A stretch of DNA of 64,000 nt from Thalassovita gelatinovora. GTDB taxonomy: Bacteria; Pseudomonadota; Alphaproteobacteria; Rhodobacterales; Rhodobacteraceae. A program made the translations under genes and the position numbers. The notes below the pieces were generated by a model. The model saw nothing but the letters and a program-made list of their open reading frames with translations, had not been told where the DNA came from and did not search any database. The DNA lies in the NCBI RefSeq assembly GCF_001458355.1, contig NZ_CYSA01000003.1:1-64000 (forward strand), written 5' to 3'. Each line of letters starts with the position of its first letter. Positions within the stretch are counted from its first letter, which is position 1. Below, one piece after another: positions 1 through 64,000 of this stretch.

Positions 1-244
1 GCAAAGGTAATTGTTATGACAATGCGGCCGTCGAGACATTCTTCAAAACCATCAAGGCCGAGCTGATCTGGCGGCGGTCATGGGCAACCAGGCGGCAAAC
101 TGAGATGGCTATCTTCGAATACATCAATGGCTTCTATAATCCGCGCCGACGCCATTCAGCACTGGGCTGGAAAAGCCCCGTCGCTTTTGAGCGGAAGGTG
201 GCTTAAACGAGCACTTGGGGCGGCACGAAACCGTGACAGGTCCA
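1..244 (+). mobile_element. 3' end of an IS3-family insertion sequence
   Basis: Only the right end of the element lies in the window; the rest is upstream. It holds the C-terminal part of an integrase-type transposase (3-206) and a short non-coding tail. The sequence then ends in GACAGGTCCA at 235-244; read from the outside this is TGGACCTGTC, which fits the TG...CA ends of IS3-type elements. Immediately after 244 the minus-strand RTX reading frame resumes, so the boundary is set by where the host gene's repeat pattern breaks. The left end and the target duplication cannot be seen. Confidence 0.8.
3..206 (+). CDS. IS3-family transposase, C-terminal fragment (partial at window start)
   Basis: This is the 3' end of an OrfB-type DDE transposase, which cuts and joins DNA ends for IS3-family transposition. 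The reading frame is open from base 3 and ends in TAA at 204-206, giving 67 visible residues. The start of this stretch reads KGNCYDNAAVETFF, the usual IS3 surroundings of the third catalytic residue (E of AVET). It is followed by FYNPRRRHSALG, the standard C-terminal signature of the family. The two catalytic aspartates must lie upstream of the window. Whether the element is intact cannot be judged. The insertion direction is opposite to the RTX gene it interrupts. Confidence 0.9.
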   Translation, partial: KGNCYDNAAVETFFKTIKAELIWRRSWATRRQTEMAIFEYINGFYNPRRRHSALGWKSPVAFERKVA

Positions 245-759
245 GTATCGTTGCCGACCCCGGTGCTGACATCGTTTCTGCCCGGTCCTGTATCCACTTC
301 ATCATTCCCTGCGCCGGAAATAATGTCGTCGTCGCCACGCCCGCCGACAACGGTGTCGTCGCCATCGCCCGAAGTAATCGAATCCGACCCGTTTTGGCCG
401 TGGATCAAATCGTCACCGCCGCCGGTCGCAACCACGTCGTTCCCGTCTCCCGCCATGATCGTCAGGTCGTTCGAACTACCCATCTCGTCGATAATGTCAT
501 TCCCATCGGAAACCTCGATTTCATCGGTGTTATCTTCTTTGTCAGTGGTATTTTCGCTGTCGAAAATATCCCACAGGACAAGGCCGCCAATGAGCGGAAG
601 CAGCGTCAATAAAAGCACAAAATGTCCCCATAAGTATTTGGAGACAATAAATTGAAACAATGTCAGAAATTCAAGCAAAAATAGTATTGCATGCAGATGT
701 ATATCGTTAATGACGACAACACTTCTCCAGAAACGGCTTTGTTTCAAATTCTGAGACAA
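245..759 (-). pseudogene. RTX-repeat membrane-anchored protein, 3' end destroyed by IS3 insertion
   Basis: The minus-strand frame encodes an N-terminal hydrophobic segment (HFVLLLTLLPLIGGLVLW), a short acidic linker, and then glycine/aspartate repeats such as GDGNDVVATGGGDD and GSDSITSGDGDD. These are the calcium-binding RTX (hemolysin-type) nonapeptides. The repeat pattern continues to GVGND near base 245 and then changes abruptly into unrelated residues that are antisense to the IS3 tail. The original C-terminus is therefore lost. No in-frame ATG is found near the 5' end; the start at 759 would be TTG, so the true start is uncertain. Architecture matches the intact gene at 815-1876, which suggests a tandem duplication. 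It may still make a truncated product of about 210 residues. Confidence 0.7.
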
Positions 760-814
760 TCAACGAGCGGGGGGGCATATACCGGCGCGTTCCGTCAGTA
801 GAAGAGCGTAATGC

Positions 815-1876
815 CTAACCCTCCAGCACCCTGACCGTCAGGTTGTCTGGCGTGATCTGGTCGAAGCTGACCCCTTGCAGGTGCAGGAACTCGATCCCCA
901 CGGCCGTCAGGACGATACCGCCATCGGGGGCCTCCTGCGCGGTGATTTCGTCAAAGCCAAATTCCAGCCCGCCGATCAGGGTGATCCGCACACTTTCGGT
1001 GTCGGGATCGAAATCGGTGATGGTGACGGTTTCAGCATCGCTGCTGTCCTGCACGATGCGTGGGTCTTGGTTGACGCAGATGCAGAACCGGTCGGTGCCG
1101 TCACCACCGGTCACGATATCACCGTCATCGGCGCGGATGAAATCGTCGCCCGCCCCACCGTTCAGGGTGTCGGGGGCATCGGGCAGGGGATTGCGGGCGT
1201 CATCGAATTGCAGGTCGCGGGCGACGATCCGGTCGTCACCGGCACCACCGTCAATTTGATCCCTGCCTTGATAGGAGGTTAGTAAATCATGCTCTGCCCC
1301 GCCCGACACGATGTCGTTGTCGGTCGCGGCCAATTCGGCGCTCAACAGGTTGTCGAGCCAGCGGTCTTCGCCATCGCCCAGATCGATCAGGTCGTTGCCG
1401 CCGCCGGATGTGACGGTGTCCGAACCGTCACCGGTTGAGATCGTGTCATTGCCATCGCCGGATTTAATGCGGTCATTCCCCGGCCCGCCGTCAATGATAT
1501 TGTCGCCGCCGGTCGACTGTAGAATGTCATTACCATCGTCGCCGGTGATCGTGTCATTGCCGTAATAGGCATTGATGTCGTCATTTCCCGCGCCACCGTC
1601 GATTGCGTCATCGCCAGATCCGGAATCCACGGAATCGTCGCCTGCTGCGGTTTGAATGGAATTGTTGCCATCGCCGGTCCGGATGATGTCATCGCCAGAA
1701 TGGGTATGAATGACAAGATTATTGTCATTAGACAGGTCAATGAACCGATCATCGTTTTCTGTACCGGTGAAGTTTTCGGCATCGTGACCGTCATCGCCAT
1801 CGGAGTCCCCGCCAAAGTTCAGGCTGTCCACCAATAGAAGCCCGATCATCAGTGGCATCACAATCAGAGTAAACAT
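815..1876 (-). CDS. RTX-repeat calcium-binding protein with N-terminal membrane segment
   Basis: 353 residues from ATG at 1876, chosen because it is preceded by AAGAGAG and starts directly at the hydrophobic segment MFTLIVMPLMIGLLLVD; the longer reading would need TTG. Residues about 1-18 form a membrane anchor or uncleaved signal. An Asp-rich linker follows, and then from about residue 45 to 280 many GGxGxD-type nonapeptides (GGAGNDDINAYYGND, GGPGNDRI, GGGNDLIDLGDGED). Such repeats fold as a calcium-bound parallel beta roll outside the cytoplasm. The C-terminus has the TITDFDPDTESVRI motif that often follows RTX rolls. No catalytic domain was seen, so the role is unknown; surface or adhesion functions are only a guess. 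It lies next to an IS-truncated paralogue. No type I secretion genes are nearby. Confidence 0.75.
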   Translation of the reverse strand: MFTLIVMPLMIGLLLVDSLNFGGDSDGDDGHDAENFTGTENDDRFIDLSNDNNLVIHTHSGDDIIRTGDGNNSIQTAAGDDSVDSGSGDDAIDGGAGNDDINAYYGNDTITGDDGNDILQSTGGDNIIDGGPGNDRIKSGDGNDTISTGDGSDTVTSGGGNDLIDLGDGEDRWLDNLLSAELAATDNDIVSGGAEHDLLTSYQGRDQIDGGAGDDRIVARDLQFDDARNPLPDAPDTLNGGAGDDFIRADDGDIVTGGDGTDRFCICVNQDPRIVQDSSDAETVTITDFDPDTESVRITLIGGLEFGFDEITAQEAPDGGIVLTAVGIEFLHLQGVSFDQITPDNLTVRVLEG

Positions 1877-1996
1877 AATGAAACACTCTCTTATCCCGGA
1901 ATTTAGATACAAATTTGGAAATAGAGAGCTTTTCTTAAAAGCGTGTAAATTTAGAACAAAAAGAGAATATTTAGTGTCATGGCTTTTGCGGGCACA

Positions 1997-2021
1997 CCTT
2001 GCGCGGGCTTGCCGCGCAAGG
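1997..2021. repeat. 10-bp perfect inverted repeat (hairpin) in the intergenic gap
   Basis: CCTTGCGCGG at 1997-2006 and CCGCGCAAGG at 2012-2021 form a perfect 10-bp stem with a 5-base loop. It lies in the 220-bp gap between the RTX gene and the RND pump gene, about 80 bases beyond the pump's stop codon. There is no T-run on either side, so it may be a second processing or termination hairpin. Confidence 0.5.
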
Positions 2022-2065
2022 GGCGATCGGACCGAATGGTCACCGACGCCAATCGGATCATGATG

Positions 2066-2100
2066 GTTGGCAAGACCGGGGCATCCCCGGTCTTGCCAAC
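2066..2100 (-). terminator. Hairpin directly at the stop codon of the RND pump gene
   Basis: GTTGGCAAGACCGGGG (2066-2081) and CCCCGGTCTTGCCAAC (2085-2100) form a perfect 16-bp stem with a CAT loop. On the minus strand this stem begins at the last base of the pump's TAG stop codon. No U-tract follows, so it could stabilise the mRNA 3' end or stop transcription by another route. It would work equally on both strands. Confidence 0.6.
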
Positions 2101-5100
2101 TATTCCGCTGCTTTCAGTTTTCGAGACTTGTCGGCACTGTCCACCTCGGGCAAATCGAACATGTCCGGGGTTTCTTCTTCCCAGATAATCTCGGGGGCTT
2201 TCAACCTGCGCGCGGCGCGTTGAAGCGCCAGATCGCGGGCGGCGCGGCTGGCGCGTCCCAATGACAAAGCTGCCAGCGCCCGTGCGATCCAGTGCAGATA
2301 GGTTGTGAACCAGATCCGGATCGCAAGCATTGCAGGGGTAAAGACCAGTGTCAGCACTGTGGCGATGCCCAGTCCGAACACCACTGCTGTGGCCAGCTGT
2401 TTCCACCACAGGGCCGTCGGGCTGTCGATGCTATAGCCACCCTGGATGAAATCCAGCGACAAGCCGAACATCATCGGGGCCAGCCCCGCCATCGTGGTCA
2501 CGGTGGTCAGAAGCACTGGACGGATACGATCTTCGGCGGTTCTGATGATCGCTTCGATCCGTGGCATATAGGCCGAATATTCCTGATAGGTGTCGATCAG
2601 AACGATATTGTTGTTCACCACGATACCGGCCAAGGCCACGATGCCGGTCCCGGTCATGATGACCGAAAAGGTCTGATCCATCACCAGCATGCCGATCAGA
2701 ACCCCGGTGGTGGACAACACCACCGCCAGCAGAACCAGCGCCGAATTGTAGAAGCTGTTGAACTGTGCCAGCAGGATGATGAACATCAAGGCCAGCGCCG
2801 CGCCAAAGGCCTGACCAAGGAAGGCCTGGCTTTCCGCCTGATCGTCCTGATCGCCGGTCCATTCCCATTCAACGCCTACGGGCAGCGGTTTGGTTTTTAA
2901 CCAGTTTGTCAGATCTTCGATCCGCTCGTTTGCGGTGATCGGGACGGTTACCTCTTTGCCATTCTGGTCGGTGATCGTTTTGGTCAGGCCGCTGGTGATT
3001 CCGGCTTTGACATCGAAGTAGCGTTTCTGATCGACCCGGCTGATGCTGGCCAGCTTTGGCACCGGTTGACGGGAGATGAAATTTGCCAACGGCACCAATC
3101 CGTCGGCAGTACGCACCTTCAGCGTGTCGAGCGTCGACAGAACCCGATCGCTTTCTGGTAACCGGACACGGATTTCGATTTCCTCATCCGAACTATCGAC
3201 CCGCATCGTATCGAGAAGGATGCCGCGCGTGACCAGCTGAACCATGGCTCCCACGGTGGCCACATTGGCACCATAACGGCCCGCCTTTTCGACATCGACG
3301 TCGATTTGCCAGTCGATGCCGGGCAGCGGCAGCGTATCTTCGATCAGTTCCAACCCTTCGGTGTCTTCAAACCGGGTGCGGGCGATATTGGTGGCGGCAA
3401 TCAGGTCTTCCCAGTTGTCCCCCTTTAACCGCAGATGCACGGGCTTGGCCGATGCTGGGCCGCGGGCCTGCGCCAAAATCTCCACTTTGATACCTGGGAT
3501 CTGTTGCAACTGTTCGGTCAATTCGGCCAAAATGATGTCGCCATCCAAATCGGGACGGTCGGAACGGTCTTCCCACGGTATTGTTTCAAACTGGATTTGG
3601 CCGATCGTATCCACCGGTGGCTGCGCTCCGCCAGTGTTGCTGTTCAGACCGCCTTCTCCGGCAAAGGTAAAGGCATTCAATACCCCCGGATGGGACAGAA
3701 CGATGTCTTCGGCCTCTTGCACCAGCAGGTCTTTTTCAGTCACCGACAGGTTGCCGCGCGCCCGGACATAGACGATGGCCTGTTCCGGTTCGGATTCGAC
3801 GAAAAACTCGGTTCCCTTGTTGTGTTCGCCGAAATAGCTGAACACCGACATCACCACGAACCCGACAACCCCGACCGCGACCAGAGGCATGACGGGGTTG
3901 CCGACAATGGCCTTGATGGCCCAGCCGAACAAGGTCCGGCGACGTCTGGCTTTGATCTTGCGCCGGCGCCATTGGATTTCCGCAGCTTGCAGGGTGACCG
4001 AGGAGGCAAAGGCACCGAGGACAAAAATTGCACCGCCAACTGCCAAAGATGCCCGACCCGCATCGCCAAGCTCAAACAGGTAATTAGGATTGAGAACCTG
4101 CATTGCACCGACAAACATCATCAGCATCGATGGTGGCACCAAAGCGGCCCGCGCAATCCACCACGGCAGATGACGCTTGAGAAATTCCGACATATTGTGG
4201 AATTTGCGGCTGAGCCGGCCCGACACGCCGCCCATAACGGGAAGATAGATCAAGGCGACCACAAGCGAGGCGCTGAGAACGAAAATCAGCGTGACGGGCA
4301 ACATGCTCATGAATTCACCCGGCACCCCGGGCCAGAACAGCATCGGCAGGAAGGCGCAAAGCGTCGTCGCGGTGGAACTGACCACCGGCCAGAACATCCG
4401 CTTGGCGGCTTCGACATAGGCATGCATCGGACCGACGCCTTCGTTGATCCGCTTGTCGGCATATTCCACCACCACGATGGCCCCATCGACCAGCATCCCG
4501 ACGGCGAGGATCAACCCGAACATCACGATATTGGAAATCGTTACGCCCATCGCTGCCAGCAGCAAAAAACATAGCAGGAACGAGGTCGGGATGGCGAAGC
4601 CCACCAGAAGCGCCGCACGGCTGCCCAAAGATGCCAAAACCACAATCATCACCAGCGCGATCGCGGTCAGAACAGAGCCTTCCAACTGGCTGACCATAGA
4701 CCCGACAACGCGGCCCTGGTCGTTCGAGGTGCCAAGCCGCACCGCCGCCTTAAGGTCGTCGGGCCAATCTTCGCGCGCCTTGTCCAATTCGTCTTTTACC
4801 GTCTCGATCGTGTCCAGCAGGTTGAAGCCTTTGCGTTTCACGACCTGCAGGGCGACGGTGGGCACGCCGTTGAATTGTGCGGTGCCTGTGCGGTCTTCGA
4901 AGGTCAGACGGATTTCTGCCAGATCGCCCAACGTGACGACCCGCTGGCCATTAATCTTGACCGGCAGGGAATAAATGTCGCGGGGTTCGTCAAAGGAAGA
5001 CGGGATCTTGACCGAAAACGTGCCCTGATCTGTTTCCACCTCGCCAGCGGCGACCAGCATGTTGTTGCTGGTGACAACGTTGATCAGTTCCTGTGCGGTG

Positions 5101-5690
5101 ACGTTATAGGATTCCAGCCGCAGCGGATCGATCACCACTTCGACCATTTCATCGCGATTGCCCGCGATACCGGCTTCCAGCACTGAATCGAGAGATTCCA
5201 GCTGATCCTGCAGGTCTTTCGCGACGCGGTACATCGTGCGTTCAGGGACGTCGCCGGTCAGGTTGACGATCAGGATCGGAAATTCCGAAAAGTTGATTTC
5301 GTTGACCGAGTAGCTGTCGAAACCACTGGGGAACTGGCCTTCTGCGGTCGACATCGCGTCACGGACATCTGCCGTGACCTTGGTCTTGTCCCAACCGAAT
5401 TCGAATTCCAGCGCCACCCCGGCATAGCCTTCCGAGGCGGTGGAGGACATGGTTTTCAACCCATCCAGACCGGCCAATTCTGTTTCCATCGGCTTGACCA
5501 GCAGGGTTTCGGAATCCTCGGCGGAAATGCCGGGGAAGGGGACCGAAACGAACAGAGCCGGAATTTCGATATCCGGTTCCCCTTCTTTCGGCAGGCCGAA
5601 ATAGGCATATCCCCCTGCCAGCAATGACAGCAGGATGAAAGCCATTACCATGCGGGCGCGTTCTGCGGCCCAATCGACGATACCGGTCAT
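2100..5690 (-). CDS. RND-family efflux transporter, AcrB/CusA-like permease
   Basis: Inner-membrane proton-driven pump that exports drugs or other small molecules through a tripartite complex. At 1196 residues it is longer than the usual 1030-1050. Residues 14-31 form the first membrane helix, followed by GEPDIEIP and the porter region. Membrane helices 2-6 lie around 335-480 with the GMLVDGAIVVVEYADKR segment typical of RND helix 4. An extra hydrophobic, basic insert lies around 500-610, and the second half repeats the layout, including GIVVNNNIVLIDTYQEYS. An acidic C-terminal tail follows the last helix. The start overlaps the end of the adaptor gene by 4 bp (ATGA), so the two are translationally coupled. 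No outer-membrane TolC-type gene is adjacent. The substrate cannot be read from the sequence. Confidence 0.93.
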   Translation of the reverse strand: MTGIVDWAAERARMVMAFILLSLLAGGYAYFGLPKEGEPDIEIPALFVSVPFPGISAEDSETLLVKPMETELAGLDGLKTMSSTASEGYAGVALEFEFGWDKTKVTADVRDAMSTAEGQFPSGFDSYSVNEINFSEFPILIVNLTGDVPERTMYRVAKDLQDQLESLDSVLEAGIAGNRDEMVEVVIDPLRLESYNVTAQELINVVTSNNMLVAAGEVETDQGTFSVKIPSSFDEPRDIYSLPVKINGQRVVTLGDLAEIRLTFEDRTGTAQFNGVPTVALQVVKRKGFNLLDTIETVKDELDKAREDWPDDLKAAVRLGTSNDQGRVVGSMVSQLEGSVLTAIALVMIVVLASLGSRAALLVGFAIPTSFLLCFLLLAAMGVTISNIVMFGLILAVGMLVDGAIVVVEYADKRINEGVGPMHAYVEAAKRMFWPVVSSTATTLCAFLPMLFWPGVPGEFMSMLPVTLIFVLSASLVVALIYLPVMGGVSGRLSRKFHNMSEFLKRHLPWWIARAALVPPSMLMMFVGAMQVLNPNYLFELGDAGRASLAVGGAIFVLGAFASSVTLQAAEIQWRRRKIKARRRRTLFGWAIKAIVGNPVMPLVAVGVVGFVVMSVFSYFGEHNKGTEFFVESEPEQAIVYVRARGNLSVTEKDLLVQEAEDIVLSHPGVLNAFTFAGEGGLNSNTGGAQPPVDTIGQIQFETIPWEDRSDRPDLDGDIILAELTEQLQQIPGIKVEILAQARGPASAKPVHLRLKGDNWEDLIAATNIARTRFEDTEGLELIEDTLPLPGIDWQIDVDVEKAGRYGANVATVGAMVQLVTRGILLDTMRVDSSDEEIEIRVRLPESDRVLSTLDTLKVRTADGLVPLANFISRQPVPKLASISRVDQKRYFDVKAGITSGLTKTITDQNGKEVTVPITANERIEDLTNWLKTKPLPVGVEWEWTGDQDDQAESQAFLGQAFGAALALMFIILLAQFNSFYNSALVLLAVVLSTTGVLIGMLVMDQTFSVIMTGTGIVALAGIVVNNNIVLIDTYQEYSAYMPRIEAIIRTAEDRIRPVLLTTVTTMAGLAPMMFGLSLDFIQGGYSIDSPTALWWKQLATAVVFGLGIATVLTLVFTPAMLAIRIWFTTYLHWIARALAALSLGRASRAARDLALQRAARRLKAPEIIWEEETPDMFDLPEVDSADKSRKLKAAE

Positions 5691-6919
5691 TGCGATACCT
5701 CGCGATAGGTCGGCAATACCTTGACGCCATCGACCACGTATTCCTGTCCAACCACGATGACATCGACGGTTTCCGGCAGCCCGCTTACCCAGGTGCCTTC
5801 GGCGGTGTCACGGATCAAAGAGACAGGTTTGAACGCAACGACATTGTCGTCCTCTACGATCCGAACGCCCAGACGTCCGCCGTCATCAAGCGTCAGCGAC
5901 GATTGCGGAAGAAGATGGGCCCGGGTTCCGGCTGACGCGATCAGGATCTCGGCGGTTTGACCATCGCGGATGCTCAAATCTTCGTTGGTCACTTCGATAT
6001 CAACGCGGAAGGTTCGGGTCTGTGGATCGGCTGAACGAGACAAGAATATAACCCGCCCCCGCACTTCCTGCCCGTCACTCAGACGCGCCCCGGCCAAACT
6101 GCCCAACGAGACCCGGTTTACCTGAGTTTCCGGCACGTAGCCGATGACCTTGATCGGGTCGAGCTGGATCACAGTGGCACAGACGCTGCCTGCGGTCAGC
6201 AAACTGCCCAGTTCTGCCGTGTCGGTTTCAAGTAACCCTGCGAAGGGGGCGGTAATGGTCAGCCGTTCGATTTCTGTTTCCGCGACCTCGACATTGGCTT
6301 CGGCGGCTCGAATCCCGGCCTGTGCGGACTCGACCCCGGAACGGGCCGATTCAATTGATGCTTCGGCGGATTTCACCCCTGCCTGCGTGGATGCTACCCG
6401 AGTGTTGGAAGCATAGCCTTCTTTCGACAATTCGGACGCGACTGTGTCGTTGATCTGAGCTTCGTCAAACCGTGCTTGCGCTTCTTTAATGCGGGCCTCT
6501 GCCTGAGGAACCTGTGCTTTGGCATTGGCCAGTTGTGCCTGGGCATTGGCCAAGGCCGCCGGACGTGTGCCGGGATCAAGCTTGCACAATTCCTGATCTT
6601 TCTGGACGAAACTGCCTTTGCGCAACGGTTCCGAAATCACCCGTGATGTGGTTTCGGACCGAACTTCAACTTGCCGCGCCGCTTCGGTTTCGCCGCGCAG
6701 GATCACCGCACTGTCGATTTCGCGGCTTTGCGAACGCTGCACCACCACCCGCACAACCGAGGCCGGTTCGCTGGTTGGTGTGGTGGTTTGTTCTGCTTCA
6801 ACCTTGGTCGTTTCCTCAGTATTGCCGGTAGCAAATGCGATCACAACGTCGCGCTTCATTACCAGAAGGAACAGACCGGCAGTCACCAGCAGGGCAGTGA
6901 TAATCGGAACAATACGCAT
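5687..6919 (-). CDS. Efflux RND transporter periplasmic adaptor (HlyD/AcrA type)
   Basis: Membrane fusion protein of 410 residues that links the RND pump to an outer-membrane channel. An N-terminal membrane anchor (about residues 4-22) is followed by a Thr/Glu-rich linker. A first lipoyl half then leads into a long alpha-helical hairpin (about 130-235) rich in Ala, Gln and Glu, with repeated QAEARIKEAQARFDEAQ-like and AGVKSAEASIESA-like units. The second lipoyl half (LTITAPFAGLLETDTAELG) and a beta-barrel follow. It is the first gene of the two-gene operon; the pump gene starts within its last four bases. Its promoter must lie in the 213-bp gap shared with the divergent yfgM-type gene. No regulator gene is adjacent. 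Confidence 0.93.
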   Translation of the reverse strand: MRIVPIITALLVTAGLFLLVMKRDVVIAFATGNTEETTKVEAEQTTTPTSEPASVVRVVVQRSQSREIDSAVILRGETEAARQVEVRSETTSRVISEPLRKGSFVQKDQELCKLDPGTRPAALANAQAQLANAKAQVPQAEARIKEAQARFDEAQINDTVASELSKEGYASNTRVASTQAGVKSAEASIESARSGVESAQAGIRAAEANVEVAETEIERLTITAPFAGLLETDTAELGSLLTAGSVCATVIQLDPIKVIGYVPETQVNRVSLGSLAGARLSDGQEVRGRVIFLSRSADPQTRTFRVDIEVTNEDLSIRDGQTAEILIASAGTRAHLLPQSSLTLDDGGRLGVRIVEDDNVVAFKPVSLIRDTAEGTWVSGLPETVDVIVVGQEYVVDGVKVLPTYREVSQ

Positions 6920-7132
6920 TTGGGGTCCTAAATTTTTTTGTTCTTGGTGCCGTAAGTGGCTTTTCTATACTGAAATACAAGCTTGTGCAGCAATAACTAA
7001 ACAGATCGGTTCGGAGTATGCTGCAGCAAAAACATCCGCAAGCAGGCAGAACGCGGAAAACATGCACACATAGCGGCGCATTCGCGCACACCCTTGGCAG
7101 CCTCGGTGCTTCGCGTTAAGAGGGGGCAAATC

Positions 7133-7816
7133 ATGGGGGCACGAGTTGTGAGCAACAGCGACAGTTTCATTGAAGAAGTCACCGAAGAAGTGCGCCGTGA
7201 CCGGCTGTTTGCGCTGATCCGCCGCTATGGCTGGATCGCAGTTCTGGCGGTGTTGACTTTGGTTGGCGGGGCCGCGTGGAACGAATGGCGCAAAGCGCAG
7301 AATATTGCGGCGGCACAGGCGCTTGGCGATGAAATTGTCGTCGCGCTAGAGGCTGACGCGGCCCAAGACCGTGCCGATGCTTTGGCGACGATCACATCCG
7401 AAACCGCGCAGGGCGATTTGGTTGTCAGCCTACTGCGGGCGGCACAACTGGAAGAAGCGGGCGACACCGTCGGTGCGCTTCAACTGCTTGATGCGCTGGC
7501 CGCTAATGGCGATGCACCGGCGATTTATCGTCAAGTCGCCGGTTTCAAATCGCTGCTGCTGCAAGCCGATACGTTGTCAGCCGACCAACGCCGTTTACGG
7601 TTGGACGGCTTGATTCAAACCGGATCGACTTTGCGGCTTCTGGCCGAGGAACAACTGGCGCTGATCGACATGTCCGAAAACATGCCGCAGGCCGCAATCG
7701 AACGGCTGCAAAGGATCATTGCAGATGCCGAAGCCACGACAGGCTTGCGTCGCCGCGCATCTCAGTTGATTGTGGCCCTTGGCGGCGACACCGCCACCGA
7801 GACGAATACGAACTGA
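7133..7816 (+). CDS. YfgM-like tetratricopeptide membrane protein
   Basis: A 227-residue protein with a short cytoplasmic N-terminus, one membrane helix (about residues 32-50, YGWIAVLAVLTLVGGAAW), and a helical periplasmic part with TPR-like repeats. In other proteobacteria YfgM is an ancillary SecYEG-associated factor for envelope protein traffic; that role is carried over by family. ATG at 7133 was taken because AGGGGG lies 6-11 bases upstream. GTG at 7148 (giving SNSDSFIEEVTEE) is an equally plausible start and matches how I recall the family beginning. It is the first gene of yfgM-bamB-der, and bamB starts 49 bp downstream. Confidence 0.8.
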   Translation: MGARVVSNSDSFIEEVTEEVRRDRLFALIRRYGWIAVLAVLTLVGGAAWNEWRKAQNIAAAQALGDEIVVALEADAAQDRADALATITSETAQGDLVVSLLRAAQLEEAGDTVGALQLLDALAANGDAPAIYRQVAGFKSLLLQADTLSADQRRLRLDGLIQTGSTLRLLAEEQLALIDMSENMPQAAIERLQRIIADAEATTGLRRRASQLIVALGGDTATETNTN

Positions 7817-7865
7817 GACTTTTGTGACCAGTGGTTTCAGCGCAATAAGACAGAGGGCAGGATTG

Positions 7866-9185
7866 GTGAAACGCAGTTCTATCGTTCTTGGCCTGGTAGC
7901 GGTTTCGCTGCTGGTAGCCTGCACCGAAAAAGAAGTCATCCTGCCAGGTAAACGCGAAAATATTCGTTCTATCCTGAGCGAAGAGGATATCATCGAGGCA
8001 CCGTTGAGCGCCGCCAGCAGGAAATTGACCCTGCCCAAGGTCAGTAGCAACGCCAGTTGGACGCATCGCATTGGAACGCCGAAATATCGGCCTTCGCATC
8101 CGGCACTTGCCGCCGCACCGTCGTTGGTGTGGAGCGCTGACATCGGCGCAGGCGACGGCAAGCGCAACCGTATCACCGCCGATCCGGTGGTGGATCAGGG
8201 GCGTGTCTTCACACTGGATGCCGAAGCGCAGGTTGTTGCTACGTCAACGGCGGGCACAACGCTGTGGAAAACCGATCTCACCCCGGCCCGTGACCGTCAG
8301 GACGAAGCCACCGGTGGCGGTTTGGCGCTTGGCGCGGGCAAGCTGTTCGTCGCTTCGGGGTTCGGAACGCTGACCGCGATTGATCCGGCAACAGGCGGCG
8401 TTGTCTGGCAGCAGGATTTGGAATCGACCGGGTCGGGCACCCCCACTGTTTACGACGATCTGGTCTATATGGTCGGCGGCGACAACACCGCTTGGGCGCT
8501 TGAGGCGGATACTGGCCGGGTACGCTGGCAACTGACGCAGGCGTCCGATATTGGCAATGTCCTTGGCGCATCCGCCCCGGCAGTGAACGACAAATTCGTG
8601 GTCTTCGCATATGGCGATGGCGGACTGCACGGTGCGTTCCGAAAAGGTGGGCTGAGGCTGTGGTCCAGCTATGTTTCGGGCCAACGACGGTTCAAATCCA
8701 TTGCCAAGGTCAGCGATATTACCGGCGATCCGGTCATTGATGGCGATATCGTCTATGTTGGTTCCCATTCCGGGCGCCTGGTGGCGCTCGACATCAATAC
8801 CGGCGAACGGATATGGACGGCGGCCGAAGGCGCGATCAGCCCGGTTTGGCCCGCTGGAGGGTCTGTTTTTGCACTGACCGATCAAAACGAACTGGTGCGG
8901 CTCAACGCCCAGGATGGCAGTCGGATCTGGGGCACAAAACTACCCAACTTCGTCAAATACCACCCGCGTAAGGCGGCCGAGGTCTATGCCCATTACGGCC
9001 CCGTTCTGGCCGGTGGTCAATTGGTCGTGGCGTCCAATGACGGGCTGTTGCGGTTTTTCAACCCGGAAACGGGTGCCATGACCCGTTCGGTCGAAGTCCC
9101 GGGCGGTGCCACCACCGCGCCGGTGGTGGCGGGCGGTGTGCTGTATGTTGTCGGCACCAAAGGTCAATTGTACGCTTTCCGTTGA
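7866..9185 (+). CDS. bamB: Outer membrane protein assembly factor BamB (beta-propeller lipoprotein)
   Basis: 439-residue lipoprotein of the BAM complex, which inserts beta-barrel proteins in the outer membrane. GTG at 7866 is preceded by GAGGG and puts a signal peptide with lipobox LLVAC right at the N-terminus. The mature part carries repeated PQQ-type blades, for example ALEADTGRVRWQL, ALDINTGERIWTA and RLNAQDGSRIWGT, consistent with an eight-bladed propeller. The gene lies between the yfgM-like gene and der, the order seen widely in proteobacteria. A longer upstream reading frame exists but would bury the signal peptide. Confidence 0.93.
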   Translation: MKRSSIVLGLVAVSLLVACTEKEVILPGKRENIRSILSEEDIIEAPLSAASRKLTLPKVSSNASWTHRIGTPKYRPSHPALAAAPSLVWSADIGAGDGKRNRITADPVVDQGRVFTLDAEAQVVATSTAGTTLWKTDLTPARDRQDEATGGGLALGAGKLFVASGFGTLTAIDPATGGVVWQQDLESTGSGTPTVYDDLVYMVGGDNTAWALEADTGRVRWQLTQASDIGNVLGASAPAVNDKFVVFAYGDGGLHGAFRKGGLRLWSSYVSGQRRFKSIAKVSDITGDPVIDGDIVYVGSHSGRLVALDINTGERIWTAAEGAISPVWPAGGSVFALTDQNELVRLNAQDGSRIWGTKLPNFVKYHPRKAAEVYAHYGPVLAGGQLVVASNDGLLRFFNPETGAMTRSVEVPGGATTAPVVAGGVLYVVGTKGQLYAFR

Positions 9186-9232
9186 TCGCAACTTGGTGTA
9201 ACAGGGCGGCTTGATCCGTTTTGGAGCGATAA

Positions 9233-10699
9233 ATGAGCTTTACCCTCGCCATCGTGGGGCGTCCCAATGTGGGCAAATCCACCCTGTTCAACCGCCTTGT
9301 CGGCAAACGTCTGGCCTTGGTCGATGACCAACCCGGCGTGACCCGTGATTTGCGCGAAGGAGAAGCCAAGCTGGGCGGTCTGCGGTTCACCGTGATCGAC
9401 ACTGCCGGTTTGGAAGAGGCCACCGATGACAGCCTGCAGGGGCGGATGCGGCGGCTGACCGAACGCGCGGTGGACATGGCCGATATTTGCCTGTTCATGA
9501 TCGACGCGCGGGTCGGGGTGACGCCGACCGACGAAATGTTTGCCGAAATCCTGCGGAAACGCTCCAAACACGTGATTCTGGCCACCAACAAGGCTGAAGG
9601 TAAAGCCGCCGATGCCGGGGTATTGGAGGCCTATGCCTTGGGCTTGGGTGAACCATTGCGTTTGTCAGCCGAACATGGCGAAGGCATGGGCGAATTGATG
9701 CACGTTCTGATGCCGTTGGCGGATGAATTTGCCGATGCAGCCGCTGAACATATGCCAGAAACCGATGTCGCACTGGATGAGGACGAAGACGAAGAAGGTT
9801 TCCGCAAACCGACCTTCGAAAAGCCGTTGCAAGTCGCGGTGATCGGCCGGCCGAATGCGGGGAAATCGACCCTGATCAACAAGATCCTTGGAGAAGACCG
9901 GCTGCTGACCGGCCCCGAAGCCGGGATTACTCGTGATGCGATTTCACTGACCATCGATTGGGGTGGATTGCCGGTGCGGATCTGGGACACTGCCGGGATG
10001 CGTAAACGCGCCAAGGTTCAGGATAAGGTCGAAAAACTGTCGGTCTCCGATGGGCTTCGGGCGGTGAAATTCGCCGAAGTGGTGATCTTGCTTCTGGATG
10101 CGGAAATTCCGTTCGAACAACAGGACCTACGGATCGCCGACTTGGCCGAACGCGAAGGCCGTGCCGTGGTGGTGGCGGTCAATAAATGGGACATCGAAGA
10201 ACATAAGCAGGAAAAGCTGCGCGAAATGCGTGAAGCTTTTGAACGTCTGCTGCCGCAATTGCGCGGCGCGCCGCTGGTCACCGTTTCGGCCAAGACCGGG
10301 CGTGGGCTGGATCGGCTGCAGGCGGCGGTGGAAAAAGCCTATGATGTCTGGAACCGCCGGGTTCCGACCGCGCAGCTCAATCGTTGGTTGATTGCGATGC
10401 TGGAACAACATCCGCCGCCCGCGCCGGGCGGACGTCGGATCAAGCTGCGTTATATGACCCAGGCCAAGACGCGGCCACCGGGGTTCGTGGTCATGTGTTC
10501 TCAGCCCGACAAGATTCCCAACAGCTATTCGCGCTATCTCGTCAATGGGTTGAGACAAGATTTCGACATGCCGGGCACGCCGATCCGGCTGACTATGCGC
10601 GGTCAGGGGGATAAAAACCCCTATAAGTCCAAACGGGAAAAGAAACCCGGTGCCTTGGGCAAACACCTGACCAAAAAACGCGGTCAACCGCGCGGCTAA
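9233..10699 (+). CDS. der: Ribosome biogenesis GTPase Der (EngA)
   Basis: 488-residue tandem GTPase needed for 50S subunit maturation. The first G domain has its P-loop GRPNVGKS at residues 9-16, DTAG, and NKAE as the base-specificity motif. The second has GRPNAGKS near residue 205, [11 protein letters not shown], and NKWD. A KH-like C-terminal domain ends in a basic tail rich in Lys and Arg ([14 protein letters not shown]). An acidic linker (DEDEDEEG) joins the two G domains. Start ATG 9233; the gene follows bamB by 47 bp in the same operon. Confidence 0.97.
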
Positions 10700-10966
10700 A
10701 TCCTGATTTGGTAGGGCTGATTGGGCAACATTTCGCACTTGCTGCGGCGTGGGGCGGGGGTGTGGCTGTTTTCCTGACCTGAGGACTTGCGAAAAATGTC
10801 TCTCAGATTACTTTCTTCATGAACGGCGCATTGGGCGTAAAGATTTTTAATCGTTATGGCCGCAAATTCGGTCAATAAACTGTAGTGTGTAGGAATTAGA
10901 AAGACGGCTGTGTGGCCGCTTCGTGCGAAAACCCGCTGGATTAAATGAATTACCTTGGGGTGAATA

Positions 10967-11956
10967 ATGTCTGTCAGGGATCATACCAAAGCTTATACGG
11001 AAAAAGACAACCGCATCGCGGCGGTCAGTTATTTCGGAACCTTCCTTGTCTATTTTGCGACGCTTTTTACGGCAATCATCTGGGCCTCGCTGTGGTGGGC
11101 GGTTATTCCGCTGGTTATCGTGAATGCTTTTGCAGGGGTGCGGCTTTACGTGCTGCAACATGATTGCGGTCACGCTTCGTTGTTCGCAACCCGGCGGCAA
11201 AACGATCTGGCTGGATACGGCCTGTCGGTTTTCACCCTGACACCCTACTGGGTGATGCGCCACAATCACAACCTGCATCACGCCCATGTCGGCAATCTCG
11301 ATCATCGTGAAGATGGTGAAATCTACACCATGACCCTTGCCGAGTGGAACAAGGCGGGGTTTTGGCAGCGGATCACTTACCGGCTCTATCGCAATCCCGC
11401 GGTCCTGATGTTGGTGGGTGGGGTTTTCGTCTATTTCCTGCGCTACCGCTGGCCCAAGAACACGCTGCGTGCCGGCATCGCCGGGGTGTTGGCGCATAAT
11501 CTGGCACTTGTGATCTGGATTGCCTCGATTTGGGGGCTGGCTGGTTGGACCGGATTGACCGTCTGGCTGGCGACTGCGGTTGTCGCCGGGGCGATCGGTG
11601 TTTTCCTTGTCTATCTGCAGCATAATTTCGAAGACACCTATTGGGATCGCCGTCCAGATCTCGATCCGTCCATCGCGGCGCTGAAAGGGTCTTCGGCACT
11701 TGATCTTGGTTGGTGGTGGGATTTGGGGACCGGCAATATCGCCTATCACGACATTCATCACTATGACCCGCGAATTCCATCTTATCGATTGCGCAAATGT
11801 CATCGTGAAATCAGCCCCGTGCTGGCACCGCAGACCAATATTGTGAAATGGCCGCAAGCGATTGCCTCGTTCCGGCTCAAGCTGTGGGATGAAGATAACG
11901 AAAAGCTCGTACCGTTCCCGCAATCACGGCAGCACAGTCTGGCGACTGCAAGCTGA
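10967..11956 (+). CDS. Membrane fatty acid desaturase
   Basis: 329-residue di-iron integral membrane enzyme of the fatty acid desaturase superfamily, which introduces a double bond in an acyl chain, or hydroxylates, using O2 and an electron donor. All three histidine boxes are present: HDCGH at 65-69, HNHNLHH at 99-105 and HDIHH near 265. Hydrophobic stretches at about 20-60 and 140-215 give the usual four helices. The gene stands alone, preceded by 267 bp without other genes and convergent with serS. Substrate and regiospecificity cannot be assigned. The closest types by eye are the short bacterial acyl-lipid desaturases. Confidence 0.88.
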   Translation: MSVRDHTKAYTEKDNRIAAVSYFGTFLVYFATLFTAIIWASLWWAVIPLVIVNAFAGVRLYVLQHDCGHASLFATRRQNDLAGYGLSVFTLTPYWVMRHNHNLHHAHVGNLDHREDGEIYTMTLAEWNKAGFWQRITYRLYRNPAVLMLVGGVFVYFLRYRWPKNTLRAGIAGVLAHNLALVIWIASIWGLAGWTGLTVWLATAVVAGAIGVFLVYLQHNFEDTYWDRRPDLDPSIAALKGSSALDLGWWWDLGTGNIAYHDIHHYDPRIPSYRLRKCHREISPVLAPQTNIVKWPQAIASFRLKLWDEDNEKLVPFPQSRQHSLATAS

Positions 11957-11971
11957 TCATATCCCCTGTGG

Positions 11972-12042
11972 CGTTTCTTCTTGGCGGCAATACTCTGGGG
12001 GATGAATTGGCCAAAGGCCAAGAAGGGGGCAAGGCCCCCTTC
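11972..12042 (-). repeat. Dispersed intergenic element, copy A (downstream of serS)
   Basis: On the minus strand it begins with the hairpin GAAGGGGGC-CTT-GCCCCCTTC (12042 to 12022). It continues through CTTGGCC...GGCCAATTCA and CCCCCAGAGTATTGCCG, and ends in CCAAGAAGAAAC. The same layout occurs at 17897-17961 on the plus strand. It starts 46 bases after the serS stop codon in the same orientation, so it probably includes the serS terminator. The 9-bp stem may also serve the converging desaturase gene. Confidence 0.7.
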
Positions 12043-12088
12043 GATCGCCCGGAACGGGCTAAACCGGACAGCGCGGCCGCGCTGACCT

Positions 12089-13381
12089 TCAGATCAAGAT
12101 GCCATCTGCATCCAGGATGGTCTTGCCGCCAAGATAGGGATGCAAAGCCTGCGGCAGGGCGACCGACCCGTCTTCCTGCTGACCATTTTCCAGCACCGCG
12201 ATCAACGCTCGGCCCACCGCAAGCCCCGATCCGTTCAGCGTGTGCAGGAATTCCGGCTTGCCGCCGGCTTCGGGCTTGAACCGGGCATTCATCCGGCGCG
12301 CCTGAAAATCGCCACAGACCGAAACCGAACTGATTTCACGGTACATGTTCTGCCCCGGCAGCCAAACCTCGATATCGTGGGTTTTTTGGGCGCCGAACCC
12401 CATATCGCCGGTGCACAGCACCACGGTGCGATACGGCAGCCCCAGCTTTTCCAGGATGCCTTCGGCGCACCGCGTCATGCGGTCGTGTTCATCCAGCGAT
12501 TTATCCGGATGGGTGATCGATACCATTTCGACCTTTTCGAACTGGTGCTGGCGCAGCATCCCGGCCGTATCGCGGCCAGCGCTGCCTGCTTCGGAGCGGA
12601 AACACTGGGTATGCGCCACGTAGCGGCGTGGCAGATAGCTTTCCTCGACCGTCTCGCCATTGACGATATTGGTCAGTGGCACCTCGGCGGTGGGCACCAG
12701 CCACCAACCATTGGTGGTCTGATAGCTGTCTTCGCCGAATTTCGGCAATTGCCCGGTGCCCTGCATCATTTCTTCGCGCACCAGAACCGGGGTCCAGGTT
12801 TCGGTGAGGCCGTTTTCATCGACATGGGTGTTCAGCATGAACTGGGCCAGCGCCCGGTGAATACGCGCCACAGCCCCCGACAAGACCACGAAACGCGATC
12901 CAGACAGTTTGGCCGCAGTTTCGAAATCCATTCCGGGTTTGACGCCTGCCAGATCGAAATGTTCTTTCGGTTGGAAGGTGAATTCGCGCGGCGTGCCCCA
13001 GTTTCGGATTTCGACATTGTCATTTTCATCCGCGCCCTCGGGCACATCTGCCAAAGGCGCATTGGGAAGAGTCATCAACAGGTCGTTGAGTTGCTGATCA
13101 AGTTCCTTTGCTTCGGCCTGCATCGCGGCGACTTGCGCTTTCTTGTCGCCGACCAGCGCGCGCAGACGTTCGAATTCGGCCTCATCTCCGCTTGCTTTGG
13201 CGGCACCGACGTCCTTGGCGGCTTTCTTTTGATCGGATTGCGCGGTTTCAGCGGCTTGGATCTTGGCCCGGCGCGCTTCGTCAAGTGCTAGGATTTCCGA
13301 TGACATCGGCGCGCCGTTGCGGCGGGCCAGGGCGGCGTCGAAAGCGCCCGGATTTTCGCGGATGGCGCGGATGTCATGCAT
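12089..13381 (-). CDS. serS: Seryl-tRNA synthetase
   Basis: Class II aminoacyl-tRNA synthetase of 430 residues that charges tRNA-Ser. The N-terminal part (about 1-110) is the long antiparallel coiled-coil arm that grips the tRNA's long variable arm. The catalytic domain carries motif 2 ([12 protein letters not shown]) and motif 3 with [20 protein letters not shown]. The ATG at 13381 gives [11 protein letters not shown], the conserved N-terminus. The gene is monocistronic and followed by dispersed element copy A. Upstream it diverges from yajC across a 400-bp gap. Confidence 0.97.
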
Positions 13382-13784
13382 GGTTTTGGTCCTTACATAT
13401 AGGAATCGGGTTTGCGAAGCGGTTATTGCTCATTTTCAGGCGGTTGGAAACCGATCTCCTGTTGCCGGATGCGGCAGGCGGGCTTGTCGTGATCGAAAGG
13501 CAGGGTGTCATCGCAATTAAACGGGGCCGGGGGGAGGTCCGGCCCCGGAGTTCGCATGGCTGCCCCGGAGGAAGGGTGCGAACTCTGACCTTATCGCTGG
13601 GACATGATGTTAAGTGGCAATTCACTCTGAAAAAATGGGGGGATTCCAGACCTGACAACCGCAATTGCGGGTTTCCCTCGAATCCAGCAGCCCGAGGCGT
13701 CTTGCAAAACCGCCCCCCGGCTCATAGGTTCCGATCAAATCCGCAGGGCAATTCCTGCGTTGCACAGACTTAAGGACACTAAAG
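13382..13784. other. Non-coding gap between serS and yajC with paired hairpins
   Basis: This 403-bp divergent intergenic region holds no convincing gene. Two adjacent hairpins stand out: GGGGCCGG/CCGGCCCC (13523-13530 and 13539-13546), and AGTTCGCA/TGCGAACT (13549-13556 and 13577-13584). Further down, CCGCAATTGCGG is a perfect 12-base palindrome. I tested the stretch against what I remember of SRP RNA, 6S RNA, RNase P RNA and known leaders and found no match. The structures could belong to a 5' leader of either gene or to a small RNA. Confidence 0.4.
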
Positions 13785-14069
13785 ATGGAAGCCTTCGGCC
13801 AGTTCGTACCCCTCTTGTTGATCTTCGTGATCATGTATTTCCTGCTGATCCGCCCGCAGCAAAAGAAAATGAAAGACCATCAGTCGATGGTCGGCGCGCT
13901 GCGCCGGGGCGATCAGATCGTCACCCAGGGCGGCTTGATCGGCAAGGTTTCCAAGGTCAAGGACGACAACGAGGTCGAAGTTGAACTGGCCGAAGGCATC
14001 AAGGTGCGTGTGGTCAAATCGACCATTGCCCAGGTCGTCAGCAAGACCGAGCCGGCCGCCGAATCCTGA
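13785..14069 (+). CDS. yajC: Preprotein translocase subunit YajC
   Basis: 94-residue single-pass membrane protein that joins SecD and SecF in the ancillary complex of the Sec translocon. A membrane helix at about residues 8-24 (VPLLLIFVIMYFLLIRPQ) is followed by the conserved RPQQKKMKDH stretch and a small cytoplasmic domain with GDQIVTQGGLIGKV. It is the first gene of yajC-secD-secF, with 42 bp to secD. ATG 13785 sits 11 bases after AAGGA. Confidence 0.95.
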   Translation: MEAFGQFVPLLLIFVIMYFLLIRPQQKKMKDHQSMVGALRRGDQIVTQGGLIGKVSKVKDDNEVEVELAEGIKVRVVKSTIAQVVSKTEPAAES

Positions 14070-14111
14070 TTTTCCCGGCCTTTCGGGGCCAGATGAGCGA
14101 AAGCTGCACTT

Positions 14112-15776
14112 ATGCTACAGATTGATCTGTGGAAGCGAGTGGTAATCTGGGGGCTTTGCACCCTCGGGTTGCTCTTGGCGCTTCCCAATGCCTTTTACAC
14201 GCGGGTGGAAACAAGCAACGATGCTGTCGCGGCAATGGAAACCGGCGCTACGGGGGCAGGATTGGAACAACAGGCCGCGCTGTGGCCGTCTTTCCTGCCT
14301 TCGGGGCTTGTCAATCTGGGGCTAGATCTGCGTGGCGGCGCACATCTGTTGGCCGAAGTTCAGGTCGAGGATGTCTACGAAGCCCGGTTGCAGGGGATGT
14401 GGCCCGAGGTGCGCGATCTGTTGCGCGAAGAACGCGATGAAATCGGCACCATTCGGCTGCAAAAAACCCAAGGTGCGATGCTGCGGGTGCGGCTGAACCA
14501 GAAACCGGAAATGGCTGACCGGGCCGCTGAACTGGTGCGCGGTCTGGCCCGCCCAGTGGTCAGCCTGACCGGGGCAGGGGCCAGCGATATCGAAGTCACG
14601 GTAGACGGGGCCGATATCGTGGTGACGCTGAGCGAGGCAGAGCGGCTTGCGACTGACGAACGTACCGTCAAACAATCGCTGGAAATCATCCGCCGCCGGA
14701 TCGACGAAGTCGGCACCCGCGAACCCACCATTCAGCGTCAGGGCGCCGACCGGATCTTGATCCAGGTGCCCGGTGTCGGATCGGCCAGCGAATTGAAGGA
14801 TATCATTGGCACCACCGCACAGCTGACCTTTCAGCCGGTGGTCACGCGCACCAATAATGCCGACATGCCTGCCGGGGCTGGCAATGAATTGCTACCGTCG
14901 CTGGATGATGAAGGTGTTTATTATGTGCTGGAACAGGTTCCCGTCGTGACTGGCGAAGAACTTGTCGATGCACAGCCGTCGTTCGATCAGAACGGCGGAC
15001 CGGCCGTGTCGTTTCGCTTCAACACGTCGGGGGCCCGGAAATTCGGCGATTACACCGCCGAAAATATCGGCAATCCATTTGCCATCGTGTTGGATGACGA
15101 AGTCATCAGCGCACCGGTCATTCAAGCCCATATCGGCGGTGGATCGGGCATCATCACCGGCAGTTTTTCGGTCGAAGAAAGCACCAATCTTGCCGTTCTG
15201 TTGCGTGCGGGCGCCTTGCCTGCAGGGTTGAGTTTTCTGGAAGAGCGCACCATCGGCCCGGAACTGGGCGCTGACAGTATCGCGGCGGGCAAGATCGCCT
15301 GCATCGTTGCCTTCACCGGTGTTCTGGTCTTCATGATGCTGAGTTATGGGTTGTTCGGCGTGTTTGCCAATATCGCGCTTGTGGTCAATGTCTGTCTGAT
15401 CTTCGGCGCGCTGTCGATGATCGGAGGCACCCTGACCCTGCCGGGGATTGCCGGGATCGTTTTGACCATCGGCATGGCTGTAGATGCCAATGTGTTGGTC
15501 TTTGAACGTATCCGCGAGGAAATCCGAACCGCCAAGGGACCGGCGCGTGCGATCGAACTGGGCTATGACCGGGCGCTGTCGGCAATCATCGACGCCAACA
15601 TCACCACCTTCATCATCTCGGTGATCCTGTTCACGCTGGGCTCAGGCCCGGTTCGGGGCTTCGCCATCACGCTGGGGCTGGGTATCCTGACCTCGGTCTT
15701 CACCGCGATTTTCGTGACGCGGTTGTTGATCGTGATGTGGTTCGAACGCCGCCGTCCCAAAACGATTGAGGTTTGA
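14112..15776 (+). CDS. secD: Protein translocase subunit SecD
   Basis: 554-residue membrane protein of the SecDF complex, which uses the proton motive force to pull exported proteins into the periplasm. Residues about 8-26 form TM1. A large periplasmic part (P1) contains the family motif LDLRGGAHLLAEV near residue 75, and the five remaining helices lie in the last 190 residues. Conserved elements there include GMAVDANVLVFERIREE. The stop codon is followed after one base by the secF start, so the two genes are tightly coupled. Confidence 0.97.
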   Translation: MLQIDLWKRVVIWGLCTLGLLLALPNAFYTRVETSNDAVAAMETGATGAGLEQQAALWPSFLPSGLVNLGLDLRGGAHLLAEVQVEDVYEARLQGMWPEVRDLLREERDEIGTIRLQKTQGAMLRVRLNQKPEMADRAAELVRGLARPVVSLTGAGASDIEVTVDGADIVVTLSEAERLATDERTVKQSLEIIRRRIDEVGTREPTIQRQGADRILIQVPGVGSASELKDIIGTTAQLTFQPVVTRTNNADMPAGAGNELLPSLDDEGVYYVLEQVPVVTGEELVDAQPSFDQNGGPAVSFRFNTSGARKFGDYTAENIGNPFAIVLDDEVISAPVIQAHIGGGSGIITGSFSVEESTNLAVLLRAGALPAGLSFLEERTIGPELGADSIAAGKIACIVAFTGVLVFMMLSYGLFGVFANIALVVNVCLIFGALSMIGGTLTLPGIAGIVLTIGMAVDANVLVFERIREEIRTAKGPARAIELGYDRALSAIIDANITTFIISVILFTLGSGPVRGFAITLGLGILTSVFTAIFVTRLLIVMWFERRRPKTIEV

Positions 15777-15777
15777 T

Positions 15778-16746
15778 ATGCGCCTGAGATTTTTTCGTGA
15801 AGTACCGACATTCGATTTTTTCCGCTTCCAATGGGCGACGCTTGGATTTTCCGGTGTCTTGGTGGTGCTATCCTTGGTCGCTTGGGCGATGATCGGGTTG
15901 AACTTCGGGATCGATTTCCGTGGTGGCACCACGATCCGAACCCAATCCGAAAGCGCCGTGGACGTGGGAACCTATCGTCAGGCGATGACATCTCTGGAAC
16001 TGGGCGATGTAACGATCACCGAAGTGTTCGATCCTACCTTTGCCGAAAACCAGCATGTGGCGATGATCCGCATTCAGGCCCAGGATGGGCAGGAAAGCGT
16101 CAGTCAGGAAACCGTGGACCGGATTGAAACGGCGCTTCGGACAGTGGATGACACCATCACCTTCCCGTTGGTCGAATCAGTTGGGCCGAAAGTATCGGGG
16201 GAATTGATCTGGACCGCCGTTCTGGCGGTTGGGGCGTCGCTGGCGGCGATCCTGTTTTATGTCTGGCTCAGGTTCGAATGGCAGTTTTCCGTCGGTGCGG
16301 TGGCGGCCTTGGCGCATGACGTGATCGTGACCATCGGGATATTTTCGGTGCTGCAAATCCGCTTCGATCTGGCCACGATCGCGGCGCTGCTGACGATCAT
16401 CGGTTATTCGATCAACGACACGGTGGTGATTTTCGATCGGTTGCGCGAGAACCTGATCAAATTCAAGACCACGCCGTTGCGCGATCTGATGAACCTGACA
16501 GCCAATGAAACCCTCAGCCGAACCTTGATGACGAGCGGCACCACGCTTCTGGCGTTGATCGCGATGCTGATCCTTGGGGGGGACGTGATCCGCGGGTTTA
16601 TTTTCGCCATCACCTGGGGCGTGATCGTGGGCACCTATTCGTCGATCTATGTGGCTAAAAACATCGTGTTGTTACTGGGTGTCAAACGCGATTGGACCAA
16701 GCCGGACAACAATCAGGGCAATCAGTTCGCAAACGTCGATGCCTGA
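15778..16746 (+). CDS. secF: Protein translocase subunit SecF
   Basis: 322-residue partner of SecD, with six membrane helices and a periplasmic domain between the first two. The N-terminus MRLRFFREVPTFDFFRF is followed by TM1 and the GIDFRGGT motif. Later come IGYSINDTVVIFDRLREN and the last helices. ATG at 15778 was chosen over an upstream in-frame start because it lies one base after the secD stop. The next gene begins inside the last eight bases of this one, so the run continues as one transcript. Confidence 0.96.
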   Translation: MRLRFFREVPTFDFFRFQWATLGFSGVLVVLSLVAWAMIGLNFGIDFRGGTTIRTQSESAVDVGTYRQAMTSLELGDVTITEVFDPTFAENQHVAMIRIQAQDGQESVSQETVDRIETALRTVDDTITFPLVESVGPKVSGELIWTAVLAVGASLAAILFYVWLRFEWQFSVGAVAALAHDVIVTIGIFSVLQIRFDLATIAALLTIIGYSINDTVVIFDRLRENLIKFKTTPLRDLMNLTANETLSRTLMTSGTTLLALIAMLILGGDVIRGFIFAITWGVIVGTYSSIYVAKNIVLLLGVKRDWTKPDNNQGNQFANVDA

Positions 16747-17491
16747 TGGTCTAGATCAGCTATTGGCCTATGAAGGGCTGGGCTGGCTGATCGGGGCGGT
16801 TTTCATCGCTGGGGCTGTGCGGGGCTTTTCGGGGTTTGGCACGGCCCTTGTCTATTTACCCGTCGCGGCCATGTTCATGCCGCCGGTCTGGGCGCTGATC
16901 ACTCTGGTGGTGATGGATGTGTTCGGCCCCATTCCGAACCTGCCGCGGGCACGGCGTGACGGACGGGTGGCCGATGTCGGGCGGATGTGGCTGGGGACCA
17001 TTCTGGCGCTGCCCTTAGGGTTGATGGTGCTTTACACGGCCGATCCCAGCTTTTTTCGATATGCGGTCTGTGGCATTGCATTGCTGGTGCCGTTGCTGTT
17101 GGCCTCGGGGGTGCGGATGCGGGGTCAGATCACCCCGGCGCTGCAAATTGGCACCGGTGGCGTGGCGGGATTTCTAGGCGGGGTGGCCGGGTTGCCGGGA
17201 CCGCCGGTGATCCTGATGCATATGGCGTCGACCGAACCGGCACAACTGATCCGTGCCAACATCATGATGTATCTGTTTGCCTTTGATGTCACCCTGCTGG
17301 GTCTGTTGGCCATACAAGGTAAACTGGAACTACTGCCGATCCTGATCGGTCTGGTGCTGGCGGTGCCGAATCTTCTGGGCAATCTGGCCGGGGCCGCTAT
17401 GTTCCGGCCCGAAAGACAGCGGCTGTACCGCTTGGTCGGTTATGGTATCACCATGGCCGCGGCGCTGAGCGGGCTGCCGATCTGGGCGTGA
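16739..17491 (+). CDS. TauE/SafE-family sulfite exporter-like permease
   Basis: 250-residue integral membrane protein of the TauE/SafE (DUF81) family, whose members export or import small anions such as sulfite and sulfoacetate. About seven to eight hydrophobic helices fill the sequence, arranged as two repeats. The family signature GFSGFGTALVYLPVAA occurs near residue 24. The ATG at 16739 overlaps the end of secF, and the next gene starts 11 bp after the stop, so it appears to be co-transcribed with the Sec genes. The substrate is unknown. Confidence 0.88.
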   Translation: MPDGLDQLLAYEGLGWLIGAVFIAGAVRGFSGFGTALVYLPVAAMFMPPVWALITLVVMDVFGPIPNLPRARRDGRVADVGRMWLGTILALPLGLMVLYTADPSFFRYAVCGIALLVPLLLASGVRMRGQITPALQIGTGGVAGFLGGVAGLPGPPVILMHMASTEPAQLIRANIMMYLFAFDVTLLGLLAIQGKLELLPILIGLVLAVPNLLGNLAGAAMFRPERQRLYRLVGYGITMAAALSGLPIWA

Positions 17492-17501
17492 GGAGGGCAC
17501 T

Positions 17502-17855
17502 ATGCAACTGACCGAGATAACATTCAACGACGCCGTGCCGGTGGATGGTTATGGTCCGGGATTTTTCCGCGTCGCAGATCAGGTCCTGCACGGGGCGGTG
17601 ATCGTGACGGCGGACCGGGCCACGGTCTGGGCCGGGCTGGAGGATGGCGCGGCCTTGCTGGGACTGGCCGATGAGGTTGATGTGCTTTTTATCGGCATGG
17701 GGGCCGAAATCGCTTTTCTGCCCGCAGACCTGCGCCAGACCTTGGAAGCGGAGGGAATTGGGGTGGAGGTGATGAATTCGCCTTCGGCCTGCCGGACCTA
17801 CAATGTGTTGGTGTCCGAAGGCCGCCGTGTGGCGTTGGCGGCGCTGCCGGTGTGA
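17502..17855 (+). CDS. Mth938-like domain protein (DUF498)
   Basis: 117-residue soluble protein of the Mth938/NDUFAF3-like fold. Visible family features are the N-terminal PVDGYGPGFFRV, the central VLFIGMGAEIAFLP, and the final MNSPSACRTYNVLVSEGRRVALAALPV, cut here only by the chain end. In eukaryotes the related NDUFAF3 helps assemble respiratory complex I; the bacterial role is not established. RBS GGAGG lies 6-10 bases before the ATG. It ends the yajC-secDF-tauE run and is followed by dispersed element copy B. Confidence 0.85.
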   Translation: MQLTEITFNDAVPVDGYGPGFFRVADQVLHGAVIVTADRATVWAGLEDGAALLGLADEVDVLFIGMGAEIAFLPADLRQTLEAEGIGVEVMNSPSACRTYNVLVSEGRRVALAALPV

Positions 17856-17896
17856 GGCGGTGTCTGATCTGAGTTTTCGCCTGCGGCGGGCGGGGC

Positions 17897-17961
17897 GAAG
17901 GGGCGCTGCCCCTCTTGGCGTGCCGCCAATTCACCCCGGAGTATGTTTACCAAGAAGAAAC
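17897..17961 (+). repeat. Dispersed intergenic element, copy B (downstream of the Mth938 gene)
   Basis: On the plus strand it starts with GAAGGGGCGCTGCCCC, a GC-rich hairpin. It runs through CTTGGCGTGCCGCCAATTCA and CCCCGGAGTATGTTTA, and ends with CCAAGAAGAAAC. Order, spacing and several blocks match copy A (11972-12042 on the minus strand). It begins 42 bases after the stop codon of the Mth938-domain gene in the same orientation, so it likely ends that operon. Confidence 0.7.
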
Positions 17962-18050
17962 AAAATGAGCGGGAAATTTGATCGAGCGCTGGGGAGCCGC
18001 TTTTATGCTTCATGCTTTTGTCGGGCGCATCAATGAGATAGGAGAGATGC

Positions 18051-18668
18051 ATGGAATTGAATGTCTCTGATCTCAGCGTTTCACGGGGCGGCATTGCGGT
18101 GCTGGAAGGTCTGTCGTTTTCGATCTTGGAGGGCGAAGCTCTGGTGCTGCGTGGACCCAATGGCAGCGGCAAGACCACGCTGTTGCGCACGATTGCCGGA
18201 TTGCAGCCGCCGCTCAGGGGAACAATCGGGTTGGAACGCGAAGCGATGGCCTATGCCGGGCATTCCGACGGGATCAAATCGGTGCTGACGGTTCGGGAGA
18301 ACCTGCAATTCTGGGCCGATGTGTTTGAAACCGGGGCTATTGATCCTGCTTTGCAGGCTTTTGATCTGTCCGCTTTGGAAAACCGGCCCGCGGGTGGTTT
18401 ATCAGCGGGGCAGAAACGGCGGTTGGGATTGGCGCGGATGGTGGTGTCCGGCCGTCCGGTCTGGGTCTTGGATGAACCGACGGTGTCGCTCGACCTTGCG
18501 TCGGTGGCGATGTTCGCCGAAGCGGTGCGGGCGCATCTGGCGGCGGGGGGGCTGGCGCTGCTGGCGACCCATATCGATCTGGGCCTGTCGGAGGCCCGGA
18601 TGCTGGACGTCACCCCATTCAAGGCGATTCCGCCCGAGATCGACGATTTTGATGGAGATTTCCTGTGA
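18051..18668 (+). CDS. ccmA: Heme exporter ATP-binding protein CcmA
   Basis: 205-residue ABC ATPase of the CcmABCD complex, which releases heme-loaded CcmE for cytochrome c maturation. Walker A is GPNGSGKTT near residue 36. The signature region is [17 protein letters not shown] near 118, and Walker B is [13 protein letters not shown]. The ATG at 18051 has GGAGAG 6-11 bases upstream. The ccmB start (GTG) overlaps the stop codon. This begins the ccmA-B-C-D-G operon. Confidence 0.95.
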
Positions 18669-19321
18669 TTGCGTTGCTGATCCGAGATTTGCGGCTGGCG
18701 GTGCGCGCCGGGGGCGGTTTTGGTCTGGGATTGTCGTTTTTCCTGATCGTTGTTGTGCTTGTACCTTTTGGTGTCGGGCCTGAAAGCGGGCTGTTGTCGA
18801 CCATCGCTCCGGGCATCCTGTGGTTGGGGGCATTGTTGGCCTGTTTGCTGTCATTGGATCGGATTTTGGCGCTCGATTGGGAAGATGGGTCGTTGGATTT
18901 GCTGGCCACGGCCCCCCTGCCAATGGAGGCGATCGTCAGCATCAAATCGCTGGCTCATTGGATTACGACCGGATTGCCGTTGGTTTTGGCCGCCCCTGTC
19001 TTGGGGTTGCTTTTGAACCTGCCAGATGCGGGCTATGGCCCCTTGGTTCTGTCGCTGCTGATCGGCACCCCGGCCTTGTCGGTAATCGGCACTTTCGGAG
19101 CGGCGCTGACCGTTGGGTTGAAACGCGGTGGGCTTTTGCTGAGTTTGCTGGTGCTGCCGCTATATGTGCCGACGTTGATTTTCGGCGCGGAAATGGCGCG
19201 GCGGTCGATTGAGGGGATGGACGCCACCCCCCCCTTGCTGATGCTGGCCGGGATTACCTGCGGCACCATCGCGCTGTTGCCTTTTGCTTCTGCTGCGGTA
19301 CTGAGGGTCAACTTACGTTGA
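18665..19321 (+). CDS. ccmB: Heme exporter protein CcmB
   Basis: 218-residue membrane subunit of the CcmABCD ABC complex, with about six hydrophobic helices. It begins with the conserved [16 protein letters not shown] and continues with a helix containing [19 protein letters not shown]. The later [17 protein letters not shown] and the loop [15 protein letters not shown] are family typical. GTG at 18665 overlaps the ccmA stop codon as GTGA, so it is translationally coupled. Confidence 0.95.
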
Positions 19322-19367
19322 CGGGGACGTGACTTGCGCCTTGCGCCAAAAGAGATAGGAAATGCAC

Positions 19368-20099
19368 ATGGGCTCGATCTGGGAATATGCCAATCCGAAG
19401 AAGTTCATTGCCACTACGGACAAGGTTTTGCCGTGGGTGTCGCTGCTGGCGTTGGTTGCGCTGGTCGGCGGGTTGGTTTGGGGCTTCTTTTTCACGCCGG
19501 ATGATTACAAACAGGGATCGACGGTCAAGATTATCTATCTGCACGTGCCAAGCGCATTGATGGCGATCAATGTCTGGATCATGATGTTGGTGGCTTCGCT
19601 GATCTGGATCGTGCGGCGGCATCATGTGTCGGCGCTGGCGGCAAAGGCTGCGGCTCCGATCGGGGCAACGATGACGCTGATCGCTCTGATCACCGGGGCA
19701 ATCTGGGGTCAGCCGATGTGGGGCACCTGGTGGGAATGGGACCCTCGGTTGACCTCTTTTTTGATCCTGTTCCTGTTTTATCTGGGTTACATGGCGCTGT
19801 GGTCAGCGATCGAAAATGACGACACCGCGGCCGATCTGACTTCGATCCTGTGCTTGGTAGGGTCGGTTTTCGCGCTGCTCAGCCGCTATGCGGTGAATTT
19901 CTGGAACCAGGGCCTGCATCAGGGGGCGTCATTGTCGATGGATAAAGAAGAAAACGTTGCCGACGTATTCTATTATCCGCTTCTTCTGAGCATTGCCGGG
20001 TTCATCTTGCTGTTTATTGCGCTGGTTTTCCTGCGCACCCAGACTGAAATTCGTGCCCGAAGGATGCGGGCGCTCCTGGCCCGCGAAAGGATGAGCTGA
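19368..20099 (+). CDS. ccmC: Heme ABC transporter permease CcmC
   Basis: 243-residue membrane protein of the heme-handling family, with six helices. It loads heme onto CcmE. The tryptophan-rich periplasmic motif WGTWWEWDPRLT near residue 120 binds heme. ATG 19368 was preferred over ATG 19362 because AGGAA sits 8-12 bases upstream of it and the N-terminus MGSIWEYANPKKF fits the family. The stop codon overlaps the ccmD start by one base (TGATG). Confidence 0.95.
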   Translation: MGSIWEYANPKKFIATTDKVLPWVSLLALVALVGGLVWGFFFTPDDYKQGSTVKIIYLHVPSALMAINVWIMMLVASLIWIVRRHHVSALAAKAAAPIGATMTLIALITGAIWGQPMWGTWWEWDPRLTSFLILFLFYLGYMALWSAIENDDTAADLTSILCLVGSVFALLSRYAVNFWNQGLHQGASLSMDKEENVADVFYYPLLLSIAGFILLFIALVFLRTQTEIRARRMRALLARERMS

Positions 20100-20254
20100 T
20101 GCCGGATCTTGGAAAATATGCCCAGGCGGTTCTGGCGTCTTACGCGGTGTCGATCGCATTGATCGTTGCGATGATCGTGGTCAGTATCCTGCGCGCCCGC
20201 AAGATGAAAGTGCAGTTGAAAGAGGTTGAAGGACGGATCAAATCCAATGGCTAA
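20099..20254 (+). CDS. ccmD: Heme exporter protein CcmD
   Basis: 51-residue single-helix protein that holds CcmABC and the apo/holo CcmE complex together. It starts MPDLGKYAQAVLASYAV; the membrane helix follows directly (about residues 15-34), and the C-terminus is basic and helical (RARKMKVQLKEVEGRIKS). It is too short to appear in a usual long-ORF scan. Identification rests on size, topology and the fixed place between ccmC and ccmG, overlapping both. Confidence 0.9.
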   Translation: MPDLGKYAQAVLASYAVSIALIVAMIVVSILRARKMKVQLKEVEGRIKSNG

Positions 20255-20786
20255 GATCAACCCAATGATGATTGCGCCGCCGGTAATCTTTGCCGCGCTT
20301 GCGGCCATGTTCTGGATCGGCATGGGGCGCGACAACCCCAATGAATTACCCACCGCCCTGGCCGGCAAAGAAGCCCCTGAGGTACGGATCACACCGCTGG
20401 GCGATCTGCCGGGATTCGACGATGCCAGTTTGCGCGACGGCAAGGTGAAGCTGGTCAATTTCTGGGCGTCGTGGTGCGCCCCGTGCCGGGTGGAACATCC
20501 CAATCTGGAAAAGCTAAAGGAACAGGGGATCACCATCTACGGGGTGAATTATAAGGACAAGCCGGGCAATGCGCTTGGTTTTCTGGCCGAGCTGGGCAAT
20601 CCCTATGCCGCAATCGGGGCCGATAACGAGGGGCGAATGGGGTTGAACTGGGGCGTCTATGGCGTGCCGGAAACCTATGTCATCGATGGTGCAGGCCGTA
20701 TCATCATGCGCCATGCCGGACCGATCACGCAGCGCGCAATTGACGGGGCATTGGGCGCGGCGATTGCAAAGGGCACCGGCGAATAG
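20247..20786 (+). CDS. ccmG: Thiol:disulfide interchange protein CcmG/DsbE
   Basis: 179-residue periplasmic thioredoxin tethered by an N-terminal helix (about residues 8-25). It reduces the apocytochrome c CXXCH motif before heme attachment. The active site is WASWCAPCRVEHP near residue 77, with the cis-proline region YGVPETYVID later. ATG 20247 lies inside the last bases of ccmD, so the operon is fully overlapping. ccmE, ccmF and ccmH are not in the window. Confidence 0.94.
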   Translation: MAKINPMMIAPPVIFAALAAMFWIGMGRDNPNELPTALAGKEAPEVRITPLGDLPGFDDASLRDGKVKLVNFWASWCAPCRVEHPNLEKLKEQGITIYGVNYKDKPGNALGFLAELGNPYAAIGADNEGRMGLNWGVYGVPETYVIDGAGRIIMRHAGPITQRAIDGALGAAIAKGTGE

Positions 20787-20858
20787 AGGCTGTGTCGGGG
20801 ATTTCCGGCGCGCTGCCGGACGGTTGGCTTGATCGGTGACGCCAGCGTTCGATGGGGT

Positions 20859-22304
20859 TTACAAGCGCCAGAATGCCGGGGTGAACAAAACAAAGACGGT
20901 TAGAATTTCGAGCCGCCCGACCAACATGCCAAAGATCATCAGCCATTTCGCCATTGTCGGGAACGACGTCAATGCGCCTGAACTGCTGACTTCGGGACCA
21001 AAGGCTGGGCCGACATTGGCGATCGACGTCCATGCGGCAGTGATCGACGTCGAGATATGCAGACCGGTCAGATCGAGCCCGACCGTAATCAGCCCCATAG
21101 TCAGAAAAAACAGGGCGAAAAAGGCGATCACGGAATCGAACACGTCCGCTTCGATCGGTTTGGTGCCCAACTTCGGAGTTACCACCGCATGCGGGGCCTG
21201 AATCCGGCGGATTTGGGCCTTGATCGCCTCGATGACCACCAGCCAGCGGAATATCTTGACAGAACAGCCGGTTGAGGCTGTGCAACCACCGATCAGTCCG
21301 ACTGCAAGGATCACCGTGATCGGAAACGATCCCCAGGACACGACGTTGGCGCTGGAATAGCCGGTGCCGGAAAACAGCGTGACCATGTTGAAGGTGGTTT
21401 CTCGCAGCACAATCCAAAACCCGGTGTGTTCATGTAGCAACCGCCAGATTACGACGGCGGCGATGGAATAGCCGGTCCAGCGCAGATAGGTGCGCACCTG
21501 CACATCTTGAAACAGCGGCTTGGCGTCGCCTTGTGACAGTTGAACAAAGCGGATGAATGGCATCGAGGCCAGCAGCATAAAAACCGAAGACACATATTCC
21601 AGCGGTCCAGAAAACGCCGCGAATGAAGCGTCGGAATTGGCGAAACCGCCGGTTGATAGGGTCGACATCGACACCACGGTCGCATCCAGTGTGGACATGC
21701 CCAGAATCCGGTAACAGAGCCAGCACAGAAGCGTCAGCAGGATATAGGTGCTTAGCAATGCGCGTGCGATGTCGGGGGCGCGGGGCAGGATCTTGCCCAA
21801 TGTATCGAAACCTTCTGAGCGGAAAAACTGCATGCCGCCCAACCCTAGGACCGGAAGAAAAATCATCGCTACCACCACAATGCCAAGACCGCCCAGCCAT
21901 TGCAGGATACCACGCCATAACAGCGCACCCTGTGGCAGGGTTTCGATTTGTTCGAACACGGTCGACCCGGTTGTTGTCATGCCCGAGACGGCTTCGAAAT
22001 AGGCGTCGGTCAAGCCGACGTCGGGCGCGCCGATCATGAAGGGCAGGGCACCGACCAGCGGCAGATAGCTCCAGGTGCAGGTGGTGAGAAGGAAGGCTTC
22101 GCGAATCCCAAGATCACGAGATTTTCGGTTATCGGTCGCCAACACGATAAGAACCCCGAACAGCAGGGCCAATAGAGCAGAAACGCCAAACACGATGCCG
22201 CTTTGCTGCCCCTGTATCAGGTCCACGGCCAGACAGGGCAGCATCGCTATCCCCATCGCGATGGTCAGATAGCCGTTGATCCGGAAAACGTCGCTGTAAT
22301 GCAT
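20859..22304 (-). CDS. TrkH-family potassium uptake protein
   Basis: 481-residue membrane channel subunit of a Trk-type K+ uptake system, which works with the cytoplasmic regulator TrkA. Hydrophobic helices run through the whole length, with four M1-P-M2 repeats. The selectivity-type segments include GMTTTGSTVF, TLSTGGFANSD, LFSGTGYSSAN and NVGPAFGPEV. ATG 22304 was chosen over a TTG two codons upstream. The gene is alone: trkA is not adjacent. Confidence 0.93.
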   Translation of the reverse strand: MHYSDVFRINGYLTIAMGIAMLPCLAVDLIQGQQSGIVFGVSALLALLFGVLIVLATDNRKSRDLGIREAFLLTTCTWSYLPLVGALPFMIGAPDVGLTDAYFEAVSGMTTTGSTVFEQIETLPQGALLWRGILQWLGGLGIVVVAMIFLPVLGLGGMQFFRSEGFDTLGKILPRAPDIARALLSTYILLTLLCWLCYRILGMSTLDATVVSMSTLSTGGFANSDASFAAFSGPLEYVSSVFMLLASMPFIRFVQLSQGDAKPLFQDVQVRTYLRWTGYSIAAVVIWRLLHEHTGFWIVLRETTFNMVTLFSGTGYSSANVVSWGSFPITVILAVGLIGGCTASTGCSVKIFRWLVVIEAIKAQIRRIQAPHAVVTPKLGTKPIEADVFDSVIAFFALFFLTMGLITVGLDLTGLHISTSITAAWTSIANVGPAFGPEVSSSGALTSFPTMAKWLMIFGMLVGRLEILTVFVLFTPAFWRL

Positions 22305-22471
22305 TCCCAAAGCCCGTTTGCGTCGGCAGAGTTAACGCCTGCACGGGGGGGAGGTCCAGTGCTAACCTGCAGGATTGCACTCTCGCCCTCGGTTCTGAAG
22401 TCCCTATTTTGTAGCCGATTCCGAAACGGACGGTCAGAGCCATTTTCAAGTGGAGCAAGCGGATGTCGGCC

Positions 22472-22503
22472 AAAAAGAAAGAGGCACCCGCAGGCGCCTC
22501 TTG
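22472..22503 (-). terminator. Rho-independent terminator of acnA
   Basis: On the minus strand AAGAGGCGCC and GGTGCCTCTT form a stem around a TGCG loop, followed by TCTTTTTG. This is a classic hairpin plus T-run, placed 26 bases beyond the acnA stop codon. Confidence 0.85.
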
Positions 22504-22528
22504 ATGTTTTTTCCGGTTGGTCAGGCGA

Positions 22529-25213
22529 TCAGGACTTGGCCAAGTTCCGCAGCACGTAATGCAGAACGCCGCCGTGTTCGACGTATTCGATCTCGATCGC
22601 GGTATCGATCCGGCACTTGATCAGGATCGCTTTGGTGCTGCCGTCGCCATAGGTGATGGTGCAGGGCACGTCTTGCAGCGGCTGGATGGTATCCAACCCC
22701 GAAATCGCCACCGTCTCGTCGCCGGTCAGTTTCAGCGTTTTGCGGGTGTCGCCGCCGGTGAACTCGAACGGGATCACACCCATACCCACCAGGTTGGAGC
22801 GGTGGATACGCTCAAAGCTTTCGGCGATCACGGCCTTGACGCCCAGCAGCGCAGTACCTTTGGCCGCCCAGTCGCGCGAAGAGCCCGCGCCATACTGTTC
22901 GCCGCCGAACACCACCAGAGGGGTGCCTGCCGCCTGATAGGCCATCGCCGCGTCAAAGATCGAGGTCTGTTCGCCATCGGGGCCTTTGGTATAGCCGCCC
23001 TCGACGTCGTCCAGAATCTCGTTCTTGATGCGGATATTGGCAAAGGTGCCGCGCATCATGATCTCGTGGTTGCCCCGGCGCGAGCCATAGGAGTTGAATT
23101 CGCGCGGGTCCACCTGACGCTCCAGCAGATACTTGCCTGCGGGCGAGGTGGTGGCAAACGAGCCTGCGGGCGAGATGTGGTCGGTCGTGACCATGTCGCC
23201 AAGGATCAACAGCGGTTTGGCGCCCTCGATATTGCTGATGGTGCCCGGCTCTGAACTCATCCCTTGGAAATAGGGCGGGTTCTGAACATAGGTCGAGGCC
23301 GGCGGCCAGTCATAGGTTTCGCTGTCGGTGGTTTCGACCGCTTGCCATTTCTCGTCGCCTTTGAACACGTCCGCGTATTTCGACAGGAACGCCTCGCGGG
23401 TCACGGTGCTGTGCACCAGATCCGAGATTTCCTTGTTGGTCGGCCAGATGTCTTTCAAATAGACATCCTTGCCGTCCGGGGTCTGGGCAATCGGGTCGGT
23501 GGCCAGATTGATGTCCATCGTCCCGGCCAGCGCATAGGCCACCACCAGCGGCGGCGAGGCCAGATAGTTGGCGCGCACATCGGGCGAAATCCGGCCTTCG
23601 AAGTTGCGGTTGCCCGACAAAACGGCGGTGGCGACCAGATCACCCTCGGCGATGGCGTCGGAGATTTCCGGTTGCAGCGGGCCAGAGTTGCCGATGCAGG
23701 TGGTGCAGCCATAGCCGACCAGATTGAAGCCGACCTTGTCCAGATCTTCCTGAAGGTTGGCGGCCTCGAGATAGGCGGAGACGACCTGAGAGCCCGGCGC
23801 CAGCGAGGTTTTGACCCAAGGCTTGCGGTTCAGACCCAAGGCTGCGGCTTTGCGTGCCACCAGACCGGCCCCGATCATCACATAGGGGTTCGAGGTGTTG
23901 GTGCACGACGTGATCGACGCGATTACGACCTTGCCCGAATCCAATGTGTAATCTTCGCCTTTGACGGCCACTTCCTTGCCCATCGGGCGCTTGAAGGTGT
24001 CGGCCATTTCCTTGGCGAATGCGGCTTTGGCATCGGTCAGCGCGACATAGTCCTGCGGCCGCTTCGGCCCCGAGATGGCAGGCACGATGGTGCCCATGTC
24101 CAGGCTCAGCGTGTCGGTATAGACCGGCGCGTAATCGGCACCCCGCCAGAACCCGTTTTCCTTGGCATAGGCTTCGACCAGCGCGACGCGGTCTTTGTCG
24201 CGGCCGGTATTGCTCAGATAGCGCAGGGTTTCTTCGTCGATCGGGAAGAACCCGCAGGTGGCACCATATTCCGGGGCCATGTTGGCGATCGTGGCGCGAT
24301 CCGCCAGCGGCAGGTGATCCAGACCGGTGCCGTAGAATTCCACGAACTTGCCGACCACGCCTTTTTCGCGCAGCATCTCGACCACTTTCAGCACCAAATC
24401 GGTGCCTGTGGTGCCTTCGACCATTTCACCGGTCAGCTCAAACCCGATAACCTCGGGGATCAGCATAGAGATCGGCTGGCCCAGCATCGCCGCTTCGGCT
24501 TCGATACCGCCCACGCCCCAGCCCAGTACGGCGACGCCGTTGACCATGGTGGTGTGGCTATCAGTGCCCACCAGCGTGTCGGGATAGGCCACTTGCTCGC
24601 CGTTCTGGTCGGTATCGGTCCAGACGGTCTGGGCCAGATACTCCAGATTCACCTGGTGGCAGATGCCGGTTCCCGGCGGCACAACGCGGAAGTTGTTAAA
24701 TGCGCCTTGGCCCCATTTCAGGAACTGGTAGCGTTCCATGTTCCGCTCATATTCGCGGTCCACGTTCATCTGGAAGGCGCGCGGGTTGCCGAACTCGTCG
24801 ATCATGACCGAATGGTCAATCACCAGATCAACCGGGTTCAGCGGGTTGATCTTCTGCGCGTCGCCGCCCAGCGCCTTGATGCCGTCACGCATCGCGGCCA
24901 GGTCGACCACGGCGGGCACGCCGGTGAAATCCTGCATCAGCACGCGGGCCGGACGATAGGCGATTTCGCGCGGGTTCTTGCCGCCCTTTTTCGCCCAGTC
25001 GGCAAAGGCCCTGATGTCGTCAACCGAGACGGTCTTGCCGTCTTCGAATCGCAACATGTTTTCCAACACCACTTTCAGCGCGGCGGGCAGCTTGGAGAAA
25101 TCACCAAGCCCGGCTGCTTCGGCGGCAGGAATCGAGTAATAGGAAACGGACTTACCGCCCACAGACAAAGTCTTGCGGGTCTTGGCGGTATCTTGTCCAA
25201 CGACGATGGGCAT
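22529..25213 (-). CDS. acnA: Aconitate hydratase A
   Basis: 894-residue monomeric aconitase/IRP-type enzyme of the TCA cycle, converting citrate to isocitrate via cis-aconitate with a [4Fe-4S] cluster. Cluster ligands are seen in SITSCTNTSNP (first Cys) and YGCTTCIGNSGPL (Cys pair). The C-terminal swivel domain contains GSRRGNHEIMMRGTFAN and GSSRDWAAKGT. ATG 25213 was chosen because GAGGGAGG lies 9-16 bases upstream and MPIVVGQD starts the conserved N-terminus; the longer open frame upstream is not family-like. It has its own terminator at 22472-22503. Confidence 0.96.
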   Translation of the reverse strand: MPIVVGQDTAKTRKTLSVGGKSVSYYSIPAAEAAGLGDFSKLPAALKVVLENMLRFEDGKTVSVDDIRAFADWAKKGGKNPREIAYRPARVLMQDFTGVPAVVDLAAMRDGIKALGGDAQKINPLNPVDLVIDHSVMIDEFGNPRAFQMNVDREYERNMERYQFLKWGQGAFNNFRVVPPGTGICHQVNLEYLAQTVWTDTDQNGEQVAYPDTLVGTDSHTTMVNGVAVLGWGVGGIEAEAAMLGQPISMLIPEVIGFELTGEMVEGTTGTDLVLKVVEMLREKGVVGKFVEFYGTGLDHLPLADRATIANMAPEYGATCGFFPIDEETLRYLSNTGRDKDRVALVEAYAKENGFWRGADYAPVYTDTLSLDMGTIVPAISGPKRPQDYVALTDAKAAFAKEMADTFKRPMGKEVAVKGEDYTLDSGKVVIASITSCTNTSNPYVMIGAGLVARKAAALGLNRKPWVKTSLAPGSQVVSAYLEAANLQEDLDKVGFNLVGYGCTTCIGNSGPLQPEISDAIAEGDLVATAVLSGNRNFEGRISPDVRANYLASPPLVVAYALAGTMDINLATDPIAQTPDGKDVYLKDIWPTNKEISDLVHSTVTREAFLSKYADVFKGDEKWQAVETTDSETYDWPPASTYVQNPPYFQGMSSEPGTISNIEGAKPLLILGDMVTTDHISPAGSFATTSPAGKYLLERQVDPREFNSYGSRRGNHEIMMRGTFANIRIKNEILDDVEGGYTKGPDGEQTSIFDAAMAYQAAGTPLVVFGGEQYGAGSSRDWAAKGTALLGVKAVIAESFERIHRSNLVGMGVIPFEFTGGDTRKTLKLTGDETVAISGLDTIQPLQDVPCTITYGDGSTKAILIKCRIDTAIEIEYVEHGGVLHYVLRNLAKS

Positions 25214-25435
25214 GAGGTGGCCTCCCTCTGAGTAGGTAAAAAAGGGGTGTTGCTGGTGCTGCTTCTGCCTGATCGCGAGGCGGCAATCAAGGGGGGATGC
25301 AAGATTTGTATACCAATGTACACAAAATTTCACATTCCGGCTGAGTTCACCAGCGGCTGACAAAACCTTGATTGGTTATTTCATTCGGAAATGCCTAGAA
25401 CAGGAACAGACAGAAGAATGGAGAAAATCCCGAAC

Positions 25436-26134
25436 ATGCGCCGTTTCGTCACTTGGCTTGCTGCTGCCCTGATTGGGTTTTCATCTCCGGTTCTGGCAGA
25501 AGATCATCCTGTGGTGGTTGAACTTTTTACCTCACAAGGCTGTTCGTCCTGCCCGGCGGCCGATGCCTACTTGGCGACTTTGGCCGACCGAGAAGATGTG
25601 ATCGCGCTGGCTTTGCATGTGGATTATTGGGATTATATCGGATGGAAGGACGTTTTCGCGGACCCGCGTTTTACCAAGCGTCAAAAAGCCTATGCAATCG
25701 CGGCTCATCGTCATTCCGTCTATACGCCGCAAATGATCGTCAACGGGGTGGAACATGTGGTCGGCAATCACCCGGTGGATGTTGCCGCACTGATCGCCAA
25801 GCACGCCAAAACGCGGCACCCTATTTCGCTCGCGTTGAAAGAACAGGCCGGGGTTTTGTCGATTTCAGCCAGTTCCGATCAGGTCATGCCGACGCCGGTC
25901 ATTGTGCAACTCGTACGCTATGTGCCCGAACGTGAAGTCGCCATTCACGCTGGCGAAAATGCCGGAAAGAAGTTGATATACAGCAATATCGTCACGGAAT
26001 GGCATCGTTTGGGCGATTGGGACACAAACGGCCCGTTCAACCTGCAAACGCAGGTTCAGGGCGATGAACCGATCGTGGTGATTGTACAAGCACCCGGACC
26101 GGGACCGATCATCGCTTCGGCGCGGCTGCGCTGA
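25436..26134 (+). CDS. DUF1223 thioredoxin-like secreted protein
   Basis: 232-residue protein with an N-terminal signal peptide (MRRFVTWLAAALIGFSSPVLA). The mature part starts with VVELFTSQGCSSCPAAD, a thioredoxin-fold entry with a CSSC motif, followed by HVDYWDYIGWKDVFADP. This is the DUF1223 family, of unproven function and probably a periplasmic redox protein. ATG 25436 was preferred since GGAGAAA lies 10-16 bases before it; ATG 25418 is an alternative with a weaker site. It is divergent from acnA and converges on the acyltransferase gene. Confidence 0.85.
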   Translation: MRRFVTWLAAALIGFSSPVLAEDHPVVVELFTSQGCSSCPAADAYLATLADREDVIALALHVDYWDYIGWKDVFADPRFTKRQKAYAIAAHRHSVYTPQMIVNGVEHVVGNHPVDVAALIAKHAKTRHPISLALKEQAGVLSISASSDQVMPTPVIVQLVRYVPEREVAIHAGENAGKKLIYSNIVTEWHRLGDWDTNGPFNLQTQVQGDEPIVVIVQAPGPGPIIASARLR

Positions 26135-26139
26135 AATCG

Positions 26140-27027
26140 TTAACGGTCTTTCTTCCAGCGACGATGCACCCAAAACCATTGTTCGGGATGCTGCCGCGTC
26201 ATTGCTTCCAGTCGGTCATTGAAAGCCTGGGTCATTTCTTCAGCACTGCTGTGCGGGATCGGGTTTTGAATGGTTGGCTGAAACGTGATTCCGTCGGGGC
26301 TGCGCACTCCAAATGCAGGTAAAAGCAGTGCATTGTATTTCAATGCCATTTCCGCCGCTGCCAGAGAGGTGCGGGCCGGATGACCGAAAAACCGCAGCTT
26401 GGCTCCATCCTGGACGTGTTGATCAATCAAAAGGGCAATGATATTGCCCCCGCGCAGAAATTTCACCATTGCTGCCAAACCGCGCCGACCACGCGGAAAC
26501 ACCGGCGTCGCGATGCCGCTAAGCGCCTTTTCCCAGTGGCGGTTGAAGTAGATGTTGTCGAGCGGCCGAAACAATGCGCCAACGTCGCCGTATTTCCGTG
26601 TCACGGTGGCGCGTACGGAATCATGATTGCCAAAATGGCCAGACACCAGAATGACCGGGCGCCCGGTTCGGCAGGCTTCTTCCAGCGCGGGCACACCGGG
26701 TCCGGTCAGATCGGTGCCTGCCACGTGCCGCTTGAAGGTCGCACCGGAATAGATTTCGATCAATGTCCGGCCAAAATTGTCCGGGACCGCGCGGGCCAGC
26801 CGGTCAATTTCGGTCTGGGGCAGCTCCGGCCATACCAAGGCGAGGTTTTCGCGCACCCGTTTGTCGTATCCTGCCAGCGGCGCAATGATACGGCTGACCA
26901 TCCAGCCCATCGCCGGTACGCGCCAGCGATAGGGCAGCATTAACGCCAGAAACAAAGGCGCGCTCATGAGAAGGTTCAAAAGGTACTGACCCGTGCGAGC
27001 GGCCAGAGACAACGTATCGTTGGGCAT
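26140..27027 (-). CDS. Lysophospholipid/lipid A acyltransferase (LpxL/HtrB family)
   Basis: 295-residue inner-membrane acyltransferase of the LpxL/HtrB superfamily, which adds a secondary acyl chain to lipid A or a related lipid. A hydrophobic N-terminal stretch (about 12-45) is followed by RVRENLALVWPEL. The catalytic HX4D motif is seen in SGHFGNHDS. Later conserved parts are FPRGRRGLAAMVKFLRGG and IDQHVQDG. The C-terminus ends WFWVHRRWKKDR, typical of the family. ATG 27027 was taken, 8 bp after the stop of the upstream DMT gene, with which it probably forms an operon. The exact acceptor is unknown. Confidence 0.88.
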   Translation of the reverse strand: MPNDTLSLAARTGQYLLNLLMSAPLFLALMLPYRWRVPAMGWMVSRIIAPLAGYDKRVRENLALVWPELPQTEIDRLARAVPDNFGRTLIEIYSGATFKRHVAGTDLTGPGVPALEEACRTGRPVILVSGHFGNHDSVRATVTRKYGDVGALFRPLDNIYFNRHWEKALSGIATPVFPRGRRGLAAMVKFLRGGNIIALLIDQHVQDGAKLRFFGHPARTSLAAAEMALKYNALLLPAFGVRSPDGITFQPTIQNPIPHSSAEEMTQAFNDRLEAMTRQHPEQWFWVHRRWKKDR

Positions 27028-27035
27028 GTTTTGGC

Positions 27036-27896
27036 TCAGCTCCGCGCTGATGAGGTTTCGCGGTGCCACACATAAATACCCGAAAGCACAATCACAAGCG
27101 CACCGATCACGGTCCAGAAATCGGGATATTCGTCAAAAAAGATCATACCCCAAAGCGTGGCGAAAAGCAGCCCGACATAGGCAAACGGCGCCAACATTCC
27201 CGCTTCACCGATGGACAGGGCCCGGATCAGAAGAAGTTGTGAAAGCGTGCCGAAGATTGCCAGCATGATCATCAGAAGGGCCGAGGTAAGATCGACCGGT
27301 TGCCAGTAAAACGGGATGATGCAGCTGAAGATTATCGCGCCGAACATCGCGGTATAAAGCAGCGAGGTCCACGGGTCTTCGTTCAATCCGACGTAGCGGG
27401 TGACGATATTGTAAGCCGAATAACTGAAAGCGGCGGCCAGCGGGAAAAGTGCATAGGGCGAAAACACACCGCTGCCGGGGCGAATGATGATCAAGGCCCC
27501 GATCAGGGCGACGGCAATCCCGAAGGCGCGCCGCGGCCCGATTTTTTCACCCAGAAACAGCGCCGCACCAAGCGTGATGATGACCGGGTTCGTATCCATG
27601 ATCGCGGTCGCTTCGGCCAGACCGATATTGGCGATTCCAAAGAAGAAAAAGCCGGTGCCAAACATCAGGAAGACCGACCGCGCCAATTGCAAAAAGGGAT
27701 AGCGCGTGCGCGCCACGGCGCCAAGGCGCGGCAACACGATCAGCAGTACCAAGCTGGCCTGGCCGGCATAGCGCGCCCAGACCGCTTGCAACGGACCGAC
27801 GCGCTGGCTGAGTTCTTTCGCGGTCGCATCCATCGCGGCGAAAAAGAAGATCGCTCCGATCATCAGCAGGATCGCGCGCGCGGTGTTGGACATCAT
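27036..27896 (-). CDS. DMT-superfamily permease (EamA domains)
   Basis: 286-residue drug/metabolite transporter with ten hydrophobic helices in two EamA repeats. The first repeat starts ARAILLMIGAIFFFAAMDATAKEL and covers about 1-140; the second covers about 150-275 and ends with IGALVIVLSGIYVWHRE. The substrate cannot be predicted. Two ATGs in a row (27896 and 27893) are possible starts. It lies upstream of the acyltransferase in the same direction, 135 bp downstream of ackA. Confidence 0.85.
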   Translation of the reverse strand: MMSNTARAILLMIGAIFFFAAMDATAKELSQRVGPLQAVWARYAGQASLVLLIVLPRLGAVARTRYPFLQLARSVFLMFGTGFFFFGIANIGLAEATAIMDTNPVIITLGAALFLGEKIGPRRAFGIAVALIGALIIIRPGSGVFSPYALFPLAAAFSYSAYNIVTRYVGLNEDPWTSLLYTAMFGAIIFSCIIPFYWQPVDLTSALLMIMLAIFGTLSQLLLIRALSIGEAGMLAPFAYVGLLFATLWGMIFFDEYPDFWTVIGALVIVLSGIYVWHRETSSARS

Positions 27897-28031
27897 CGTC
27901 TCCGAATTTGAGGCACCGTCACAAAGGTGATCCTCCCAAGCGCGGATGTGGGCGCGACCCTAGGCAGATGCCCGGGGGAAGTCCAGTATGCGCGGGGCAG
28001 GGGAGCGCGGCCTGCGGGCTGCCGATTGCCC

Positions 28032-29210
28032 TCAGCCGGTCAGTTTCGCACAAGCGCGTGCGATGACAATTTCTTCATTGGTGGGGATGACCATGACCTT
28101 GACCTGTGCGGTTTCGGTGCTGATCACTGGGGCATTGGTTGCGTTTGCTGCGGCGTCGATTTCGATCCCGATCCAGCCAAGCCCGGCGCAGATCCGGTCC
28201 CGGATCAGGCTGGAATTTTCGCCGATACCGCCACAGAACACGACCCCGTCCAATCCCTCCAGCGCTGCTGCCAATCCGCCCAGTTCGCGCCGGGCGCGGA
28301 AGGTGAAATAATCGATGGCTTGTTGGGCTTGTTCGCTGTCGGAAGACTGTAGCGTGCGCATATCATTGCTGAGGCCCGATAGACCCAGTAAGCCGGATTG
28401 CGTATATAATAGCGTGCTGATTCCGTCGGCGCTCAACCCTTCCTGTTGCATCAGGTACAAAAGAACGCCCGGATCGATCTGACCGCAGCGGGTGCCCATG
28501 GGCAATCCGTCCAGCGTCGAAAACCCCATCGAAGAGGCCATCGATTGCCCCGCCTTCATGCCGCACATCGAGGCGCCGTTGCCAAGATGCGCCACGACGA
28601 CCCGCCCGGCGTGAAGCTGCGGCGCGGTCCGCGCCAGTTCTCCCGCGATATAGTCATAGCTCAGTCCATGAAACCCATAGCGCCGCACGCCCTTGTCGTA
28701 ATAGGCGCGGGGCAGGGCGAAGACGTCGTTGACGAAAGGATGATCGCGGTGAAACGCGGTGTCGAAACACCCTACCTGAGCTGCCTGCGGAAACTCTTGC
28801 ATCGCAGCGCGCACCGCAGCCAGATTATGGGGCTGGTGCAGCGGTGCGAAGGGTTCAAGTTCCGCGAGTTTTTCGACGCTTTTCGCATCGATCAAGGCTG
28901 GGCCGCTGTAGTGCAGCCCGCCATGCACGATGCGATGACCGACAGTGACGATATCGGCTTGCGGTAAATGGTCATTCAGCGCGTTCAAGGCCGTCGCCAA
29001 GGCTCCTTGGTGATCCACCACGCCGTCGGTGGGGATTGGGGCGGCGTCGATCAGCCGGACCCCGTCCGGGTTTTTCAACGTCAGTGTCGCCGCACCGCCG
29101 ATCCGGTCGGCTTTACCGCTGGCGATCAGGCTTGGTTCGACTGCAGACAGGTCGAACAGCCCGAATTTCAGGGATGACGATCCGGCGTTCAGTGTCAGCG
29201 CATGGGCCAT
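28032..29210 (-). CDS. ackA: Acetate kinase (acetate/propionate family)
   Basis: 392-residue ASKHA-fold enzyme that interconverts acetyl phosphate plus ADP and acetate plus ATP. N-terminal LTLNAGSSSLKFGLFD is the phosphate-binding start. Conserved HRIVHGGLHYSGP, GCFDTAFHRDHP, HLGNGASMCGMKAGQSMASSM (counted over two short motifs) and FCGGIGENSSLIR follow. The ATG directly abuts the stop of the phosphotransacetylase gene (29211), so the two are an operon. It might accept propionate or butyrate. It supplies the low-affinity acetate route beside acs at 35295. Confidence 0.93.
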   Translation of the reverse strand: MAHALTLNAGSSSLKFGLFDLSAVEPSLIASGKADRIGGAATLTLKNPDGVRLIDAAPIPTDGVVDHQGALATALNALNDHLPQADIVTVGHRIVHGGLHYSGPALIDAKSVEKLAELEPFAPLHQPHNLAAVRAAMQEFPQAAQVGCFDTAFHRDHPFVNDVFALPRAYYDKGVRRYGFHGLSYDYIAGELARTAPQLHAGRVVVAHLGNGASMCGMKAGQSMASSMGFSTLDGLPMGTRCGQIDPGVLLYLMQQEGLSADGISTLLYTQSGLLGLSGLSNDMRTLQSSDSEQAQQAIDYFTFRARRELGGLAAALEGLDGVVFCGGIGENSSLIRDRICAGLGWIGIEIDAAANATNAPVISTETAQVKVMVIPTNEEIVIARACAKLTG

Positions 29211-30599
29211 TCACTTGTCCCCGCTCAGCCGTTGATGATGCAAGGCTGCAACCGCGCAGGATGCCAGCCGTGCCATATCGTCATCAGCGCGGCTGTTCAG
29301 GATGATCGGCACCCGTGCACCCAGAACAACACCAGCGGCTTCTGCATGACTGATATAAGTCAGCTGTTTTGCCAGCATGTTGCCAGCATCAAGGTTTGGA
29401 ACCACCAGAATATCAGCGCGGCCCGCCACCGGTGAAATAATCCCCTTGATACGGGCGGCGGCCAGATCGACCGCATTGTCCATCGCCAAAGGTCCATCGA
29501 CCAAACCACCGGTGATTTGGCCACGTTCGGCCATTTTCGACAGCAGTGCCGCATCGACCGAAGAAGGCATGTCGGGATTGACCGTTTCCACCGCTGACAA
29601 CACGCCGACTTTGGGTTCTTCGATTCCCAGCGACAGCGCCAGATCGATGGCGTTCTGACAGATATCTTTCTTGGTCTTCAGATCCGGTTCGATGTTGATC
29701 GCCGCGTCGGTCACCAGCAGCAGATGTGACAGCCCCGGCACATCCATCACAAAAATATGGGTGAAACGGCGCCCCATCCGCAGCCCGGTCTGCTTGTCCA
29801 GCGCCGGGCGCAGCAGATCGTCAGTATGCAAATGTCCTTTCATCAGGGCCTGCGCCTTGCCGTCATTGACCATCTGCACGCAAAGCCGCGCGGCATCGCG
29901 GGGGGTGGGTTCGTTTATGACTTCGATTCCGTCGAGCGAATATCCAAGTTCGGCCGCGACTTTGCTGATCTTGTCGGCGTCCCCGACCAGAATAGGATCG
30001 ATCAATGTGTGCTGCTGCGCCAGAAGCGCGCCACCCAATGAATTGACTTCATCAGGGCAGACGATGGCGGTTTTCAGCGCTGGCAGTGGTTCGGCCCGCG
30101 CCAGAAGTTTTTCAAAATGACGATGACGCTGAACAATCAATCCGGGCAAATCGTGACTGTCATAATGCAGTTTGTGATTGGGGGCCTCGACAGTGGCCAT
30201 GCCCGAAACCAGCAATTCACCATCGGAAATCCGTTCAACCCGGGTGTCCATCACGACTTGTCGGGTGGCGGCGTCGACCGATTTCACCGTCACCTTGGCG
30301 CACAATTCTTCTCCAGCTTGGGCGTGACCGGAAAAATTCAAATCCTGATGATGATAGAGCGTGCCTGCCCCGGGCAGGATATTGCCCAGAACCGCAGAAA
30401 TCAGCGATGCCAGAAACATTCCCGGTGCCAGTGCTTCGTTCTGGCCATCGCCATCGCCATCGTGATCAAACAGGTGCATTGGATTGTGATTGCCCGAAAC
30501 ATTGGCAAAAACGATCAGATCGTCTTGGGTGACCAGCCGTCGGATTTCGGCGCTGTCACCGGGTGAAAGTTCTTCGAATATTTTGTTTTCAATCAGCAT
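29211..30599 (-). CDS. Bifunctional MaoC-like hydratase / phosphate acetyltransferase
   Basis: 462-residue fusion. Residues about 1-135 are a MaoC-type hot-dog domain (LVTQDDLIVFANVSGNHNPMH with the Asp/His hydratase motif). Residues about 155-460 are the phosphate acetyl/butyryltransferase domain (VPNLDAGNMLAKQLTYISHA, GARVPIILNSRADD). It would convert acyl-CoA to acyl phosphate for the adjacent kinase, and may hydrate an enoyl-CoA first. The fusion is known in several proteobacteria. A short acidic HDGDGDGQN insert sits in the MaoC part after HLFD. The ATG at 30597-30599 gives MLIENKIFEE. Confidence 0.9.
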   Translation of the reverse strand: MLIENKIFEELSPGDSAEIRRLVTQDDLIVFANVSGNHNPMHLFDHDGDGDGQNEALAPGMFLASLISAVLGNILPGAGTLYHHQDLNFSGHAQAGEELCAKVTVKSVDAATRQVVMDTRVERISDGELLVSGMATVEAPNHKLHYDSHDLPGLIVQRHRHFEKLLARAEPLPALKTAIVCPDEVNSLGGALLAQQHTLIDPILVGDADKISKVAAELGYSLDGIEVINEPTPRDAARLCVQMVNDGKAQALMKGHLHTDDLLRPALDKQTGLRMGRRFTHIFVMDVPGLSHLLLVTDAAINIEPDLKTKKDICQNAIDLALSLGIEEPKVGVLSAVETVNPDMPSSVDAALLSKMAERGQITGGLVDGPLAMDNAVDLAAARIKGIISPVAGRADILVVPNLDAGNMLAKQLTYISHAEAAGVVLGARVPIILNSRADDDMARLASCAVAALHHQRLSGDK

Positions 30600-31251
30600 C
30601 AGATTCGTCTTTCCGGTCTTGCCCGTGGTTTCGGCGCTTGCTTGCCTGAATTATGACAATCCCTTGCCGGTCAAGCAAAGCCTGTCTATTTCCTGCATGT
30701 GACATCTTCGCTGATCTGGATCAGGTTTTCATATGCTGTGGCGGAATTGCCCCGTTACGCTGCGTGATCTGTTCACGACCTCAGTCAAATTGCTGCGGGG
30801 TTGCATAGTCACTTATTGGGCTGTCGCGCTTGGGTCTTCAGATTGCGGTCGGCATTCCCGGCCTACATCTGGTCGAACAGTTGCGTGACGGTATCAGGAA
30901 CGGAGCGACCGGTTCGCTCAAAATACGTTAGGCATTGGTCGCAAAGCCCGCACCATGGTTTAAGATCCTACTCGCCGGACCAAGAAACTTCTGGTCAGCA
31001 AAGCCTCAATTGTATTTAGGCAGGAGGTATTCTAATCGGTGACTGTGATGTGCCGATTGGAGAATTCGGCAGAGTGCGGTTCTATAGGGTCGAGTTTGAG
31101 TACAAAAAAACGAAATCGGACGGCGTTTCTTTGATCCAATCAGATGTATGTATAGGGTGATCCTTATGACAATTTTACATACTTTTGGGCAGATGCAAGT
31201 TTCGTTTGGCGGCGTTTACTCAGAAAAATGCTTTGCATATGATTAAAGTTC
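30600..31251. other. 650-bp gap without a supported gene
   Basis: Both strands were read. Short open frames exist but none has a ribosome-binding site plus family-like residues. The DNA is visibly more AT-rich toward 31080-31260, where the promoter of the downstream kinase is likely. One plus-strand stretch near 30832-30927 reads like protein (GLQIAVGIPGLHLVEQLR) but has no start and a close stop, so it may be an old gene remnant. No tRNA or IS end was found. Confidence 0.4.
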
Positions 31252-31691
31252 ATGTGTAGTTTTTTTTGTGATTGGCGCCTAAATTCAGACATGAATGGTC
31301 TGATGAGCGCTGTAACTGATTCGTGGGAGACTAAGCGATTAGTTTTGATTGCGTCTTCTGGAAAGATTCGAACCTGAGATTCGTTGCCGGGAATGCCGAC
31401 TTTGCCAAGGTCGCCGGGCTGCAATCGCTTGCGCAGATTCAAGGTCTGAGAAACGATCAAATCCCTCGGGCAGAGATCGCAGAACTGGAACGCGAAACAG
31501 ATCGAAAAGTCGTTGAAACCGGCCAGGCAATCGAACACTTTGAATTCGACCTGAAGATCGCGCAGGGACTGCATGTAACATTCAAGATAAGTAAAACGCC
31601 TTGCTTTGATGCGGATGGCGCTTTTTCTGGCATTATTACGCACTACAAAGATATTTCGGCCGAACAGGGGTATAAGCGCAAATTCCGCCGT
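31252..31691 (+). pseudogene. Out-of-frame 5' part (PAS domain) of the hybrid histidine kinase
   Basis: From 31337 to 31691 the frame of the downstream kinase is open and encodes a PAS-like domain ([33 protein letters not shown]), but it has no ATG, GTG or TTG and is closed upstream by TAA at 31333-31335. The +1 frame upstream runs from ATG 31252 through [18 protein letters not shown]. Adding one T to the T4 run at 31343-31346 would join the two into one continuous reading. This suggests a one-base deletion, natural or from sequencing. Programmed slippage at four Ts is less likely. Confidence 0.55.
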
Positions 31692-33797
31692 GTGCTGCGT
31701 GAACTTGAAATTATCGAATTGATTGCCAGCATCGCCAATAGCGCCGGAAGCGCGAGCGAGTCTTTTGAAAAATCCATGAGGATGATGGCCAAATTCCTCG
31801 GGTGGCCGGTCGGTTCATTTTTACGGGTCCAGAAGGAAAAAGGCGAAATACTGCTGGTTCCGACTGGGCAGGACTATGTGGCGGATGAAGAAAGATACGG
31901 CTATTTGCGGGAGCTTACCCGAAGTCGTATCTTCCGCCCTGGCGAGGGCCTTCCCGGGGTGACTTATATGCGCGGCGTACCGCAATGGTATGAAAATATC
32001 TATGAGCAGGATGATATTCCCATGCTGCGCAGTATAGAAAAACGCGACATTTATTCCGCGCTGATCGTTCCGATTTATGTTGGTTCTGAAATTGTCGCCA
32101 TTTTGGAATTCTATTCCGACCAAATCATTCCCCGGGATGCCTATCTGTTCGAATTGGTGCATCGTCTGGGGGTGCAATTGGGTCGCGTAGTGGAGCGGGA
32201 AAATACCACCAATGCATTGCTACAAAAACGTACCGCAGACGCTGCGAATAAGGCTAAATCGGTGTTTCTGGCCAATATGAGCCATGAAATCCGCACTCCG
32301 ATGAACGGGATCGTCGGCATGATAGAACTGCTCAGCCGTAGCTCGTTGAACGATCAGCAGATGCGAATGCTGGAAACGATTCAAGATTCTTCGTTTTTTC
32401 TTTTGGGGATCATCGACGACATTCTGGATGCTGCCAAGATCGAAGCCGGCCAGTTGAAAATCGAAAAGACCGAATTCGCACTGCTTGATGCAGTCGAACG
32501 CACCGCCGAAACCTTGGCCGTGCCAGCGCAGGAAAGCAATGTTACATTCATGATGGAAGTCGATCCGGGCCTGCCTGATTTCGTGTGCAGCGATCCGATC
32601 CGGCTGCGTCAGATTTTGCTGAACCTGCTCAGTAACGCGATCAAGTTTTCCAAGCACGATGATGGTCGTCAGGGCCTTGTCAATCTGAAGCTCTCTCCGG
32701 TCGAAGGGGAAGACGAGATCTGCTTTGAGGTGCGCGATGAAGGCATCGGGATGAGCCCGAGCACCATTGAGCGGATTTTCAAACCTTTCAATCAGGGCGA
32801 AGAATCGACAACCCGTCGGTTCGGAGGCACCGGATTGGGTTTGGTAATCACGCAAAACCTAGTCAATATGATGGACGGGACGTTGACGGTGCAAAGCGAA
32901 CCGGGAAAAGGGTCCTGTTTCAAGGTGGCGCTGCCAATGGAAGCCGTTCCTGAAAAGCAGACGTTGACCCCGGTCAACGGCGTTCAAATAGTGGTGATGG
33001 CCAGAAAGCCGATTTTTCACAATAGAATTAAGTCTTTTTTCGAACAATATGGGGCACGGGTTGAAACGCCTAAGACACGGTCCGAACTGATGGAATATGT
33101 CAGAAAGGCAGGGCCGGACACGGTCGTCATTCTGGCCTTGCAAACGATGGCGGAATGCGAAACCTTTAAACAGGCGGTTCAGCAGGAAAATCCAGAATGC
33201 CGATTGATATTCTTGGATTCATCACGCCAAAATCCCAAGGGGCTGCTGAATGAAACGCTTTATGTTTCCTATCGGTTCCCGGTACATTTTTCAGACATAT
33301 TAAGGGGGGCTGCGGTTCTGACCGGGCGGGTTTCTGCGGCAAGTGGTCAAGACGAAGCAGTCCGGGTTCCGGGTCCCAAAGATCAGACCATGCCGATGGA
33401 AAAAGACGATGACGCGCATATTCTGATTGTGGATGATAACGATTTGAACCTGTCGGTCTTGTCGCGGCAGATGGAATTGCTGGGGTATTCGTGCGAAACG
33501 GCGGTCAACGGTAGGGATGGGTTGGAAAAATGGAAACAAAACCGTCATCAATTGGTTCTGACCGATTGTCAGATGCCGGTGTCTGACGGTTTCGAAATGA
33601 CCCAGGAAATTCGCAATTTCGAATTTGAAAACTGTTTGAAGCCAGTTCCGGTGGTTGCCATTTCAGCAAGCGCTTTGGTTGACGAGGCCGAACGCTGCTT
33701 CAAATCGGGCATGAACGATTATCTGTCCAAACCGGTACAATTGAACGCGCTGCAATCGGTGATCGAAAAATGGAAGGACGGCATTGCCCCACACTGA
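31692..33797 (+). CDS. Hybrid sensor histidine kinase (GAF-HisKA-HATPase-REC), probably truncated by frameshift
   Basis: 701 residues from GTG 31692. The true gene probably started about 440 bases upstream with a PAS domain. A GAF-like domain covers about 5-175. HisKA is seen as [20 protein letters not shown] (phospho-acceptor His near 197), and the HATPase has [19 protein letters not shown] and [11 protein letters not shown] degenerate receiver-like stretch (about 415-540) precedes a proper receiver domain with VDDNDLN, acceptor Asp in LTDCQMP, and the final SKPVQ. No membrane helix is seen, so it is a cytoplasmic sensor. No partner regulator gene is adjacent. GTG 31692 has no clear ribosome-binding site, so expression of the truncated form is doubtful. 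Confidence 0.75.
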
Positions 33798-33942
33798 TGA
33801 TCGCGGCCGATACCTGTAGCATCGAACCGGTGGGCCGGTAATCCATCAATGTTTCCACGATCAAGACGCGGTCGCCCACTGCCTTGGCGGCTTGGAAACT
33901 CGGCTGTGCCTGCAACCCGGTCCTGAATGCGACTAACCCTGT
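33798..33942 (-). pseudogene. Protein-like remnant on the minus strand between two genes
   Basis: The minus-strand frame after a TGA at 33943-33945 reads GLVAFRTGLQAQPSFQAAK and then GDRVLIVETLMDYRPTGSM before it runs into the antisense of the kinase gene. The residue mix looks like real protein, but no start codon with a ribosome-binding site and no proper end is present. I could not assign a family. It may be the stub of a gene lost when the kinase region was rearranged. Confidence 0.2.
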
Positions 33943-34029
33943 TCAAACTCTTGGTGGTGGCGTTGCAGGGGCCTTTGCGCAGTATCAGAAACATGCTAGG
34001 CCGAAATCACAGGATACTGGGGATCAGCG

Positions 34030-34917
34030 ATGAAATTGGCTTTTGTCACCATGGTGTGGCGCGACTATTGGCTGTTGGAAAAATGGGTCAATCATAACAC
34101 TCAATATGTTGAAAAGCGCAACCTTTACGTGATCAATCATGGCGGCGACCCAAAAGTGCATGAGATCGCCGCAGGCTGCAATGTCATTGACATTCCCCGT
34201 GATGAGGTCCCGATGGATCTGACCCGCCGCCGCTGGGATCTACTGGGCGGGCTGACCAATGGGTTGCTGGCATTTTACGATCGGGTGATCTGTACCGATG
34301 TGGATGAATTGATTGTCTATGTCGGACAGTTGGAGAGTTTGCAGGCGCATCTGGAAACCAGTACTGCCGATACTGTGGCGCTTTCCCCTATTGGTCTTAA
34401 TCTTATCCCGCGCGAAGAAGGCAATATCGAAGATGGGGTGCTGCGGGCCTATCCCTATGCCATGCTCAGCGCGAAATATACCAAGCCCTGTATCGTCAGG
34501 GATCGGGTCTTTTATACGATCGGCGGGCATGGATTGCAGCGCGGCCAATTTACCATTGATCCGGACCTGTTGCTGTTCCACCTGCATTACGTGACGCCGG
34601 ATTATGTCGATCGCATGGAAGAACGCCGCCAGATCGTGTTGCAGTCGCGCGAACACAATCAGGCACTGGAACAGCCCAAGGAGTTGGGGAAGCGTTACTG
34701 GATCAACTGGGCCAAACCGCACACGATCCGCGACAAGGAATTCGGAATTTATGAACGGGCCAGCGACATGCCCGTCGATCAAGGGTTTGAATTGGCCGCC
34801 GAAGCGTTGCGCGCGGCGGTCCGCACAAGCGGAAAAAAGGTCGTCGTCGATCACGCTTCGATGCTGGAAACGCCCTATCGGATAACGATTCCCGAACAGA
34901 TGCGCGACCTGCTTTAG
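34030..34917 (+). CDS. Glycosyltransferase family 2-like protein
   Basis: 295-residue soluble protein of the Glyco_tranf_2_4 type. It begins MKLAFVTMVWRDYWLLEKWVNHN and has a DXD-type metal/nucleotide-sugar motif in VICTDVDELIVYV near residue 83-95. Mid-protein FYTIGGHGLQRGQFTIDPDLLLFHLHY fits the acceptor part of such transferases. No membrane helix or signal is seen, so it acts in the cytoplasm on an unknown sugar acceptor, perhaps for surface glycans. It is alone, with no polysaccharide genes around it. Confidence 0.75.
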   Translation: MKLAFVTMVWRDYWLLEKWVNHNTQYVEKRNLYVINHGGDPKVHEIAAGCNVIDIPRDEVPMDLTRRRWDLLGGLTNGLLAFYDRVICTDVDELIVYVGQLESLQAHLETSTADTVALSPIGLNLIPREEGNIEDGVLRAYPYAMLSAKYTKPCIVRDRVFYTIGGHGLQRGQFTIDPDLLLFHLHYVTPDYVDRMEERRQIVLQSREHNQALEQPKELGKRYWINWAKPHTIRDKEFGIYERASDMPVDQGFELAAEALRAAVRTSGKKVVVDHASMLETPYRITIPEQMRDLL

Positions 34918-35294
34918 GCTGCTGGCTGGATTGAGAAAGCCCTGATTGCGATAACATTGTATGCCATTGTATGCTGTGCAAATTGTCGCAGGTGGTTCCG
35001 TTACGTCACTTGCTGTGGTGAATTCCCATTTTGCCACGATCTGATTTGGGAGCCCGGGTCGATTTCATTGACAGGGACTGATCTGTTTTTACAGGGCGTT
35101 TCCTCGATTTCTGGAATATATTTACAAAGCAGATAATAATGAGAGTAATAATTTACATCAAAATCATTGTATTTCATCTACTTATTTCTTTGTTTTCATT
35201 TTTTGCTATAATGGGCTTCATCATGTTTGCAGGTCGCATTCATGTGCGGGGCCAAACTTGGTCCCCCGTGTAATACCCAAGGGAGGAGCCTTGA
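34918..35294 (+). promoter_or_regulatory. AT-rich upstream region of acs with a TATAAT box
   Basis: This 377-bp gap contains no gene. From about 35090 to 35215 it is far more AT-rich than its surroundings. TATAAT occurs at 35207-35212, a perfect -10-like hexamer about 83 bases before the acs start; no good -35 box is seen at 17 bp. GGGAGGAG at 35281-35288 is the acs ribosome-binding site. The AT-rich tract could bind an activator or a nucleoid protein. Confidence 0.5.
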
Positions 35295-37262
35295 ATGACC
35301 GCCGGGAACCCAGCTCGAACCATCGAAAAATCTCTGTCCGAAACTTTCGGGGAAACCGCCCATGTTGATGCTGCGCGTTATGACGCGATGTATGCGGCGT
35401 CGCTTGCTGATCCCGAAGCGTTCTGGCGCGACCAGGGGCAGCGCGTGGAGTGGATCAAGCCCTTTACCAAGGTCAAGAACACCAGCTTTGCGCCCGGCGC
35501 GATCGACGTCAAATGGTACGAAGACGGCACGCTGAACGTTGCCGCCAACTGCATCGACCGGCATCTGGCGACCCGCGCCGATCAGACCGCGATCATCTGG
35601 GAACCCGACGATCCCGAAGAAGCCGCCCAGCACATCACCTATGCCGAACTGCACCGCCGCACCTGCCGGATGGCCAACATCCTGGAAGATCTCGGCGTGC
35701 GCAAGGGCGACCGGGTGGTGATCTACCTGCCGATGATCCCCGAAGCGGCCTATGCGATGCTGGCCTGCGCCCGGATCGGCGCCATTCATTCGATCGTCTT
35801 CGCCGGGTTTTCGCCCGACGCGTTGTCGGCGCGGATCAACGGCTGCGACGCCAAGGTGATCATCACCGCCGACCACGCCCCGCGCGGCGGCCGCAAGACC
35901 CCGCTGAAGGCCAATGCCGACGCCGCCCTGCTGCATTGCAAGGACAGCGTCAAATGCCTGGTGGTCAAACGCACCGGCGATCAGACGTCCTGGGTCGACG
36001 GGCGCGACTTCGACTATAACGAAATGGCGCTGGAAGCCGACGATTATTCCAAGCCGGCCGAAATGGACGCCGAAGATCCGTTGTTCATCCTTTACACCTC
36101 CGGGTCGACCGGCCAGCCCAAGGGCGTGGTCCACAGCACCGGTGGCTATCTGGTCTATGCCGCGCTGACCCATGAGGTCACCTTCGATTACCATGACGGC
36201 GACATTTTCTGGTGTACGGCGGATGTGGGTTGGGTCACCGGCCACAGCTATATCGTCTATGGCCCGCTGGCCAATGGCGCCACCACGGTGATGTTCGAAG
36301 GGGTGCCGACTTGGCCCGATGCGGGCCGGTTCTGGGCGGTGTGCGAAAAGCACAAGGTCAATCAGTTTTACACCGCGCCGACCGCGATTCGGGCGCTGAT
36401 GGGCCAGGGCGAAGAATGGGTCAACCGCTATGATCTGAGCGATCTGAAACTGCTGGGCACGGTCGGCGAACCGATCAACCCCGAAGCCTGGAACTGGTAT
36501 AACGACCATGTCGGCAAGGGCCGCTGCCCGATCGTCGACACCTGGTGGCAGACCGAAACCGGCGGTCACATGATGACGCCGCTGCCGGGCGCGCATGACC
36601 TGAAGCCGGGGTCGGCGATGAAGCCGTTCTTTGGCGTCAAGCCGGTGGTCCTGGACCCGCATACCGGTCAGGAAATCGACGGCAACGGGGTCGAGGGTGT
36701 GCTGTGCATCGCCGATAGCTGGCCCGGCCAGATGCGCACCATCTGGGGCGATCACGACCGGTTCGAAAAGACCTATTTCGCCGATTACAAAGGCTATTAC
36801 TTTGCCGGTGATGGGTGCCGCCGCGATGCGGATGGCGATTACTGGATCACCGGCCGGGTCGATGACGTGATCAACGTGTCGGGCCACCGGATGGGCACGG
36901 CGGAAGTGGAATCGGCGCTGGTGGCGCATCCGCAAGTGGCCGAAGCCGCGGTGGTGGGCTATCCGCATGACATCAAGGGCCAGGGCATCTATTGCTATGT
37001 CACCTTGATGAACGGGGTCGAACCCACCGAGGCGCTCTACAAGGAATTGCGCGCCTGGGTCCGCACCGAAATCGGTCCGATCGCCAGCCCCGACCTGATC
37101 CAGTGGGCCCCCGGCCTGCCGAAAACCCGGTCCGGCAAGATCATGCGCCGGATCCTGCGCAAAATCGCCGAAAACGACTATGGCAGCCTCGGCGACACAT
37201 CGACCCTCGCCGACCCATCCGTCGTCGAAGACCTGATCGAAAACCGGATGAATAAGGGGTAA
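35295..37262 (+). CDS. acs: Acetate--CoA ligase (acetyl-CoA synthetase)
   Basis: 655-residue AMP-forming enzyme: acetate + ATP + CoA to acetyl-CoA + AMP + PPi, the high-affinity acetate assimilation route. The adenylation motif [15 protein letters not shown] is near residue 265. [27 protein letters not shown] and the C-terminal [14 protein letters not shown] follow; the Lys in SGKIMRR is the site of regulatory acetylation in the family. It starts a block: an adenylate kinase starts 3 bp downstream, then the symporter subunits. The promoter lies in the AT-rich region upstream. Confidence 0.97.
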
Positions 37263-37265
37263 GAC

Positions 37266-37949
37266 ATGGATTCTGTTGTGAAAACCACACCTGCTGTTCT
37301 GATCCTTCTGGGACCTCCGGGGGCAGGCAAAGGCACCCAAGCAAGGATTTTAGAGGACAAGTTCGGATTGGTGCAACTGTCCACCGGGGATTTGTTGCGT
37401 ACCGCCGTGGCCGCCGGGACCGAAGCCGGATTGCGGGCCAAATCCGTCATGGACGCGGGCGGTCTGGTCAGTGATGACATCGTCATCGCCATTTTGCGCG
37501 ACCGTCTGACCGCGACCGATTGCGTGCGTGGCATCATCCTTGACGGGTTCCCGCGCACCACTGTGCAGGCCGAAGCGCTGGACGATCTGTTGGCGGAGAC
37601 CGGACAGAAAATCAACGCGGCGATCAGTCTGGAAGTGGATGACGCTGCGATGGTGGCCCGGATTTCCGGCCGTTACACCTGCGCCGGTTGCGGCGAAGGC
37701 TATCACGACGCTTTCAAGCAGCCACAACAGGCGGGAATTTGTGACAAATGTGGCGGCACGGAGTTCAAGCGGCGGGCGGATGACAATGCTGCAACCGTCG
37801 GCCAGCGGTTGCAGGCCTATCACGCTCAGACGGCCCCTTTGATCGCCTATTACGACAGCAAGGGTGTTTTGCAACGGATCGACGCGATGGGGGACATCGC
37901 TGCGATAGCAACAGAGCTTACGACCATGGTCGAAAATGCCATGACGTGA
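37266..37949 (+). CDS. adk: Adenylate kinase with a Cys4 LID (acs-associated)
   Basis: 227-residue kinase: ATP + AMP to 2 ADP. The P-loop is GPPGAGKGTQAR near residues 16-27, followed by STGDLLR and ILDGFPRT. The long LID carries CAGCG and CDKCGG, a Cys4 set that typically binds zinc. It starts 3 bp after acs, so it is co-transcribed, and its job is most simply to recycle the AMP made by Acs. A housekeeping adk is expected elsewhere beside ribosomal protein genes; that is inference. Confidence 0.93.
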   Translation: MDSVVKTTPAVLILLGPPGAGKGTQARILEDKFGLVQLSTGDLLRTAVAAGTEAGLRAKSVMDAGGLVSDDIVIAILRDRLTATDCVRGIILDGFPRTTVQAEALDDLLAETGQKINAAISLEVDDAAMVARISGRYTCAGCGEGYHDAFKQPQQAGICDKCGGTEFKRRADDNAATVGQRLQAYHAQTAPLIAYYDSKGVLQRIDAMGDIAAIATELTTMVENAMT

Positions 37950-38008
37950 GTTACAGCCCCCGGCGGAACGGACCGGCGGGGTTCAGGAGGAAGAGGAGGA
38001 CCCGCGAA

Positions 38009-38281
38009 ATGGCGGATCAACACACTGCAAAAGCATCGGATGGAGCCTATTGGGCTGCCAATCTGCGCATCATTCTAATCAGCCTGGTGATCTGGGCCGT
38101 GGTTTCGTTCGGGTTCGGCATTCTGCTGCGCCCGTTATTGTCAGGGATCGCCGTCGGCGGAGCCGATCTGGGATTCTGGTTCGCGCAGCAGGGCAGTATC
38201 CTGGTATTCCTGGCGCTGATCTTCAACTACGCGTGGCGCATGAACAAGCTGGACCGCGAACACGGCGTGGAGGAGGAATAA
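38009..38281 (+). CDS. DUF4212 small subunit of a sodium/solute symporter
   Basis: 90-residue protein with two membrane helices (about 18-40 and 55-75), containing AYWAANLRIILISLVIWAVV and the conserved FGFGILLRPLL. This DUF4212 family accompanies VC_2705-type symporters as a small subunit, much as YjcH does with ActP. ATG 38009 is preceded by two purine-rich ribosome-binding stretches (AGGAGGAAGAGGAGGA). The symporter gene starts 3 bp after the stop. Confidence 0.88.
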   Translation: MADQHTAKASDGAYWAANLRIILISLVIWAVVSFGFGILLRPLLSGIAVGGADLGFWFAQQGSILVFLALIFNYAWRMNKLDREHGVEEE

Positions 38282-38284
38282 GTC

Positions 38285-40072
38285 ATGGATCAGTTTACCA
38301 TCAACCTGCTGTTCGTGGGCGCGTCTTTCGCGCTTTATATCGGTATTGCGATTTGGGCCCGCGCCGGGTCCACGTCGGAATTTTACGCCGCAGGGCGCGG
38401 TGTGCATCCGGTTACCAACGGGATGGCCACGGCGGCCGACTGGATGTCGGCGGCTTCTTTCATCTCGATGGCGGGGCTTATCGCTTTTACCGGCTATGAC
38501 AATTCGTCCTACCTGATGGGGTGGACCGGCGGCTATGTGCTGCTGGCGCTGCTGCTGGCGCCTTATCTGCGCAAATTCGGCAAATTCACCGTGTCGGAAT
38601 TTATCGGCGACCGATTCTACAGCCCAACCGCGCGACTGGTTGCTGTGGTCTGTCTGATCGTGGCTTCGACCACCTATGTGATCGGTCAGATGACCGGCGT
38701 CGGCGTTGCCTTTGGCCGTTTTTTGGAAGTGGAGAACACCACCGGGTTGCTGATCGGTGCCGTGATCGTGTTCGCCTATGCGGTGTTCGGCGGCATGAAA
38801 GGGGTGACTTATACTCAGGTTGCGCAATATTGCGTGCTGATCCTAGCCTATACGATCCCTGCGATTTTCATCTCGTTGCAGTTGACCGGCAACCCGATCC
38901 CGGCTCTGGGACTGTTTGGCGATCACGCGGCCAGTGGTGAACCTTTGCTTGCCAAGCTGGATGCCATCGTCAAGGAACTGGGGTTCAGCGAATATACCGC
39001 GCATCATGCCGATACGTTGAACATGGTTTTGTTCACCTTGTCGCTGATGATCGGGACGGCGGGTTTGCCGCATGTGATCATGCGCTTTTTCACCGTGCCG
39101 AAAGTTGCGGATGCCCGTTGGTCGGCCGGTTGGGCGCTGGTTTTCATCGCGCTGCTTTATCTGACCGCCCCGGCGGTTGGTGCGATGGCGCGTCTGAATA
39201 TCACTGAAATGATGTGGCCCAATGGGGGCATCAATGGTGGTGCCGTGACCGTTCAGCAGATCGAAAACGACCAACGCTATGCCTGGATGGCAACTTGGGA
39301 AAAAACCGGGTTGTTGGGCTGGGAAGACAAGAACGGCGATGGTGCGATCCAGTACTATAATGATCAGAACGCCGATCTTCAGGCGATGGCCGCCGAAAAG
39401 GGGTGGACCGGGAACGAGTTGACCAATTTCAACCGTGACATCCTGGTTTTGGCCAATCCCGAGATTGCCAACCTTCCGGGTTGGGTGATCGGTCTGGTCG
39501 CTGCCGGTGGTTTGGCCGCTGCGCTATCGACTGCTGCCGGTTTGTTGCTGGCGATTTCGTCCGCTGTGTCGCACGATCTGATCAAGGGGGCGATCAATCC
39601 GAATATTTCGGAAAAAAGCGAATTGCTGTCGGCCCGCATCGCCATGGCAGTGGCAATTTGCGTGGCGACCTATCTGGGGCTGAACCCCCCGGGGTTCGCG
39701 GCGCAGACTGTGGCTCTGGCCTTTGGTCTGGCGGCGGCTTCGATCTTCCCGGCGCTGATGATGGGGATCTTTTCGACCAAGATCAACAACACCGGTGCAG
39801 TGGCGGGCATGTTGGCTGGTCTGATCGTGACTCTGGTCTATATCTTCCTGCACAAGGGGTGGTTCTTTGTTCCTGACACCAACAGTTTCTCGGATGCTGA
39901 TCCGCTGTTGGGGACCGTGAAGTCGACCTCGTTCGGAGCCATTGGCGCGGCGATCAACTTCGCTGTGGCCTATCTGGTCGCAGGAATGACCAAGGAGACG
40001 CCGGAAGAGATCAAGGCCCTGGTTGAAAGTGTGCGCATCCCTCGTGGCGCAGGCACTGCCCAGGATCATTGA
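38285..40072 (+). CDS. Sodium:solute symporter, VC_2705/ActP-like (acetate uptake)
   Basis: 595-residue member of the SSS family with about 13 membrane helices. It starts MDQFTINLLFVGASFALYIG. Conserved parts include the FYAAGRGVHPVTNGMATAAD loop and LPHVIMRFFTVPKV. Operon context with acs and the DUF4212 subunit points to acetate or another short monocarboxylate as substrate. A hydrophilic loop rich in Asp and Gln near 325-370 carries a DKNGDGAIQYY stretch that resembles an EF-hand. A strong terminator follows at 40115. Confidence 0.92.
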   Translation: MDQFTINLLFVGASFALYIGIAIWARAGSTSEFYAAGRGVHPVTNGMATAADWMSAASFISMAGLIAFTGYDNSSYLMGWTGGYVLLALLLAPYLRKFGKFTVSEFIGDRFYSPTARLVAVVCLIVASTTYVIGQMTGVGVAFGRFLEVENTTGLLIGAVIVFAYAVFGGMKGVTYTQVAQYCVLILAYTIPAIFISLQLTGNPIPALGLFGDHAASGEPLLAKLDAIVKELGFSEYTAHHADTLNMVLFTLSLMIGTAGLPHVIMRFFTVPKVADARWSAGWALVFIALLYLTAPAVGAMARLNITEMMWPNGGINGGAVTVQQIENDQRYAWMATWEKTGLLGWEDKNGDGAIQYYNDQNADLQAMAAEKGWTGNELTNFNRDILVLANPEIANLPGWVIGLVAAGGLAAALSTAAGLLLAISSAVSHDLIKGAINPNISEKSELLSARIAMAVAICVATYLGLNPPGFAAQTVALAFGLAAASIFPALMMGIFSTKINNTGAVAGMLAGLIVTLVYIFLHKGWFFVPDTNSFSDADPLLGTVKSTSFGAIGAAINFAVAYLVAGMTKETPEEIKALVESVRIPRGAGTAQDH

Positions 40073-40114
40073 TCCCAGGATCGGACCTGCCTCCCCGGGT
40101 CCGATCCGCAAAAC

Positions 40115-40148
40115 AACATCCCGTCCGGTTTTTCCGGGCGGGATGTTT
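40115..40148 (+). terminator. Terminator after the symporter gene
   Basis: AACATCCCGTCCGG (40115-40128) and CCGGGCGGGATGTT (40134-40147) form a 14-bp stem with one wobble pair, a TTTTT loop and only a short T tail. A second stem, GATCGGACC/GGTCCGATC, lies just before it (about 40078-40106). Together they should reduce read-through from acs-adk-symporter into the next gene. Confidence 0.75.
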
Positions 40149-40281
40149 GCGAATTCAGCTCGATAGTCGAAAGAAGATGGCTGGGCCTTTCGCAGGCATT
40201 TCTGATGAAACAGCCCAGTCGGGTTGCGGCCCGGTGGAATTGACGTAAACCTGTTCCTACCTTCTGATTACGGAGCGTCCC

Positions 40282-42105
40282 ATGCCTGCAAGCCTACCTG
40301 ACCTGCATCGCTTCCTGTCTTCGGTTCATCCCTATGATGCAATGCCGGTAGAGGAATTGGCGCGGCTGGTTGAGGCATTCGAACTTCGCAAGTTCAGTGG
40401 TGGTCAGCAGGTCTATGGCTTTGGCGAGACGTTGGAGGGGCTTTATCTGATCCATTCCGGCCAGATCGAAATCAGGGATGAAAACGATGTCCCGGTTTCT
40501 CTGCTCGGGATGCGTAACAGTTTTGCCGAACGTGGATTACAGCGCGATGGCATCGCGGCAACCACGGCCCGGGCGCTGGACGATGTGGTGCTGCTGTTGT
40601 TGCCGAAAGCAGCCTTCGAAACGCTGATCAAAACCAATGATGCGGCGCGGCGGTTTTTCGATCGGTCGCGTGCGCCTCGACGCAAAACAAATGATCTGGC
40701 GACCAGTCGGGTTGATGAATTGATGACTCGAAACCCGGTGATTTGTGTGCCGGATACCACGGTGCAGCAGGCCGCAAAGATCATGCGCGACAAACGGATT
40801 TCAGCGCTTTGCGTGACCGAGGGCGAACACTTGGTGGGGATCGTGAGTGTCCGCGATCTGGCGGCGCGTGTGTTGGCCGCGGCGCTGGCCTTGGATACCC
40901 CCGTTGGCGCGATCATGACGGCCACCCCTTTGACATTGCCCCCATCTGCCATCGGATCGGATGTGTTGCATGCGATGATGGAGCGCAAGATCAACCATAT
41001 CCCGATCTGTGAATCGGGTCGATTGATCGGCATGGTCAGTCAGACCGATCTGACCCGGTTTCAAGCCGTGTCTTCGGCCGAATTGGTTTCGGAAATCGCC
41101 CATGCCGATACCGCAGAAGACATGGCCACGGTCACGGCCCGCATACCGCAATTATTGGTGCAACTGGTCGGCGCGGGCAACCGGCACGAAGTTGTGACCC
41201 GGCTGATCACCGACGTGGCCGATACTGCCACCCGCCGTTTGCTGACATTGGCCGAAGAAAAACTTGGCCCGCCGCCGGTGCCCTATCTGTGGCTGGCCTG
41301 CGGTAGCCAGGGACGGCAGGAACAGACAGGGGCCAGCGATCAGGATAATTGCCTGTTTCTGGACGATGCGGTGACGGACGAACAGATGCCCTATTTCGTG
41401 GCGCTGGCGCAATTCGTCTGTGACGGGCTGAATACCTGTGGCTATGTCTATTGCCCGGGCGATATGATGGCGACCAACCCGAAATGGTGTCAGCCCGTCC
41501 GAATTTGGCGTGAATATTTTCACCGCTGGATCGAACAACCGGATCCGATGGCACAGATGCTGGCCAGCGTGATGTTCGATCTGCGTCCGATTGGCGGTGC
41601 GCTGACGCTGTTTGCCGATTTGCAGCGCGAAACGCTGAGCAAGGCCAGTGCAAATTCGATTTTTGTGGCCCATATGGTCGGCAATTCCTTGAAACACACG
41701 CCGCCATTGGGTCTGCTGCGCGGGTTTGCTACGATCCGGTCGGGTGAACATAAAAACATGCTTGATATGAAACATAACGGGGTTGTGCCGGTGGTTGATC
41801 TGGGGCGCATATATGCGCTGATGGGGCAGGTCGAACCGGTCAACACACGGGCCCGTCTGGAACGGGCGGCCGGGGCAGGGGGGCTTAGCCCGTCAGGTGC
41901 ACGCGACCTGTTGGATGCCTATGATCTGATCGCCGAAAACAGGTTGGCCCATCAGGCCCGTCAGGTGCGGCGCGGTGCGGCACCCGACAACTATATGGAA
42001 CCGACGGAATTGTCGGATCTGGAGCGCAGCCATCTGCGCAATGCATTCGTGGTGATAAAATCGCTGCAATCGGCCTTGGGTCACAATCGCAGTGTTGGCG
42101 GTTAA
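40282..42105 (+). CDS. cNMP-binding / CBS / DUF294 nucleotidyltransferase-like regulator
   Basis: 607-residue cytoplasmic protein. Residues about 15-130 look like a cyclic-nucleotide-binding fold (FSGGQQVYGFGETLEGLYLI). Two CBS motifs follow at about 150-270 (ICVPDTTVQQAAKIMRDKRI, HIPICESGRLIGMVSQTDLT), which usually bind adenine nucleotides. Then comes a DUF294 nucleotidyltransferase domain with the GlnD-like ACGSQGRQEQTGASDQDN, and a helical DUF294 C-terminal domain. Target and product are unknown. It follows the acetate symporter, and its stop is 22 bp before the next gene. Confidence 0.88.
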   Translation: MPASLPDLHRFLSSVHPYDAMPVEELARLVEAFELRKFSGGQQVYGFGETLEGLYLIHSGQIEIRDENDVPVSLLGMRNSFAERGLQRDGIAATTARALDDVVLLLLPKAAFETLIKTNDAARRFFDRSRAPRRKTNDLATSRVDELMTRNPVICVPDTTVQQAAKIMRDKRISALCVTEGEHLVGIVSVRDLAARVLAAALALDTPVGAIMTATPLTLPPSAIGSDVLHAMMERKINHIPICESGRLIGMVSQTDLTRFQAVSSAELVSEIAHADTAEDMATVTARIPQLLVQLVGAGNRHEVVTRLITDVADTATRRLLTLAEEKLGPPPVPYLWLACGSQGRQEQTGASDQDNCLFLDDAVTDEQMPYFVALAQFVCDGLNTCGYVYCPGDMMATNPKWCQPVRIWREYFHRWIEQPDPMAQMLASVMFDLRPIGGALTLFADLQRETLSKASANSIFVAHMVGNSLKHTPPLGLLRGFATIRSGEHKNMLDMKHNGVVPVVDLGRIYALMGQVEPVNTRARLERAAGAGGLSPSGARDLLDAYDLIAENRLAHQARQVRRGAAPDNYMEPTELSDLERSHLRNAFVVIKSLQSALGHNRSVGG

Positions 42106-42127
42106 CTACCGGCGGGAGAGGAAAAAG

Positions 42128-42652
42128 ATGTTTCTGGAACTGATTGCAACCTTTGTGGCCGGGATTGCGGCGGCGGGCGTGATGTTGTTGCTGAACAAGG
42201 GCATGGGCGGACGGTTGCCGCGCTGGCTGATCCCGGTTGCCGCCGGAGCAGCGATGATCGCGGCGACGATTTCCAATGAATATGGCTGGTATGGAAGGAC
42301 AACGTCTGGTCTGCCCTCTGAAATTGTTGTGGCCCAAACTGTTGAAAGCAAGGCCATGTATCGCCCCTGGACCTATCTGCATCCGTTTGTCACCCGGTTC
42401 ATGGCCGTCGATACCGCGTCCATCCGAACCAATCCTGCGGTGCCGGATCAGAAAATGGTCGACCTACTGTTTTTTGGCCGCTGGTCGCCGGTCCGATCAT
42501 TGCCGGTTCTGGTCGATTGCGCCAACCGCCGTCAGGCGTTGCTGGCCGCAGGTGCGGCATTCGACGAGGCCGGGCAGGTGACTGATGCTGTTTGGTCCGC
42601 TCTTGCACCTGAACATGGGCTATTCGTGGCTTTATGCGTCGAGGCGAACTGA
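42128..42652 (+). CDS. Uncharacterised membrane protein of the DUF294-DnaQ block
   Basis: 174 residues with two N-terminal membrane helices (MFLELIATFVAGIAAAGVML and WLIPVAAGAAMIAATIS), then a soluble part of about 110 residues with no recognised motif. ATG 42128 has GGGAGAGG 7-14 bases before it. Its stop overlaps the next start as TGATG, so it is coupled to the DnaQ-like gene. It is conserved in this place as far as I recall for the order, but no function is known; a membrane partner for the exonuclease is an inference. Confidence 0.65.
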   Translation: MFLELIATFVAGIAAAGVMLLLNKGMGGRLPRWLIPVAAGAAMIAATISNEYGWYGRTTSGLPSEIVVAQTVESKAMYRPWTYLHPFVTRFMAVDTASIRTNPAVPDQKMVDLLFFGRWSPVRSLPVLVDCANRRQALLAAGAAFDEAGQVTDAVWSALAPEHGLFVALCVEAN

Positions 42653-44064
42653 TGTTCCTGCATCTTGGCCTGCGTCTTCGTATCTTCCTTTTCTTCGCTC
42701 TGGTCGCACTTGGCGGAATCGCCGCGATCTTTGCTGGGCTTTATGTCGGTTATCTCAAGGCGCTGTCGGGGGATCTGTTGTCGGCTTTCGTGCAGGCCGG
42801 AACGATTGCGGCTTTCGGTATTCTGGGGTTGGCGGCGGGGGTCTGGCTGCTGTTCGACGAACATGTCGCCAAACCGATCGAACGTCTTTCGGCGCGGCTG
42901 CGCGTTGGGGCGCATGCCGGGGTGTCCGGCGGCATAGACGATGGCGCTGCGCGGTATCTTGGTGATCTGGGGCCTGCTGCCGAAGCGGTGACGCGGCAAC
43001 TGTCGGAAAACGCCCTCGACAGCGCGGGTGAAATCGCCCTGAAGACAGAACAATTGCGACAGGAAATGAACCGGTTGACCGCGCTTTTGTCCGATATCCC
43101 GGTGGCGATGGTGCTGATCAATGCCCGGCACCAGATCGTGCTTTACGATTCCCAATCGGCAGCGGTGCTTGGGCAGGTCCACACGCCCCGCCTGAACGCA
43201 TCGATTTTCGATTATTTCAAACGCGCTGCCATTGAAACGGCATGGGCCAAGCTGATCAAAACCGGTCAGGAGGTGGCGTTTACTGCCAATGGCGCTGAGG
43301 GTGAACAGGATTTCGAACTGCGGATGAAGCCGCTGGACCAAGGGTCGGGCTATATGCTGATTATCGACGAAGCCCATGCGACGATAGAACCCGAAGCCGC
43401 GCGACCGCTGATTTACGATTTCGATCTGCTGCAACTGGCAGAAGGCAGTTCAGCCGATGAAACCCGCTTGTCCGATCTGACTTTCGTGGTGTTTGACAGC
43501 GAAACCACGGGGTTGCTGCCGCATAAGGACGAAATTGTGCAGCTTGGCGCGCTGCGCGTGGTGCGGGGCAAGATCGTTCAGGGTGAAGCGCTGGATATGC
43601 TGGTAAACCCGATGATGCCGATCCCGCCGGGGTCGACAAGGGTGCACGGGATCACCGACGCGATGGTGGTGGATGCGGCCCCGATTGACCGCGCGGTGAA
43701 TGCATTTCACAAATTCGCCCATGACGCGGTGATCGTTGCCCATAACGCCCCGTTCGACATGGCCTTCATGCACCGGCATGGCAATCGGCTGGGGCTGAGT
43801 TGGGACCATCCGGTGTTGGATACGGTTCTGGCCTCGGCGGTGCTGTTCGGGGCCAGTGAGAGCCACACATTGGACGCGCTTTGTGATCGGTTAGGGGTGG
43901 AAATACCCGTGTCGCAGCGCCACAGCGCGATGGGGGATGCGCGTGCAACGGCGTTGGTATTGTGCCGCATGCTGCCGATGCTGGAAGCGCGTGGCATTGC
44001 GACCTTCGGAAACCTTCTGGCAGAGATGCGCAAGCATGGTCGAATGCTGAAAGACCTGAATTAA
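42652..44064 (+). CDS. Membrane-anchored PAS-DnaQ 3'-5' exonuclease
   Basis: 470 residues. Two membrane helices (about 8-32 and 42-66) with a short loop are followed by a HAMP-like linker (DEHVAKPIERLSARLR), a coiled-coil stretch, and a PAS-like domain (about 145-240, SDIPVAMVLINARHQIVLYD). The C-terminal half is a DEDDh exonuclease of the DnaQ superfamily: VVFDSETTGLLP (first Asp/Glu pair), VIVAHNAPFDMAFMH, and HSAMGDARATALV with the catalytic His and Asp. A sensor layout joined to a nuclease is unusual; RNA, DNA or small oligonucleotide signals could be the substrate. It is the last gene of the acetate block. Confidence 0.85.
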   Translation: MFLHLGLRLRIFLFFALVALGGIAAIFAGLYVGYLKALSGDLLSAFVQAGTIAAFGILGLAAGVWLLFDEHVAKPIERLSARLRVGAHAGVSGGIDDGAARYLGDLGPAAEAVTRQLSENALDSAGEIALKTEQLRQEMNRLTALLSDIPVAMVLINARHQIVLYDSQSAAVLGQVHTPRLNASIFDYFKRAAIETAWAKLIKTGQEVAFTANGAEGEQDFELRMKPLDQGSGYMLIIDEAHATIEPEAARPLIYDFDLLQLAEGSSADETRLSDLTFVVFDSETTGLLPHKDEIVQLGALRVVRGKIVQGEALDMLVNPMMPIPPGSTRVHGITDAMVVDAAPIDRAVNAFHKFAHDAVIVAHNAPFDMAFMHRHGNRLGLSWDHPVLDTVLASAVLFGASESHTLDALCDRLGVEIPVSQRHSAMGDARATALVLCRMLPMLEARGIATFGNLLAEMRKHGRMLKDLN

Positions 44065-44158
44065 GCGGCGGGAGTTTCCCTGCTTTCGCTGCGAAAGCGA
44101 TCAAAATCCGCCACAATTAACCGCGATCATATCTGCCTAGACAAAGGCGAGGCGGAAA

Positions 44159-44350
44159 ATGCACCCTAAGATCACCGATATGAAACGTGCCCGTCTCGGG
44201 CGTCTGTTTGAATTGATCCGCCAGAAAAATCTGTCGGACCAGAGACGTAGACATTGTGAAGAACCGCTGAAAGTCCCGCAGGCCGCCGCGTTATGCCATG
44301 CTGCGAGCGAAAGCCTGAGTCCGTTTTCGCAACGGTCCTATCGGGCTTGA
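44159..44350 (+). CDS. Possible small basic protein
   Basis: 63 codons from ATG 44159 with GGCGAGGCGG directly upstream as a possible ribosome-binding site. The product is basic (KRARLGRLFELIRQKNLSDQ) with no known motif. It lies alone in the 300-bp gap between the exonuclease gene and the converging rlmE. It could be chance; the later codons look less gene-like. A 7-bp hairpin (GCTTTCG/CGAAAGC, 44082-44098) at the 5' side belongs rather to the end of the exonuclease gene. Confidence 0.25.
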   Translation: MHPKITDMKRARLGRLFELIRQKNLSDQRRRHCEEPLKVPQAAALCHAASESLSPFSQRSYRA

Positions 44351-44364
44351 ACTGCGCCCAAAGA

Positions 44365-45102
44365 CTAGTCTTCTTCCGTCTTGGCGTCGCCGCGAAAACC
44401 GGTGGCGACAACGAATTTTTCCGAACTGTCTGATCGCGACGCGGGCGGTTTCACATTCACCACCTTGGTGAATTTTTGTTTCAGCAGCTTTTGCAACTCG
44501 CCCTCGGCGCCACCGGCCAGAACCTTGGCGACAAAAGTCCCGCCATCTTCCAGCACGTCGAAGGCGAAATAGGCCGCCGCTTCGCACAAGGCGATGATGC
44601 GCAAATGGTCGGTCTGTTTATGCCCCGAAGCCGAAGCGGCCATATCCGACATTACCACATCGGCCTTACCGCCCAGCCAATCCTTGACCTTCTGGTCGGC
44701 ATCGTCTTCCATGAAATCCAACTGATGGGTTTCGGCCCCGGCAATCGGTTCGACCTCTTGTAGGTCGACGCCCAGAATTGTCCCGACTTTCTTGCCCTGT
44801 TTTTCGCCCAGCGCATTGATACGGCCCACCGCGACCTGACACCAGCCGCCCGGGGCGCAGCCCAGATCGACCACCCGTGCACCGGGTACGAGGAAACGGA
44901 ATTTGTCGTCCAGTTCCAGTATCTTGAAGGCCGCGCGTCCGCGATATCCTTCGGCCTTGGCGCGTTTGACATAAGGGTCGTTCAACTGACGCTGCAACCA
45001 CAGGGTCGAACTCATCTTGCGCCCGCGGGCGGTCTTGACCTTTACGGTCAGGTCACGCTGACCGCGTCCTGATGTGTTTTTGGTGCCTGGTTTCTTTGCC
45101 AT
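44365..45102 (-). CDS. rlmE: 23S rRNA 2'-O-methyltransferase RlmE (FtsJ/RrmJ)
   Basis: 245-residue SAM-dependent enzyme that methylates U2552 (E. coli numbering) in the 50S A-loop. SAM-binding motif [19 protein letters not shown] is near residue 73. The K-D-K-E catalytic set is visible ([47 protein letters not shown]). A basic N-terminal stretch ([16 protein letters not shown]) binds RNA. It lies 73 bp downstream of the Ppx gene in the same direction. Confidence 0.93.
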
Positions 45103-45175
45103 GGTCTCAACTATTCGTTTTATGGGGCCGGAGGTGAATTTTCTGGCCCGGAATCAAAGTGGTTTAGGTCTTTTG

Positions 45176-46288
45176 TCAGAACGGGCCGTCTTCCAGAACC
45201 CCGTCCGCGCTCATTTGAGCATATAGCAGACCTTCGCGCAGGCCGCGATCAGCCACTGACAACCGGTCGGTGGGCCAGCAACGCAGCAGTGCCTGAAGGA
45301 TTGCGGCGCCCGACATGATCAGCGCCTGCCGGTCCTGACCGATGCGCGGATCGCGGCGCCGACCTTGCGGGCCCAGCGTCAGATAGTTGCGGATCACCTT
45401 GTCGATTTGATCCGAGGACATGCGCAGCCCGTCTACTTTCGTCCGGTCATAACGTTTCAACCCAAGATGCGACGCCGCCACCGTGGTCACGGTGCCGCTG
45501 GTGCCGACGATCTGAAACCCTTCGCGCACCTGTTCATTGGCATAGGGTGTAAATTCGGACAGGTTTTCTTCGAAAAACCAGCTCATCAGCGCGAACCGGG
45601 CGGAATCGTCTTCGACATCGCGGAACTGATCGCGCAACGTCGCCACCCCCAGCGGCACACTGATCCAATCGACCACCTTGGCAGCCGGAAAGGGGCTGTC
45701 GCTGGGATGGAAACCGGCATGCAGCCGCATGATTGCCCGCGGTCGATCCCGGTTGGGGACCGATCTCAGGTCGATCCAGACAAGTTCGGTCGATCCGCCG
45801 CCGATATCCACCACGAGCAACTGTTCGGTCTTGGTCGACACCAAAGGAGCACAAGAAATCACGGCCAGCCGAGCTTCTTCCTCGGGCTGGATGATTTCCA
45901 GTTGCAACCCGGTGTCCCGGCGGACCTGACGGATGAATTCGCGGGAATTCTTGGCGCGGCGACAGGCCTCGGTGGCCACCAGACGCATGCGCGTGACTTT
46001 GTGGCGCTTCAGCTTTTGCTGACAGATGCGCAATGCCTGAGTGGTGCGCGCCATCGACGCCCGGCTGAGACGGCCGGTCGTTTCCAAGCCCGATCCCAGT
46101 TGGACGGACTTGGAAAAACTATCTACCACATGAAACTGGCTGCCCTTCGGTTGGGCAATCAGCATGCGACAACTATTGGTCCCCAGATCCAGCGCAGCAT
46201 AAAGCTCAGCTGTATCCGGCGGTTTCGGCGCGGGGCTCTCAACCGGTTTTGGGAATGCGCCCGCACCTTTGGGACGCTTGGGCGCCAT
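45176..46288 (-). CDS. Ppx/GppA phosphatase family protein
   Basis: 370-residue ASKHA-fold enzyme acting on polyphosphate or guanosine pentaphosphate. The N-terminal phosphate loop is ALDLGTNSCRMLIA near residue 31. LSRASMARTTQALRICQQKL and DIGGGSTELVWIDL are the further signatures, and the C-terminal part VADRGLREGLLY is family typical. ATG 46288 has GGAGGG upstream; the longer open frame was rejected. It does not have the long C-terminal domain of full Ppx proteins. The exact substrate cannot be told. Confidence 0.88.
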   Translation of the reverse strand: MAPKRPKGAGAFPKPVESPAPKPPDTAELYAALDLGTNSCRMLIAQPKGSQFHVVDSFSKSVQLGSGLETTGRLSRASMARTTQALRICQQKLKRHKVTRMRLVATEACRRAKNSREFIRQVRRDTGLQLEIIQPEEEARLAVISCAPLVSTKTEQLLVVDIGGGSTELVWIDLRSVPNRDRPRAIMRLHAGFHPSDSPFPAAKVVDWISVPLGVATLRDQFRDVEDDSARFALMSWFFEENLSEFTPYANEQVREGFQIVGTSGTVTTVAASHLGLKRYDRTKVDGLRMSSDQIDKVIRNYLTLGPQGRRRDPRIGQDRQALIMSGAAILQALLRCWPTDRLSVADRGLREGLLYAQMSADGVLEDGPF

Positions 46289-46479
46289 AACTACACGCCC
46301 TCCATTTCGAGTTACCCTAAAGGTAGTGACAAGTTTGTCATTGCGCAAGCGCCACGTCGGCAAATCTGCCGCGATGCAGTATTTGGTCGCTCGTCGTCGC
46401 GGGAATGTCGAAAACCGTCCTCTAGGGGTAAATCTGCCGGTTTAAGCATGAAGGTGTACAAAAGGGGAATCATACGACC

Positions 46480-46782
46480 ATGCCCGATGTCACCATCGTT
46501 TTTTGGCGCGATATTCCGGCGCAAGTGATCGTCGGAAAAGGACGCCGTGGTACCAAGAAGCCCTTGGCCGAACGGTTCGAGCAAGCCATCGATCGCGCCG
46601 CAATGAAGGTGGGGGCCTCTGATACGGATGCCTATCTGGCGGAATGGCGCAAAGCGGCCCCTTACGAGATCGAAGGCGATCCGGTTGAGATCGTTAAAAG
46701 CGAAGCGGCGCGGCTGGAAGACGAATATGATCAACCGCGCCTGAAGGCATTGATCGACAATGAAGGATGGGATCAGGCGTGA
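46480..46782 (+). CDS. "Virulence factor" family small protein
   Basis: 100-residue soluble protein of the family databases call virulence factor, although no virulence role is shown. It begins VTIVFWRDIPAQVIVGKGRRG and ends DQPRLKALIDNEGWDQ. It overlaps the MTHFR-like gene by 4 bp (GTGA) and is the first gene of the methyl-folate module. Its constant company with folate/cobalamin methyl genes suggests a role in that pathway, but this is inference. Confidence 0.8.
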   Translation: MPDVTIVFWRDIPAQVIVGKGRRGTKKPLAERFEQAIDRAAMKVGASDTDAYLAEWRKAAPYEIEGDPVEIVKSEAARLEDEYDQPRLKALIDNEGWDQA

Positions 46783-47750
46783 GCCTCGATCCGGTGAAAC
46801 TGAAGGAAACCATGATGGCATTGCTGAATTTCCGCAAACGCGAAGACAGACCGGCACTGACACTCACGCCTCAGGTCGAAGCGTTCTTGCAGGGCTATTC
46901 GATCGAAGTGATGCCGCGCACTGCGGCCAAGGTGGACAATTTCCGCGATCTGCTGCCCAGTGGCACCCGTGTCTATATTGCCCATATCGATGGTACCCCG
47001 ATCGAGGAAATGGTTGAAACCGCGGCGCGGTTGACCGACGAAGGCTTCGACGTGATGCCGCATTTCCCAGCCCGAATTATCAAGGACAGGGCAACGCTGG
47101 AAAACTGGATCAACCGCTACCAGACCGAAGCGGGTGTCAAACAGGCGCTGCTGCTGGCTGGTGGCGTGACCCAAACGGCGGGGGAATTCCATTCTTCGAT
47201 GCAGCTTCTGGAAACCGGGTTGTTCGATAAGGCCGGGTTTGACCGTTTACATGTGGCCGGTCATCCAGAAGGCAATAAGGATATCGATCCCGATGGTGGG
47301 GATGCCACAGTGATGGAAGCGCTGCGCTGGAAGCAGAAATTTTCAGAACGCACCGATGCAAAAATGGCGCTGGCGACGCAATTCTGCTTTGAGGCCAAGC
47401 CGATCATCGCATGGGCGGATCGTTTGAGGTCAGAAGGCATCGACCTGCCGATTCATATCGGTATTGCTGGTCCGGCAAAACTGCAAACCCTGATCAAGTT
47501 TGCCGTAGCCTGTGGTGTTGGCCCGTCGCTGCGTGTCTTGCAAAAACGCGCAATGGACGTGACCAAGCTGCTGCTGCCTTATGAACCGACCGATGTGATT
47601 GCCGAATTGGCTGCGCACAAAGCGGCACATCCAGATTTCAACATCGAACATGTCCATTTCTTCCCGCTGGGCGGCATCAAGACCAATGCCGGCTGGGCGA
47701 TTGAAAACGGCGGCGCTTCGGCGGTTCCCGCCATCCAACAAGGAATTTAA
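46779..47750 (+). CDS. Methylenetetrahydrofolate reductase-like protein
   Basis: 323 residues of the MTHFR TIM-barrel family, which makes 5-methyl-THF from methylene-THF with a flavin. Visible parts: VEAFLQGYSIEVMPRTAAKV near the start, VMPHFPARIIKD, QALLLAGGVTQTAGEF, LHVAGHPEGNKDIDP and FCFEAKPIIAWADRLR. GTG 46779 is coupled to the preceding stop; ATG 46812 or 46815 would give a shorter form starting MALLNFRKRE. The gene directly precedes a methyl-THF methyltransferase, so its product likely feeds methyl groups into (or takes them from) a cobalamin carrier. Confidence 0.85.
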   Translation: MSLDPVKLKETMMALLNFRKREDRPALTLTPQVEAFLQGYSIEVMPRTAAKVDNFRDLLPSGTRVYIAHIDGTPIEEMVETAARLTDEGFDVMPHFPARIIKDRATLENWINRYQTEAGVKQALLLAGGVTQTAGEFHSSMQLLETGLFDKAGFDRLHVAGHPEGNKDIDPDGGDATVMEALRWKQKFSERTDAKMALATQFCFEAKPIIAWADRLRSEGIDLPIHIGIAGPAKLQTLIKFAVACGVGPSLRVLQKRAMDVTKLLLPYEPTDVIAELAAHKAAHPDFNIEHVHFFPLGGIKTNAGWAIENGGASAVPAIQQGI

Positions 47751-47751
47751 A

Positions 47752-48810
47752 ATGACCCGCACCATCGTTGAATCGAAAACCAAGACCGCGATCATCGGCT
47801 TTGATCAGCCCTTTTGCGTAATCGGTGAGCGGATCAATCCCACAGGGCGCAAGAAACTGGCGGCCGAACTGGAAGCGGGCGATTATTCCACCGTGGAAAA
47901 GGATGCAGTCGCTCAGGTCGCTGCGGGGGCGACCGTTCTCGATATCAATGCGGGGGTGGTTTACAATTCCAATCCCAATCCTAATGAAACCGAACCGCCA
48001 CTGATGCGCGATCTGATCAATCTGGTGCAGGGATTGGTCGATGTGCCACTTTGCATCGACAGCTCGGTGCCCGCAGCGCTGGAAGCGGGGCTGGAAGCCT
48101 GTGAAGGGCGTCCATTGTTGAATTCTGTCACCGGAGAAGAAGATCGGCTGGAATTCGTATTGCCGCTGGTGAAGAAATACAATGTGCCGGTGGTGGCGAT
48201 TTCCAATGATGATACCGGAATTTCCGAAGACCCCGATGTGCGGTTCGCGGTCGCCAAGAAGATCGTCGAACGCGCCGCCGATTTCGGCATTCCCGCGCAT
48301 GATATCGTGGTCGATCCGCTGGTGATGCCAATCGGCGCGATGGCGACAGCGGGCAATCAGGTGTTTCAACTGGTCCGGCGTCTGCGCGAAGAACTGGGGG
48401 TCAATACCACCTGTGGCGCTTCGAATATTTCCTTCGGGCTGCCCAACCGGCATGGCGTCAACAATGCTTTTCTGCCGATGGCAATGGGGGCAGGCATGAC
48501 CAGTGCGATCATGAACCCAGTGGCTTTGCCCATTTCACAGATCAAAATCGCCGAGAAAAAAGCGCTGATAGAAGCGGCGGGCATCATTCTGCCTGAGGAT
48601 ATGGATGACGAAGACTTCGTGCAGATGTTTGGTATGGGATCGACCCAGCCGCGCGCGGGGTCAGAAATGGAGGCGATCCGTGCTGCAAACCTGTTGACCA
48701 ATAATGATCCGCATAGCAGCGCATGGATCCGATCCAACAAGTCCCCCGAGTCAGCAGGGTCAGCCGAAGGCCGCGGTCGTCGTGGTGGGGGCCGCCGCCG
48801 CCGCGCTTGA
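47752..48810 (+). CDS. Methyltetrahydrofolate:cobalamin methyltransferase (pterin-binding)
   Basis: 352 residues with the DHPS-like pterin-binding TIM barrel of methionine synthase and AcsE. Signatures: VIGERINPTGRKKLAAEL, TVLDINAGVV, LCIDSSVPAALEAGL, LLNSVTGEEDRLE, and GASNISFGLPNRHGVNNAF. It moves a methyl group between methyl-THF and a corrinoid protein. No corrinoid-binding domain or homocysteine domain is fused, so it is one part of a split system such as the split methionine synthase reported for this family of bacteria. An unusual Gly/Arg-rich tail (GRGRRGGGRRRRA) ends the chain. Confidence 0.9.
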   Translation: MTRTIVESKTKTAIIGFDQPFCVIGERINPTGRKKLAAELEAGDYSTVEKDAVAQVAAGATVLDINAGVVYNSNPNPNETEPPLMRDLINLVQGLVDVPLCIDSSVPAALEAGLEACEGRPLLNSVTGEEDRLEFVLPLVKKYNVPVVAISNDDTGISEDPDVRFAVAKKIVERAADFGIPAHDIVVDPLVMPIGAMATAGNQVFQLVRRLREELGVNTTCGASNISFGLPNRHGVNNAFLPMAMGAGMTSAIMNPVALPISQIKIAEKKALIEAAGIILPEDMDDEDFVQMFGMGSTQPRAGSEMEAIRAANLLTNNDPHSSAWIRSNKSPESAGSAEGRGRRGGGRRRRA

Positions 48811-48979
48811 GCATTTGAAATCACGAGGTCATGTCATGTTCAAAGGGGCGACATCCGGTGCGCTGTCAATAAGTCTTGTGTGTTTTTCCGGGGATGTTCG
48901 GTCAACCAATGGCCGTTTTGCATTCGTGCAAGGCGGTACTTGGTTTGTTGGCTTCCGATCCTGCTTTCGGCGCTCTGGG

Positions 48980-49588
48980 TCAAATCAGGTCTATATCCCG
49001 CGCGATCATCGCCGCATGGGTGCGGTTGCGCGCCTGAAGTTTGCGGCTGAGCGTTTTGACATGCAGCTTGATCGTCACTTCCTGCACATCCAGATCGCGG
49101 GCGATTTCCTTATTCGCCTTGCCTTCGCAAATTCCGCGCAACACATCCATTTCGCGCGGCGTCAAATTGGGATTTTGGCCGTCGTTTCGATCCGATTCCA
49201 GAAATTGTTGCGGTGCGTAAACGCCACCGCCAAGCAAATGGCGCACCGCGCTGATCAGGGTTTCCGGGGCAATTGTTTTGGGCAGGAAGCCCGCAGCCCC
49301 CGTGGCCAGCGCACGCCTTGCAACATCGGGCGAGGCCGTGCCTGAAATGATAGCGACCGGATGGTCGGCATTCGTTTCCAGCGTTTGTAACAGCCCTTCG
49401 GGCAATGTCATGCCTGGCATTTTGTAGTCTAGGAGGACCAGATCGTAGGTGCCATTTTTTTGGATCAGGTCAAGACTTTCATCAAGGTTGGAGGCTTGAT
49501 CGACGCTGAATTCTCCAGCGTTACGAATATAATCGGCAAGCGTTTCCCGGACCAGATCGTGATCATCGGCAATCAAAATTCTTTTCAT
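48980..49588 (-). CDS. LuxR/NarL-family response regulator
   Basis: 202 residues. The receiver domain (about 1-120) has IADDHDLVRETL, the acceptor Asp in LVLLDYKMPG near residue 54, and the late Lys in FLPKTIA. A LuxR-type helix-turn-helix domain covers about 138-200 (LTPREMDVLRGICEGKANKE IARDL split over its two helices, VKTLSRKLQARNRTHA). It is divergent from the periplasmic protein and hybrid kinase genes and is the best candidate output of that phosphorelay. Confidence 0.9.
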   Translation of the reverse strand: MKRILIADDHDLVRETLADYIRNAGEFSVDQASNLDESLDLIQKNGTYDLVLLDYKMPGMTLPEGLLQTLETNADHPVAIISGTASPDVARRALATGAAGFLPKTIAPETLISAVRHLLGGGVYAPQQFLESDRNDGQNPNLTPREMDVLRGICEGKANKEIARDLDVQEVTIKLHVKTLSRKLQARNRTHAAMIARDIDLI

Positions 49589-49774
49589 ATGAAATGCTCC
49601 ACCAATTTACCGGAAGTTGGCACGTATATTTCACCTTGGGACCGATGAACCACTTTGATATCAATCACATTCAAATAGATGTTGGAGCATACCCTATACC
49701 TTGGAATAGGGCTATAGACAGCATTGTATTTTCTGGCGATCTTTCGCGCATCTTTGTTGGGGTATTGAACAGGC

Positions 49775-50317
49775 ATGTCACGCATCATTTCCACCGTCCT
49801 AGCCGCCGCTTTCACGTTTGTAGGCTGGGCAAGTGTCGCCGTGGCCGAAGGTTTACCCGTCAATACGACGGATCAGGACCAATCTGTTAACGCGCAAGAA
49901 CAGGAATTTCTACTTGAGTTTATGTATCCACCGGGGGCCGAACGTGAAGCGGTGTATATGACTTTGGATGATTTGCAAAATTTGCCTCATGCAGGTTTCG
50001 AAACGACAACCATATGGACCGAAGGCTTACAAACGTTCGAAGGGGTCTGGCTAAAAGATTTGGTGAGACATCTTGAGGTAAGCGAAGGCACATTGGAGCT
50101 GAGCGCCCTGAACGAATATCTGATCGAGATGAATGTCGAGGAAATCGCCGACAGCCACGCACTTGTTGCCTATATGCGAAATGGCAAGCCCATGACTGCA
50201 CGCGAAAAGGGGCCGCTTTGGATCGTGTTTCCTTATGACAGCGACCCGAAGTTTCAATCCGAAACCGTTTACGCCCGTAGCATCTGGCAGTTGGACCGCA
50301 TTTCACTGCTGCAATAG
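49775..50317 (+). CDS. Secreted protein with a SUOX-like molybdopterin-binding fold, no cysteine
   Basis: 180 residues with a signal peptide ending in VAVA. The rest resembles the oxidoreductase molybdopterin-binding domain: VYMTLDDLQNLPHAGF, TFEGVWLKDLVRHLEV, DSHALVAYMRNGKPMT and GPLWIVFPYD. The whole chain has no cysteine, so the Cys that ligates Mo in sulfite oxidases is missing and it is unlikely to be a Mo enzyme. It lies directly before a hybrid histidine kinase and divergent from a response regulator, so a ligand-sensing role is plausible. Confidence 0.7.
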   Translation: MSRIISTVLAAAFTFVGWASVAVAEGLPVNTTDQDQSVNAQEQEFLLEFMYPPGAEREAVYMTLDDLQNLPHAGFETTTIWTEGLQTFEGVWLKDLVRHLEVSEGTLELSALNEYLIEMNVEEIADSHALVAYMRNGKPMTAREKGPLWIVFPYDSDPKFQSETVYARSIWQLDRISLLQ

Positions 50318-50428
50318 CCCATCCGGACGACAATCAACCCAGCCCCTTCAGTGCGGTGCAAACCGATTTGAAGGGTTGCTGCATTGATTTAAATAAACTG
50401 TTTTGAGGAATGAAAAAGGGAGGATTGC

Positions 50429-53002
50429 ATGCGCGGACGGCAGGAGTTGAGGCGCAAATTCCGCTGGATTCACATTTTCCTGCTTTGCGTTGCCGTTAGT
50501 GTGACACTCGTTCTGTCGATCCAGCTTTGGGCCTTGTCGGCGCAAAAGATCAAGGATTTGCGCAGCTCAAAAACGGATAACGTGGTTTGGACTCTGGGCC
50601 AGCTTGAAGTCGAATTTCAGCAGCTCGAACTCAGTTTGCAAAATCTGGTTCTGACACAAGGCGATCCAAGTGCCGCCGCAGCAGAGGTCCGGCGGCGTTT
50701 CGATGTTTATTACAGCCGGGTCGAAATTCTAAGCGACAGCCCGCTGTATCAGATGGCGTTGGTTGCGAACGACAATGTTGTCACGTTGCAGCAATTCAAG
50801 AAGCAAAATGATCGGTTAGCACCGCTTATAGATGCGCCAGACGACCTGCTGGCAGAAAACGCCGCCCGTTTATACGCCGAATTCAATGCGGTTGAAAAAC
50901 TGGTGCGGCAGGTTTCTGTCAGGGGAAATGCGGTCTGGGCTGCGCAGGGAGAAAAGGCCCGCGACGAAGTCGGTGCCATCATGTTTCGGTTGTCGATCGT
51001 GACGGTGATCCTGATGGCGTCCCTAGGCATGTTGGCGGTGCTACTTTTTCGGCTCAATTTGCAGAATGCCAAAAGCGCCAGGGAACATAAAGCCACCTCG
51101 GTGCGGTTGAGCGAAGTCTTGGGGACCACATCAGATGCGCTTGTCGTGACCGACGGAAACGGCCGTATCGTTGAATTCAACCGCGTCGCCGAGGAACTTT
51201 TGAAAACCGAAAGGGGGGCAGCTTTGGGGCAGGCTTTTGACCGCTGCTTACTCAATGAACGCGGAGATTTCGCCCGTTTGCCCTTTGTGTCCAGCGGCCG
51301 GATATCCGGATTGCAATTGCACCTTAAATCTGCAGATGGACGAGTGATCCCGGTAGAAGTTTCTCAGGGTGTGGCCAAGATAGAAACCGCCAAGTTCCAC
51401 GTCTATTTCCTGCGTGACATCACCGAACGGAAAAACGCCGAACGGGCGCTGCGGCAATCCCGCGACCGGGCGCAGGCAGGGGAACGGGTGAAATCGCGTT
51501 TTCTGGCAGTGATGAGCCATGAAATGCGCACCCCTCTCAATGGTATCTTGGGCGTCGTCGATCTGATGCGCGATGGTCAGAATCTGACTGCGCGGGAATT
51601 CGACCATTATCTTGATCTGTTGCAGAATTCCGGTCAGACGCTGCTGACGCATGTCAATGATGTGCTGGATATTACCCAGTTGGAAGCAGACGATATTACC
51701 CTGAGCGAAGGCAGGTTTGATTTTGATGTGCTGCTGGAACGGTTGATTGCACCAATGCAGCTTGTGGCGGCGCGTCGCGGAAATCAGCTTTTGCTGGAAA
51801 AACCCCCTGAAAGTCTGGGCTGTTTCATTGGTGATGAAAAACGACTGCATCAGGTCTTGCTGAACCTGCTTGGGAATGCGGTGAAGTTCACCGAAAACGG
51901 GGTTATCACCGTCACTGTGAACGCTTCCCGGATAAAGGGACAGGACACGACCGAACTGGAAGTTCAGATTTCCGATACCGGGGTCGGTGTTGCAGAGGAT
52001 GAACAAACGCGCATTTTCGACGATTTTGTCCGGATCGAAGACCAGACGAGGGAACAGCGCGAAGGCACCGGGTTGGGGCTTGGAATTGCAAAGCGCATCG
52101 TCACCGCGATGGGGGGCGATATCGGGGTGGAAAGTATTTTTGGTGAAGGCAGCGTTTTTTGGATCCGTATTGCTTTGCGACCGGCAAAAATGGCCGAAAG
52201 GCTTTCACCGGACGAAGACGACATGGCTGTACCGGAAAAAGCGCTGTCGGTCCTGATCGTCGAAGACAATCCGACCAACCGTTTCGTGCTGAGTGAATTG
52301 CTGACACGGGACGGCCATCGGGTGGCCGAGGCCGTCAACGGCAAGGACGGGGTGGAGATAGCGCGTCAGGAGCCATTCGACGTCATTTTGATGGATGTCA
52401 GCATGCCGGTCATGGGGGGGCTCGAAGCCGCGCGTCTGATCCGCATGGGCGGAGCCTCGTGCGAAAGCCGGATTGTTGCGGTGACGGCCCATGTCTTTGA
52501 TCAAGACACGACAGAGTTCCGCGATGCGGGAATGGATGCGGCGGTGTCCAAGCCGATCAGCCGCAAAAGCATAAGGGCGGTGTTGACCGGCGAAGGCAGG
52601 ATGGATGCCGACCGCAATGACACCGCCCTGCTGGATCGGATACATCTGCGCCAGGTCATGCAAAGCCTAGGCCCGCAAAAGGGGCACAAGCTGATCGAGG
52701 ATTTCTGCCTCGAAGCCCGGGATGTGTTGGCCGGTCTAGATCAAACCGATTGGCAAACGTCCGGCGATATCGCCATCAGGCTGCACCGGTTGGCCGGTAC
52801 GGCGGCACTTTCGGGGGCGAAGCGTTTCCGTACAGCGCTGAACCAGATGGAAAGCAGCCTGCAAGCCGGAGATCGTCAGGACCTTAGCAAGTGGGCTCCG
52901 TTTCTTTCATCGCTTTGGGCAGAAACACGGGCTGAACTGAAAGACTTTCTGGCTGACGCTGACAGTTCTGATTTGTCCGACCGAAATAACGCGAGACTCT
53001 AA
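50429..53002 (+). CDS. Membrane hybrid histidine kinase with receiver and HPt domains
   Basis: 857 residues. Helices at about 12-36 and 185-208 enclose a helical periplasmic domain of about 150 residues. A PAS domain (about 225-340, VLGTTSDALVVTDGNGRIVE) precedes HisKA (MSHEMRTPLNGILGVVDLM), then the HATPase (LLNLLGNAVKFTENG, GTGLGLGIAKRI). The receiver domain follows (IVEDNPTNRFVLSELL, LMDVSMPVMGG), then an HPt domain with IRLHRLAGTAALSGA. All elements of a full phosphorelay in one chain are present. GGAGGA lies 5-10 bases before ATG 50429. Confidence 0.92.
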   Translation: MRGRQELRRKFRWIHIFLLCVAVSVTLVLSIQLWALSAQKIKDLRSSKTDNVVWTLGQLEVEFQQLELSLQNLVLTQGDPSAAAAEVRRRFDVYYSRVEILSDSPLYQMALVANDNVVTLQQFKKQNDRLAPLIDAPDDLLAENAARLYAEFNAVEKLVRQVSVRGNAVWAAQGEKARDEVGAIMFRLSIVTVILMASLGMLAVLLFRLNLQNAKSAREHKATSVRLSEVLGTTSDALVVTDGNGRIVEFNRVAEELLKTERGAALGQAFDRCLLNERGDFARLPFVSSGRISGLQLHLKSADGRVIPVEVSQGVAKIETAKFHVYFLRDITERKNAERALRQSRDRAQAGERVKSRFLAVMSHEMRTPLNGILGVVDLMRDGQNLTAREFDHYLDLLQNSGQTLLTHVNDVLDITQLEADDITLSEGRFDFDVLLERLIAPMQLVAARRGNQLLLEKPPESLGCFIGDEKRLHQVLLNLLGNAVKFTENGVITVTVNASRIKGQDTTELEVQISDTGVGVAEDEQTRIFDDFVRIEDQTREQREGTGLGLGIAKRIVTAMGGDIGVESIFGEGSVFWIRIALRPAKMAERLSPDEDDMAVPEKALSVLIVEDNPTNRFVLSELLTRDGHRVAEAVNGKDGVEIARQEPFDVILMDVSMPVMGGLEAARLIRMGGASCESRIVAVTAHVFDQDTTEFRDAGMDAAVSKPISRKSIRAVLTGEGRMDADRNDTALLDRIHLRQVMQSLGPQKGHKLIEDFCLEARDVLAGLDQTDWQTSGDIAIRLHRLAGTAALSGAKRFRTALNQMESSLQAGDRQDLSKWAPFLSSLWAETRAELKDFLADADSSDLSDRNNARL

Positions 53003-53038
53003 ATCAAAAAACTGTGCCGTTAGGTATTTCCCCCACTT

Positions 53039-53746
53039 TTAATGGAGCATTGCCGAAGCAGGGCGTACCCCTACAAAAGGAGATTGCGCCATCCAGTCTT
53101 GCGCTGTGTTGATCAGATGCCTTGGACCGTCAAGGAAAACGGTCTTTGCCTCGGTCGCATCCGCAACCGATAAATCCCCCAACCAAAGCGCAATCAGATC
53201 TGCAAGTGTTGCCGTAAGATAAACATCAACTTCATGTCCGGGGTCGGTGGGGCACAAGTCGACAGCATCGCCATTCGCAATGACCCACCATGTGTTCAGA
53301 TCATTACGATCTGAAATTTGCACCAAGATCACGGTTTCCCCGTCCGGCAAGCCTTCTGTATTCAGGGTACGGTGAAAATCCCACATGAATCCGCCGACAT
53401 CGCAGTCTTGCGCGGCGATGACGCGTTTGCGCCACCGCATGCCCCAGACGGCCATGTTTTCGACTATGGGTCCAAGTTCCCGGCCCGAGCGCGTCAGCTT
53501 GTATTCGGTCACTTGCCCTGTTGGCGCTGCCTTTCGAATGATGATTTCAGCGGCTTCCAGCGTCTTGAGTCGCTTGCTCAGGATTGAAGGGGACATCCGC
53601 GGGATCGCGTTTTGAAAGCCGCTGAAACGTGTCGTTCCCAGAAACATCTCGCGCAGCAACAACAGGGTCCACTTGTCCCCCAGTATTTCAGCGGATGCCA
53701 TCGCTGGGCACAGGCTGCCTGATGCATTCTTCGTTTTGTGGGTCAT
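53039..53746 (-). CDS. HxlR-family transcriptional regulator with C-terminal sterol-carrier-like domain
   Basis: 235 residues. The N-terminal 110 residues are a winged helix of the HxlR type: LCPAMASAEILGDKWTLLLL, RFSGFQNAIPRMSPSILSKR, GQVTEYKLTRSGREL. The C-terminal half resembles an SCP2-type lipid-binding fold (WWVIANGDAVDLCPTDP), seen in some HxlR proteins. HxlR regulators often respond to thiol or aldehyde stress via a Cys near the N-terminus; Cys13 is in that position. It is divergent from the mddA-like gene. Confidence 0.85.
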   Translation of the reverse strand: MTHKTKNASGSLCPAMASAEILGDKWTLLLLREMFLGTTRFSGFQNAIPRMSPSILSKRLKTLEAAEIIIRKAAPTGQVTEYKLTRSGRELGPIVENMAVWGMRWRKRVIAAQDCDVGGFMWDFHRTLNTEGLPDGETVILVQISDRNDLNTWWVIANGDAVDLCPTDPGHEVDVYLTATLADLIALWLGDLSVADATEAKTVFLDGPRHLINTAQDWMAQSPFVGVRPASAMLH

Positions 53747-53776
53747 CGGGCAAGTGTACTGTGTTCGAGGGCGCCC

Positions 53777-53798
53777 TGACTACTACGGATTCAGTAGT
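53777..53798. promoter_or_regulatory. Inverted repeat, possible HxlR operator
   Basis: GACTACT and AGTAGTC form a perfect 7-bp inverted repeat with an 8-base spacer. It lies in the 152-bp gap between the divergent HxlR gene and the methyltransferase gene, 31 bases from the regulator's start. TAGTAC follows nearby (53802-53807), as does GTAC upstream. HxlR-type sites often contain GTAC/TAGTAC-like halves, which supports but does not prove an operator. Confidence 0.4.
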
Positions 53799-53898
53799 CG
53801 TTTAGTACGCAATGAGAAGTATCTTCCCTCTCTTGATGCGCACATCCTAAGGCCGAACCCGGTATTGTCGGGTAAATTCCTGATGAAAGGAGGTCGGC

Positions 53899-54636
53899 AT
53901 GGGCCGCTCAATTACATTCATCTACGGTGTCGTCACCTACGTCATTTTTCTGGTGACTTTCCTTTATTCCATTGCGTTTGTCGGAAACCTCCTTGTGCCC
54001 AAATCCATTGATTCCGGTACGCAGGGGCCTGTGGCTGTGTCCATTGTGATCAATCTGGCGCTATTGTCAGTCTTTGCTCTGCAACACAGCATTATGGCCC
54101 GCCCAGCCTTCAAGCGGATTTGGATGAAAATCATTCCCAGGGCCGCCGAACGCAGCACCTACATCCTGACGACGTGCGTTGCCCTGATCCTGATATTCGT
54201 ATTCTGGCAACCGATACCGATGCCGGTTTGGAACTTGGCCAATACACTTGCAGGATCGGTGGTGTCTTTGCTCTTTTGGGTCGGATGGTTGATCGTTCTG
54301 AGTTCCACTTTCATGATCGACCATTTCGATCTGTTTGGCCTGAAACAAATCTATGCGAACCTGCGGACCCGGCAGGCAACCCGACCGGGATTTATCAAGG
54401 TCGGTCTGTACAGACTGGTGCGTCATCCCATAATGACAGGTTTTCTGATCGCCTTTTGGGCCGCCCCCGTCATGACCATTGGGCATCTTTTGTTCGCAGT
54501 GGTGACAACCGGGTACATCATCATTGCCGTATTGCATCTGGAAGAAAAGGATTTGATCGCCGAGATGGGCGATGACTATCTGGAGTACCGGCGCGAAGTG
54601 CCCGCATTCGTTCCGGGTTTTGGGCGGGGGCAGTAA
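53899..54636 (+). CDS. mddA: Methanethiol S-methyltransferase-like membrane protein (MddA type)
   Basis: 245-residue membrane protein with about six helices, of the NnrU/isoprenylcysteine methyltransferase superfamily. LSVFALQHSIMARPAFKRIW, PRAAERSTYIL, STFMIDHFDLFGLKQI, LYRLVRHPIMTGFLIAFW and LEEKDLIAEMGDDY match what I know of MddA, which methylates methanethiol to dimethyl sulfide with SAM. AAAGGAGG is 6-13 bases before ATG 53899. The next gene (OsmC type) starts one base after the stop. The function is by similarity; other thiol or lipid substrates are possible. Confidence 0.75.
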   Translation: MGRSITFIYGVVTYVIFLVTFLYSIAFVGNLLVPKSIDSGTQGPVAVSIVINLALLSVFALQHSIMARPAFKRIWMKIIPRAAERSTYILTTCVALILIFVFWQPIPMPVWNLANTLAGSVVSLLFWVGWLIVLSSTFMIDHFDLFGLKQIYANLRTRQATRPGFIKVGLYRLVRHPIMTGFLIAFWAAPVMTIGHLLFAVVTTGYIIIAVLHLEEKDLIAEMGDDYLEYRREVPAFVPGFGRGQ

Positions 54637-54637
54637 G

Positions 54638-55285
54638 ATGACACTTGATTCCAAACACCTCGGTCATATCCGTTCATTCTCAGATGCTGGCTCGCTTAGC
54701 GCTCTCGATAGGCAAATGCCCCTGCGCACCCGATATCAAAGCGCGCCCGACGCGGCTTGGGTGCATGATCACGCCCGGACGGTAGACGCAGAGGTCCCGG
54801 CAACACATCCAGTTCATGCGCATGTCGTTTGCGGCGAAGGGATCCCCTTGGATATACCCGTATCCGTCCACAAGGCCGTCGGTGGTGAAAGTGATTTTCC
54901 ATGCCCCGGTGAAATTTTGGCCGCCGCTTTGGCAAGTTGTCTTGACACCGCGATCCGCATGATTGCCAATCTCAAGGGGATTGAGCTTGCGCATCTCGAA
55001 GTGAAGGTCAGTCTAGGTGCAGACGTACGTGGAACACTCATGACAGGCGATAACGTGCCTGTCGGATTTCAATCCGCGCAGATTATGGTCGACATCAGGT
55101 CAGAAAACGGGGTGCCAAAGGCGCACCTGAACGCCTTGCTGGACGCGGCAGAACGGAGCTGTGTCATATTGCAGACATTGCGGGCGCCGCCATCCGTGCG
55201 GATAGAACGATGCGTCGATGACCACGACGAGACAGATCAATCTCTCGCAAGTCTGAGAAACGCGCGAAAGTTGGTGATGCCCTGA
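54638..55285 (+). CDS. OsmC-family peroxidase-like protein
   Basis: 215-residue protein with the OsmC/Ohr fold. Cys101 in LAAALASCLDTAIRM and Cys175 in AERSCVILQTLR occupy the two redox positions of this family, which reduces organic hydroperoxides. An N-terminal extension of about 45 residues has no known motif. ATG 54638 lies one base after the mddA-like stop, so both are one operon under the divergent HxlR gene. Detoxification of thiol-derived or peroxide stress is a fair guess. Confidence 0.85.
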   Translation: MTLDSKHLGHIRSFSDAGSLSALDRQMPLRTRYQSAPDAAWVHDHARTVDAEVPATHPVHAHVVCGEGIPLDIPVSVHKAVGGESDFPCPGEILAAALASCLDTAIRMIANLKGIELAHLEVKVSLGADVRGTLMTGDNVPVGFQSAQIMVDIRSENGVPKAHLNALLDAAERSCVILQTLRAPPSVRIERCVDDHDETDQSLASLRNARKLVMP

Positions 55286-55580
55286 GGGGCGGCATATCAT
55301 GGCGGTGTTCACCGGCTAGGCGTAGACCTGCCCGACGTGCTGACGCTGGCCCTGTCGTCGCCCTCACAGAGCGTCTTGGACGTTCTGACCGGGGGAAGGG
55401 CTAGGCGACATTGACCTTGCCGCCGTGGCGGTCTTGGCGGTGCCTCTGTGGGCACTACCCGTTGCGGACCGTCCCACCGTTGCGGCCCTGTGCAAACACC
55501 CCTGACAAGCTTTCCCTAAGTGCCAAAGGCAACTGACCCCGGTTTGCGTTCACCGTCGCAACCGGGGTTTCTCTTGCCCG
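55286..55580. other. Gap with terminator, likely edge of an accessory insertion
   Basis: This 295-bp gap has no gene. CCCCGGTTTGCG (55537-55548) and CGCAACCGGGG (55557-55567) form an 11-bp stem with one bulge, followed on the plus strand by TTTCTCTT. It can end OsmC transcription and, read backwards, that of the unknown gene. The stretch 55290-55480 shows protein-like scraps without starts. No copy of the tRNA-Ser 3' end was found here. Confidence 0.45.
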
Positions 55581-55581
55581 T

Positions 55582-56802
55582 CTATTCTTCAACGAATCGT
55601 AGCAAGACTTCGATGCAAAGTGTTCCAGCGTTTGCGGCCTTCTTTGCGCGCTCAATTAGATAGTAGTCGAATGCCATCATAGGTGTCGTTGTTTCACCGC
55701 GTGCTGCCATCATCTCCGCCGCCTGAACCACCCGCAGTAATTCCGAAATGTCTAGCAAGTGCGGGAAGCCGCCGGTTTCAGCCATAAAACTCTTGATGAA
55801 CTCAAGGCCGTATTTCTGTGGGTCTTCAATGAGATCCAAGTCTGGTATCAGAACGATTGCGTGCGCAGGTTTGTCGCGTGTGATAGAAAGAACTTTCCCA
55901 TCACGGTCAGTTATTTCTTCGCCTTCCTTTAGCTTCCTGATTCCGCCTCGAAGCTGTTTGAACGCCTTATCAATATGCGATGAAACATCCCGTTGAAGTT
56001 TTGGCCGCGAAGGGAGCCGTTCGCGAGCAAGTATGGAAAGCGTCTTGGATTCAACCAGCGTAGCACCGTAGTCGTAACTCAACAAAATGTCGGTGAGTTC
56101 ACGCGTCTCGTTCTTTTTGTAGGGGCGCTGCGGACTATGATAGGCACCCGAAGGGTGAAGACTGTCTGTGAGCCAGATGCCGATTTGTTCTTGCTGGTTG
56201 CCTTCGTCTTGATCGAAAACGTCTATAAGACTTGAATTGGCCGCAGCCGTTATGAAGTGGTTGCGTATGGGCTTCCAATCATTCTTGCCACCGATTTCGA
56301 GTATCATCCAATCAACGTTTGCGCCGTCACTGCTGCCCAGCTTGTCCAAGAGTTTCGCTGCTTTGCCCTTGACCGCTCTGTGATCGACATCGCCTAGCGA
56401 TGAACCTTGAGAAAGGTTAATTAGCCTTTCCGCAGTTTCTATTGGGGGATAATCGTTCCACGCTACGTTGACGGCAATCTCATTGAACAAGAACGCGACC
56501 ATCGGTTGCGCTTGCGCCAAGCCGCGAATGGCATCCAATTCCTCTTGGCGCTCAGCGACCGACCAAAGTATGCCGCCGTCGTTTTCATCATCAAACACAC
56601 GCAGCGCATACAGAAGTCGTCCTTCGCAAGATGCAAACGCAAGTTGCATTCGTGCTCCGAGGACTATGTATTTAATAAGTAAGGTGCTGCCCTTGATGAG
56701 TAGAGTCGGTTCTTGGCCATCACGCCCTGCGGAATAGTCGAACCGGATCAGTTGTGGGACCGCCAAAAACTCGTCGCGGTTAGGACCAGAAAGAATGTGC
56801 AT
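55582..56802 (-). CDS. Unrecognised protein, possible PD-(D/E)XK nuclease fold, beside tRNA-Ser
   Basis: 406 residues from ATG 56802; not a family I can name. The soluble chain has no signal or membrane helix. In the middle, TDILLSYDYGATLVESKT gives Asp244 followed by Glu251-x-Lys253. A helix with FKQLRGGIRKL (Lys282, Gln283) follows. This spacing is like the D...ExK plus Q of PD-(D/E)XK nucleases. Base use is less GC-rich than the neighbours, and the gene lies just beyond the 3' end of tRNA-Ser, a usual landing site for foreign DNA. A lone defence or mobile-element nuclease would fit, but this is inference. Confidence 0.55.
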   Translation of the reverse strand: MHILSGPNRDEFLAVPQLIRFDYSAGRDGQEPTLLIKGSTLLIKYIVLGARMQLAFASCEGRLLYALRVFDDENDGGILWSVAERQEELDAIRGLAQAQPMVAFLFNEIAVNVAWNDYPPIETAERLINLSQGSSLGDVDHRAVKGKAAKLLDKLGSSDGANVDWMILEIGGKNDWKPIRNHFITAAANSSLIDVFDQDEGNQQEQIGIWLTDSLHPSGAYHSPQRPYKKNETRELTDILLSYDYGATLVESKTLSILARERLPSRPKLQRDVSSHIDKAFKQLRGGIRKLKEGEEITDRDGKVLSITRDKPAHAIVLIPDLDLIEDPQKYGLEFIKSFMAETGGFPHLLDISELLRVVQAAEMMAARGETTTPMMAFDYYLIERAKKAANAGTLCIEVLLRFVEE

Positions 56803-56910
56803 AGTGATGTCCTAACGTAGATAGAACAAAAAGTAACTGGCTGAAAAACATAAGTAGATTGTTAGTAGACTTTGCGTCCCGCCTGATTTCTCAATGAAAT
56901 CAACGGCAAG

Positions 56911-57000
56911 TGGCGGAGAGACAGGGATTCGAACCCTGGGTGGGCTTGCACCCACAACGGTTTTCGAGACCGCCCCGTTCGACCACTCCGGCACCTCTCC
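56911..57000 (-). tRNA. tRNA-Ser(CGA)
   Basis: 90-nt tRNA on the minus strand with encoded CCA. Acceptor stem GGAGAGG pairs with TCTCTCC, discriminator G. The anticodon loop is CTCGAAA between GCGGT and ACCGT, so the anticodon is CGA (serine, UCG). The long variable arm (TGTGGGTGCAAGCCCA region) is the hallmark of class II tRNAs such as tRNA-Ser. The T arm carries GGGTTCGAATCCC. Confidence 0.95.
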
Positions 57001-57306
57001 GCGGGGGTCTGTGGAAGGTGCGTTTAATCACTCTTTCTTTGGGTGGCAAGAGCGTTTCGTGCGAAATGCAAAACTTTTTCGGACCGCTTCTCAAAGAACC
57101 GTCACGGCCGGGAATGGCGGCACCGCATCGCTGTTCTTTCTGGGGGTAGGGGGGGTAACCGTCCTGTTTGGTCGGTGGTTTTGTCTGAAACCATGCGGCC
57201 AAGCTTGAGCCAGCCTGCCACCTGCGCTAGGTGTAATGAACAAGTACCGCCACAGTAAGGGTCGTTTCCTATGTCGATCCGTCCGCCTATCCCGCCCGGA
57301 GGATCG
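57001..57306. other. Gap upstream of the DUF2059 gene
   Basis: This 306-bp gap separates the tRNA-Ser gene from the DUF2059 gene, which diverge. It must contain both promoters, but no clear -35/-10 pair could be fixed. A G-rich run (GGGGGTAGGGGGGGTAA) lies at about 57141-57160. No gene was found. Confidence 0.35.
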
Positions 57307-58125
57307 ATGCGAAAAATCCTGTTTATTTTAAGTCTGTTCGTTTTGAGCGCTCAGTCCGCCGTGGCTGCGTCGCGGATCGAAATTGAGGCGTTGTTCGACC
57401 TGTTGTCGATGGACGCAATGTTCGAGGTGATGCGCGAAGAAGGGCTCGTTTACAGTGACGATCTGGCCGATGACATGCTGCCGGGGGGAACCGGACCGGG
57501 CTGGCAGAACATTGCACGGCGCATTCATGATCCGGCAAAGATGCGGACCATCGTACAGGCCGAATTCGAAGCAAGTTTCGGTGATGCCGATGCTGCGCCG
57601 TTGCTGGATTTCTTCGCCAGCGAGACCGGCCAAAAGATCGTGGCACTGGAGGTGCAAACCCGTCGTGCCTTTCTGGACGAAGCCGTCAGCGACAAGGCCT
57701 TGGAACTGTTTCACGAACGACAGGAACCCTATGATCCGCATCTGCAGGCGATTGCGGATTATGTCGAGGCCAATGAGTTGATCGAATATAACGTGACGGG
57801 CGCTTTGAATTCCAATTTCATGTTTTACCGCGGACTTGTAGAAGGTGGTGCCTTCGCCATGTCGGAACAAGACATCTTGCGCGAAGTCTGGACCGGAGAA
57901 GATGACACGCGGGTCGAGACCCGGGATTGGCTCTTTTCCTTTCTGATGGTCGCCTATGAACCGTTGAATGTTGAGGCGATCGCATCCTATGTCGATTTGT
58001 CCAAAACCACTGAAGGACAGGCGTTGAATCGGGCGCTGTTTGCCGGATTTGACGAGATGTACAAGGCGATTTCGCTTTCGCTCGGGATGGCCTTGGCACG
58101 GCAGATGCAGGGCGAAACGCTTTGA
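57307..58125 (+). CDS. DUF2059 domain secreted protein
   Basis: 272 residues with a signal peptide (MRKILFILSLFVLSAQSAVAA). The mature part is helical and acidic. MREEGLVYSDDLADDMLPGG and ADAAPLLDFFASETGQKIVAL look like the DUF2059 domain (about 100-180). The function is unknown and the location is probably periplasmic. ATG 57307 was chosen because GGAGG lies 5-9 bases upstream and the signal peptide starts there; the longer open frame is unlikely. Confidence 0.75.
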   Translation: MRKILFILSLFVLSAQSAVAASRIEIEALFDLLSMDAMFEVMREEGLVYSDDLADDMLPGGTGPGWQNIARRIHDPAKMRTIVQAEFEASFGDADAAPLLDFFASETGQKIVALEVQTRRAFLDEAVSDKALELFHERQEPYDPHLQAIADYVEANELIEYNVTGALNSNFMFYRGLVEGGAFAMSEQDILREVWTGEDDTRVETRDWLFSFLMVAYEPLNVEAIASYVDLSKTTEGQALNRALFAGFDEMYKAISLSLGMALARQMQGETL

Positions 58126-58243
58126 GGCGTCCGTCGTAATCCACTTCGGGTGCGATGCCTTTGTGCTTGTTCGCGAAACTTCGGGGCAGGCTGGTCAATA
58201 TGGCTTGACTTCTGGGGCCGAACCGACAATAAGCGCCCATCTC

Positions 58244-58273
58244 GGGCAGGGTTTTCTCTGCCCTTGTTTGTTG
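58244..58273 (+). terminator. Hairpin between the DUF2059 gene and rplU
   Basis: GGGCAG and CTGCCC form a 6-bp stem with an 8-base loop, followed by TTGTTTGTTG. It lies 118 bases after the DUF2059 stop and 107 bases before rplU. It can end the upstream transcript, or act as an attenuator in an rplU leader if transcription starts before it; TTGACT at 58205 is a possible -35. Confidence 0.5.
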
Positions 58274-58369
58274 TAATGACTGTCTGACAAGACGCGCTGT
58301 TCGCGGTGGCCTGTGCCGAAACTCCCATGACTGGGGACCAAAGAACGCGGTAAAACGAAGGAAAAGCAT

Positions 58370-58975
58370 ATGTTTGCGGTCCTAAAAACCGGCGGCAAGC
58401 AGTACAAGGTTCAATCGGGCGATATGCTCCGTGTTGAAAAGCTGGCTGCCGATGCGGGTGAAAAAATCCAATTCAATGAAATTCTGATGCTGGGCGGGGA
58501 CGATATGGTCGTCGGCGCGCCTTTGGTTGATGGCGCTGCGGTTCAGGCCGAAGTTGTCGATCAGATCAAAGGCGAAAAGTTGATCCATTTCGTCAAGCGT
58601 CGCCGGAAGCACAGCTCGAAGCGCACCAAAGGTCACCGTCAGCAACTGACGCTGATCAAGATCACCGACATCCTGGCCTCGGGCGCGGATGCGTCGGGCG
58701 TCAAGGCTGCCATCGGTGCCGGTTCGGTTTCGTCTTCTGCGGCTCCTGCCGCTGCCAAACCCGCCAAGAACGCTGCAGCCAAGGCCGACGCGCCGGCCGC
58801 CGCTGCGGGTGCCGACGACCTGACCACCATCACCGGTGTCGGTCCGGCCGCCGCCAAGAAGCTGGCCGAAGCCGGCATCACCACTTTTGCACAGCTGGCT
58901 GCTGTTGACGTCGATACGTTCGAAGTCAAAGTTAAACCCGAATGGGTTGAGCAGGCCAACGAGCTGGCGAAGTAA
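58370..58975 (+). CDS. rplU: 50S ribosomal protein L21 with C-terminal extension
   Basis: 201 residues, nearly twice the usual 100-105. Residues 1-103 are ordinary L21 (MFAVLKTGGKQYKVQSGDML, the basic FVKRRRKHSSKRTKGHRQ). An Ala/Lys-rich linker of about 45 residues follows, then a helix-hairpin-helix-like domain (LTTITGVGPAAAKKLAEAG) to the end. The extension is known in some Rhodobacterales. L21 binds 23S rRNA near L20. rpmA follows after 22 bp. Confidence 0.95.
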   Translation: MFAVLKTGGKQYKVQSGDMLRVEKLAADAGEKIQFNEILMLGGDDMVVGAPLVDGAAVQAEVVDQIKGEKLIHFVKRRRKHSSKRTKGHRQQLTLIKITDILASGADASGVKAAIGAGSVSSSAAPAAAKPAKNAAAKADAPAAAAGADDLTTITGVGPAAAKKLAEAGITTFAQLAAVDVDTFEVKVKPEWVEQANELAK

Positions 58976-58997
58976 GATAGGTTAAAGGAGACACCCC

Positions 58998-59267
58998 ATG
59001 GCACATAAAAAAGCTGGCGGTTCATCCCGTAACGGTCGCGACTCTGCTGGTCGCCGCCTTGGCGTCAAGCTCTTCGGTGGCCAAGCAGCCATTCCGGGCA
59101 ACATCATCGCGCGTCAGCGCGGCACCAAATGGTGGCCGGGTGAAGGCGTTGGCATGGGCAAGGATCACACGATCTTTGCCACCATCGAAGGCAAGGTGAC
59201 TTTCCACAAAGGCCTGAAGGGCCGCACCTTTATTTCGGTCATGCCAGCCGCGGAGGCCGCCGAATAA
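58998..59267 (+). CDS. rpmA: 50S ribosomal protein L27
   Basis: 89 residues of ordinary L27, whose N-terminus reaches the peptidyl transferase centre. [20 protein letters not shown] starts the chain, followed by [20 protein letters not shown]. It pairs with rplU, and a strong terminator closes the operon 26 bases downstream. TAAAGGAG precedes the ATG. Confidence 0.97.
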
Positions 59268-59292
59268 GCCGATCGTTTCGGATGACGAAATT

Positions 59293-59330
59293 GGGGGATC
59301 GGCTAAGATGCCGGTCCCCCTTTCCGTTTT
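59293..59330 (+). terminator. Rho-independent terminator of rplU-rpmA
   Basis: GGGGGATCGGC and GCCGGTCCCCC form an 11-bp stem (one G-T pair) with loop TAAGAT, followed by TTTCCGTTTT. It begins 26 bases after the rpmA stop. Confidence 0.9.
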
Positions 59331-59517
59331 AAGGACTTATGGCTGAATGAAATTTGGCGGCAACCGCACGAAAGATTGAGTGGCGGACGATCTTGTTTCA
59401 GATCGTACCATTGCCATCTGTTTGACATCTCGACGAACTATTCTGGCGTTCCAATCGGTTGGAGGAACCGGGAACGTACCACGTAGGTCGGTGAATGCTA
59501 TTTGGAGGAGTATGTTT

Positions 59518-60057
59518 ATGATGCTCGAAACTGTGCCGCAACAGGCGGTCATCGAAACGGAACGGTTCGATCTGCGCCCGTTGCGCAAATCGGATAAGGG
59601 ATTGATTGAAATGCATGGCGGCGACAAGCGTGTTGCCCGCTTCACCCGGTCGATTCCACATCCGCTGCCGCCGGGGGCGGCAGACGCTTTCATCGCCCGC
59701 GCGTTGTCGGATGCGCGCAGCGAAGATGTCTGGGCGATCGACGGAACCAAATCGAATGCCGGCGAATTGATGGGAATCATTTCGTTGCAACACATGGATC
59801 GCGATCAGTCTCAGATCGGCTACTGGGTGGCCCCGCCATATTGGAATACTGGCATCGCGTCAGAAGCTGTGACTGCCCTGATTGAAGCCAATCCGCAGAA
59901 CTGCAATACGCTGTTTGCCGAAGTGTTTCAGGACAACGCGGCGTCGGCGCGGGTCTTGACCAATTGCGGTTTTGAATATCTGGGTGACGCCGAAACTTTT
60001 TCGGTTGCCCGCAACGCCAAGGTCGCAACCTGGACCTATAGCTGTCGATTGGATTAA
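59518..60057 (+). CDS. GNAT-family N-acetyltransferase
   Basis: 179-residue acetyltransferase of the RimJ/RimL-like group, using acetyl-CoA on an unknown amine. VIETERFDLRPLRKSDK opens the fold. LMGIISLQHMDRDQSQIGYW and VAPPYWNTGIASEAVTALIE hold the central strands, with the acetyl-CoA site. ARVLTNCGFEYLGD is motif B. Three ATGs occur (59512, 59518, 59521); 59518 gives the best spacing to GGAGGAG at 59504-59510. It lies between rpmA and obgE, as in related genomes. Confidence 0.85.
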   Translation: MMLETVPQQAVIETERFDLRPLRKSDKGLIEMHGGDKRVARFTRSIPHPLPPGAADAFIARALSDARSEDVWAIDGTKSNAGELMGIISLQHMDRDQSQIGYWVAPPYWNTGIASEAVTALIEANPQNCNTLFAEVFQDNAASARVLTNCGFEYLGDAETFSVARNAKVATWTYSCRLD

Positions 60058-60096
60058 GCAAAGACCGGATTGAGCATCCCCGGGCCTTTGCGATAG

Positions 60097-62237
<2,141 letters not shown>

Positions 62238-62282
62238 CCGGACGCCATGATAGAATGAACGGAAGATTCCGAGGGCCACGAC

Positions 62283-63542
62283 ATGAAAGACATCGACGAT
62301 ATTCCCGCCCTGATGGCCGGGATCGGAAAACGCGCCAAGGTGGCTGCGGCGGAACTGGGTTTTGCCAGTGCCGAGACCAAGCGCCAAGCACTTGAAGCGG
62401 CCGCCGATGCGGTTTGGTCCAATCGGGCCGAGATCATCGAGGCCAATGGCGACGACATGGCGTTCGGCCGCGACAAGGGGTTGAGCCCGGCGATGTTGGA
62501 CCGGCTGAAGCTGGACGAAGATCGCATTCAGGGCATTGTGAACGGTCTGCGTGCGGTGGCAGCGCAGGATGATCCGGTGGGCGAAGTGATCACCGAATGG
62601 GATATGCCGACGGGCCTGCATATCCGCCGGGTCCGCACGCCGCTGGGCGTGATCGGCGTGATCTATGAAAGCCGCCCCAACGTGACCGCAGATGCCGGGG
62701 CCTTGTGCCTGAAATCGGGCAATGCGGTGATCCTGCGCGGCGGATCGGAAAGTTTCCATTCCAGCCGGGCGATCCATGCTTGTCTGGTCGCCGGGTTGAA
62801 AGCTGCGGGTTTGCCCGAAGACGCGATTCAACTGGTGCCGACCCGCGACCGTACAGCGGTGCAGGAAATGCTGACCATGACCGACACTATCGATGTGATC
62901 GTACCACGCGGCGGCAAAGGCTTGGTCGGATTGGTGCAGCGCGAAGCGCGGGTGCCGGTTTTCGCCCATCTTGAAGGGATCGTGCATATCTTCGTCGATA
63001 AAGCCGCAGATCCGGCAAAAGCCTTACGCGTTGTGTTGAACGCTAAAACCCGCCGTACCGGTATATGCGGGGCCGCCGAATGTCTGCTGATCCATGCCGA
63101 TATCGCCGAAACTCTTGGTGCGGACCTGATCCGCGCCTTGTTAGAGGCGGGTGTCGAGGTGCGTGCCGAAGGCCTGCCAGTGGACGGTGTCGTCCCGGCG
63201 ACCGAAGAAGACTGGGGTAAGGAATATCTCGACAGTATCATTGCGGCCAAAGTGGTTGCGGATGTCGATGACGCCATCGCTCATATCCGCCGCTATGGGT
63301 CCAAACATACCGACTGCGTGATTACCGAAGATGATACCGTTGCAGCACGGTTTTTTGAACGCTTGGACAGCGCAATCCTGATGCGCAATGCCTCGACCCA
63401 GTTCGCCGACGGTGGCGAATTTGGCATGGGGGCCGAAATCGGTATCGCCACTGGAAAAATGCATGCCCGTGGACCGGTCGGCGCAACCCAGTTGACCAGT
63501 TTCAAATATCTGGTCGAAGGCGATGGCAGCATCCGCGACTGA
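62283..63542 (+). CDS. proA: Glutamate-5-semialdehyde dehydrogenase (gamma-glutamyl phosphate reductase)
   Basis: 419-residue second enzyme of proline synthesis, reducing glutamyl 5-phosphate with NADPH. The aldehyde dehydrogenase fold has [18 protein letters not shown], the catalytic Cys in [15 protein letters not shown], and GTVGEFGMG-like [19 protein letters not shown] near the end. GAGG precedes the ATG. It converges with chpT with only 6 bp between the stops. Confidence 0.97.
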
Positions 63543-63548
63543 GCGGTT

Positions 63549-64000
63549 TCAAAACGTGATGGTGATGGTGCCGTCGCTGACTTCGACTTCTGCTGCCCGG
63601 CCGAGCTGTTCCAGCGCGTCGGGCAACAGCGCAAAATGCACCTGATTGGCGGTGATGTCGCCGGGGCGCCAAGGGCCTTGCCACAGCGCCGTATCCCAAT
63701 CCACCCGCCGTCCGCTGCCCCGGATGTGCCAGCGGTCTGCAGCTTGGTCAATTGTGATCTTGCCGCCGAACGGCAGCGCACTTTCCATGCAAAGCACCGC
63801 CAAAAAAACTGCCCGTGCTTCGCGCCTTTCGTAGTCCGTGGTCGGCAGCCATTCGAACGAAAGGCGACCACTTCGCGTCAAATCGTTCAAAATTTGCTGC
63901 ACGTCTTTTGCGCTTAGGATCTGACCATTCGAAGCTAGCCCGAAAGCGACACGAAAAAACCGGATTCGCGCATTGGCGCTTTCCAGACTTTCGGTAATCA
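63549..64000 (-). CDS. chpT: Histidine phosphotransferase ChpT, 3' part (runs off the window)
   Basis: The open frame continues to the window end, so the 5' part is missing; about 150 residues are visible. ESLESANARIRFFRVAFG matches the ChpT family just behind its phosphoaccepting helix, and the rest is the degenerate Bergerat-like domain with LPFGGKITIDQAADRWHIRG. In alphaproteobacteria ChpT passes phosphate from CckA to CtrA and CpdR, controlling the cell cycle or motility. The phospho-acceptor His lies outside the window. It is convergent with proA. Confidence 0.85.
   Translation of the reverse strand, partial: ITESLESANARIRFFRVAFGLASNGQILSAKDVQQILNDLTRSGRLSFEWLPTTDYERREARAVFLAVLCMESALPFGGKITIDQAADRWHIRGSGRRVDWDTALWQGPWRPGDITANQVHFALLPDALEQLGRAAEVEVSDGTITITF

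Follow-up and report, generated by a model that had tools for sequence, protein, structure and literature searches.

The locus examined here raises the question of what a CBS-DUF294 protein, a small membrane protein and a DEDDh exonuclease contribute beside genes for an acetate--CoA ligase and a Na+/solute symporter. The window analyzed, 64,000 nt in length, corresponds to positions 1 to 64,000 of contig NZ_CYSA01000003.1 of Thalassovita gelatinovora (GCF_001458355.1). Seven ORFs, all on the + strand and in two tight groups, occupy 35295-44064 of the window (Table 1), and their positions and strand agree with the arrangement described in an earlier note on this DNA. Group 1 consists of acs, adk, the DUF4212 small subunit and the symporter, which are spaced by 3 nt or overlap; group 2 consists of the DUF294, membrane-protein and exonuclease genes, with the start of the membrane-protein gene placed by homology at 42128 and not at 42092. 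The 209 nt between the groups contain hairpins at about 40078-40107 and 40116-40146, and none of 200 shuffles folded as stably. These strong hairpins suggest that the two groups may be separate transcription units, although a simple scan of the same stretch listed no terminator-like or promoter-like site.

Table 1. Features of the gene block and its flanks, in window coordinates.
Feature	Position	Strand	Evidence
acs, acetate--CoA ligase (AMP-forming)	35295..37262	+	TIGR02188 1016 bits, cut-off 725
Second adenylate kinase, directly 3' of acs	37266..37949	+	NF001380 273 bits, cut-off 251
DUF4212 sodium/substrate symporter small subunit	37946..38281	+	TIGR03647 111 bits, cut-off 26
VC_2705-family Na+/solute symporter	38285..40072	+	TIGR03648 815 bits, cut-off 321
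Intergenic stretch, two strong hairpins	40073..40281	+	Fold z -5.3
Two ATTTACA boxes 5' of acs, candidate regulator site	35120..35157	+	Enrichment vs shuffles
cNMP-CBS-CBS-DUF294-DUF294_C protein, candidate nucleotidyl 'writer'	40282..42105	+	Pfam
Unnamed two-helix membrane protein, symporter-linked family	42128..42652	+	Start by homology
DEDDh 3'-5' exonuclease, candidate 'eraser'	42634..44064	+	RNase_T 114 bits; start 42634 or 42652

The symporter was the sole gene above the SSF cut-off in a search of the whole genome. It had been noted earlier as ActP-type, an assignment that was rejected based on scores of 153 bits to TIGR02711 (cut-off 1099) and 191 bits to PRK09395 (cut-off 750); at 815 bits to TIGR03648, and with a TIGR03647 subunit encoded directly upstream, it is instead a member of the VC_2705/DUF4212 type. 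Its substrate is probably a monocarboxylate, probably acetate, taken up with Na+, where acetate is named from the linkage to acs only. The acs-yjcH-actP locus of E. coli likewise places a small membrane-protein gene and then an SSS symporter gene after acs, but the symporter subfamily and small subunit differ, and no DUF294 or exonuclease gene is annotated in the 10 kb examined. The adk of the block is a second genomic copy, 53% identical to the usual copy located between secY and an rpsM-like gene. With start codons chosen automatically, ATTTACA was found upstream of acs in 12 of 22 regions (shuffle mean 0.9, maximum 4 in 200) and upstream of the DUF294 gene in 0 of 36, and a single box common to both groups was therefore rejected. 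The acs box also differs from the published CrbR inverted repeat of the CrbS/R system.

Linkage was examined in 150 genomes, including that of the window, which yielded 77 DUF294 loci in 22 families (unweighted for phylogeny; about 10 kb on each side of DUF294, shorter where contigs end). Leaving aside the window's genome, where the gene is single copy, 54 of the 149 Pseudomonadota genomes sampled had a strong DUF294 match. When a genome had both, the DUF294 gene was less than 10 kb from a VC_2705-type symporter in 23 of 28 cases compared to 0.27 expected (per-genome DUF294 counts read off by hand). An SSS symporter (>200 bits) was within 10 kb in 49 of the 77 loci; among the 28 loci with none above this score, L086 has another SSF type. 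BCCT carriers were near DUF294 in 6 of the 77 loci (three families), a neighborhood not found in the literature searched, such that the linked transporters comprise two SSS types and BCCT. In 65 loci and 20 of the 22 families, an exonuclease (>30 bits) was encoded downstream of DUF294 at a distance of at most 1.5 kb, and one of the 12 loci with no exonuclease directly downstream is a fusion (L117). The membrane-protein gene adjoined the symporter in all 12 genomes that have it, the window's included (distances read by hand; at most 23 first-look candidates scored per genome). These counts exclude chance as the source of the linkage, and the co-occurrence with transporters claimed earlier is upheld, the genes not being mostly apart from them. 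By contrast, acs was near DUF294 in 21 of the 77 loci and adk in only 3, all of the window's own family, which argues against a general acs-adk-AMP loop as the earlier note envisaged.

Among 36 related loci (L005-L040, which by their names are alphaproteobacterial), the membrane-protein gene was found in 36, the symporter in 35, the exonuclease in 34, adk in 23 and acs in 22, with some loci ending at contig ends; L027 begins inside the DUF294 gene and hence is without a symporter, and L034 and L039 have no exonuclease in the stretch. One relatives search favors close relatives because its query was the window's own protein. For 14 of the 28 loci with no SSS symporter above 200 bits, 58 of 84 listed neighboring ORFs were scanned and revealed BCCT and signaling proteins, with no other theme among the 25 families listed of 73. 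Seven fusions of exonuclease-CBS-DUF294-DUF294_C type were detected: L117, which adjoins a DUF4212-SSS pair and is assigned by our own profiles and by Pfam, and L152, L154, L156, L157, L158 and L160, assigned by our own profiles among 30 loci examined of 48 matches. Such natural fusions were not found in the literature searched.

GlnD/GlnE-like nucleotidyltransferases are marked by a GS motif, a D-x-D motif and a third Asp. The DUF294 protein carries all three: G341, S342, R345, D353 and D355 are present in 120 of 120 sequences and D433 in 118. The protein is a candidate nucleotidyltransferase. CBS domains ligate ribose through [ST]xxD. In CBS1, position 189 is Thr in 109 of 112 sequences (Ser in the window) and position 192 is Asp in 106 of 112, and in CBS2 the motif is weaker (Thr in 55 and Ser in 19 of 114; Asp in 84 of 116); the protein is thus predicted to bind adenine nucleotides, in keeping with the sensing role first assigned to these domains. 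Cyclic AMP-binding cNMP domains conserve a Glu and an Arg in the phosphate-binding cassette. In the DUF294 family Glu is found in only 33 of 99 sequences and the best Arg column reaches 32 of 98 (columns 91-97 examined), and the cNMP match is missing from two short forms examined and from fusion L117, so that the cAMP sensing proposed earlier is not borne out. A fold search with the whole protein returned CBS, cNMP and IMPDH-type structures among the 50 matches listed, with no GlnE or GlnD; the matches included AcuB structures with AMP, ADP, ATP or Ap4A. Nucleotidylation demonstrated for any DUF294 protein was not found in the literature searched.

The catalytic residues of DEDDh exonucleases are D, E, D, H and D. 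The exonuclease of the block carries this set, with D288, E290, H430 and D435 in all 110 sequences that have a letter there and position 375 occupied by D in 84, E in 25 and I in 1. Its N-terminus has two hydrophobic segments by hydropathy, and in the window's lineage the enzyme is probably membrane-anchored. The possible PAS-like linker had no significant profile match in the window protein at E 0.001; two of 11 relatives matched a PAS profile (best E 0.19), two of four longer homologues gave E 0.002-0.003 and fell below the cut-off, and a profile search for PAS against PDB sequences gave nothing significant (best E 0.083). The membrane protein, which has no Pfam match, is a two-helix protein (AF2 pLDDT 95.3) with two invariant Cys and a positively charged loop, and probably carries a domain that faces the periplasm. 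Its only fold match was weak, to Haemophilus protein E (best E 0.017, with nothing <0.001), and was not used. It probably serves the symporter as an accessory component, not the DUF294/exonuclease pair; a membrane protein of this kind, probably facing the periplasm, was not found beside this symporter in the literature searched.

The order of a cNMP-CBS-DUF294 gene followed by an RNase_T exonuclease gene is that of pp_0354/pp_0353, targets of MxtR/ErdR (CrbS/R) in P. putida, and of the homologues in P. aeruginosa (PA3233/PA3232 by published neighborhood); Pflu5625 belongs to the CrbS/R regulon, and control by nucleotidylation has already been suggested for it. Thus, the earlier statement that no mechanism had been worked out for these genes holds for mechanism, as none was found in the literature searched, but the pair itself had been described. 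Kinship to the Pseudomonas pair is judged from the domain descriptions in those papers, by which both have a CBS-type signaling protein and then an RNase_T exonuclease in an operon. The window differs in the N-terminal hydrophobic segments of its exonuclease, in the intervening membrane protein and in the upstream acs-adk. The pair adjoins actP and yjcH in PAO1, where the window has a VC_2705/DUF4212 symporter, and does not adjoin actP-I in P. putida. Growth on 20 mM acetate was unchanged in deletions of the Pseudomonas homologues. Acetate growth was unaffected or negligibly affected when pp_0353, pp_0354 or pflu5625 was deleted singly and, in P. fluorescens, also when pflu5625 was deleted in combination with actP; the acetate effect anticipated earlier is contradicted in Pseudomonas at the level of growth, as distinct from uptake. 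On pyruvate, P. putida growth was delayed without the exonuclease or actP-I and not delayed without the DUF294 protein, the phenotype being a delay only with equal final density (PMC9927547). Transposon fitness data at 5 mM acetate, as summarized in PMC9927547, have pp_0353 and actP-I behaving alike.

We tentatively favor, at somewhat less than even confidence, a model in which an operon serves to import a monocarboxylate (probably acetate) together with Na+ and to activate it, and two enzymes encoded behind it act as a control module. Adenine nucleotides (AMP, ADP, ATP or ApnA) would be read by the two CBS domains of the DUF294 protein, whose GlnD/GlnE-like domain would in one state attach a nucleotide to a transporter-side target, be it the symporter, its small subunit or the membrane protein linked to it, and lower uptake. 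The DEDDh exonuclease would cleave the phosphodiester and restore uptake, and AMP yielded by Acs would, in the window's family, be recycled by the dedicated Adk. A transporter-side target fits because the partners are two SSS types and BCCT, and the pyruvate pattern fits an inhibitory DUF294 mark that the exonuclease removes; the published data fit this model without proving it. In the accessible portions of PMC6390093 and PMC7694242, DnaQ epsilon and oligoribonuclease hydrolyze pNP-TMP, an aryl nucleotide phosphodiester. Like GlnD/GlnE, the system has a conserved GS and D-x-D nucleotidyltransferase and a grouped C-terminal helical domain, but it differs in its CBS sensor (with a degenerate cNMP domain) and in a remover that is a separate or N-terminally fused DEDDh nuclease. 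The broader proposal is that DUF294 and DEDDh proteins, in some cases as one polypeptide, switch Na+-coupled transporters (SSS, perhaps BCCT) off and back on by reversible nucleotidylation as their CBS domains sense adenine nucleotides, with the nuclease working as a protein de-nucleotidylase, and that in this lineage the symporter has a periplasm-facing accessory protein besides; it is speculative and we hold it with low confidence. The pair is widespread and part of a short-chain-acid regulon in Pseudomonas, with no mechanism in the literature searched; a real switch would mean that transporters are also controlled covalently and that DnaQ-type nucleases have a further, new function. The fusions and asymmetric published phenotypes turn the pair into a testable question: if the model is true, deleting DUF294 as well would rescue the exonuclease mutant.

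Control at the level of RNA, in which the exonuclease trims or degrades carbon-gene or transporter transcripts and the DUF294 protein tails RNA 3' ends, is a doubtful but serious alternative. Among PDB entries, the exonuclease is closest to PolC and DnaQ nucleases, and the authors of PMC9927547 suggested mRNA decay by pp_0353; however, DUF294_C is placed with GlnD/GlnE-type C-terminal domains in the accessible portion of PMC3710099, and RNA control by itself leaves the recurrent transporter neighbors and the absent DUF294 pyruvate phenotype unexplained. It is unlikely that the two enzymes synthesize and break down a small nucleotide that signals to the transporter. A nucleotidyltransferase, a phosphodiester-cleaving nuclease and CBS sensing domains would suit such a role, and AcuB (CBS-ACT), a CBS protein associated with control of acetyl-CoA synthetase as part of the deacetylation system of that enzyme, binds Ap4A, although it differs in inhibiting a deacetylase (both from the accessible portion of PMC13039410). 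Against this, no such DUF294 product was found in the literature searched, the C-terminal domain, being HEPN-like, points to an acceptor of larger size, and the hydrophobic exonuclease segments better fit a local target. To a similar degree, we consider it improbable that the genes are plain co-regulated neighbors, which are induced by short-chain acids but neither bind the transporter nor act on it catalytically: propionate jointly induces PA3232-PA3235 about 16-fold (accessible portion of PMC9765439) and Pflu5625 shares the CrbS/R regulon, but this reading is opposed by the seven fusions, by conservation across families, including two loci with acs from a single Bacteroidota genus, and by transporter partners that differ in type. 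Least probable is the loop of the earlier note, in which Adk uses Acs-made AMP and the DUF294 protein reads cAMP and adenine nucleotides and directly gates acetate entry, for although the genes travel together, acs and adk included among the related loci, and the CBS1 motif and catalytic residues are conserved, the cNMP pocket is not, adk linkage is confined to one family of the sample and no acetate growth phenotype was reported for the Pseudomonas mutants.

No target residue for nucleotidylation was found on the symporter. Its conserved C-terminal tail, RxPxGxGxAxxH-like, was considered as a DUF294-specific modification site and rejected because some linked symporters (L090, L091, L094 and L117) lack it, whereas E. 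coli ActP has it too, as do L121-L123 (loci from three genomes without a strong DUF294 match).

Genes for an acetate-type uptake system and for putative nucleotide-acting enzymes were found on one strand in two groups in the 3.9-Mb genome of Thalassovita gelatinovora (30 contigs), as the earlier note had described. The exonuclease of the second group is of DEDDh type with two hydrophobic segments at its N-terminus. Strong hairpins were computed for the 209 nt that separate the symporter from the DUF294 gene, and a simple scan of this gap listed no terminator-like site. By whole-genome search, the VC_2705-type symporter was the one gene to exceed the SSF cut-off, and a single DUF294 gene was found, the product of which has its closest named relatives in Thalassovita and Thalassobius (75% identity). 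The adk of the block is an additional copy that is 53% identical to the adk beside secY.

Features of the gene block, its surroundings and two loci discussed in the text
Feature	Position	Strand	Remark
GAF hybrid histidine kinase	window 31692-33797		upstream of block
ATTTACA boxes	window 35120-35157		upstream of acs; shared by 12 of 22 upstream regions of related acs genes
acs, adk, DUF4212 small subunit, VC_2705-type symporter	window 35295-40072	+	first group, in this order
cNMP-CBS-CBS-DUF294-DUF294_C protein	window 40282-42105	+	second group
Small membrane protein	window 42128-42652	+	second group
DEDDh exonuclease	window 42634 (or 42652)-44064	+	second group
Presumed FtsJ/RlmE-like methyltransferase and Ppx/GppA-like phosphatase	window 44365-46363	opposite to block	downstream
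Cache-PAS-DUF294-DUF294_C frame	L077:9203-11761	-	853 aa
Histidine kinase	L168:862-3546	-	894 aa, long N-terminal part; contig C25 of the same genome

Linkage of these genes was surveyed in 150 evenly drawn Pseudomonadota genomes. Strong DUF294 ORFs other than the window's own numbered 77, from 54 genomes in 22 families, and each was inspected for ~10 kb on either side where contigs allowed; hits weaker than 1e-30 were taken as GlnD-like and excluded. An exonuclease gene was located within 1.5 kb downstream on the same strand at 65 of the 77 loci (20 of 22 families). SSS symporters (>200 bits) were within 10 kb at 49 loci (18 families) and, at 36, on the same strand no more than 1.5 kb away; DUF4212 was nearby at 26, acs at 21 (9 families), the membrane-protein gene at 8 (4 families) and a BCCT carrier within 5 kb at 6. 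VC_2705-type symporters numbered 35, one per genome and including that of the window, with 6 of these genomes devoid of a strong DUF294 hit. Both genes were present in 28 genomes outside the window and were no more than 10 kb apart in 23 of these vs 0.27 expected; the linkage is strong. The acs-DUF294-exonuclease order recurred at two Bacteroidota loci of one genus, with DUF4212-symporter genes 3.4 kb upstream of acs. At four other distant loci (L041-L043 and L046) the stretch contained the DUF294-exonuclease pair and neither DUF4212, acs nor a strongly scoring symporter. Three genomes, each from a different family (L090, L091 and L094), had two DUF294-exonuclease pairs arranged head to head by DUF4212-symporter genes, as if duplicated.

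The exonuclease and DUF294 enzyme also occur fused in nature. A 712-aa protein (L117) with RNase_T, CBS, CBS, DUF294 and DUF294_C domains adjoins DUF4212-SSS, and six further fusions (L152, L154, L156, L157, L158 and L160) were detected among 30 loci from the order of that genome; the remaining 24 displayed symporter, DUF294 and membrane-protein genes in order (19 loci) or other arrangements (5 loci). Measured stop to stop, the exonuclease frames were about 200-300 aa long at the short end and about 460-840 aa at the long end. Residues D288, E290, H430 and D435 were kept in 110/110 exonucleases; at position 375, 84 have D and 25 have E. The nucleotidyltransferase (NTase) residues were essentially invariant in 120 aligned DUF294 proteins. 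The nucleotide motif of CBS1 was kept (Thr in 109/112, replaced by Ser in the window's protein; Asp in 106/112) and that of CBS2 was less conserved.

The earlier note had envisaged a possible loop, involving AMP, cAMP and nuclease-degraded signals, in which nucleotide state controls acetate entry. Its cAMP and Adk parts did not prove general: the cNMP phosphate cassette is degenerate (Glu in 33/99 and Arg in at most 32/98 in the columns examined), and adk was near DUF294 at 3/77 loci, all in the window's family. Two short DUF294 forms examined had no cNMP match, and in the L077 frame, in whose vicinity no exonuclease scored, DUF294 is preceded by sensor domains of the Cache and PAS types: DUF294 is an output enzyme coupled to varied sensors.

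A regulon module of this kind has been described in part, and the present system is a new form of it. According to PMC5715377, the DUF294-type Pflu5625 of P. fluorescens is a CrbS/R regulon member predicted to act by nucleotidylation; deletion of pflu5625, or of actP, had negligible effect on acetate, and double or triple mutants were impaired only with pflu0110 deleted (data not shown there). According to PMC9927547 and PMC8402216, the pp_0354 and pp_0353 genes of P. putida make up an operon near glcB, with homologues adjoining actP and yjcH in PAO1. Deletion of either gene left growth on 20 mM acetate unaffected, and growth on pyruvate was delayed by deletion of pp_0353 or actP-I, not of pp_0354. 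PMC9765439 reports PA3232-PA3235 up about 16-fold during growth on propionate, PA3233-PA3235 down about 2-fold after its sudden addition, and no growth defect on propionate upon PA3234 deletion. The literature search found no publication joining acetate, DUF294, exonuclease and symporter, and related searches found none on the fusion or membrane protein among the matches listed. The new elements are evidence that NTase and exonuclease form a unit, and a family of membrane proteins linked to the symporter. The idea of a nucleotidylating role was already in print; a removing role for the exonuclease and a transporter-side target are proposals that we add.

Members of this nuclease group are reported to hydrolyse pNP-TMP (PMC6390093 and PMC7694242), so it is plausible on chemical grounds that the exonuclease could cleave aryl nucleotide phosphodiesters, for example nucleotidyl-tyrosine. 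In our reading, the asymmetric published phenotypes are compatible with a DUF294 enzyme that would put an inhibitory mark on the transporter side and an exonuclease that would take it off: loss of the remover would lock the transporter off, like transporter loss, and loss of the DUF294 enzyme would leave the transporter simply on. The main rival is action of the pair at the RNA level. Weighing against a transporter-side mark, many DUF294-exonuclease pairs were away from any scored symporter, known mutant phenotypes are mild, no conserved symporter site tied to DUF294 was found, and we know of no modified target.

The small membrane protein had no match in Pfam or NCBIfam. By profile search it was found in 12/150 genomes including the window's, always 0.1-2.2 kb from a VC_2705-type symporter and, in all eight genomes outside the window's class, immediately after it; the family is thus symporter-linked and unnamed in the libraries searched. 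The remaining 23 VC_2705-symporter genomes gave no match in this search, and therefore the protein, which looks like an accessory of the symporter, is dispensable for it. Its architecture is two helices followed by a beta-rich domain (predicted model, mean pLDDT 95). Two Cys, a Pro-Trp pair and further Pro residues were invariant in 31 aligned members, and we infer a disulfide. The interhelix loop has a mean net charge of +3.4 with negative flanks, and by the positive-inside rule the beta-rich domain is therefore predicted to be periplasmic. In Foldseek, the model showed a weak resemblance to protein E of Haemophilus influenzae (E 0.017; TM 0.36 by query).

The L168 histidine kinase matched SSF weakly (E 5e-4, below cut-off) and adjoins a response regulator; it is possibly an SLC5-type sensor kinase like CrbS.
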